Counted from the stretch's first letter, positions 1 to 33,177 are shown. The stretch is 33,177 nucleotides of DNA from Halobacteriovoraceae bacterium (GCA_018646195.1 JABGVH010000011.1:1-33177); one strand, 5' to 3'. Made by a program: numbers and translations. Notes: generated by a model from the sequence alone, not told the origin.

Positions 1-2190
1 AGTTGTTGAGGTAGAAGTTCCGAGAGCTTTAAGTCTCGCGGTTCGCTGCTCAACGGTTCCATAATATTGAAGCTTAAGCTCCATTAGTGGATCTTTGATG
101 GTGGGGGGAGTACTTGTCGCGACTGCCGGAGTAGTTGTTGCCACAAGCGGAGTAGTAGTCGCTACGATGGTGGGGGTAGTCGTCGCCACCGTTATGTCAG
201 ATTCCTCATGGGGTTCTGTCGGATCGATATGCTCATGTTCCTCGATGGGCATAATAACCGGGGGAACATACTTAGAATCAAAATAAGGCAGCCTAAGAGT
301 GCCGCTCTTATCTAAAGTCAGCTTCTTTTTTCCTGAGCTCTCGAGCTGATCAGCGATCTTATTATACTTTGAGAGTGACAGTTCGGCCTGGTCTAGCAAT
401 TCTTTACGGGCCGACTTTTTTACAGCTGCCATTTGCATCAGTGCCTGGAAGCGGTAAGCCTCGGCCATCATATCTTTACGTTTCTGGTCTTCGGCATCAC
501 TACTTTTTCTGAGTACAACCATATCATTTACAAAACGACTGCCATTCCGGTAGAGAGCGATTCCAGTCATACCTAGACCGGGATTATCCACCATTTCAGT
601 TTCCAGTCGAGTCATCGCCATTGATTCACCAAAAATAAACATTGCTTCGCCGGCCTTGATTCCCTCGCCTGCTTTCTTATTGCGCGCCAAGATACTTTTT
701 AGCATTTTGACTTTTTCTGGAGTTAAATTAGAAGTAGTATTTCCAATTTTAACCGCCCATTGATCACCCTGGTTAATGATGGTGTAAGGCCCAACCTTTC
801 CCACTTCATTGATTTTCTTTGCCTTGGTTAGGTATTTTCCTCTAAGTACATTTTTTAGCTGGTCTTGGCTGCCGTTTTTGCGAGTAAAGAAATCACCTAA
901 TATTTTATTTTTGTTAAGACCGAGAACACCACAGAGAATATCCATTTTTTGACCAGGAGTAGCACAGTCCCAGCTGCCAAAAGGCTTGGTACATTCCCCG
1001 GCGGCATTTTTCTCAGAGCATCCAAAATAATCCTCTGAATTTTCATCGATATAGGATTTTATGATATCAGTGAATCTGCCAAATTCTTTTTCGGTATCCT
1101 TCTGAGCGTCTTCTAATAACTTTTTTACCTCACTATCATCTTTGAGATGGACCCAAAGCTGCTTCATTGTAGAGTCGTTATTGATATCTTCAAGACCATC
1201 AAATTTACGAATCCAAGCAGAAGCGCCAATCTTATTGGTTTGCTGCCAGCCATTATAAGAGCCCTCGACTCCCTTCCACATTGTCATAAAAAATTTGACG
1301 GTAGAATCGATAAGGCCGTCTTTTGAATTATAAGTTTTTAATACATTCCAAGCCGCGGTATTCACCCCTTCGTCAAAAGAGTGTTTTGAACGCCACCACA
1401 AATTATTCAGAATCATACCTAGTTTTTCATTAACTTTTTTTGAGTCGAGAACTCGCTCCCATAGGTGCAGGAAGCTCTTTTTGGCACATTCCGATTTCTT
1501 ATTGAGCTCACTAAATTTCTTGTCTTTATACTTTTCGCATTGACCTTTCTTAGAGAAGGCCTTGGTATCCCCTAATATTGCATCGATCCGACTTCCCTTT
1601 TCTCCAGTGAGAGTGTTGCAAAATAAGAGTTTGAAAATATTCTTAGGTTCTTCTTTTTTACCTTCGCAGGTTAGTTTTGGCTTGATGCTGCTTGCAAAAT
1701 TTCCTAATAGGCCATCAATCGCACTTTGATCCCAGCCTTGTTCCCTTAGGCAATTATAAACCTTTTCTTTTTGAGATGATTGTAGCTCGCTTTCCATCAT
1801 TCGATAGCGCATCGCTGTCAATTCACGGCAATCGACGAAATAATTCATATAGCCTTGCTGGAAGTCTTCTTTATGTTTGCCATGAAAGAGATCAGTCACC
1901 TCAATGACTTGATCGATCTCTTTTTCGCTTTTCCCTTCGGCCTTTAAGGCGGCGATAATTTTTTCTCGCTTGGCCTTTACTTCTGGGTGGCGGTGAAAAT
2001 GTGAGTGAACTCTCAAAGTCTGGTGATTGATAACCCCATTTTTTCCCATGCAGGCATTCATCCTGGCCTCTAGTGACCTCGAGAGTGTACCAAAGGCTAA
2101 GTCATCATACTCTTTTGCAAAAAGAGTCCGACTCCCTGTTACCAGTAGGAATATCAAGAGCAAAATATAGGGTAGGTATTTTGTGGGGAT
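1..2190 (-). CDS. Large secreted protein of unknown function, 3' end cut by window edge, probable AUC start
   Basis: The frame is open on the minus strand from 2190 to base 1 (730 codons, no stop), so the C-terminus lies outside the window. I recognise no family. No ATG, GTG or TTG at the front gives a sensible N-terminus. An ATC codon at 2190-2188 does: it sits 6 nt after GGGAGG (2202-2197), overlaps the upstream stop as TAATC, and gives PTKYLPYILLLIFLLVTG then SRTLFA-KEYDD, a good signal peptide with a lysine before the hydrophobic core. The mature part is charged, with scattered cysteines, and looks mostly helical. Near residues 660-697 there is a Thr/Pro-rich linker of VATTTP-type repeats, typical of exported linkers. 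It is probably co-translated with the 2190-2759 gene. The reading frame is near certain; the start codon is an inference. Confidence 0.8.
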   Translation of the reverse strand, partial: MPTKYLPYILLLIFLLVTGSRTLFAKEYDDLAFGTLSRSLEARMNACMGKNGVINHQTLRVHSHFHRHPEVKAKREKIIAALKAEGKSEKEIDQVIEVTDLFHGKHKEDFQQGYMNYFVDCRELTAMRYRMMESELQSSQKEKVYNCLREQGWDQSAIDGLLGNFASSIKPKLTCEGKKEEPKNIFKLLFCNTLTGEKGSRIDAILGDTKAFSKKGQCEKYKDKKFSELNKKSECAKKSFLHLWERVLDSKKVNEKLGMILNNLWWRSKHSFDEGVNTAAWNVLKTYNSKDGLIDSTVKFFMTMWKGVEGSYNGWQQTNKIGASAWIRKFDGLEDINNDSTMKQLWVHLKDDSEVKKLLEDAQKDTEKEFGRFTDIIKSYIDENSEDYFGCSEKNAAGECTKPFGSWDCATPGQKMDILCGVLGLNKNKILGDFFTRKNGSQDQLKNVLRGKYLTKAKKINEVGKVGPYTIINQGDQWAVKIGNTTSNLTPEKVKMLKSILARNKKAGEGIKAGEAMFIFGESMAMTRLETEMVDNPGLGMTGIALYRNGSRFVNDMVVLRKSSDAEDQKRKDMMAEAYRFQALMQMAAVKKSARKELLDQAELSLSKYNKIADQLESSGKKKLTLDKSGTLRLPYFDSKYVPPVIMPIEEHEHIDPTEPHEESDITVATTTPTIVATTTPLVATTTPAVATSTPPTIKDPLMELKLQYYGTVEQRTARLKALGTSTSTT

Positions 2191-2759
2191 TAGAGTCCTC
2201 CCATTTTACAATTAAAGCTCTGCAGGACCGTCTCTATTTTTTTATCGCCAGCGCGATAATCTTTTTCTTTATAAAGCCCCTTCATCTGAAATACTTTCTT
2301 ATCACAGCTAACATAATAAACTCTCTCGACAAAGGTGATAGAGTTTACTGCATAACGATGACCTATTGAGTGGACCTCTTTGGTATTGGTCCATTTCTCT
2401 TTTTTATAGGGAAGAATTTTAATAATTTTGCCATTTATCTTTTCTAGAAATTTCTTTTTAGACTTGAAGTAATAATCTCGGTGTTTTTTCTGACCAAGTT
2501 CTTTAGGATTCCACTTACTGAGAGGAATTCCGGTTGGAATCACGCCAATCGTTATCCTTGATTCCTTTTTCTTAGGTCCTAAGATCATCAATGGCATCCC
2601 CAACAGGTTCTTTTTGGCCTGCCAATTTGTAGGCAGCTCAAAAGAGACGTTTCCATTTTTTAGAGAAAACCATTGGCGGTCTTGCATTTTAACTGCAAGT
2701 AAACTGGTACTGGCGCTAAAGAATAACCAGCATAAAAGTACCTTCTGCCACACTTTCAT
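2190..2759 (-). CDS. Secreted protein of unknown function (possible PsbP/DcrB-like fold)
   Basis: 189 residues. The frame opens 12 codons further upstream, but ATG 2759 is preferred: it follows a GAGAGAG purine run and begins MKVWQKVLLCWLFFSAS, a clear signal peptide with likely cleavage after SLLA. The mature part runs FSLKNGNVSFELPTNW then a GMPLMILGP segment, which resembles the 'lipid/PsbP-like' beta proteins (PsbP, DcrB, DUF1795) that read as ELPxxW followed by a short strand. This fold suggestion is weak and from pattern only. Two cysteines, one in YYVSCDKK and one in SFNCK, could form a disulfide. Its stop codon TAA overlaps the start of the next gene downstream on the minus strand, so the pair is very likely one operon. 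Confidence 0.8.
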   Translation of the reverse strand: MKVWQKVLLCWLFFSASTSLLAVKMQDRQWFSLKNGNVSFELPTNWQAKKNLLGMPLMILGPKKKESRITIGVIPTGIPLSKWNPKELGQKKHRDYYFKSKKKFLEKINGKIIKILPYKKEKWTNTKEVHSIGHRYAVNSITFVERVYYVSCDKKVFQMKGLYKEKDYRAGDKKIETVLQSFNCKMGGL

Positions 2760-3111
2760 TTTTTCTCTCTCTAATGTTTTTCTACTTCTCGTCATATACT
2801 ACTCGGTTAAGTTGACTAAAAAGATTAGGTAATTTATTAAACCACGCTTCCTCGAATTTAGAGCTATTTGCGGCCGATTGATTAGAGTTCAGTCACTTAG
2901 GGGCAATTCTTCAATAATTACATGCCTCTAATTGCTGGCAATCCTACAAATTGTTAAAACTATCGACAGCCATTACTGCCAAATCTTTCGAAATGCTAAA
3001 AATTTGGTCAGAATCACTGTCTAAATGCAGTAATTACAGTGTCTTATATGATTTATAGAAGGTGTACTCAAAGTTAAAAAAGTTTGCTAGTTTGGCGCTA
3101 TCGGAGCGGAT
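2760..3111. other. Divergent intergenic region with inverted repeats
   Basis: This 352-bp gap separates two divergently transcribed genes and holds no plausible ORF or RNA gene. It is AT-rich. Inverted repeats are visible: ATTACTGC (2972-2979) against GCAGTAAT (3027-3034), extending with mismatches to about 14 bp per arm, and CACTGT (3015-3020) against ACAGTG (3036-3041). A TATGAT hexamer at 3047-3052 could be a -10 element for the plus-strand gene, but no good -35 stands at the right distance. The repeats may be regulator sites; this is inference. Confidence 0.45.
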
Positions 3112-3945
3112 ATGCAAATGGACCTTAAGGGGCAGACCCCTATTCAAAAATTAAAAAAGCTAATTGGTGGCGAAAAATCCTATCGAAATCTCGGCCACTA
3201 TGACTTGGTTCAGGTACTTGTCGATCAAAATGAAAACCCATCGGCCATTTCCCTCAATCAGGATGACCTGCCGGCCTACCTAGTGGCCACCGCTAGCTTC
3301 CAAAAAGAGTTTGCCGAAAAGTTATTAGAAAAGGGACAATTAAAAACCATTATGTTGGGCGAGCTTATAAAAATCCTGCAGTCTGAAAAGGCCCCATCAG
3401 TACTAAAAGTAAATCCCGCGCCAATTGGATCGGAAAATTCACCTTTAATCGGATGCCAAGAAGTTCTCTTTGCTCCAACTTTAGACAGCTTTACTCAAAA
3501 ACTTCTTATGACAGACCCTTCCCAGGCCAAGGCCTTAATGGCAATTGATCCAAATGATCAGACTCGCATGGGAATAGAAATGGTTTTTCATGTTTTGACA
3601 AATATGGCATTACCGGAGTCAGAGGAACGAGAGCTTAGAGACCGTGCTATACGCTTAAAAATCGAAGAGTTGGCCTTCATCGCCCCTAGAGTAACCATCC
3701 GGAACGGCTCTGGTTCTTTTTACTGCGTTCTTTTAAATTTAGAAAACGATATGGAAGAGACTGCTTTCATTAGAGATTACAAAACTTTCGATCCTCATAG
3801 TGATATTATTTTCGTTAATTCTAAATTAGAGATTCTAACGGGTGAGCTCGAAAATATTCCTTACAATGGTGATCATATTGATCAAATTTTTCTGCCTCTA
3901 ATCAATTGGCAGCAGAGTAAAAAAATTCAAGCAATTCATAGATAA
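3112..3945 (+). CDS. Hypothetical cytoplasmic protein, 277 aa
   Basis: I do not recognise the family. ATG 3112 follows GGAG (3101-3104) at good spacing; a second in-frame ATG two codons later is slightly too far. There is no signal peptide or membrane segment. The N-terminal part (about 1-90) is rich in Lys, Leu and Gln with predicted helices. The middle contains an Asp/Asn-rich stretch (AIDPNDQTRMGIEM, near 143-156). The C-terminal third looks beta-rich (APRVTIRNGSGSFYCVLLNL, then EILTGELENIPYNGDHIDQ). It stands alone: the upstream neighbour is divergent and the downstream neighbour convergent across a shared terminator. Confidence 0.75.
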   Translation: MQMDLKGQTPIQKLKKLIGGEKSYRNLGHYDLVQVLVDQNENPSAISLNQDDLPAYLVATASFQKEFAEKLLEKGQLKTIMLGELIKILQSEKAPSVLKVNPAPIGSENSPLIGCQEVLFAPTLDSFTQKLLMTDPSQAKALMAIDPNDQTRMGIEMVFHVLTNMALPESEERELRDRAIRLKIEELAFIAPRVTIRNGSGSFYCVLLNLENDMEETAFIRDYKTFDPHSDIIFVNSKLEILTGELENIPYNGDHIDQIFLPLINWQQSKKIQAIHR

Positions 3946-3950
3946 AAAAA

Positions 3951-3980
3951 GGCCTCTAAAATTAGAGGCCCTTTTCTTTT
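3951..3980. terminator. Bidirectional intrinsic terminator
   Basis: A perfect 9-bp stem, GGCCTCTAA (3951-3959) with TTAGAGGCC (3962-3970) and a 2-nt top (larger loop in practice), is followed by CTTTTCTTTT on the plus strand. It is preceded by seven A residues (3944-3950), which form the U-tract for the minus strand. It lies between two convergent genes and can end both transcripts. Confidence 0.9.
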
Positions 3981-3995
3981 AAGTTTTGTTTAAGA

Positions 3996-6900
3996 CTATT
4001 TAGCTTTAACTGTAATATCTTTCTTAAATACCACTCTACCATTTTTACCATAAGTACCAGTAATAGTAAGAGTATGTGATTTTTTACGAGCTTTCTTAGT
4101 ATTGAACTCGTATTGAAGACTTACTGTTCCTTCTTTCTCACTTGAGAAATCAATTTCTAAATCACTTTTTAAGATATCAATCATTTTTGAATTTCCCGTT
4201 AAGCTCAAAACAATATTCTGATCGAGTCTCGAACGAGATGAATTCGAAAGAGTTACTTTAACATCGTGATTATAATATCCAATTGCCTTAACTTTCGGTT
4301 TTTTCTCATACTCAAGCCCTGCTTCAGCAACTTCAATATGGCGGTCCGTCTTGAGGTTCACCGTTTCAGTTTTAACATCCCCGTTTGGAAGGTAGCTAGA
4401 AACCTGAAGTGAAATTCTCTCACCGACTCTAACGTTATCTGATACCTTAACTTTAAGTATGTTCGATACCGCTGCATTGGTTTCTGCAGGCACTGCGATC
4501 AATGCTCTTGAGTCATTGCCAAGCACGCTGACATTAGAGGTGGCCGGTCTGACTTTTATTCTGACTTGACCATTCTTTGATTCTTTTCCACCAAAGTTTA
4601 ATGCGCTTAGTGCAAGAGTTAACTCAGAGCCGGGATAAACACCGCTTTCATTGGAAGTTAAGAGTGCTTTCTCTGTTCTAATAACTGGATTCTCGGCAAA
4701 GAAGCGCGCTTCATCAGAAGTTCCTCTGGATTTTTCGATTGAGAAAGCTTCCTCTTTATTGCGATTATAACCGTCTTTTTTGCCTTTATTATAGGCCTTA
4801 TTCTTGGCCTCTTCTGCTCCAATTTGATCAAACTTATGAAAGGCGACTTTGAATGCCTCGAGACGACCTTCTTCTCTCTGCCCTTCCAGTTTAAGAGAAA
4901 AGCTTTCTCGACGATTGTCACGCATCTTCTCTCGGTACTCTTCACGGTAACGAGCGAAGTACTCTTCAGTGAACTTAGTTTCAAAAGACTTCTTAAACGC
5001 CGCTTCACATTTCTTAACAAATAGCTCGTAGGAATCTGAGCAGGTAACTTTGGAAAAATCTGCATTTGGTCTAATCATCAAAGCGCGACCAGCATTGACA
5101 ATAGAGTCGTCAAATTTCTGTTGGAGATTAAAAAGACGTGAGCTAAGACCTTTAATCTTAACTTTCACCCCATCAACTCCCTGATGCCCAGAGTTGGCAT
5201 AATCGTACCATTCAATATTGACATCTCTAAGGGTCAGTTCACTACTTGATTCGTTAAAATCATCAAGTCCGATATTTCCACCGTTGCCAGCTTGAGTATT
5301 ATTGAGCTCTACATTTTGATTTGGCCTCTGACTTAATTGCCTGGCCTTTTCCTCTCTACGACCTTGTGGATAAGATTTTTGTTTGGCCTCAGAATAAACT
5401 TGATTGCGTCCTTCGATCAGACCGGCTTCATAACCATTAGTCCGGGCATCTTCAGAATTGCGACCATGTTCTAGTCCTTCTCTCTCGCCCTGTGAAAGTC
5501 CGCTTTCCAACCCTTCTTTATAACCAGTCAGCTCGCCTTGGGTGCCTCCAATTTCTGCCCCAAGTGTTTTACCTTCATTAAGTCCCAGCGAACCACCTTC
5601 TTGACCACCTTCAATTTCTCCAAGGTCAGAACCTTGATTGGACCCACTATCAATTGAGGCCTGTTCTCTCTCTTGGTAGAGTCTCTTGGCATTGTCATAA
5701 ATCGATTTTTTATTGGCAGTAATTGTTTCTAATGTAAGTGCCTTTCTATTCTCGCTATCAAAAACTTTCCAAGCCTGTTCTGCGCTAATTCCATTTCGAG
5801 CAATTGAAGACTCATTGCCAGTTATCTGGCCTCTTAAGTCTTGATTAGAGCGCCGCAATTGAGCAGTATTTGTAATATTGCTAGATATTGTCGACTCGTG
5901 AGAAGCAACAGTGCTCTCTCTGCCAGCAATTTGCGAGTCAAGATTTTGAGCACTTAATCTAAGCCCTTCAATTCTTGCATCGGTATCGTCAAGCTCTGCT
6001 TTTAAAGTATTCATTTGTAATAGCTGTTGCGCTTGAACTTGTAAGTTAGTCTCTCTAAAAGAAGCAAGAGAGTCACGGCTTTGATAAAGTCCAGACAACT
6101 CTGAACGAACACCATTTAACTCGTAGGAGTTATTCTGAAGAGTCTGTTGATTGAGACCCATTTCATTACTGCTCTGTTGCATAAAAGTACTAAGCTCATT
6201 CATTATCTGAGGCAACTCATCCCTAACTTGTAGGTTTCTTTGCAGCTCTTCGTAGCTCCTATTAATTCCCTCTACTTGTTCGTAATGGATTGTCTCCATT
6301 TCTTCAAGCTCAGCTATTGCAGTATTTAAAAGGTCAGTATGTAATCGGAATTGGCGACGATGCTCTCTTAAGCGCTGATCGACTTCAGCATGCTTTTTTT
6401 GCAATCCACTTAAGATCTCATTAAATCCTTTAATCTCTAGCTCTTTCTCCCCGACTCTCTTCACGGTTTCTGCCAAGCGAGTTTCTCTTGGTTGAACTTT
6501 CTTCTTAAGTTCTTCTAACTCTTTATGCTTTTGAGTTTTGGAGCTTTTTTTCTTGGCCAGAAGTTTTTCATTCTTAGTTTTTTCTTTTTTCTTCAAGCCT
6601 AAAACTATTTTGAAAGCTTCAATATCGCCTTTATTAGACTCTATTTTACTATTAGCAGCGGCCATCGCTGCCTTAATTGTTCTCACCTGGCCGGCCAAGT
6701 GAGGAACCACGGTAGGATCTGAAACAATTTGATTAATTTCGGCCTGCTTGGTTTTAGCCTTTACTGTCAGGCGATCGATTTGAACTTTGACCGGACCTAG
6801 TTTAGCATTTAAGCTGGCAATGGTTGCCTTTGCACCTGGTATCGCAGAACTTAATTGCCCAAGTTCGCCAACAAGCTGGTTGATCTCTCCTTGCAATTGA

Positions 6901-8699
6901 CCTTTCGTTTTAGTGATTGCCCCTAGCCCCTCTTTATATTCAGCAATCTTTTCATTTAATCCTGTAATTTCCTGGGCCTTGGTTCCTTTCAAATTACTTT
7001 TGGCATCAATCGCAGTTAAGTTTTGCTGATTGCGCGCTTTAACAGGCTTTAATTGCTCGCGAAGGGTCACTGCAGCTGCTCTTTGTTGGTCCCTATTGGC
7101 GCGGGCCTCGCGGTACTTCTTCTTATATTTATTGCGACTACCACCTATAGCAAAACGATACTTCTTCTTATACTCGTCATACTTTTTATCAAAGTGCTTA
7201 GCTTGCGCGAGATGCCCTTTAATTTTACCGCTGAGGTTGGCAATTTGGGCAGTGTCGGCTGCTATACTTTGACGAAGACTTGCTATCTCGTTTTCTAGGC
7301 CACTTATTTCAGAACTTAATGTAGAGATCGATGACTTAGATTTTTTTATATTTTTTTCTAGGCTAACAATCTTATTTAAATCGCTCTGTGCTGAATTTTT
7401 CTCTGCTGTCTTTGTACTTTGTTGAAGCTCCATTTCCTTAAGACCTTCTTCAAGTCCATTTAAGGTCGCCAACTCGGTAGCAATACTCTGACTCTTTGTT
7501 GCAATTTTTTTATTAAAAGAATCTAGTTCGGCCTGCAGTGCTGATATTTTCTCTTTAACCACTGGATCATTTGCTGCCTCTTTAACTAGGGCACTTAATT
7601 CCGCCTGCTTTGCAGTTGCAATTGCAGTCTGGGTCTTTATATCCGCCTGAAGTGGCTTGATCTTATTAACTGAAATATCAGAAACATCGATACCGAGGTT
7701 TCGAACGACTGTCTCTAAAGCGGGAATTTCATTTGTTAAAGAAACAATTTGAGTCGCCAACTGATTCCTTTTGGCCTCCTCTTCACGCTTAGTTTTCTCA
7801 ATTTCTTTTAAGCGTTTTTTCATTCCTGTCAATTGAACAAGGGCATCTTTAAGCTGCTTTTCTTTATTTTCAATTTTGTCGTGAATTTTCTTAGCTTCCT
7901 CTTTTCTTAACTCTTTTTGTTCCTGTGAAAAGTTACGAGCCGCCAAAAGTTTCTTCACATTCTGTTCTTTAACATCGATCCTTCGTCCCATTCGGTCGGC
8001 CCGCATCCGTAGTCTATCAACTTCTGGAGTCAGCCTATCAATATTAGCAATAGCTAGTTCGCGATCACTTGAAAGTTGAGCATATTGAAGCCTGGCATCT
8101 TCGATTTTTTGCGTCAGCTCATTATTTCTAGCGGTAAGGTTAAAGCTCTGAGTCTCTAATTGATTCTGTCTTGCTTCTTTTTGTGAAATGCTTGAATTAT
8201 TTTGATTAATTTCATCTTGATTCACTTGTAGGGATCGAGTCGTTTGAGTGTAATTATCTCTACTCCCTAAGAATTGACTATTAGTATTTTCACGATTTGT
8301 CTGCTCCCGTCCGAGCTCCATATTATTGCGGGCCAATTCCCCTTCCAGTCCATCTATTTCAGACTTTAAGCGAGAAATTTCAACTCTGAGTGCGGGATTC
8401 TCGAGCTCCATTCTGGCGATTTCATTTCTTTGAGTAATAATTGTCGAATTGTCTTCTTCTACTTGAAAGCGAAGGCGCGCTATTTCACGATCAATTGATT
8501 CTGCTGCTGACTTTTTAAGCTCAGCAAAAGACCTTTGCTTATCGGAAGCGCTTTTGGCGGCCTCATAAACATTAAAATGCTTGGGATAATTTATTTCCAC
8601 CGGAATCTGTATCGCCGCGGGAAAACGATCCGCTGCAAATGAAAATGTTTGTGGAATTAACGCTTGTGTGGCCAGTAAAACCGTAAGGGTTCTCTTCAT
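3996..8699 (-). CDS. Giant periplasmic coiled-coil protein with Gly-tetrad belt and C-terminal Ig-like domains
   Basis: 1567 residues. The frame opens 34 codons earlier, but ATG 8699 has AGGAG six bases upstream and begins MKRTLTVLLATQALIPQTF, a signal peptide cleaved near SFAA. Residues about 40-1000 are an almost continuous heptad-type coiled coil rich in E, K, Q, L and A, like SMC or tropomyosin rods, but with no ATPase heads. One basic interruption lies near KKYRFAIGGSRNKYKKKY. Residues about 1017-1085 change to tetrads with Gly at every fourth position (LNEGKTLGAEIG, YKEGLESGLSQGEREGLEHG). A second charged helical part follows, then about 230 C-terminal residues of beta strands resembling two Ig/CARDB-like domains (for example GSELTLALSALNFGG and VKVTLSNSSRSRLDQNIVLS). 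Likely a structural periplasmic rod or tether. No homologue is named. Convergent with the plus-strand gene at 3112. Confidence 0.88.
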   Translation of the reverse strand: MKRTLTVLLATQALIPQTFSFAADRFPAAIQIPVEINYPKHFNVYEAAKSASDKQRSFAELKKSAAESIDREIARLRFQVEEDNSTIITQRNEIARMELENPALRVEISRLKSEIDGLEGELARNNMELGREQTNRENTNSQFLGSRDNYTQTTRSLQVNQDEINQNNSSISQKEARQNQLETQSFNLTARNNELTQKIEDARLQYAQLSSDRELAIANIDRLTPEVDRLRMRADRMGRRIDVKEQNVKKLLAARNFSQEQKELRKEEAKKIHDKIENKEKQLKDALVQLTGMKKRLKEIEKTKREEEAKRNQLATQIVSLTNEIPALETVVRNLGIDVSDISVNKIKPLQADIKTQTAIATAKQAELSALVKEAANDPVVKEKISALQAELDSFNKKIATKSQSIATELATLNGLEEGLKEMELQQSTKTAEKNSAQSDLNKIVSLEKNIKKSKSSISTLSSEISGLENEIASLRQSIAADTAQIANLSGKIKGHLAQAKHFDKKYDEYKKKYRFAIGGSRNKYKKKYREARANRDQQRAAAVTLREQLKPVKARNQQNLTAIDAKSNLKGTKAQEITGLNEKIAEYKEGLGAITKTKGQLQGEINQLVGELGQLSSAIPGAKATIASLNAKLGPVKVQIDRLTVKAKTKQAEINQIVSDPTVVPHLAGQVRTIKAAMAAANSKIESNKGDIEAFKIVLGLKKKEKTKNEKLLAKKKSSKTQKHKELEELKKKVQPRETRLAETVKRVGEKELEIKGFNEILSGLQKKHAEVDQRLREHRRQFRLHTDLLNTAIAELEEMETIHYEQVEGINRSYEELQRNLQVRDELPQIMNELSTFMQQSSNEMGLNQQTLQNNSYELNGVRSELSGLYQSRDSLASFRETNLQVQAQQLLQMNTLKAELDDTDARIEGLRLSAQNLDSQIAGRESTVASHESTISSNITNTAQLRRSNQDLRGQITGNESSIARNGISAEQAWKVFDSENRKALTLETITANKKSIYDNAKRLYQEREQASIDSGSNQGSDLGEIEGGQEGGSLGLNEGKTLGAEIGGTQGELTGYKEGLESGLSQGEREGLEHGRNSEDARTNGYEAGLIEGRNQVYSEAKQKSYPQGRREEKARQLSQRPNQNVELNNTQAGNGGNIGLDDFNESSSELTLRDVNIEWYDYANSGHQGVDGVKVKIKGLSSRLFNLQQKFDDSIVNAGRALMIRPNADFSKVTCSDSYELFVKKCEAAFKKSFETKFTEEYFARYREEYREKMRDNRRESFSLKLEGQREEGRLEAFKVAFHKFDQIGAEEAKNKAYNKGKKDGYNRNKEEAFSIEKSRGTSDEARFFAENPVIRTEKALLTSNESGVYPGSELTLALSALNFGGKESKNGQVRIKVRPATSNVSVLGNDSRALIAVPAETNAAVSNILKVKVSDNVRVGERISLQVSSYLPNGDVKTETVNLKTDRHIEVAEAGLEYEKKPKVKAIGYYNHDVKVTLSNSSRSRLDQNIVLSLTGNSKMIDILKSDLEIDFSSEKEGTVSLQYEFNTKKARKKSHTLTITGTYGKNGRVVFKKDITVKAK

Positions 8700-8838
8700 G
8701 TGGGGCTCCTGTCTCGACTTCCTATTAGGGTAAGCCTGTGGGGTGAGGAAATTGTAAAATCGACGCATAGTGCTACGGGGTGAATTTTTCTCAACTACCA
8801 AGTGAACCTTCTGAAATCTTTACAAGCTTTGAATGCCA

Positions 8839-8856
8839 GTAAATTTGAATATTTAC
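8839..8856. repeat. Operator-like inverted repeat GTAAAT-N6-ATTTAC
   Basis: A perfect 6-bp inverted repeat with a 6-nt spacer lies in the 206-bp gap between the divergent coiled-coil gene and the TM2 gene, 50 nt before the TTG start at 8906. Its size and symmetry suit a dimeric regulator, but AT-rich DNA makes such repeats common by chance. Confidence 0.3.
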
Positions 8857-8905
8857 AGTTAAAGAATGGGAGGGTAGAGGTAGCGAATCATAAAGGAGTA
8901 GCAGA

Positions 8906-9328
8906 TTGAACGATACACATAGTAAAACAGTTGGTTATGTCCTTTGGCTGCTTGGGTTTACCGGTTCCCACCGCTTCTACTATGGAAAACCAATTTCGGG
9001 GACTATTTGGTTCTGTACCTTAGGGCTGCTCGGAATAGGTTGGATTATCGACTTCTTTCTAATTCCCGAAATGGATGGCGAGGCCGACAGGCGCTTTCAA
9101 GAGGGTCAAAAAGACTATTCCCTGGCCTTCTTGCTCTTAACTTTCGGGGGATACTTAGGACTTCACCGCTTTTATCTCGGAAAATTCGCCACAGGCATCC
9201 TCTACCTATTAACTGCAGGACTCTTTGGAATGGGCATACTCTATGACTTTTGGAACCTAAATGATCAAATTTCTACCCTCAATAAACGCCTAAGAAAGAG
9301 TAGTTTTTCCTCAAAATTCCCTGCCTAG
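8906..9328 (+). CDS. Tandem TM2-domain membrane protein
   Basis: 140 residues starting at TTG; AAAGGAG (8892-8898) stands 7 nt upstream. The protein is two copies of the TM2 domain (PF05154-type). Each copy has a hydrophobic helix, the hallmark HRFY turn (residues 22-25 and 87-90), a second hydrophobic helix and a terminal Asp (IGWIIDFF around 44-51; MGILYDFW around 109-116). That predicts four membrane segments, with the charged linker [12 protein letters not shown] between repeats. TM2 proteins are inner-membrane proteins of poorly known function. The duplication is clear; most bacterial members carry one copy. It may be co-transcribed with the secreted protein that begins 56 nt later. Confidence 0.9.
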
Positions 9329-9351
9329 CTCCGATAAGTACCTATAAGGAC

Positions 9352-9370
9352 TAGGATTTAATTTATCCTA
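9352..9370 (+). repeat. Inverted repeat just upstream of a ribosome binding site
   Basis: TAGGAT (9352-9357) and ATCCTA (9365-9370) form a perfect 6-bp stem with loop TTAATTT, immediately before the AGTAGGG ribosome binding site (9371-9377). In RNA it could partly stack on the site and affect initiation. There is no T-tract, so it is not a terminator. Confidence 0.3.
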
Positions 9371-9384
9371 AGTAGGGTGTGAGT

Positions 9385-10857
9385 TTGCAAAAAGTTAGTA
9401 AAATTCTAATATTGTTGATCGGTATTTTTGCTTCCAGTCCTGTACTTGGCTCATCCTGTTTTGAGTTGATCGAGCAAATATTCAAAAAGAAGTCCCATCC
9501 TCGTCAATTCGATCACGATGCCATCGACCTCCTCAATAAAATTGAAGGTCAATCCAATTGGTTTCGCGGTAACAAACTCAATCCAAAAGTAGAGCTCAAT
9601 TTAAGAATTGAAGAAGAAATAGTTGGAATGGACTCCTTCATCCTTAATAACGAATTTGCAGTTGTGGTAAGAGAGTGGCGCCCCTTAATCCGAAAAGTCG
9701 AATTCGCATCAGGCTTCATGAAGCGCTACCAATTTCTAGTAGAAGTACTTGAAAAGTCAGCAGATAATTTCGATCGTATTGCAGTGACAAAGCTTTTACG
9801 CGAGAAAGAGTTTGGCGACGAGTTCATAGAAATCTTTCTCAATCGTATCGACCAAAAAGGTCGATTGGCCGTAATATTAGAATACAAAAAGCTCCATAAG
9901 AAATACGCTATTCAATTAGGTCAAAACTATCATCACTACCGCTTAGTAATTGATCACCTCGAAGAATTACTTGCAAAAGACTCTTGTGATGCCTACTGCA
10001 GAAAAAATATTAAATTTCTGATCAGTAAAATGGGTGTGGACTCAAGTATCGACGAGAAGCGCTTTCCCATACTCTTAAAAGGTATGCACAAGATGCAAAA
10101 ATCAGAAATTTATGACATTTTATACCGCAGTCAGGTGGCGGACCTTACTAGAGCAAAACTAGAACGAAATTGGAATGTCTTTGCTTTCTTTAGGGATATC
10201 GCAACAGAGATATTACTCTATAACAAAATCCGGAGCCTTTTAATTAATAATAAGTATGTCGGTGAATTTTTTGAGGCCTTTCTCAATTCCAGAGAAATAA
10301 GGCGCCTGTACTTTCCACATATTAATAAAATCATGCGCTCTACCAAAACCACTGAAAATAAATTAAAGATGCTTATCAGTGCCAATGCCCTTCCCGATCT
10401 TACTCGAGATAAACTTCTTAAAATATACTCTCAGCGAGTTGATGACGGGACTCGTAAGAGCTGGCTGGCGATGAAAGAGTTGGCCGAAAAAAATGACCAC
10501 GAGTTCTTTCAGAGAATGCTTGCCCAAGAAGAATTAGGAAAAGGTAGGGAATTAACTCTCTTGCATAAGAAAACTCTAGCGGCCAGAATCGGCTATGCCA
10601 TTGGTGCCCTAGGAAGTGGCTATGCCGTTTATTATATGGCCACGGATGGAAAAAAAGAAATCCTCGAGCAAATCGAAGACCTCGGGATCACAAAAGAGCA
10701 ACTAGAAAACGGTGAAGTCATTATTATAGAACCTGGTGGCCAGGACGACAAAGATACCGAGGCCTTAATGGAGGAATTGGAACAACTTGGAGTTAAGATA
10801 AAAGGAATTGACAGAGGTCCTTCAAGCGAGAAGAGCCCCTGGTGGAAATTCTGGTAA
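9385..10857 (+). CDS. Large secreted or membrane-anchored protein of unknown function
   Basis: 490 residues from TTG 9385. A GTG two codons earlier (9379) is in frame but only 1 nt from the AGTAGGG site, whereas TTG lies 7 nt away, so TTG is preferred. The N-terminus MQKVSKILILLIGIFASSPVLG is a signal peptide. The mature protein is helical and very rich in Lys, Arg and Glu, with paired cysteines in DSCDAYCRKN. A hydrophobic glycine-rich segment (RIGYAIGALGSGYAVYYMA, about 400-420) is probably a membrane helix, followed by an acidic tail (GGQDDKDTEALMEELEQ) ending in WWKFW. I recognise no domain. The stop codon is 11 nt before the next ATG, so it may feed into the signalling operon. Confidence 0.8.
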   Translation: MQKVSKILILLIGIFASSPVLGSSCFELIEQIFKKKSHPRQFDHDAIDLLNKIEGQSNWFRGNKLNPKVELNLRIEEEIVGMDSFILNNEFAVVVREWRPLIRKVEFASGFMKRYQFLVEVLEKSADNFDRIAVTKLLREKEFGDEFIEIFLNRIDQKGRLAVILEYKKLHKKYAIQLGQNYHHYRLVIDHLEELLAKDSCDAYCRKNIKFLISKMGVDSSIDEKRFPILLKGMHKMQKSEIYDILYRSQVADLTRAKLERNWNVFAFFRDIATEILLYNKIRSLLINNKYVGEFFEAFLNSREIRRLYFPHINKIMRSTKTTENKLKMLISANALPDLTRDKLLKIYSQRVDDGTRKSWLAMKELAEKNDHEFFQRMLAQEELGKGRELTLLHKKTLAARIGYAIGALGSGYAVYYMATDGKKEILEQIEDLGITKEQLENGEVIIIEPGGQDDKDTEALMEELEQLGVKIKGIDRGPSSEKSPWWKFW

Positions 10858-10868
10858 GAGGAAATATA

Positions 10869-11549
10869 ATGCCAATAAAATCAGTTAAAGTACCTGCACA
10901 ATTTGAAGAAATATTTAGCAATGCTGAAACCTATGTTTCTAAATATTTCGAAGATCTAAAGTTAACTCCGGAAAAAGGTCAAATTGTAATTGATGGTGAA
11001 CGCTATATTCTTGTTAGGTCTGCATCCCTATCCGTCAACTTTTTCGGATTTCTAATGCGAATGTACCCAGGGCTTGATCAAAGCGAAGCACTTGAGGCGT
11101 CTGGAGGAATTTTATTTAACATGGCCCATACCATTGGACTTTCAGATGCCAAAAATTTTCATAAGAAAACAAATGTAGAAGATCCTGTTGCAAAATTATC
11201 AACTGGTCCCATTCATTTTGCGCACACAGGATGGGCCTTCGTCGATATTAAGGAGGATAGTAACCCTTCCCCCGATGAAGATTATTACCTGCTCTATGAC
11301 CATCCACAGAGCTTTGAGGCCGACTCCTGGATTAATTCCGGCAAAAAAACTAGCTTCTGTAGCTGCTATATGAATGCCGGTTATTCCTCAGGCTGGTGCG
11401 AAGAAAGTTTTGGAATTAAGCTTATATCTCGTGAAATACTTTGCCGCGCTAAGGGAGACCCCTACTGTCGTTTTATCATGACCCCACCCCATAAAATCGA
11501 AGAAAAAATAACCGCTTATAAATTGGCAAACCCAAAATTATTTAAATGA
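10869..11549 (+). CDS. V4R-domain sensor protein (XylR_N/V4R type)
   Basis: 226 residues. The frame opens at 10842, but ATG 10869 follows GAGG at 7 nt. Residues about 20-130 match the XylR N-terminal sensory layout (GFLMRMYPGLDQSEALEASG, IHFAHTGWAFVDI). Residues about 140-205 are a V4R (4-vinyl reductase) domain: SFCSCYMNAGYSSGWCEE, a glycine, then LCRAKGDPYCRFIM. Cysteines C164, C166, C177, C192 and C200 could bind metal or a ligand. V4R domains bind small hydrophobic molecules and are often fused to sigma-54 activators or kinases. Here the sensor is a separate protein whose stop overlaps the kinase gene by 4 nt (ATGA), so it most likely supplies the signal to that kinase. Confidence 0.9.
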   Translation: MPIKSVKVPAQFEEIFSNAETYVSKYFEDLKLTPEKGQIVIDGERYILVRSASLSVNFFGFLMRMYPGLDQSEALEASGGILFNMAHTIGLSDAKNFHKKTNVEDPVAKLSTGPIHFAHTGWAFVDIKEDSNPSPDEDYYLLYDHPQSFEADSWINSGKKTSFCSCYMNAGYSSGWCEESFGIKLISREILCRAKGDPYCRFIMTPPHKIEEKITAYKLANPKLFK

Positions 11550-12835
11550 AAAAAGAAATATATAATTCTATTCTAAAAAAAATATCGAAGGCCGCTCCAC
11601 TCTTTGCTAAATCAGTATTAGAAAAAGCAGTGAGCGCGAGGGGGCACACTCAGGAAAGTATTTCTGCCGCTGAAATGCTGAAAATTCTCTCCAACGAGGT
11701 TGGTCCAAAACTCGCCAAAGACAAGACCCAATCTAACTCAATTTTATTATCTGGAGCAGCCCTAATCATTACAAATGATTGTGAAGAAGTGGTATATAAA
11801 AATGCTCAAGGTGAAGTATTATTGTCGGAGCTTCGAAGCGGCAATGGAATTGCTCAAAATGATTTCGAAGTCTTTTCCGAAAAAGGTATTGTCGAAAAAA
11901 TTCAGGACTGCTACCAAATAAAAGTTCGGGTTATTTCACTACAGGACAAGGTGTACAACGTTTCCATCTCGCCTAATTTTAATAGCGCAGGGGTCATAAC
12001 AGGAACCGTCTCAGTAGTACAAGATATCACCCTGCAAAGAGAAATAGAGGATGAAGTGGTTTCTTATATGAAGAATTTGAAGGAGGAAGTTATTAGGAGA
12101 ACTTCTTCAGAAAAAGAATTAAAGGAATCGCAGGAACTTATACTACAGTCCTCTCGGATGGCCAGTCTGGGAGAAATGGCCTCTGGAATAGCCCATGAAA
12201 TAAATAACCCTCTTGCTATGATCGGGTTAAATATAGAGCTCCTCTATCGTTTTCTAGATAAAAAAAGACTAACTGACGATATTTTAAAAGATAAGCTGGC
12301 AAAGATTGTTGAGGCCGGAGAACGTATCAATAATATTATAATCGGCATGAAGCGTTTAACCAGACCAACTGATGAGCTTGATTTTGAAACTTTCTTAGTC
12401 AGAGATATTATTCATAATGTACTAAATATCTGCAGTGAGAGATTTAAGCTTGCCAATATTAATCTCACTCTTATTGGCGATTTTGAGAATATAAAAATCA
12501 AAGGTAGGGACACTGAAATTGGACAAATCCTGGTTAATATTCTCAATAATGCCCACGATGAAATTGAAAATAAGTACCCTATGCCATGGGTAGAAATTGA
12601 AGTTTATGAAGAACAATTCCATGTTGTGATCGCAGTCACTGACTGTGGACCAGGAATTCCAAAAGATATCGAAAATAAAATGTTTGACCCTTTTTTCACT
12701 ACCAAACTCCATCGAGGAGGTACTGGGCTAGGCCTTGGGTTCTCTCGCAAAATTGCAGAATCCCACAAAGGGACTATTATAATTAACAAAGAGTCTCCTA
12801 ATACTAGAATAGAAGTTAAACTACCAAAGGTGTAA
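11546..12835 (+). CDS. PAS-domain sensor histidine kinase
   Basis: 429 residues, no membrane segments, so cytoplasmic. Residues 1-60 are helical and unassigned. About 65-165 form a PAS domain ending in VVQDITLQREIEDEV. A coiled coil (165-200) leads to a HisKA dimerisation domain with H-box GEMASGIAHEINNPLAM; the phosphorylated residue is His217. The ATPase domain shows the N box (EIGQILVNILNNAHDEIE), G1 (TDCGPGIP), F box (FDPFFTTK) and G2 (GTGLGLGFSRKIAE), so it should be active. It overlaps the V4R gene by 4 nt and is 3 nt from the first receiver gene. The NtrB-like H-box suits phosphotransfer to stand-alone receivers. Confidence 0.95.
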   Translation: MKKEIYNSILKKISKAAPLFAKSVLEKAVSARGHTQESISAAEMLKILSNEVGPKLAKDKTQSNSILLSGAALIITNDCEEVVYKNAQGEVLLSELRSGNGIAQNDFEVFSEKGIVEKIQDCYQIKVRVISLQDKVYNVSISPNFNSAGVITGTVSVVQDITLQREIEDEVVSYMKNLKEEVIRRTSSEKELKESQELILQSSRMASLGEMASGIAHEINNPLAMIGLNIELLYRFLDKKRLTDDILKDKLAKIVEAGERINNIIIGMKRLTRPTDELDFETFLVRDIIHNVLNICSERFKLANINLTLIGDFENIKIKGRDTEIGQILVNILNNAHDEIENKYPMPWVEIEVYEEQFHVVIAVTDCGPGIPKDIENKMFDPFFTTKLHRGGTGLGLGFSRKIAESHKGTIIINKESPNTRIEVKLPKV

Positions 12836-12838
12836 AGC

Positions 12839-13210
12839 ATGGCCAGAAAATTATTGGTTGTAGACGACGAAGAAATGATCAGAAGTTCTCTAAAAGAATT
12901 ATTTGAATTAGAGGAATACGATGTTGTAATAGCTGAAAATGGTACCCACGCTTGGGAACTTATTGAAAATAATTCCTTTTGCTTCGTACTGTCGGATGCA
13001 AAAATGCCTAACGGCAGTGGTATTGAGCTCTTAGAAAAAATTCAAACCATTACTAATGGACGTCCCCAGGTAGTTCTGATGACTGGTGATGCCAATATCG
13101 ACCGAGAAGAAGGGATCAATAAAGGGGCATTAGATTTAATCTATAAGCCGATCGATTTTCAAAACTTATTACAGATTATTCAAGATAGCTCTTCTCCTGA
13201 GTCGCAATGA
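12839..13210 (+). CDS. Single-domain response regulator (receiver 1)
   Basis: 123 residues, receiver domain only. Acidic pocket D9-D10-E11, phospho-acceptor D53 (LSDAKMPNGSG), switch threonine T82 (LMTGD) and K103 (YKPID) are all present, so it should be phosphorylated normally. There is no DNA-binding or enzymatic output domain, so it must act by protein contact, like CheY or a phosphorelay shuttle such as Spo0F. The gene overlaps the next receiver gene by 4 nt (ATGA). Confidence 0.95.
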   Translation: MARKLLVVDDEEMIRSSLKELFELEEYDVVIAENGTHAWELIENNSFCFVLSDAKMPNGSGIELLEKIQTITNGRPQVVLMTGDANIDREEGINKGALDLIYKPIDFQNLLQIIQDSSSPESQ

Positions 13211-13584
13211 AAGAGCTTAATACCATACTAGTTATCGAAGACGATCAAGATATGGCGAGCCTAGTGAAGAATTTTTTGAATTCCCTCTATCCCGCCGCTG
13301 ATACCATATTAAATGACGAACAAACTGCCTTTAAAACCGCCAAGAATTTCAACATCGACCTCTTCATCGTTGATATTAATTTACCTACCTACAGCGGTTA
13401 TGATCTTGGACAAATTATGCGTTCTATCACGGGAAAGGATATTCCCACTCTATATATTTCGTCCAATCCTGACTACCATTTTGAAAAAGGCGAATTAGGC
13501 GACGATTCATCACTATTCCTTAAAAAACCTTTTGGTAAAGAAAAACTAAAAGAATACATCGAAAAAATAATCTCAGAGGCCTGA
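13207..13584 (+). CDS. Single-domain response regulator (receiver 2)
   Basis: 125 residues, a second receiver-only protein at the end of the signalling operon. Acidic residues E11-D12-D13, phospho-acceptor D56 (IVDINLPTYSG), switch serine S85 or S86 (YISSN) and lysine K107 before proline (LKKPFG) are present. The sequence diverges from receiver 1, so this is not a recent copy. No output domain is attached. It ends 1 nt before the convergent methyltransferase gene, with no visible terminator. Confidence 0.93.
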   Translation: MKELNTILVIEDDQDMASLVKNFLNSLYPAADTILNDEQTAFKTAKNFNIDLFIVDINLPTYSGYDLGQIMRSITGKDIPTLYISSNPDYHFEKGELGDDSSLFLKKPFGKEKLKEYIEKIISEA

Positions 13585-13585
13585 A

Positions 13586-14530
13586 CTAATCTTTACTTAT
13601 TTTTTCGGTAATTGGCTCAAAAGAATCACTGAGCGTAAGATTGGGGACTTTGTCTTTAACAGGAAAATCGTGATGACAGCTATTGCATGAAAATTTTATT
13701 TCACTTTTTTCAAACTCAGCAGAATCTTGGTGGCAAACTGGACACCTAAATGGGTCTTCGGGTAGGTCACCACTTAAACTGCCATCTTTTTGATAAACTA
13801 CAAAGTACCCAAGAGTCAGGTATTTATTCCTATCTAGAAAATCAAGAAGAAAGACTATCGGGGCCCCGATGGTTTTATCAAACAATTTGGTGACAAAATT
13901 TATAATTTTGAAAGGACCTACCCAGAGCGGATGATCATTCAAACTAAGCAAGGTGTAGTTAAAAAAGATATACCTTAGTACAGTGAAAAAACCTCCCATA
14001 TTCCATAGCGAAATTATTTTTAATTTATTTCGATGAGCGTAACGTTCCAAAATATAGCGAGTAAATCGGTGGTAATCGTATGGTCTTTGATGAAGAGCAA
14101 AGGCAAAGGGCACACTCAAAAAAATTCGACCACCTGGCCTTGTCACTCTTACCATCTCTGAAAAAACTTCGGTTGGGTTCTCAACATGCTCTAGAACTGA
14201 GTTTGAAATTACTTTATCGAAGGAACTATCTTTAAAAGGAAGTGAATGGAGGTCTGCCAAGGCCGTAACCTTATAACTGAGATTTTCGTCCCCAACGGCC
14301 AAGTCGATGCCATAATAATCAATCGGTTCATTGTAGCGCGCAAACTCATTTTTCACCCAAGCGTCACCACAGCCTGCATCGAGCAGTCGGTCACCTTCTT
14401 TAACGGTAGAAAGACGCTTTAGCCAAGCCCTACGGTACTCGGTCCAGTACATGCCTAGGGTATAAATCCTATTATGTATCTCTTTTAAGGATCTAAAAAA
14501 ACTAAATTTCAATAAATACTGAATCACCAC
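13586..14530 (-). CDS. SAM-dependent methyltransferase with C-terminal zinc ribbon
   Basis: 314 residues from GTG 14530. Class I methyltransferase core (Methyltransf_11 type) at about 45-145: motif I LLDAGCGDAWVK, a strand-end acidic residue in YYGIDLAVG, motif IV FDKVISNSVLEHVENP, and RVTRPGGRIFLSVPF. A hydrophobic middle region (about 175-235) may touch the membrane. The C-terminus has two CxxC knuckles (CPVCHQD and CNSCHHDFP), a zinc ribbon like Trm112-type tails. In RlmA-type enzymes such a ribbon is N-terminal, so this order is less usual. The substrate is unknown; nearby glycosyltransferase genes make a glycan or lipid plausible. No Shine-Dalgarno sequence precedes the start, but a TATAAA at 14545-14540 does, so the message could be leaderless. 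Confidence 0.88.
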   Translation of the reverse strand: MVIQYLLKFSFFRSLKEIHNRIYTLGMYWTEYRRAWLKRLSTVKEGDRLLDAGCGDAWVKNEFARYNEPIDYYGIDLAVGDENLSYKVTALADLHSLPFKDSSFDKVISNSVLEHVENPTEVFSEMVRVTRPGGRIFLSVPFAFALHQRPYDYHRFTRYILERYAHRNKLKIISLWNMGGFFTVLRYIFFNYTLLSLNDHPLWVGPFKIINFVTKLFDKTIGAPIVFLLDFLDRNKYLTLGYFVVYQKDGSLSGDLPEDPFRCPVCHQDSAEFEKSEIKFSCNSCHHDFPVKDKVPNLTLSDSFEPITEKISKD

Positions 14531-14571
14531 TTTATTTTATTTATAACGTGCTCCAGTGACAATCAGAAATC

Positions 14572-15402
14572 TTAAAAATAAACAGAAAATTTCCCACTGT
14601 ATTTTTGGGTTCCAAAAAGACCGGCATACTCTAAGGAGAAATGCAGTAGGAATAGCTTAAACTGGACCCCAGCAAGGTAGTGAAAGGATTTTTCTCGGGA
14701 ACTCGCCACTCCACTCGAGTCGAGAAGAACCGAATTCTCAAAAATGGTTGCGCTACCATTGGCCTGTATATTGAAATCAGTCCTGCCTTCGACTATGCCA
14801 ACAGCAACAAAGGGTTCAACAAATGGTAGATCGACACTGCCAAGTAACTGGACCCCCCTGACTTTGTTTTCAAATATTATATTGGAAGCAATAGGCTGAT
14901 TACCAGTTGATTGATTTTGGATTAATTGCCCGTACGATACATTACTTTTGGAATAATGGACTTTAACTGCCAGCTCGACCAATGGAACCGGAAGATACTG
15001 TGAAAAGGTCCACTTAAGCCCAAGCGCCGCACTTTTAGCCGAAATATTATTGATAGTTATTTTAGGGAAATAATTTAACTCTGTGGTGATACCAAAGGGC
15101 ACCGTCACCTGCCCCATCAATGAACCGTGGGGGATTAGTGAAAAATCATCATTTTCAGAATTGATTTCTTGAATCAAGGCGTTAAAACGTTTCGAGCCTG
15201 TCACACCCCCAACTAGACCCACCTCGAATCCCCAAAGACTCCCAAGAGCACTAGCAGGGGAAACACTGGTCTGGGTGTAATTGGCGGAAAAGTCTTTGGA
15301 AAGGCCGTCGAGGTTACTTTGGTCGATATTATCGAGTGCCGGTCCCGCAAAGCAGTGACCCAGGTAAAAAATACTAAGAGCGAAATACCAGAGCGTTTTA
15401 AT
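14572..15402 (-). CDS. Outer-membrane beta-barrel protein, probable AUU start
   Basis: 276 residues if read from ATT at 15402-15400. The first conventional start (GTG 15222) would remove the export signal. From ATT the protein begins MKTLWYFALSIFYLGHC then FA-GPALDNID, a textbook signal peptide, and AAGAGG (15414-15409) stands exactly 6 nt upstream. An in-frame TAG lies two codons before the ATT, so no start further upstream is possible. The mature part alternates amphipathic strands (for example VELAVKVHYSKSNVSYG and FHYLAGVQFKLFLLHFSLEYAG) and ends KFSVYF with a terminal Phe, the signature used for outer-membrane barrel assembly. The cargo or function is unknown. Confidence 0.83.
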   Translation of the reverse strand: MKTLWYFALSIFYLGHCFAGPALDNIDQSNLDGLSKDFSANYTQTSVSPASALGSLWGFEVGLVGGVTGSKRFNALIQEINSENDDFSLIPHGSLMGQVTVPFGITTELNYFPKITINNISAKSAALGLKWTFSQYLPVPLVELAVKVHYSKSNVSYGQLIQNQSTGNQPIASNIIFENKVRGVQLLGSVDLPFVEPFVAVGIVEGRTDFNIQANGSATIFENSVLLDSSGVASSREKSFHYLAGVQFKLFLLHFSLEYAGLFGTQKYSGKFSVYF

Positions 15403-15506
15403 CGGCTACCTCTTTTAGGTTTTTCTTATTTTCCCGTATCGGGAGGCAAAAGCAAATCACAAACTACTTGTAAGCTTTTGTCAGCTATACAAGAAACAAT
15501 CCCTAT

Positions 15507-15515
15507 TGATAGAAT
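15507..15515 (+). promoter_or_regulatory. Candidate extended -10 promoter element (TGATAGAAT)
   Basis: TGATAGAAT has the TG-n-hexamer form of an extended -10 box and lies 32 nt before the ATG at 15548. The -35 region at 17-18 nt is poor, which extended -10 promoters tolerate. The same 9-mer precedes the gene at 24114. It would drive the membrane protein and Hsp100-like genes. Confidence 0.4.
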
Positions 15516-15547
15516 GCTATGTCGTTTAAATATATCAATGGATTAAG

Positions 15548-16183
15548 ATGTCTAATCTAATTCTAGCGGGCAAGAGGCTCGCACTTCTGACCTTCTCAAC
15601 GGTCTCATTACTGCAAATCAGTGCGGTAGGAACTTTCTTTTTGAAATGGGCCCATCACTGGAACTCAAATAGTGCAAAAATAATTACCCTAACGACTATA
15701 AATACCACAATGACTTTTGGATCTGAATTTATATCGCGAACAGTACTCTCTAAATCATTAACTAATGGGAAAGAATATCAATTTATAGTTGGTAATGGAG
15801 CCTGGTATCGAAATATTAATCGCCAGTCTTTGATTAATATTTGGATGACTTTTTTTGCTTCTCTTCTAGGTGCTCCGGTTTACTTTTTTGGCAGAAGAAG
15901 GGACCGCTATCTTTTCTTTATAGGCTTTGGTGTCTTTAATTCCGCCCTAAGCCAAGGGCTACTCTCTTTTTTAAAGGACGGATTTGTCTTTATTGCTGCC
16001 AAGAGGCTCTTCTTTGATTTTATTTACAATGGCACTTTAAAATTTGCAATGTTTGAGTTTTATCGAAAACCAATTAAATATAAAAATGGATTTTTTAAGC
16101 TTTATTTTATTAGAGGTAAACAAGACGTATTAACAGCATTTATAAAAAACTTATTCCTAAATCTATTACGATTCAAAGGTTAA
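15548..16183 (+). CDS. Hypothetical inner-membrane protein, partner candidate of the exported Hsp100-like protein
   Basis: 211 residues, family not recognised. Three hydrophobic helices are visible at about 12-32, 97-114 and 121-141, with a possible fourth near 145-165. There is a strongly basic turn GRRRDRY between helices 2 and 3 and a basic C-terminal tail (LLRFKG). By the positive-inside rule the RRR turn is cytoplasmic. The stretch between helices 1 and 2 (about 33-95) would then be exposed on one side of the membrane and could contact a partner. No strong ribosome binding site precedes the ATG. The next gene begins 14 nt after its stop with its own GGAGG, so the two are almost surely one transcription unit. 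Confidence 0.75.
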   Translation: MSNLILAGKRLALLTFSTVSLLQISAVGTFFLKWAHHWNSNSAKIITLTTINTTMTFGSEFISRTVLSKSLTNGKEYQFIVGNGAWYRNINRQSLINIWMTFFASLLGAPVYFFGRRRDRYLFFIGFGVFNSALSQGLLSFLKDGFVFIAAKRLFFDFIYNGTLKFAMFEFYRKPIKYKNGFFKLYFIRGKQDVLTAFIKNLFLNLLRFKG

Positions 16184-16197
16184 AATTGGAGGAAAAA

Positions 16198-18417
16198 ATG
16201 AAGTATCTTATTACGCTTGCATTAATTTTTTCACCGCTTTTTGCATCGGCACAAGACAGTACTGCGCCTGATCTACGAAAGCTAAGTGAAATTGGAAAAA
16301 TCATTCACTCAGAGCAAAACCGCTACCCTACTGACAAGGGTTGGTTAAGCACAACCAAGCTCATGAAGGAAGTAGATGTCTTTGATCAACATGTAAAACG
16401 TATGATGTCTGTTTTCTGTGGAAATGAAGTCAATAAATCGGTACTAGTTGTCGGTGAACCCTCAGATACTTACAAGTACCTTTTTGCTAGGCTTGCTAAA
16501 ATGGCAACTCCGGCAGGCTGTAAGAGAATGTCTCACGTTGATATTAGTACCTCGAAATTGCAAGGTTATATGTACGTCGGGACTACCGAGAGACAGTGGC
16601 GCGATTATATAGAAAAACCTTCCTATAATAAAGATGCCATCCTCTACTTTGACAATCTCGCCTTACTCATTGGTATTGGGACAAGTATGAATCGTACCGT
16701 TGGTATTGAGTCAACTTACGTCTCCGACTTTAAGGCCGGAAAACTCAAAACAGTCGCCTTCCTTAATAAGTATGATTATCGAAGACTCCTGGTCAGCAGA
16801 CACGGATACGTTATCAATGGCTTTCAAGAAGTTATTGAAATTGACGATCTTAAAATGCATCAGGTTGATGCCTTGGCACGTAAATTTTTGGAAATCAATG
16901 CTCCCCATATAAAGATGTCCAATAAGGTAGCTCAATACCTCTACCGAAATGTTCAATATTATCAGCCAAATTTGTTAGAACCTCAAAGAACTATGAATGT
17001 TCTTTTATCATTGATTCGCAAGAACCAAATGAAGCTAACAAAAGTTGATGCCGATATAAAGGTTGTTAAACCCTATACTGCAAACATGAATCAAGAATTC
17101 ATTATCGACCGTCCCGACTCCGTTGGTATGCAATTGGTGTTTGACTACTTTAATACCGAGTCAGGCCCAGATAAACTACGCATTTATAATGCTCATGATG
17201 AAGCACTACTTGACGAATTCTCAGGACAAGCGGTCGACCTCATTACTAAAAGATATGATACAAATAAAATTCGCCTGCAGTTCGTAAGTGATAGCAGCGT
17301 CCAAAAAGAAGGTTTTAAAATAAAAAACCTCAATCTTCAGAAAATGGAAGATGTTATTCTTAATCTTGAAATGGTTAGAACGGCAATAATGGAAATTGTT
17401 CAAGTTCCAAAATGGATTATGAATAGAGATTACGATGTTGTGCGAAACCTTCCTCGAGAGCTTGATGCTGACGTGGTCGGTGTCCATGAAGGAAAGAAGG
17501 CCCTCATAAAGCAAGTCAAAATCGGTTATGTTTCAGGACGTACTGATGAAAAACCTGCAGGCTCTCTGCTACTGACAGGACCAACAGGTACCGGGAAATC
17601 CTATATCGCCAGGAAAGCCGCTGAGTTTCTAGACATGAAAATCATCACGCTAGACATGACTCAGTATAGAACGGACGCTACGTTTGACCGTTTTCTCGAT
17701 GCCGTAGCCGATAATCTTATCCTTTACCCCTACGCGATCTATCTTTTCGAAGAGATTGATAAGGCCAATCCTAGAGTTCTCGATAGCCTTTTCTTTATGA
17801 TGGATGAAGGTATTTTTTACGATAAAACTCAAAGACCACTATTTGCTCGTGGCGCATTAGTCTTAATGACTACTAACGCCGGTGGTGATCTCATCATTAG
17901 AGAGAGAAATAATCCTGATTTAAGAAGGTTAGTAAACTTAGAGCTACAAAAAGTTTACCGTCCTTCATTTTTAAATCGTTTTGATTCAATTCCAATTTTT
18001 ACTCCTTTTACTGAACCTGAGTTTCATCAACTGGCCACAATCATGGTTAAGAAGAAAATCAAGAAAATGAAAGAGTACTTTGATTGGAACTTAACTGTTG
18101 ATGCTGCATCAATCAACTTCCTAGGAGCAGAAGGCGGAAGTGATCTATATGGAGCTCGACCAATGGAAAGAATAATCGAAAACCTTATTTCAGTTGGTAT
18201 TTCTGAATATCAAATTAACCGAGATACAATTGAATACGGCTCAACCATTTCGATTACAAAAGTAAGAGGTGAAAAAACTCGCTTCAAAATTAACGTCAAT
18301 GGAGATACTCGTGGTGGTCTAAACTATGAAATCGACTTAGACAATAATAGTGGTTTGATCCCAGATGAAACTACTCGCAAGCTCAATGAAATGTTTGCAA
18401 AAAATAGATTATATTAA
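16198..18417 (+). CDS. Exported Hsp100/Clp-like AAA+ protein with degenerate D1, CUB-like insert and active-looking D2
   Basis: 739 residues. ATG 16198 follows GGAGG, and the product begins MKYLITLALIFSPLFASAQ, a clear signal peptide. Residues about 75-280 follow the ClpA/ClpB D1 order but are degenerate: Walker A reads GEPSDTYKY (no GK[ST]) and Walker B ends YFDN. Residues about 292-381 look like a CUB domain (MQLVFDYFNTESGPDKLRIY, EFSGQ, RLQFVSDSS, GFKIKNL) where Clp proteins carry a helical middle domain. D2 has Walker A GPTGTGKS (461-468), Walker B YLFEEIDKAN, sensor-1 TTNAG, arginine finger LNRFDS (R594) and sensor-2 YGARP. The segment between Walker A and B is short and lacks the GYVG pore loop of ClpB. 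ATP is not normally available in the periplasm, so the topology is the central puzzle. A terminator follows directly. Confidence 0.88.
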   Translation: MKYLITLALIFSPLFASAQDSTAPDLRKLSEIGKIIHSEQNRYPTDKGWLSTTKLMKEVDVFDQHVKRMMSVFCGNEVNKSVLVVGEPSDTYKYLFARLAKMATPAGCKRMSHVDISTSKLQGYMYVGTTERQWRDYIEKPSYNKDAILYFDNLALLIGIGTSMNRTVGIESTYVSDFKAGKLKTVAFLNKYDYRRLLVSRHGYVINGFQEVIEIDDLKMHQVDALARKFLEINAPHIKMSNKVAQYLYRNVQYYQPNLLEPQRTMNVLLSLIRKNQMKLTKVDADIKVVKPYTANMNQEFIIDRPDSVGMQLVFDYFNTESGPDKLRIYNAHDEALLDEFSGQAVDLITKRYDTNKIRLQFVSDSSVQKEGFKIKNLNLQKMEDVILNLEMVRTAIMEIVQVPKWIMNRDYDVVRNLPRELDADVVGVHEGKKALIKQVKIGYVSGRTDEKPAGSLLLTGPTGTGKSYIARKAAEFLDMKIITLDMTQYRTDATFDRFLDAVADNLILYPYAIYLFEEIDKANPRVLDSLFFMMDEGIFYDKTQRPLFARGALVLMTTNAGGDLIIRERNNPDLRRLVNLELQKVYRPSFLNRFDSIPIFTPFTEPEFHQLATIMVKKKIKKMKEYFDWNLTVDAASINFLGAEGGSDLYGARPMERIIENLISVGISEYQINRDTIEYGSTISITKVRGEKTRFKINVNGDTRGGLNYEIDLDNNSGLIPDETTRKLNEMFAKNRLY

Positions 18418-18422
18418 TTTTA

Positions 18423-19664
18423 TTAAGGATGGTCTTTTAGAAGGCCATCCTTCTTTTTCAAAATCCAAGTTCCTATCTGATATAATCCATTCGCTTGAAA
18501 CAAAAATACAATTGGCAACCCCGGAATCAAAAAGCGAGAAGAGCCAAAAACTAAGAATGGTCCAATGAAATTGATTAGCAAAGGCAATAAAAGATGAAAT
18601 AGTAGAATTTTTCTTTCACCTCTAAAACTAGAAAAAATTCCAAAAAAGAACATCAGCATGAAGAAAAATTGCAAGATCCCATCAATAGAGCTTGTCGCAA
18701 TCCTTCCCCTAAGTAAAAAAAGAAATGGATTCCCGAGATTCCATACATCTGACTTTATATCCCAAAAATAGAGAAACCTTTCTTTAAAAAGCCAAATAGT
18801 TTGAAGAGGATTCTCTAAAATAAAATTGACCCCTGAGGGTTCTTTTAACTCAGGATAAGGAAAGGCATAACCCATACTGGCAGGGCTATAAGCTGACCGA
18901 AGTCGAAAGTCAGAGCCTTTTGAAACAACCACCAGCTCTCCGTGAGCGACCGTTTGCTCAAAGCACCAGCCACCAAGGATTAGAAGTATCGGTATTCCAA
19001 ATCCCAGAGTTTGCTGTTTCCAATCAATTGCCTTTAAAGAATTCGCTCGATAAAAAAGATAAATCACTAAGCAAGGAATTAATAAGAGAAAGCGGGTCTG
19101 AAATAAGCAAATGACACTTGATAAAATACCAAGAAAAATCCAATACTTTAATTTCTTAGTCGAGTGATATTCTTTATATAGAAAAAATGCCACTAAACTT
19201 AAAAAGAATGCCTGCAGCACCTCTCCCTGCAGGAGGGTATTGTAAATATGAAACTTTGCAGAAAAGGCCATCAGAAAGAGCGCAAGTAGAGCAACTTTAA
19301 CCCCAAGCAATTTTTTACCTAGGTGAAAAATTAAACCACCAGTTAAAGTAAAAATTAAAAATGAAAGAAGCTTCACTATTAATATAAAGTTCTGCTCCCA
19401 AATCTCGGGGAGCAGCAGCTTAATTGAGGCCAGGTAAATTTGATATCCTGCTGAATGATAAATATCTTTAAGTCGGATAAAACCTGTTTCATTTAAGATT
19501 GAATCAATACCTTTTAAATAAGAAGGCCCGTCGATTGCCAAAAAATTCTCAAACCATGGATTATTGCCTGTTTTAATAAGGAATAGAAGAGCTAGCGAAA
19601 ATCCAGCGAATATAAACACTGCCATGATTATTTTCACGAAGAAATTTTTGTCATCTCTACTCAT
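18423..19664 (-). CDS. GT-C type membrane glycosyltransferase (GT39/ArnT-like)
   Basis: 413 residues with about ten hydrophobic helices. The first helix (10-30) is followed by a loop with FLAIDGPSYLKG; Asp45 is in the place of the catalytic or metal-binding Asp of GT-C enzymes (PMT, ArnT, PglB class), which take sugars from polyprenyl-phosphate donors on the outer face of the membrane. A soluble insert near 240-310 (GELVVVSKGSDFRL, PSGVNFILENPLQTIWLF) resembles the periplasmic loops of that class. The acceptor is unknown. ATG 19664 has a GGGAG 10 nt upstream. Its 3' end overlaps the terminator stem of the convergent Hsp100-like gene. It fits the polysaccharide genes that follow on the other strand. 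Confidence 0.8.
   Translation of the reverse strand: MSRDDKNFFVKIIMAVFIFAGFSLALLFLIKTGNNPWFENFLAIDGPSYLKGIDSILNETGFIRLKDIYHSAGYQIYLASIKLLLPEIWEQNFILIVKLLSFLIFTLTGGLIFHLGKKLLGVKVALLALFLMAFSAKFHIYNTLLQGEVLQAFFLSLVAFFLYKEYHSTKKLKYWIFLGILSSVICLFQTRFLLLIPCLVIYLFYRANSLKAIDWKQQTLGFGIPILLILGGWCFEQTVAHGELVVVSKGSDFRLRSAYSPASMGYAFPYPELKEPSGVNFILENPLQTIWLFKERFLYFWDIKSDVWNLGNPFLFLLRGRIATSSIDGILQFFFMLMFFFGIFSSFRGERKILLFHLLLPLLINFIGPFLVFGSSRFLIPGLPIVFLFQANGLYQIGTWILKKKDGLLKDHP
18425..18458 (+). terminator. Intrinsic terminator after the Hsp100-like gene
   Basis: AAGGATGGTCTT (18425-18436) pairs with AAGGCCATCCTT (18441-18452), a 12-bp stem with one G-U pair and loop TTAG, followed by CTTTTTC. The stem begins 8 nt after the stop of the plus-strand gene and lies within the last codons of the minus-strand glycosyltransferase. 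Confidence 0.88.
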
Positions 19665-19776
19665 TTATTTTTTGCTCCCACTTTATATTAAATCAAAGGG
19701 ACCACTACAATCAATACCTTGCTCTTGTCAGTTTATTGAATAAGTGAAATAGAGTTACTTTAAGCTAGGAGAAAAT

Positions 19777-20046
19777 ATGACAACCTATCAAAATGAAATA
19801 TACCCGCTATTAGCAAAAAAATTGAAGTTTGAACTAAAACGCGAAAATATACATCAAAGTGCCGTCGGTAAGGCATTGGGTATAAAACAATCAGCGGTCT
19901 CGAGCTTATTGAATGGAAAATCAAATATGACTCTGCAACAGTTCTTAACCCTTTGCGAGCTTGTCCATTTGCTTCCAGAAGTATTCTTCAAAGAGGTTAA
20001 GGCCTGCTTATTAAGCCAACACCCGACAACCCAGGTCAAGAATTAA
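19777..20046 (+). CDS. XRE-family helix-turn-helix regulator
   Basis: 89 residues. AGGAG precedes the ATG at 5 nt. Residues about 12-65 are an HTH_3 (Cro/C1) domain: LKRENIHQSAVGKALGIKQS followed by SAVSSLLNGKSNMTLQQFL, with the recognition helix near 38-48. There is no ligand or protease domain. It stands at the head of the plus-strand glycosyltransferase genes, 42 nt upstream of the first, so it may regulate them or itself. Its size resembles HigA-type antitoxins, but no toxin gene is adjacent. Confidence 0.88.
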   Translation: MTTYQNEIYPLLAKKLKFELKRENIHQSAVGKALGIKQSAVSSLLNGKSNMTLQQFLTLCELVHLLPEVFFKEVKACLLSQHPTTQVKN

Positions 20047-20052
20047 GGAATT

Positions 20053-20082
20053 TTAACAAGCAACGCCGAAGCCTGATATTAT
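20053..20082 (+). promoter_or_regulatory. Candidate sigma70 promoter giving a leaderless message
   Basis: TTAACA (20053-20058) and TATTAT (20077-20082) each match five of six consensus bases with an 18-nt spacer, and TG-n precedes the -10 box (extended -10). The box ends 6 nt before the ATG at 20089, so transcription should begin at or next to the start codon. No Shine-Dalgarno sequence is present. Confidence 0.55.
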
Positions 20083-20088
20083 AGAGCA

Positions 20089-21246
20089 ATGAAAATTGCA
20101 TTTTTTGTTCATGATTTTCACCTCGAAATTGGTCACAGTAACGCCATGATCGAAGTTCTCAATAACTTTCCGAAAGAGAGCATTGAGGAAATAGTGGTGG
20201 TGGCTTATAGCACTTCCCCACTTCCCGACTTACTTCCAAATTTTAAAGGTAAGACACGTTTTATCAGAATACCTTGCACTTGGCTTAAACCTTTTCTCCT
20301 TCGTAATTTAAACTATCAGGTTCTTAGCTTTATCTACACTTTCCTTTTTTTAAATAAGAACTATCATAAGATTGGAATTGGGACCGCGGCACTGCATGTA
20401 GATACCACTTATGTTCAGTTCATCCATCACCAATGGAAGGAAGAATACCTAAAGAGTCAAAGGTATTCTCTCTTGCGCTATGTTTACAAATGGGTTCTCT
20501 ATAATTATTTCTGTCTTTGTGAAAATTTCCAATACTCAAGAAAAAAAATAAAATTCGTTTCTATAGCCAATTTCCTAACAAAATTTATTCAAGAACAGTG
20601 GAAAGTAGAAGCTGAAAGGGTCGAAACTATTTATTCAGGGATCAACCTGGAGCGTTTCAAGCTTCCAAGTGGAAATAGAGAAGAGCTCTTTGAAAAACTT
20701 TTAAAGAAATATCCGGTATTAAGCGTTATTGATCCTTCCCGCCCCATTTTCCTTTTTGTTGGGGCCTATGAAAGGAAAGGTCTTCAAGAGGCCTTAACCT
20801 TTCTTGAGAAAGAAAAAGGTACTCAGATCATCGTGGTAGGTGAACCTGAAAATAAAAACCATTTCTTTTTCCCTAATACTTTAACCGTGGCAAAAATCTC
20901 TTATACCAGCGAAATTCCCTCCTTCTACGCATTAGCCGATTGCTTTATTTTTCCAAGTAAGTATGAGCCCTTTGGATTAGTTATCATTGAGGCGGTGGCC
21001 ATGGGAATGACAGTATTGGTTAATCGAAAAAATGTAGGTGCCAGCGAAATTTTGGATGAGCTTGATGATATCTTTTTTCTCGACGAGTTAAGCGCTCCTC
21101 CATTAGATAAAATTCGAGTTCTAAGTGCTGAGAGTAAGGCCAATATAAGAGAGACCCGCTTGGATAGACTGTCTCAATATGAATGGGCCAATGCTTCTAA
21201 ATCATTTTATCCTTTCCTTGAAAAGCTGGTGTTCAATGAAAAGTAG
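20089..21246 (+). CDS. GT4-family glycosyltransferase (first of pair)
   Basis: 385 residues, GT-B fold, retaining GT4 type. The N-terminal acceptor half begins MKIAFFVHDFHLEIGHSNAM. The C-terminal donor half has IFLFVGAYERKGLQEAL, a glycine-ended strand IIVVGEPE, and the signature SKYEPFGLVIIEAVAMG near 291-307, with the E-x7-E pair that binds the nucleotide sugar. The sugar and acceptor cannot be told from sequence. Cytoplasmic, probably acting at the membrane on a lipid-linked glycan such as O-antigen or capsule. The next GT4 gene starts within its last 11 nt in another frame, so expression is translationally coupled. Confidence 0.9.
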   Translation: MKIAFFVHDFHLEIGHSNAMIEVLNNFPKESIEEIVVVAYSTSPLPDLLPNFKGKTRFIRIPCTWLKPFLLRNLNYQVLSFIYTFLFLNKNYHKIGIGTAALHVDTTYVQFIHHQWKEEYLKSQRYSLLRYVYKWVLYNYFCLCENFQYSRKKIKFVSIANFLTKFIQEQWKVEAERVETIYSGINLERFKLPSGNREELFEKLLKKYPVLSVIDPSRPIFLFVGAYERKGLQEALTFLEKEKGTQIIVVGEPENKNHFFFPNTLTVAKISYTSEIPSFYALADCFIFPSKYEPFGLVIIEAVAMGMTVLVNRKNVGASEILDELDDIFFLDELSAPPLDKIRVLSAESKANIRETRLDRLSQYEWANASKSFYPFLEKLVFNEK

Positions 21247-22396
21247 GAAAGTCTTAGTCATCGGCCACCCACTTGTTGTAGATGCCAATAGGCAACTTTG
21301 GAACACCTTGGCCAAACATCCCAGCTACCAAGTAGACCTGATTGTTCCAAAGTCCTGGCCAAGTAATCTTCTAAAAAAAAATGACTTTCAATTCAATAAG
21401 GAAACAGACCAAGATTTAAATAAAATCTACTCTTTAAGAACAGTATTTAAAGGTAGCGGTAGTTTTTTCTTTTTTAATCCAATTAAAATCGCTCAGATCT
21501 TTTGGTGGAATCGCTATGACGTGGTCCTGCTGACACAAGAAACCTGGAGCCTAAGTCTTTTCTTTATACACCTTTTAAAATTCCTAAGCCCAAATAATAA
21601 AGCTCTTTTCTATTTAACTGTTTGCCAAAATATTAAAAAGAAAAAATTATATTTCCTACGATTTTTTGAACGATTTAATACCTGGGCCCTGGATTCAATC
21701 CTCTGTTGCTGCAGTGAGATCGAGCAGGTTATTCGATGGAAAGGTATAAAAAAGGAATGTAGGTACTTCCCGTTTTCTTATGATGACCAGCTCTACCGAA
21801 GCAAGGCACCTAAATTCGATTCAAAAAAAATTGTTTTAGGATATATGGGCCGACTTTCTGAAGAAAAAGGAATCAGCCTTTTATTAAAAGTTTTTACAAA
21901 AATGAAGGGTGAAAATGAAAACCTATCGCTACTAATTGCTGGAGCAGGCCCCCTCGAAGCCAGTTTGCAGGAAATTGATGGCGTGACTTTTTTAGGTGCT
22001 CTTCCCCACCAATTGGCCCACACCTTCTACAATCAAATAGATATTTTTGTTCTACCTAGCCAAACCCGCTCTTTTTGGAAAGAACAATTTGGTCGCGTGA
22101 TAATAGAGGCGGTTGCGAGTGGTTGTCCTGTGGTCGGTTCTTCGAGTGGAGCTATTCCGGAAGTACTGTCTATGTTGGGACTAGAGACTACTTTTCAAGA
22201 AGACTCTGAAGAAGAGCTAACAAAAAAATTGCAGCAAGTCATCGATCAAATTGAAGAGGGCGTCATCGTAGATTTTATGGAAAAGGCACGCCAAAAAGCA
22301 ACCGAACTCTATACTCATGAGGGTGTAGTCCAGCGTCTTATTGAATATATCGAAAAACCAGGTCAGTATGGCCTGATAGAATCTAAGGAGTCCTGA
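21236..22396 (+). CDS. GT4-family glycosyltransferase (second of pair)
   Basis: 386 residues. The frame opens at 21179, but ATG 21236, inside the end of the previous gene, begins the Rossmann strand MKSRKVLVIGHPLVVDANRQ and is preferred. The donor half has LGYMGRLSEEKGISLLLKVF, LLIAGAGPLE and FVLPSQTR, then QFGRVIIEAVASGCPVVGSS with the E-x7-E nucleotide-sugar motif near 284-292. It differs substantially from the gene before it, so it should add a different sugar or linkage. The 11-nt overlap and same strand show an operon with the first GT4. Confidence 0.9.
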   Translation: MKSRKVLVIGHPLVVDANRQLWNTLAKHPSYQVDLIVPKSWPSNLLKKNDFQFNKETDQDLNKIYSLRTVFKGSGSFFFFNPIKIAQIFWWNRYDVVLLTQETWSLSLFFIHLLKFLSPNNKALFYLTVCQNIKKKKLYFLRFFERFNTWALDSILCCCSEIEQVIRWKGIKKECRYFPFSYDDQLYRSKAPKFDSKKIVLGYMGRLSEEKGISLLLKVFTKMKGENENLSLLIAGAGPLEASLQEIDGVTFLGALPHQLAHTFYNQIDIFVLPSQTRSFWKEQFGRVIIEAVASGCPVVGSSSGAIPEVLSMLGLETTFQEDSEEELTKKLQQVIDQIEEGVIVDFMEKARQKATELYTHEGVVQRLIEYIEKPGQYGLIESKES

Positions 22397-22711
22397 ATGT
22401 TGGCCTGTCTTGTAAAAGAGAAAAATCAAGCGTTAAAAAGTGAAATCGACCGACTTCGGACCACCGATTTTCAAGAGCTATACATTCTAACAACTATGCA
22501 GAAAATCATATCTACCCTACCTAGGGAATCCCATATAATCCTGCAAATGGAAAAAGTTCAATTTTTGGTATCAGGCCAACTCTCTATTATCTATGAAGGC
22601 CAAACCTACCTAATCTCGTACGAAGATAATTACCTTGAAGAAGTTCTAAAGCTTATTTATAAAGGAGCTAAAGCTCAATCGCAGACCTTTCGAAAAGAGC
22701 TAGCAAATTAG
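22397..22711 (+). CDS. Small hypothetical protein, 104 aa
   Basis: Family not recognised. AAGGAG (22385-22390) lies 6 nt before the ATG, which directly follows the stop of the second GT4 gene, so it is translated from the same message. The N-terminus (KEKNQALKSEIDRLRTTDFQ) is a short coiled coil. The rest looks like an alpha/beta fold (VQFLVSGQLSIIYEGQTYLI). There is no signal peptide or membrane helix. It may be a small accessory of the glycosyltransferase operon, but nothing in the sequence shows a function. Confidence 0.7.
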   Translation: MLACLVKEKNQALKSEIDRLRTTDFQELYILTTMQKIISTLPRESHIILQMEKVQFLVSGQLSIIYEGQTYLISYEDNYLEEVLKLIYKGAKAQSQTFRKELAN

Positions 22712-22731
22712 ATTATTTACAGTGCGAGCTT

Positions 22732-23505
22732 ATGGCCTTAATTAAGATACAAGATATTAAAATAAAAGTAGGAATTCTCTACCAAGACAAAAACTATATC
22801 GCCGTTAATAAACCAAGCGGGCTCTTCGTCCACCCCTACAAAAAAAACTCAGGTGGCGAATTACACCTTCTTAAAATTGTCAGGAAACAAACAGGACGCT
22901 ACCTCTACCCCATTCATCGACTTGATCGACCAGTTTCAGGGGTTCTTCTCTTTGGACTCAATAAAAATTCTGTTCGAGACCTACAACAACATTGGAATAC
23001 CGACCTGGTGGTCAAAGAATACCTCGCCTTAACCAGAGGAAAACTTGAAGGAGATGGAGTTATTGACCTCCCATTACTCAAGAAAGATATGGAAGGCAGA
23101 ACTGGTCCTAACCGCAATTTCCAAGAATCCAGAACGGAGTATAACCTTTTGGCACATCTAGAAGATTATTCGCTGATAAGAGTTCGGATTAAAAGTGGCC
23201 GAAAGCATCAAATAAGAAGGCATTTTGCTACAATCGGCCACCACCTATTGGGGGATACCACATACGGAAAGGGCCCGATTAACCAAGAGTACCGAGAACG
23301 ATTCGGACATAGACGAATCTTCCTACATGCCCATAAATTAGTGCTACCGATCGGCCAGGATGGTTCTCCTACTACAATTTCCTGCCCTTTGCCGCAGGCG
23401 TTAATTACTGCTTTTTATCAATTGGGCTTAACAAGTCTGCAAATTAATGAAAAAATAAACGCCGAGTTTATTCCACCGACAAATAGCATCCAAAGTGATG
23501 AATAA
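22732..23505 (+). CDS. RluA-family pseudouridine synthase, TruC-like
   Basis: 257 residues. Residues 14-40 carry ILYQDKNYIAVNKPSGLFVH. The catalytic motif HRLDRPVSG (62-70) has Asp65 as the nucleophile that isomerises uridine. SGRKHQIRRHF and GDTTYG are the conserved C-terminal motifs. No S4 RNA-binding domain precedes the catalytic domain, which together with length, the DxPL...DKxG-like insert and the FGHRRIFLHAHKL ending resembles TruC (tRNA U65 in E. coli) more than RluD or RluC. Substrate assignment is by resemblance only. It sits 11 nt before apt, an apparent housekeeping pair inside the polysaccharide region. Confidence 0.9.
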   Translation: MALIKIQDIKIKVGILYQDKNYIAVNKPSGLFVHPYKKNSGGELHLLKIVRKQTGRYLYPIHRLDRPVSGVLLFGLNKNSVRDLQQHWNTDLVVKEYLALTRGKLEGDGVIDLPLLKKDMEGRTGPNRNFQESRTEYNLLAHLEDYSLIRVRIKSGRKHQIRRHFATIGHHLLGDTTYGKGPINQEYRERFGHRRIFLHAHKLVLPIGQDGSPTTISCPLPQALITAFYQLGLTSLQINEKINAEFIPPTNSIQSDE

Positions 23506-23516
23506 GAGGAGTCCAT

Positions 23517-24044
23517 ATGCCCATTAAATCTCGAATACGAACTATTCCTAATTTTCCCAAAGAAGGAATTCAGTTTCGCGATATCACCTCTCTCCTAAAA
23601 GATCCTGAAGGATTTAAATTAACGATCGACCAATTGGTCGATCGCTATAAAGACCGTGGCATAGAAGTCATCGTAGGTATTGAGGCCAGAGGGTTTATTC
23701 TAGGGGCAGCGATGGCCTATAATATGGGGCTGGGATTCGTACCCATCAGAAAGGCCGGTAAACTGCCAGGCGAAACTATTAAAGAGGATTACCAATTAGA
23801 ATATGGAGTTGACACTATCGAGGTGCATGTAGACGCCATTGAAAAAGGACAAAAAGTGTTAATTGTTGACGATTTATTGGCCACTGGTGGGACCATTCTA
23901 GGGGCGATAAGCTTGGTTGAAAAAACTGGCGGAATTGTCGAAGAGTCTTGCTTTATAGTCGACCTTCCAGATATCGGCGGTAGCAAAAAGCTTACAGATG
24001 GTGGCCATAAGTGGTACGCTCTAACTGAATTTGAAGGTGACTAA
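23517..24044 (+). CDS. apt: Adenine phosphoribosyltransferase
   Basis: 175 residues, normal family length. Converts adenine and phosphoribosyl pyrophosphate to AMP in purine salvage, in the cytoplasm. The start IRTIPNFPKEGIQFRDIT is the typical Apt N-terminus that contacts adenine. GIEARGFILG and IRKAGKLPGETI are conserved, and the PRPP-binding loop VLIVDDLLATGGT (114-126) has both aspartates. GAGGAG stands just before the ATG. It follows the pseudouridine synthase by 11 nt and is probably co-transcribed with it. There is no clear terminator afterwards. Confidence 0.97.
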   Translation: MPIKSRIRTIPNFPKEGIQFRDITSLLKDPEGFKLTIDQLVDRYKDRGIEVIVGIEARGFILGAAMAYNMGLGFVPIRKAGKLPGETIKEDYQLEYGVDTIEVHVDAIEKGQKVLIVDDLLATGGTILGAISLVEKTGGIVEESCFIVDLPDIGGSKKLTDGGHKWYALTEFEGD

Positions 24045-24098
24045 AGTACCCCAGTATCGGTCTAAATAGCTCCTTTTCTGCATGCTGAAGCGATTATT

Positions 24099-24107
24099 TG
24101 ATAGAAT
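24099..24107 (+). promoter_or_regulatory. Candidate extended -10 element (TGATAGAAT), leaderless
   Basis: TGATAGAAT is an extended -10 form identical to that at 15507. It ends 6 nt before the ATG at 24114, the same distance as in the promoter at 20053. No Shine-Dalgarno sequence lies between, so a leaderless transcript is predicted. Confidence 0.45.
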
Positions 24108-24113
24108 AGAATA

Positions 24114-25700
24114 ATGGAATCGGCGGTTGACCCAAAAGAAAAATTCATTAGATATTATTTCTATCTCTACCTGGCTGTCATATTTCTTCACCTAGCTTTC
24201 AATCTTCAGGGATCATCTGCAACACTCTATACCTATTTCCTAATTGCTGGATTGATGGGCGTGGCGACCATCGCCCTGCCCCTTCGCCACTCCCTTCCCT
24301 TTATGTTTTTTTTCCTGATCTTTGAAGGACAAGGCCGGATATTAACCGGCTACAATCCTTTTTTCAGAATTGTTTTCGATTTATATTTAGCGATAATTAT
24401 TTTAAAAAATCTGGTAAAAGTTCGCATTCTCTTTCCAAAAGACAAATTACCACTACTCATCTACACCCTATTTATAATGCATTTTGCCTGGTGGACAATT
24501 GAAATCTTTAACCCAAGAGGAGCTAATGTCTTCGCTTCACTTGCCACCTCCAAATTTTATATTTTTCCCATTGTGCTTTTCTTAGGCATTCTCTCTAGTG
24601 ATCTACGGGTAGAATCAAAAGAATTTCAAAATTATCTCTTTTGGTACTTCATTGTTCTTTTCATTGGAATTATTCTCTGTGGAGTGCAAATGAATTTTGG
24701 GGCTGACTTTATGCATGGGATTAGTCCTAATTACTCTTACCTCTTTAAAAAATACCAGGCCTATAGTGGAAAATTATTTCGCCCATGGGGGACTACTCAC
24801 ATTCCAGGAGGATACTCCGGCATCCTCTGCTATGTAGTAGGTTTTATTTTTATGTTTAGGTCGAGTGACGATATGGGTGTATCTCTCTCTAAAAGGAAAG
24901 TCAGGATTCGCTACGTAATCTACATTATTTTTATACTGGCATCTTGGTACACCATGCTTATTTCCCAGGTCCGTACCCTCTTTATTCAAAATCTGATGAT
25001 CACCATATTATGTATTTTACTCAGGGTTTGGGGTTCAAAGGCCAAGAGTAAAACGATTTTGGCACTAACTGTTGGAACTCTCATTTCGGTGGGGGTATCG
25101 AGCCTCTTTTTAAATAACCTCACTGATTTTTCAGATAAATTTCAATTGGCCAACAGTATTGTACGAATTGAACAGCTTGATAAAACTGGAATAATGTCTA
25201 AAAGAGCATCCCCCTCCACCGTATTAGACAAGCTCTCATCTGATATGGAAATACCTTTTGGTTGGGGACCAGGCATGACCACAACCTTTCTACCGGCCTT
25301 TGTAGAGGCCCAGAAAAAGAGATGGGATCTTAAGCGCTATCAGTTCTGGGCGTTAGATAATTTCTATGTTTTTGCCCTTCTCGAACTTGGCCTAGGAGGA
25401 ATTTTTATAATTTTAATCTCCTTTTTCATACCAGCCTTCATTTTTAAGTACATGGTCAAATTAAAAGGTGTGCAGGAGGAAAACTCCCTATCGAGTATGG
25501 CACCAGCACTGGCTGTTGGAATTGTGGTTATCATAGCTAATTGGGGAGCTGTCCTACTGCCTTTTAATCCAGCCTCTTTCTTTTACTGGTTTTACGTCGC
25601 CATTGCTATGAAAGAGTACAATAGGATGGTCACCAAGTATCCTCAGTTTGAAACTAGTGCAAATAGGGTTGAAGACCAAGCCTTACCTCCAGCACTATGA
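24114..25700 (+). CDS. O-antigen ligase/Wzy-like polysaccharide membrane protein
   Basis: 528 residues with about eleven hydrophobic helices, so an integral inner-membrane protein. The large periplasmic loop near 335-430 (FGWGPGMTTTFLPAF, then FWALDNFYVFALLELG before the final helices) has the layout of Wzy polymerases and WaaL ligases, where the segment GxGxG...HNxxL...ExG precedes the last helices. Here the usual HN is replaced by DN, so the family call is by topology. Likely polymerises or transfers a surface glycan made by the glycosyltransferases nearby. No ribosome binding site is visible; see the leaderless promoter. Confidence 0.75.
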   Translation: MESAVDPKEKFIRYYFYLYLAVIFLHLAFNLQGSSATLYTYFLIAGLMGVATIALPLRHSLPFMFFFLIFEGQGRILTGYNPFFRIVFDLYLAIIILKNLVKVRILFPKDKLPLLIYTLFIMHFAWWTIEIFNPRGANVFASLATSKFYIFPIVLFLGILSSDLRVESKEFQNYLFWYFIVLFIGIILCGVQMNFGADFMHGISPNYSYLFKKYQAYSGKLFRPWGTTHIPGGYSGILCYVVGFIFMFRSSDDMGVSLSKRKVRIRYVIYIIFILASWYTMLISQVRTLFIQNLMITILCILLRVWGSKAKSKTILALTVGTLISVGVSSLFLNNLTDFSDKFQLANSIVRIEQLDKTGIMSKRASPSTVLDKLSSDMEIPFGWGPGMTTTFLPAFVEAQKKRWDLKRYQFWALDNFYVFALLELGLGGIFIILISFFIPAFIFKYMVKLKGVQEENSLSSMAPALAVGIVVIIANWGAVLLPFNPASFFYWFYVAIAMKEYNRMVTKYPQFETSANRVEDQALPPAL

Positions 25701-25705
25701 ACGAT

Positions 25706-25769
25706 AAATAGGCCAAGCTGGCCTAAACTCTCTTGTAATTTCTATCAAATACTTTCAATTGGCCTATTT
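25706..25769. repeat. Long-range inverted repeat competing with local hairpins
   Basis: AAATAGGCCAA (25706-25716) is perfectly complementary to TTGGCCTATTT (25759-25769). The left arm can instead form a local hairpin TAGGCCA-AGC-TGGCCTA (25709-25725), and the right arm a smaller one with GGCC (25771-25774). A T6 run follows at 25784-25789. This sits in the 160-bp gap before the protease gene at 25861. Confidence 0.4.
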
Positions 25770-25860
25770 GGGCCTTGATAAGCTTTTTTAACTGCAAAGC
25801 TCAAAGCACTGTTGGTAAGCTTCAGGTGACTTTCTAAAAGTCGTTATCTGGAGAGGCGAA

Positions 25861-27231
25861 ATGAAAAAAATGAATTTATCCAAGATAGTCTTACTGCTAA
25901 TAGCGGTTTTTCTCACTGGTTGTGAAGACCCCAATAATAATTGCTCCCAGCAATTTCTATCCTCTTACAAGACGATCCAAGAGGAATTCTCATCCCTGGT
26001 CTCGATAGATTCTGATCAGCAGCAATTGGACCAATACCTACAGCGGCTTGAGACTTTTCTAGCTGAGCATAAAAATGTCTCTTGTAAATCCAATGGTGAG
26101 AAGATTTCGCCAACAAAGGAAATAGAAAATTTCTTAGTAAAGCATTCAAAGTCATTTGAAGTTATATACGGTGTAGGAGGCGACAAAGTTATCTATGGAG
26201 ACGATAACAGAGTCGATGTAATGGATTCTACTAATTCGTCATTTAGGCTTTTGGCCAACTCAACAGCTGCCCAAATTTCGAGCACTAAAATTGCCAGCGA
26301 TGGCGCGCTTCCAACAGATACTATCGGAGTATCGATGGGACTCTGTTCAGATCAAAAATTTCATAAACAAATTAACCCTGCTCGTTGCTCTGGCTTTCTA
26401 GTTGGTCCCGACCTTCTGGTCACAGCAGGCCATTGTGTCCAAAATGAAAATGACTGTGCCAATTACCAATGGGCCTTTGGTTTTTATCGTGGAGTTACTA
26501 ATTTAGCATCGGATCAAGTTTATAAATGCAGAAAAATTATCTCTCAAAAATTAGACTCTAGAAGCAAAGCAGACTACGCACTCATTCAACTCGACCGGGT
26601 AGTTAAAGACAGGGCCCCTCTAAAATTTCGATCCATTGGTAAAATTGCTGAGAACGCTCCCTTGGTAGTTATAGGGCACCCGTCAGGGCTACCGACTAAA
26701 ATTACCGACGGTGCCAATGTCAGAGACAATAAAAATGAAGTCTTCTTTTCTGCCAATCTCGATACTTTTGGTGGTAATTCTGGCTCGGCAGTGTTCAATA
26801 CTCAAACCGGTACCGTTGAGGGAATCTTGGTTCGAGGGGAAACCGATTATATTAGTCATACCAGGCCTGATGGCAGTACTTGTAGAAAGGTAAAAGTCTG
26901 TAGCAATAGCGGTTGCCGAGGAGAAGATGTCACTCGAATAACCACTGTCGAAGGGTTAATTCCAAATGCTCCACTTGAAGTTGCTGAGGTCTTCGAGGGA
27001 ATTTTTGAATCCAATTTTGAAACCGTCAACCTTGGAGGGGTCCTATCCTTTCATTCTTATCAATATAAAAAATATAACTTGGCCGGGCGAAAATTTCTCG
27101 GGCAATGCGCCCTTATTGTCAGTAGCTTCCCTTCTCCTAAAGACTGGACTGAATCTGTAGTAGCAGACTGCCAAAGTGGAGAGGAAGAATTAGCTGCAGT
27201 TTATCAAACCTTTAAAGAGCTAGTTCTTTGA
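25861..27231 (+). CDS. Trypsin-like serine protease lipoprotein (V8/S1B-like)
   Basis: 456 residues. GGAGAGG precedes the ATG. The signal sequence ends LTGC, a lipobox with Cys21 lipidated, so the protein is membrane-anchored outside the cytoplasm. Residues 22-150 are a helical, partly disordered propeptide-like region. The protease domain follows: catalytic His191 (VTAGHC), Asp238 (KADYALIQL) and Ser307 (TFGGNSGSAVFN). The GGNSGSAVF form and the surrounding layout resemble glutamyl endopeptidase V8 more than chymotrypsin. All three residues are present, so activity is expected. A cysteine-rich patch (CRKVKVCSNSGC) and a C-terminal beta region lie after the catalytic domain. The next gene is another protease lipoprotein. 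Confidence 0.92.
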   Translation: MKKMNLSKIVLLLIAVFLTGCEDPNNNCSQQFLSSYKTIQEEFSSLVSIDSDQQQLDQYLQRLETFLAEHKNVSCKSNGEKISPTKEIENFLVKHSKSFEVIYGVGGDKVIYGDDNRVDVMDSTNSSFRLLANSTAAQISSTKIASDGALPTDTIGVSMGLCSDQKFHKQINPARCSGFLVGPDLLVTAGHCVQNENDCANYQWAFGFYRGVTNLASDQVYKCRKIISQKLDSRSKADYALIQLDRVVKDRAPLKFRSIGKIAENAPLVVIGHPSGLPTKITDGANVRDNKNEVFFSANLDTFGGNSGSAVFNTQTGTVEGILVRGETDYISHTRPDGSTCRKVKVCSNSGCRGEDVTRITTVEGLIPNAPLEVAEVFEGIFESNFETVNLGGVLSFHSYQYKKYNLAGRKFLGQCALIVSSFPSPKDWTESVVADCQSGEEELAAVYQTFKELVL

Positions 27232-27411
27232 GAGCTCCGCCGCTATAAAAAGAGCGGAAGTGACAGTTTCAAACATTTAATTACACCTCCCCTGGTTATT
27301 CCTATAACTCCCTGTAATTTCGAAATTCACATTTGAAAAAATTACTACAAGAGCTAGGAAATTTTTCTGAGCAGGCTATAGAAAAGACCTACTTAGAAAA
27401 AAGGAAGAGCT

Positions 27412-28515
27412 GTGAATCTTTTAAAATCATTACCTTGTGCAATCGTGTTGGGAATAATGCTATCTGGATGTGGCCAGGGTTCAAGCTCCGATGGCCAGTC
27501 GATTGGCTCGGCAATTGTCGGAGGAACACCAGTCGTTAGCGGTGAGTTTCCAAGCGTTGTTGCCATTACTCAAAATGGACGACGTATCTGCAGTGCTAAT
27601 CTGATCTCAGAAGACACTATTGCTACCGCCGCCCATTGTATTCAAGCCCCAGATTTTTCCTCTAGGGTGCAGGTCATGACTTATATAGAAAAACTAGGAC
27701 CAGTGCTTGAAAAAGTCACCGCAGGCCAGAAAAAACCATTCAATCAGCTCGCTATAGCAGACCAGAGAGCGCTGATGAAAAGGGCCATCAAGCTAACAAT
27801 GATTAGTGATGCCAAGGCGCTAGGGGTTGCCACAGGACTAGGCCAGGCCGGTGGACAAATGAAGGCGCAGCAAATTATCTCAAGTGTTGAAATCGACGAC
27901 CGCTACGTAGACATAATTTTCAGTAGTCTCTTTGCCAGAACCCCGCTGAATCAAGGGCAGCCAAATAGGCCTTATATTCAAATTGCCGACAAAGTTACCC
28001 TTAAGATCTCTAAAAAATTGAAAGGTGTTACTCCCATTCCTTTTATCAGTGCCAACGAACACCGTGACAATGTTTTGTTAGGCCAAGACGTTAAATTAGT
28101 TGGTTATGGACTAAAAGTTGATAAGCGTTATCTATCGGCCAGTGGTGAAAAAATTTCTCTTTGGACAAGTTCTTTAAAGGCCGAAAATGCCAAACCTGAG
28201 GCGCAACAAGATACCCAAGTTCTGGAGGCCTTAAATGCCAATATCGAGAGAGAGTTGCCTACTTTTTTAAAGTATATGACTCTTTACCAGGCCTCAGGCA
28301 CAAAGGAACAAGTCGACCTTAAATTGGAGAACTACGATCATCAGTTAATAACTCTTCGTGCAAAGGCCGCCCAAAATAATCAAGGGGCCTGTAGTGGTGA
28401 CAGCGGCGGGCCGGCCTTTGTAAAGCTTGCTAATGGCCAGCTTCGCCAATTGGGAGTTATAGTAACTGTCGATTTCTGTGGCCGCTCAACTCATATTGCC
28501 CCGGCCTTTAGATAG
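27412..28515 (+). CDS. Chymotrypsin-fold serine protease lipoprotein with large insert and short C-terminus
   Basis: 367 residues from GTG 27412, with AGGAAGAG upstream. The lipobox is LSGC (Cys20). AIVGGTPVVSGEFPSVVAI (34-52) is the activation site: the new N-terminus IVGG would insert into the active site, so it is made as a zymogen. His75 (TAAHC) and Ser331 (GDSGGP) are clear; Asp193 (IADKVTLKI) is the likely third residue. Between His and Asp there are about 118 residues, roughly 70 more than usual, and another insert lies near 240-315. The protein ends STHIAPAFR, without the usual YxxWI helix, and no frameshift explains it. It is a different S1 subtype from its neighbour, not a copy. Confidence 0.88.
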   Translation: MNLLKSLPCAIVLGIMLSGCGQGSSSDGQSIGSAIVGGTPVVSGEFPSVVAITQNGRRICSANLISEDTIATAAHCIQAPDFSSRVQVMTYIEKLGPVLEKVTAGQKKPFNQLAIADQRALMKRAIKLTMISDAKALGVATGLGQAGGQMKAQQIISSVEIDDRYVDIIFSSLFARTPLNQGQPNRPYIQIADKVTLKISKKLKGVTPIPFISANEHRDNVLLGQDVKLVGYGLKVDKRYLSASGEKISLWTSSLKAENAKPEAQQDTQVLEALNANIERELPTFLKYMTLYQASGTKEQVDLKLENYDHQLITLRAKAAQNNQGACSGDSGGPAFVKLANGQLRQLGVIVTVDFCGRSTHIAPAFR

Positions 28516-28556
28516 CCTAAAAGCACTCTTTTTAAAGCTTCTTCCCTCTCTTGGCG

Positions 28557-28565
28557 TGGTATAAT
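28557..28565 (+). promoter_or_regulatory. Extended -10 promoter of the ion-channel/VWA operon
   Basis: TGGTATAAT is a perfect -10 hexamer with the extended TG-n element, 32 nt before the ATG at 28598. The -35 region is weak (CTTCTT at 28538-28543, 16 nt). It would give a leader of about 25 nt containing the GGAAGAG ribosome binding site. Confidence 0.65.
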
Positions 28566-28597
28566 AACAGCCTATTAGAGAAATTCACGGAAGAGTT

Positions 28598-29353
28598 ATG
28601 AATCCATCCAAAAAAATGAAAGAAGTTTTAATTTCCCTTGCATTGGCGCTGATCATTATTGGCTTGGCCTATTTAGGTTTACAGGCGACAGCGGAATCAC
28701 CTGGCTCCACAGCTCAGAGAATTTTTACTCTCCTTGGAGGTAATATTTTAAGTGGGGGTTATATTCAGGGCATGACCTATTTTGCATTTTTCTGGGGCAT
28801 GATCGATATTTACGCCATTAAAAAAAATATAGCGAAAGAAAATAAAGGCTATCGGCTCAAAATATTACCGACCCATGAGCGCCACCTTTTACTGGCCAAG
28901 GACCTAGTCGATATTCACCTCAAGGCCTCAAATCTCGAACGCCAATCAACCCAATACCTATTAACCAGTTTAATAAAGAAGGCCTGTATAAAATTTAGGA
29001 CCTCTAATTCGGTTGGTCAGATGATCGAGATCATCAGTATTCAAACAGATATTAATAAAGAAAAGGCCGAAAGTGAGCAATCCAATATTCGCTACCTCAC
29101 TTGGGTAATTCCCTCTATCGGCTTTATTGGAACCGTACTGGGAATCTCCAGTGCCCTAACGATTGCCAATAGTGGAGATATGACTTTAATTACTTCCACC
29201 TTAGGGGTCGCCTTCGACACCACTTTGATTTCATTAATACTCAGTATAATAATTATGTGGTTTTTTCATGCCCTCCAAAAAGATTCTGATGAACTACATG
29301 CGGGAATGAAGGAATACCTTATCGAAAATCTTGTAAATCGCATTGAGGTATAG
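28598..29353 (+). CDS. MotA/TolQ/ExbB-family proton-channel protein
   Basis: 251 residues. Two N-terminal helices (about 9-29 and 54-73) are followed by a cytoplasmic helical domain (75-165). Then come the two conserved channel helices (167-190, RYLTWVIPSIGFIGTVLGIS; 202-224, LGVAFDTTLISLILSIII) that define the PF01618 family. In MotA, TolQ and ExbB these surround a MotB/TolR/ExbD dimer and use ion flow to drive work. The partner here is the next gene, 3 nt downstream, which has the matching transmembrane segment with an Asp. Four helices and the order of the domain are closer to MotA than to ExbB. Confidence 0.9.
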   Translation: MNPSKKMKEVLISLALALIIIGLAYLGLQATAESPGSTAQRIFTLLGGNILSGGYIQGMTYFAFFWGMIDIYAIKKNIAKENKGYRLKILPTHERHLLLAKDLVDIHLKASNLERQSTQYLLTSLIKKACIKFRTSNSVGQMIEIISIQTDINKEKAESEQSNIRYLTWVIPSIGFIGTVLGISSALTIANSGDMTLITSTLGVAFDTTLISLILSIIIMWFFHALQKDSDELHAGMKEYLIENLVNRIEV

Positions 29354-29356
29354 GCC

Positions 29357-30292
29357 GTGAAGCGTAGAGAAACCTCTGTCTTTAATATTGACTTTTTAGA
29401 CCTGCTATCAGGTGCGCTTGGTGCCGTTATCATTCTTTACATAGTAGTCCCCAAGACAAAAGTTGACGAAAAAACCCCTACTGATATTCAATCTCCAACA
29501 GGTTACTCAAAAGATACGATAGATACCAAAAAGTTAGTGGTGAATCATTTACGAGCAGAATACAACCAAAGCGAGGAAATCAAAAAAAAGATTACCAAGC
29601 TTGAAGAAGTAAATGAAAAACTAAAAAAGCAAAATAATTTCATGAAAGAAGAAATTAAAGAAATTCAAAAAAGAGAAGAAAACTTAAAGTCAAAAATAGC
29701 AGCAAAAGAAGAAAAAGTACCCGGTTCAAAAAAAGGCTTACCTGTTGATGTTGGCTTTAAGTTTAAGGGTAAGCATATAGTCTTTATTATCGACGTCTCC
29801 GGAAGTATGGTTATGGAAGATCGAATTGGCCAAGTTAAGGCGGGCTTAAAGATGCTCATAACCTCAATGAACAAAGATTTTCACGTCAATGTTATCCATT
29901 ACCCAAATAAAATGGTGAGGCCTTATAAAAAGCTCTGGGAACTGCTAAGGCCTATGACCACCCGAAATAAAAACCAGGTCTATAATTTTCTGCATAAACT
30001 CACCCCTTACGGCGCCACTCCAACCAGAAAAGTTATGCTAGATGCCCTCAAGAGCTATAATAAAATCACAGATATCGTTCTTCTTTCGGATGGGGCACCC
30101 ACCTTCCACAACTCTCGTAAAAAAGAAAATATTCAAAATGTCTTAGTTGATATAGCCAATAACAACCGCCGCGCCATTCAGATAAATACCATTGGAGTTG
30201 GCTCCAATTTCCTAGTAAATAAGAGCAATAATAAATACATCTTTTTAAAGCGCTTAGCTGAACAGCATGGCGGTTTTTTCTTTGGATTTTAG
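29357..30292 (+). CDS. MotB/ExbD-like transmembrane segment fused to coiled coil and von Willebrand A domain
   Basis: 311 residues from GTG. The N-terminus NIDFLDLLSGALGAVIILYI (10-29) is one membrane helix led by Asp12 and Asp15. The D-L-L-S-G-A-x-G pattern resembles MotB's proton-carrying Asp and the following helix. A charged coiled coil (70-118) leads to a von Willebrand A domain (138-311) with a complete metal site: D146-x-S148-x-S150, T221 (GATPT) and D245 (LLSDGAP). Such a site binds a metal and a partner protein. In flagellar or TolR proteins this position holds an OmpA/peptidoglycan-binding domain, so the channel probably drives a VWA-ligand contact in the periplasm. It ends 29 nt before the third gene of the operon. 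Confidence 0.9.
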   Translation: MKRRETSVFNIDFLDLLSGALGAVIILYIVVPKTKVDEKTPTDIQSPTGYSKDTIDTKKLVVNHLRAEYNQSEEIKKKITKLEEVNEKLKKQNNFMKEEIKEIQKREENLKSKIAAKEEKVPGSKKGLPVDVGFKFKGKHIVFIIDVSGSMVMEDRIGQVKAGLKMLITSMNKDFHVNVIHYPNKMVRPYKKLWELLRPMTTRNKNQVYNFLHKLTPYGATPTRKVMLDALKSYNKITDIVLLSDGAPTFHNSRKKENIQNVLVDIANNNRRAIQINTIGVGSNFLVNKSNNKYIFLKRLAEQHGGFFFGF

Positions 30293-30320
30293 TCTTTATA
30301 ACGATTGCCGATAAGAAGTT

Positions 30321-30797
30321 ATGAAGAAGAAAATAATTCTCACCTCTTTTACTCTGTTATTCGCCCATTGCGCCTACTGTGATGAGCAGGACTCAATGCA
30401 AAAGATGATCGAGCAATTGCAGAAACAATTTAAAGACAATCCCGAGGCCCAAAAGCTGCTCGAAAAATCCAACCCAGGCAGCAGCTCTTCTGGCGACAGC
30501 GGTAGTAGCAATTCCGGCGGTGGCTGGATAAAGCTCAATGGCAAAGACCTATCTAAGACTGACGAAAAAAAGCCTGAGGCCGAGGCAGAACAACCGAAGA
30601 ACTCAAAAACATCCGACGGGGACGAGCTGACAAATGGTGAAAAATACCAAATAATCAAAGAGCAAAGAGCGCGCAGAATTGCCGAAGAAGAACAACGTAA
30701 AGAGAAAATGCAGCAAAAGCGGGCGATTAAAAAAGACCAGAAATACCTCAACGAGAGGGAACTCTTCCTTAAAAAACTACGCCAGAAACTCAAATAA
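30321..30797 (+). CDS. Small charged periplasmic protein of the channel/VWA operon
   Basis: 158 residues, family not recognised. The signal peptide MKKKIILTSFTLLFAHCAYC is cleaved near residue 20. Then come a helical part (MQKMIEQLQKQFKDNPEAQK), a Ser/Gly linker (about 52-69), an acidic patch (EAEAEQP) and a basic helical C-terminus (KEQRARRIAEEEQRKEKMQQ). With this composition it is probably extended and binds a partner rather than catalysing. Being third in the operon, it is a candidate ligand or adaptor of the VWA domain. The gene may be the last in the operon, since a separate promoter follows. Confidence 0.78.
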   Translation: MKKKIILTSFTLLFAHCAYCDEQDSMQKMIEQLQKQFKDNPEAQKLLEKSNPGSSSSGDSGSSNSGGGWIKLNGKDLSKTDEKKPEAEAEQPKNSKTSDGDELTNGEKYQIIKEQRARRIAEEEQRKEKMQQKRAIKKDQKYLNERELFLKKLRQKLK

Positions 30798-30863
30798 TCA
30801 AGCCAACCTCCTGTTTTTACGTTAACCTCTCTCCATGATTGCGGGAAAGCTTTACACATACCC

Positions 30864-30892
30864 TTGCTGCTTAATGCATCGCATCATATAAA
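30864..30892 (+). promoter_or_regulatory. Candidate sigma70 promoter
   Basis: TTGCTG (30864-30869) and TATAAA (30887-30892) are separated by 17 nt; the -10 matches five of six bases and the -35 three of six. It lies 28 nt before the ATG at 30921, leaving a short leader with GGAG. Confidence 0.45.
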
Positions 30893-30920
30893 CACTGAGC
30901 TTTACCACACTGGAGATTAG

Positions 30921-31841
30921 ATGCGCTTACCAATAGGGATCATTCTTATATTATTTCAATTAAGCAGTCCTTTAATGGCGAGTGGCTTTGGTGTGCTGCC
31001 CTCCTCCTACTTTGGACCGCAAGCAGAGTTTGGCTGTGACTCGCCAGATGCCTGTGCCTTGCCCGAGCGGCAGCAATTAATAAAAATTGGAGAAGAATTT
31101 TTAGGTCTCTCGAGTGAGCGTGCCCAGGCGCTATCACAAATTGAAGTGGCACTTAGAGACAGATCGACCCTATTAAATGAGTGGATCAATGAATACGACC
31201 TGACAAAGAGCTCTGGTCCCTACCGCTTACTTTTAGCCGACCTCTCTCAACAATTCATAGATTTAATCGAGAAGCGCCAGCACGCTTCCCTGCTCCATGC
31301 AGTCAGTGGTCGCTCTCAGTTTCTACAAGAACTCAATCAGCTGACCCGAATTCTTGCAGAATTCGATAGCAAAATTGCCCTGGCAGATGAATCTAATAAA
31401 GAACAACTCAAGGCCGAGAAGTGGCAGAAATACCGCCAGTTTCGGCTTGAGGGCAAATTTGAATCTTATCAAAATATAGACCACGCTCAGCACCTGCTAT
31501 CTGAATTTTTGGCAAAGGGAGTGGATGGACTCTTAGAGGCCACAACTCTTGCTCTTGGGGCGCGCTATTTAAAAGTTAGCGACTGCCAAAACTCCTCCGG
31601 GGTGAAGACTCTCTCGGCAATAAGCATTGTCGCTAAAGCTCCTCAGGGATTTAAAAGGAAGCATTTTAATATCTTCCAACAAGAGGATCGGAAAACCCTA
31701 AAAGAGCTATTCAAAGATGGTCCCCTGACAATCCAATGCCAGCAAAACGCCGCAAGGTTCGGCCCTGAGAACAACTTATTAAGGCTTAATCCAGGCCAAA
31801 AAGGTCCTATGCTGCTTAAATTCATAACAAAATCCCTTTAG
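30921..31841 (+). CDS. Secreted protein of unknown function, 306 aa
   Basis: ATG 30921 follows GGAG and begins MRLPIGIILILFQLSSPLMA, a signal peptide with cleavage near residue 20. The mature protein opens with a cysteine pair (FGCDSPDACALP) and continues as a mainly helical body (about 50-220) rich in Glu, Leu and Gln. Two more cysteines lie in the C-terminal part (SDCQNSSG, IQCQQN). Four cysteines suggest two disulfides, fitting periplasmic location. I recognise no family. It has its own promoter but is on the same strand as the channel/VWA operon and could be functionally linked. Confidence 0.78.
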   Translation: MRLPIGIILILFQLSSPLMASGFGVLPSSYFGPQAEFGCDSPDACALPERQQLIKIGEEFLGLSSERAQALSQIEVALRDRSTLLNEWINEYDLTKSSGPYRLLLADLSQQFIDLIEKRQHASLLHAVSGRSQFLQELNQLTRILAEFDSKIALADESNKEQLKAEKWQKYRQFRLEGKFESYQNIDHAQHLLSEFLAKGVDGLLEATTLALGARYLKVSDCQNSSGVKTLSAISIVAKAPQGFKRKHFNIFQQEDRKTLKELFKDGPLTIQCQQNAARFGPENNLLRLNPGQKGPMLLKFITKSL

Positions 31842-31858
31842 TTAAAAGCATTCGCCAC

Positions 31859-31888
31859 TTGACATACTAGGTCATAATTTCTTATGGT
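31859..31888 (+). promoter_or_regulatory. Candidate sigma70 promoter with consensus -35
   Basis: TTGACA (31859-31864, perfect) and TATGGT (31883-31888, four of six) with an 18-nt spacer. The predicted start of transcription is near 31895, downstream of an in-frame ATG at 31884, which supports ATG 31917 as the true start of the following gene. Confidence 0.55.
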
Positions 31889-31916
31889 AGGTCCCACATT
31901 ACAAGGGGCCACACAA

Positions 31917-32573
31917 ATGAAAAAAATCTTACTTATTTTAGGAGTCTTCGGGATCTGTTCCAGCGCCATGGCAATAAACCCTCACTTCCGCCTTCTACGG
32001 GCCAAAGAAAATACTGTCAAAGCGACAGAGATTGGAACCCGCTATAGCAGTATTTATGAATCACAACATGGCCAGGCGCTCATTTTATTTGATCGCCTAA
32101 TGTCTGAGTACAAAGTCAAAAAGATAAATGGCCTAAGTACCTTAAGAGTCAATTGGGAGCTGCATGGTTCCGACCACGACTACCTGGCCTGGATGCTTTT
32201 CCAAGGATTAGTTCGCTATTCTTTAGAAAAGAAATTTAAGCCGGCACTTCCCGAATTGTTTGAATTTGATGGCCTTGTTTGGCTCGAATCGATGCGCTAC
32301 TTAGATCAGCTAGGAGTCATTATTGACCAAGAAATGGACTATGCCTCACACCCCCGTTTTGATTTTGCACGTCGCAGGGATCTCTCCATTGTGCGCTTTT
32401 ACCGACTTTTTAAAAGAAGTCGCAAAAGTTTTAACAAGGCAATTTCCGACAGGAAAAAACGCCTCGAAGGAAAGTCCCTTAAAGTAGTAGACTTCTTAAA
32501 AAGAACCGACTTGACGACTTCACAGAGAAAGGCCGGCGAGCAATTACAATTATTATGGGAACAAAGTAAATAG
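31917..32573 (+). CDS. Secreted helical protein of unknown function, 218 aa
   Basis: The frame opens at 31884, but that ATG lies inside the predicted -10 box. ATG 31917 follows AAGGGG and gives MKKILLILGVFGICSSAMA, a standard signal peptide. The mature part is helical and basic (RYSSIYESQHGQALILFDRL, FARRRDLSIVRFYRLFKRS) without cysteines after the signal. I recognise no family. It ends 1 nt before the convergent gene at the right edge, with no terminator between them. Confidence 0.78.
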   Translation: MKKILLILGVFGICSSAMAINPHFRLLRAKENTVKATEIGTRYSSIYESQHGQALILFDRLMSEYKVKKINGLSTLRVNWELHGSDHDYLAWMLFQGLVRYSLEKKFKPALPELFEFDGLVWLESMRYLDQLGVIIDQEMDYASHPRFDFARRRDLSIVRFYRLFKRSRKSFNKAISDRKKRLEGKSLKVVDFLKRTDLTTSQRKAGEQLQLLWEQSK

Positions 32574-32574
32574 C

Positions 32575-33177
32575 CTATTGAATTTTTAGCTCAACCCGGA
32601 GGGGAACACAGAACCCCTTCGGTATTTTCTTCCACTGACATTTTTTCTTTTTCTTATTTTGTTTTTTCGAAACGCCACGATGACAGCTCTTGCGGTATTC
32701 TATCTTATGAATCTTAAGTTCAACATCGGCGACTTCTCCAGGTAAATGGAAGCGGTACCAACGACTACGGCGCTTCCTGCGCAATAAGCGAACCTTTTTT
32801 CTAACTTTTTCCTCTGCGATCTTATTATTAAGTGTGACTGAAAAACGCAAGGCCCTCCTCTTTGAGAAATAACGGCAGCTTTCATCTTCCGATTTTTTAA
32901 AATTCTTACGACTGATGCGAATAAATCGAACACGGTTTTGTTCCGACATTTGATAGTCTGGAAAAAGTTCTAAAAAAGAGTTCTTTATATTTTTCCTGGC
33001 CAATAAAAAAAGACGGCTTTGGATTTTTTCATTTTCATTTTTAATTTTGAATGATGTTTTATTATTTTTATTTCTATTTCTTTCACAAATAATCTTTTCT
33101 TCCCCAGTATTTCTATCTATTTTGACTAGATAAAGACAACTATTCGAATCACAAGAAGAATCACAATATGGAGCAAC
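32575..33177 (-). CDS. Lys/Arg-rich hypothetical protein, 5' end cut by window edge
   Basis: The frame is open from the right edge to the stop at 32575 (at least 200 codons), so the start lies outside the window; the TTG at 33003 is internal. The visible part begins with a cysteine-rich stretch (PYCDSSCDSNSCLYLVKIDR), then a strongly basic body (VRKKVRLLRRKRRSRWYRF, KKQNKKKKKCQWKKIPKGFC). Cysteines plus many lysines suggest an exported, basic, disulfide-bonded protein, but the signal sequence cannot be seen. I recognise no family. Convergent with the gene ending at 32573. Confidence 0.65.
   Translation of the reverse strand, partial: VAPYCDSSCDSNSCLYLVKIDRNTGEEKIICERNRNKNNKTSFKIKNENEKIQSRLFLLARKNIKNSFLELFPDYQMSEQNRVRFIRISRKNFKKSEDESCRYFSKRRALRFSVTLNNKIAEEKVRKKVRLLRRKRRSRWYRFHLPGEVADVELKIHKIEYRKSCHRGVSKKQNKKKKKCQWKKIPKGFCVPLRVELKIQ

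Follow-up and report, generated by a model that had tools for sequence, protein, structure and literature searches.

A CUB-containing Hsp100-like ATPase with a predicted export signal, encoded beside a conserved membrane protein gene in the Bdellovibrionota

Clp-related ATPases outside the cytosol

By the usual view, the bacterial periplasm contains no ATP, and envelope quality control and proteolysis run without it (DegP, SurA, and similar proteins). Reports of ATP-dependent reactions in this compartment exist, two of which are quoted in PMC4289276. HSP101/PTEX of Plasmodium is an Hsp100 system located outside the parasite cytosol, between parasite and host, and works with a membrane partner (PMC6550532, PMC7355975). 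Torsins are Clp relatives of the endoplasmic reticulum lumen that carry no pore loops and have the membrane partners LAP1 and LULL1 (PMC4999309). The preliminary description of the locus treated here knew of no system with its architecture. For bacteria, no exported Hsp100 was found in the literature searched, the coverage of which was incomplete; beyond bacteria, the statement is qualified by the secreted HSP101 of Plasmodium and the lumenal torsins of animals.

Organization of the locus

The window, that is, the whole stretch of DNA analysed (33,177 nucleotides), is a contig of a 3.8-Mb assembly of a Halobacteriovoraceae bacterium. This family of the Bdellovibrionota comprises Bacteriovorax-like predators, and kinship suggests a predatory lifestyle for the host organism as well. 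The following features, all on the plus strand, form the locus:

15548..16183, +, gene of the partner membrane protein, 211 aa, strongly basic, with 2 to 4 hydrophobic segments
16188..16192, +, Shine-Dalgarno sequence GGAGG, 5 nt before the ATG at 16198
16198..18417, +, predicted exported AAA+ protein with CUB domain, 739 aa
16198..16251, +, predicted signal peptide MKYLITLALIFSPLFASA, cleavage site ASA/Q
16351..17022, +, D1 AAA module, matched to Clp D1 domains by profile, ATPase-dead by its Walker motifs
16417..16419, +, Cys74, with Cys108 the only cysteine left in the mature protein, conserved in 6/6 orthologues
16519..16521, +, Cys108, probably disulfide-bonded to Cys74, conserved in 6/6 at a spacing of 33 to 34
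16570..16581, +, D1 equivalent of pore loop 1, MYVG, aligned with Clp KYRG
17068..17325, +, CUB domain (PF00431) with calcium-site-like residues E321, D325, and D365
17551..17991, +, D2 AAA+ module with intact catalytic motifs (PF07724)
17578..17601, +, D2 Walker A, GPTGTGKS
17695..17706, +, site of the deleted Clp D2 pore loop (GAPPGYVGxxxGG)
17740..17760, +, D2 Walker B, YLFEEID
17977..17979, +, D2 arginine finger R594 (FLNRFD), conserved in 6/6
18013..18252, +, D2 small domain with sensor 2 GARPM (PF10431)

The ATPase reading frame (16186-18417) opens mechanically at a TTG at position 16186; the real start is the ATG at 16198. The pair, noted earlier as two genes 14 nt apart, is present as described, with both genes on the plus strand and the second one served by its own GGAGG. 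The flanking genes, encoding a DUF6588 protein upstream and a PMT_2-type glycosyltransferase downstream, lie on the opposite strand, which leaves the pair standing alone. The DUF6588 reading frame (14572-15222) starts late in its profile (139-304 of 319) and, judged by eye, may reach upstream to a nonstandard start near 15408. Elsewhere in the window, two trypsin-like proteases are encoded in tandem (25861-28515), and a sensor cluster at 10842-13584 consists of a V4R/XylR_N protein, a histidine kinase, and two stand-alone response regulators.

The two AAA modules

The D1-D2 order of Clp/Hsp100 proteins, proposed from the bare sequence, is borne out for both modules. D2 is recognized strongly by Pfam (AAA_2, 5e-20; ClpB_D2-small, 7e-9). 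D1 is missed by Pfam; a profile built from this region of the six orthologues finds Clp D1 domains with E values of 5e-7 to 1e-5. The best matches of the protein in the PDB are ClpB and ClpA (117 bits to ClpB 1qvr). It shares with these class I Hsp100 proteins the tandem modules, the catalytic motifs of D2, and the ClpB-type small domain of D2. In contrast to them, it carries a predicted export signal, shows no match to the Clp N domain, and contains a CUB domain between D1 and D2. The equivalog cutoffs for ClpA and ClpB are missed by far, with 130.4 of 993 and 124.7 of 1232 bits, respectively. A D2 tree groups the six orthologues together (98/95) and separates them from the clades formed by ClpA and ClpB proteins encoded in these genomes; owing to its long stem, the exact attachment of the orthologue clade is unsure.

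Two further departures from ClpA and ClpB go beyond what had been noted before: D1 is catalytically dead, and D2 lacks its pore loop. The Walker A motif of D1 has no GK (GEPSDTYKY in the window protein) and its Walker B motif has no glutamate (ILYFDN), and the alignment shows both to be missing in 6/6 orthologues. The aromatic residue of the D1 pore loop is kept in all six as [YF]VG. D2 shows the reverse arrangement, with Walker A, Walker B, sensor 1, arginine finger, and sensor 2 intact throughout the six orthologues and a gap of 13 to 14 residues, relative to ClpA and ClpB, at the position of the pore loop (GYVG) in every one of them. The module equipped to hydrolyze ATP can therefore not grip a substrate through that loop, and the possible gripper cannot hydrolyze ATP. 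A full-chain AlphaFold model built from a shallow alignment of three sequences reached a pLDDT of 35 and is unusable for ring assembly.

Torsins resemble the protein, for which export is predicted, in being Clp-related ATPases of a noncytosolic place, without a D2-type pore loop and with a membrane protein as partner, a putative one in the present case. The likeness in the pore loop is partial, with the consensus missing from D2 and [YF]VG retained in D1. Torsins have a single AAA module and receive their arginine finger from LAP1 or LULL1, whereas two modules and an internal finger are found here. Membership in the torsin family was rejected on account of this finger (FLNRFD) and of a score of 20.5 against a Pfam Torsin cutoff of 27 for the window protein.

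The CUB domain

The preliminary description placed about 90 CUB-like residues between D1 and D2. Pfam PF00431 detects them in the window protein with 31.1 bits against a cutoff of 21.4 (E value of 3e-7; residues 295-380 of the TTG-start frame) and lies above the cutoff in each orthologue scanned, with 24.6 to 36.5 bits. No other CUB domain exceeds the cutoff in the same genome, and none does so in 14 control genomes; a chance match was rejected. Structure prediction, proposed earlier as a check on this region, agrees. An AlphaFold model of the domain alone is all-beta with moderate confidence (pLDDT of 62, pTM of 0.61), and CUB proteins dominate its Foldseek matches, with Kremen as the best (E value of 8e-4) and enteropeptidase, TSG-6, neuropilin, and C1r/C1s among the others. 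Residues E321, D325, and D365 may form a calcium site, by analogy with calcium-binding CUB domains. In an alignment with the CUB domains of S8 proteases, aspartate occupies position 325 in all sequences, and the positions of E321 and D365 vary.

CUB domains belong to extracellular proteins. Across the phylum, a profile built from D1 and CUB finds CUB domains with up to 68 bits, mostly in frames of ∼530 to 620 aa; those examined at full length form the C-terminal end of secreted S8 subtilases. A Bdellovibrio subtilisin with a CUB domain was noted as early as 2008 (NP_967057.1 of B. bacteriovorus; PMC2605481). This kinship indicates that the CUB domain of the ATPase is derived from exported proteases or held in common with them. 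The subtilases and the ATPase share the type of CUB domain and, by prediction for the latter, export; they differ in that the CUB domain of the ATPase is internal instead of C-terminal and that the ATPase has no protease domain.

Export signal and cellular location

The signal peptide described for the window protein is conserved. It is found in all full-length orthologues, including one from a second family, and none of these starts after the signal peptide, the pattern that had been proposed as a check on the claim. Their N termini show a hydrophobic core and a small-x-small site, with a basic n-region in most, and the orthologue at locus L045 has a lipobox-like site. By a simple rule devised for this analysis, not by SignalP, 8 ATPases of the system pass as carrying a signal peptide, compared with none of the intact Clp, ClpX, or similar paralogues examined from the same genomes.

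Cysteines within signal peptides or lipoboxes left aside, the mature orthologues contain exactly two each, at matching positions 33 to 34 residues apart; ClpA has 5 cysteines and ClpB has 3. Two position-matched residues per mature protein are what would be expected for a disulfide. Together with the signal peptides, the exported kin of the CUB domain, and the exported neighbors at related loci (see below), the cysteine pair argues for an extracytoplasmic location, which we regard as very probable from the sequences. The compartment may be the predator's own periplasm or the space that it occupies inside its prey. Of the two readings offered at the outset, an exported protein or an N-terminal membrane anchor with a mistaken CUB call, the first is the one favored by these features and by the lipobox-like variant, and the second conflicts with a Pfam-significant CUB domain and conserved cleavage-like sites.

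A modified form of the second reading keeps the CUB domain as a recruited beta-sandwich and lets an uncleaved N-terminal helix anchor an ATPase that faces the cytosol (N-out) and uses ordinary ATP. It would remove the problem of ATP supply, and it can point to an N-terminal helix that is short, with one lysine. The positive charge of the N terminus nevertheless predicts an N-in orientation under the positive-inside rule, the small-x-small sites are conserved, one orthologue has a lipobox-like site, and only one conserved pair of cysteines is left in the mature proteins. The homologues of the CUB domain and the S8, vWA, and trypsin neighbors are exported proteins as well, so this arrangement appears improbable.

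The partner membrane protein

The partner membrane protein matches no Pfam, NCBIfam, or PDB profile, and simple hydropathy gives its 2 to 4 hydrophobic segments. Its gene was detected in 7 of the 369 genomes of the phylum, and each of the 6 genomes with the ATPase is one of these seven, a co-occurrence with a hypergeometric p of ∼2e-12 by genome and 1e-7 by genus, both uncorrected for phylogeny. The two genes are adjacent in the window, in G037, G038, and G039, and in G159 of another family. Adjacent pairs thus fall in two families, which answers the earlier question of whether the pairing is conserved, and in both branches (subfamilies) of the ATPase tree. The genes around the pair in the window and in G159 differ from those in G037 to G039. 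Profile searches covered the phylum, in which the ATPase family is known from six genomes, the named carriers being MAGs; single-protein, viral, and plasmid searches reached beyond it. Viral contigs contain no relatives of the membrane protein or of D1. The five best of many plasmid matches are ClpB/ClpC/TssH-type or unannotated proteins with 20 to 23% identity.

In G069, the membrane gene is found on contig 160 (L047:1105-3099) with no exported ATPase detected, on a contig of only 4.7 kb in an assembly that is 86% complete. It is followed there by a lipoprotein-like protein of 440 aa that belongs to no family; a D1-like character suggested by eye was rejected on profile comparison (E value of 0.23, probability of 0.3%). 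Two ATPase loci in different genomes have related HNH-endonuclease proteins (30% identity) nearby, at L042:10040-10876 and L045:5003-5872. These genes are possibly mobile and perhaps carriers of the ATPase locus.

HSP101 of Plasmodium compares with the gene pair in that the ATPase, as read from its sequence, would be an Hsp100 outside its own cytosol with a conserved membrane protein gene. HSP101 differs in having two active nucleotide-binding domains, the ClpB layout, and no CUB domain, and the membrane gene matches no solved structure, the PTEX partners included.

Protease and transporter neighbors

Genome G057 contains two ATPase copies, neither of which adjoins the membrane gene. Each lies next to a gene for a secreted S8 protease without a CUB domain, on opposite sides: one S8 gene is 304 nt upstream and the other 14 nt downstream. 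With 16 S8 genes in this genome, a rough count puts two such neighbors by chance at ∼4e-5. S8 neighbors were seen only in G057, with none beside the window copy or in G037, G039, or G159.

The relative of the membrane gene in G057 occupies a separate locus on contig 140 (L046:2468-12664), a run of seven closely spaced genes. Encoded there are a 907-aa double-AAA protein, a vWA protein, a 792-aa double-AAA protein, a trypsin, the membrane protein, an RCC1-repeat protein, and a TLC-family (ATP/ADP) transporter; the two double-AAA proteins, which are Clp-like, and the vWA, trypsin, and RCC1-repeat proteins are exported. The 792-aa protein has Walker motifs and a D2 pore loop and lacks a counterpart at an E value of 1e-75 in 126 genomes of the order; the N-terminal half of the 907-aa protein has no counterpart in the other phylum genomes searched.

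The transporter scores 58 bits against a family cutoff of 21 and lies below the cutoff of the NTP/NDP-exchanger model. Among the seven genomes with the membrane gene, G057 is the only one in which a TLC transporter accompanies the membrane gene and ATPase; the window genome has none at an E value of 1e-6 and one weak match with 22% identity. NTT transporters also occur in free-living bacteria, where their roles are unknown (PMC5381601), so the transporter at L046 is suggestive only. G020, a genome of the window's family, encodes a very strong TLC transporter (G020:C221:3-1418) with 599 bits, far above all others in the phylum, which reflects either true nucleotide import or assembly contamination.

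Proposed mechanism and alternatives

From these features we infer a function for the ATPase, a source for its ATP, and a role for its partner. On balance, the pair can be explained as an extracytoplasmic, ATP-driven protein-remodeling machine. The Clp-derived ATPase would be exported by Sec and act outside the inner membrane. The motifs observed, a dead D1 that keeps its aromatic pore loop and a catalytically intact D2, suggest a division of labor in which D2 alone would hydrolyze ATP as the motor and move the D1 pore loops that pull on a protein, with D1 as the substrate grip. The CUB domain would be a probably calcium-dependent docking arm that brings substrates or protease partners to the motor, and the small basic membrane protein may anchor the machine or couple it to the membrane. 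Such a machine would require an unusual source of ATP outside the cytosol, either prey ATP in the bdelloplast or a nucleotide exchanger like the TLC-family transporter of G057. Envelope or prey proteins would be unfolded or dismantled and passed on to exported serine proteases. A more specific version can be offered only tentatively: an extracytoplasmic unfoldase-protease with an exported motor, subtilases or trypsins recruited by the CUB domain, the membrane protein as holder, and noncytosolic ATP from prey or the TLC transporter.

The main rival grants export and denies an active motor. The nucleotide in D2 would then be structural or act as a switch, as in torsin- or STAND-like proteins, and the protein would be a gated scaffold or a sensor of prey ATP that threads no substrate. 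The missing D2 pore loop and the dead D1 fit this reading, as do the torsins, which likewise do without pore loops (PMC4999309), and one orthologue that surpasses the Pfam Torsin cutoff (28.2 versus 27). It is harder to reconcile with a D2 that conserves the Walker B glutamate, sensor 1, the arginine finger, and sensor 2, as hydrolysis would need, and with the aromatic pore-loop residue kept in D1, and it seems unlikely overall. Less likely still is a conflict system of the AAA-plus-subtilase type in an envelope-targeted form that serves defense or interbacterial antagonism in place of predation or quality control. AAA-S8 pairs of this kind exist as the anti-phage system IetAS, and the adjacency of AAA and S8 genes is shared with it at the two G057 loci only; a neighboring S8 protease weakly matches the IetS models (36.7 bits), and the patchy spread over 6/369 genomes in unrelated neighborhoods suggests mobility. 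On the other hand, the ATPase has a negligible match to IetA (17.2 bits, E value of 6.5e-4, 34 residues only), no S8 gene lies beside the window pair, and IetAS components are, as far as is known, cytosolic, in contrast to the predicted exported proteins with a CUB domain described here.

Implications

A small group of predator-related bacteria appears to export an ATP-driven remodeler, of a kind that otherwise stays in the ATP-rich cytoplasm, joined to a CUB domain and coproduced with a membrane protein not described before. Judged by analogy, its nearest functional counterparts are HSP101/PTEX of Plasmodium and the torsins, not bacterial systems. If true, an exported Hsp100 with an intact set of D2 motifs would break the rule of ATP independence for the envelope and would mean that usable ATP exists outside the cytosol in some bacteria. 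The division into a D1 grip and a D2 motor would, if correct, offer a ready-made test of the working of Hsp100 rings. Bacteria would then have their own counterpart of malaria HSP101 and animal torsins, and an extracytoplasmic equivalent of the Clp unfoldase with its protease.
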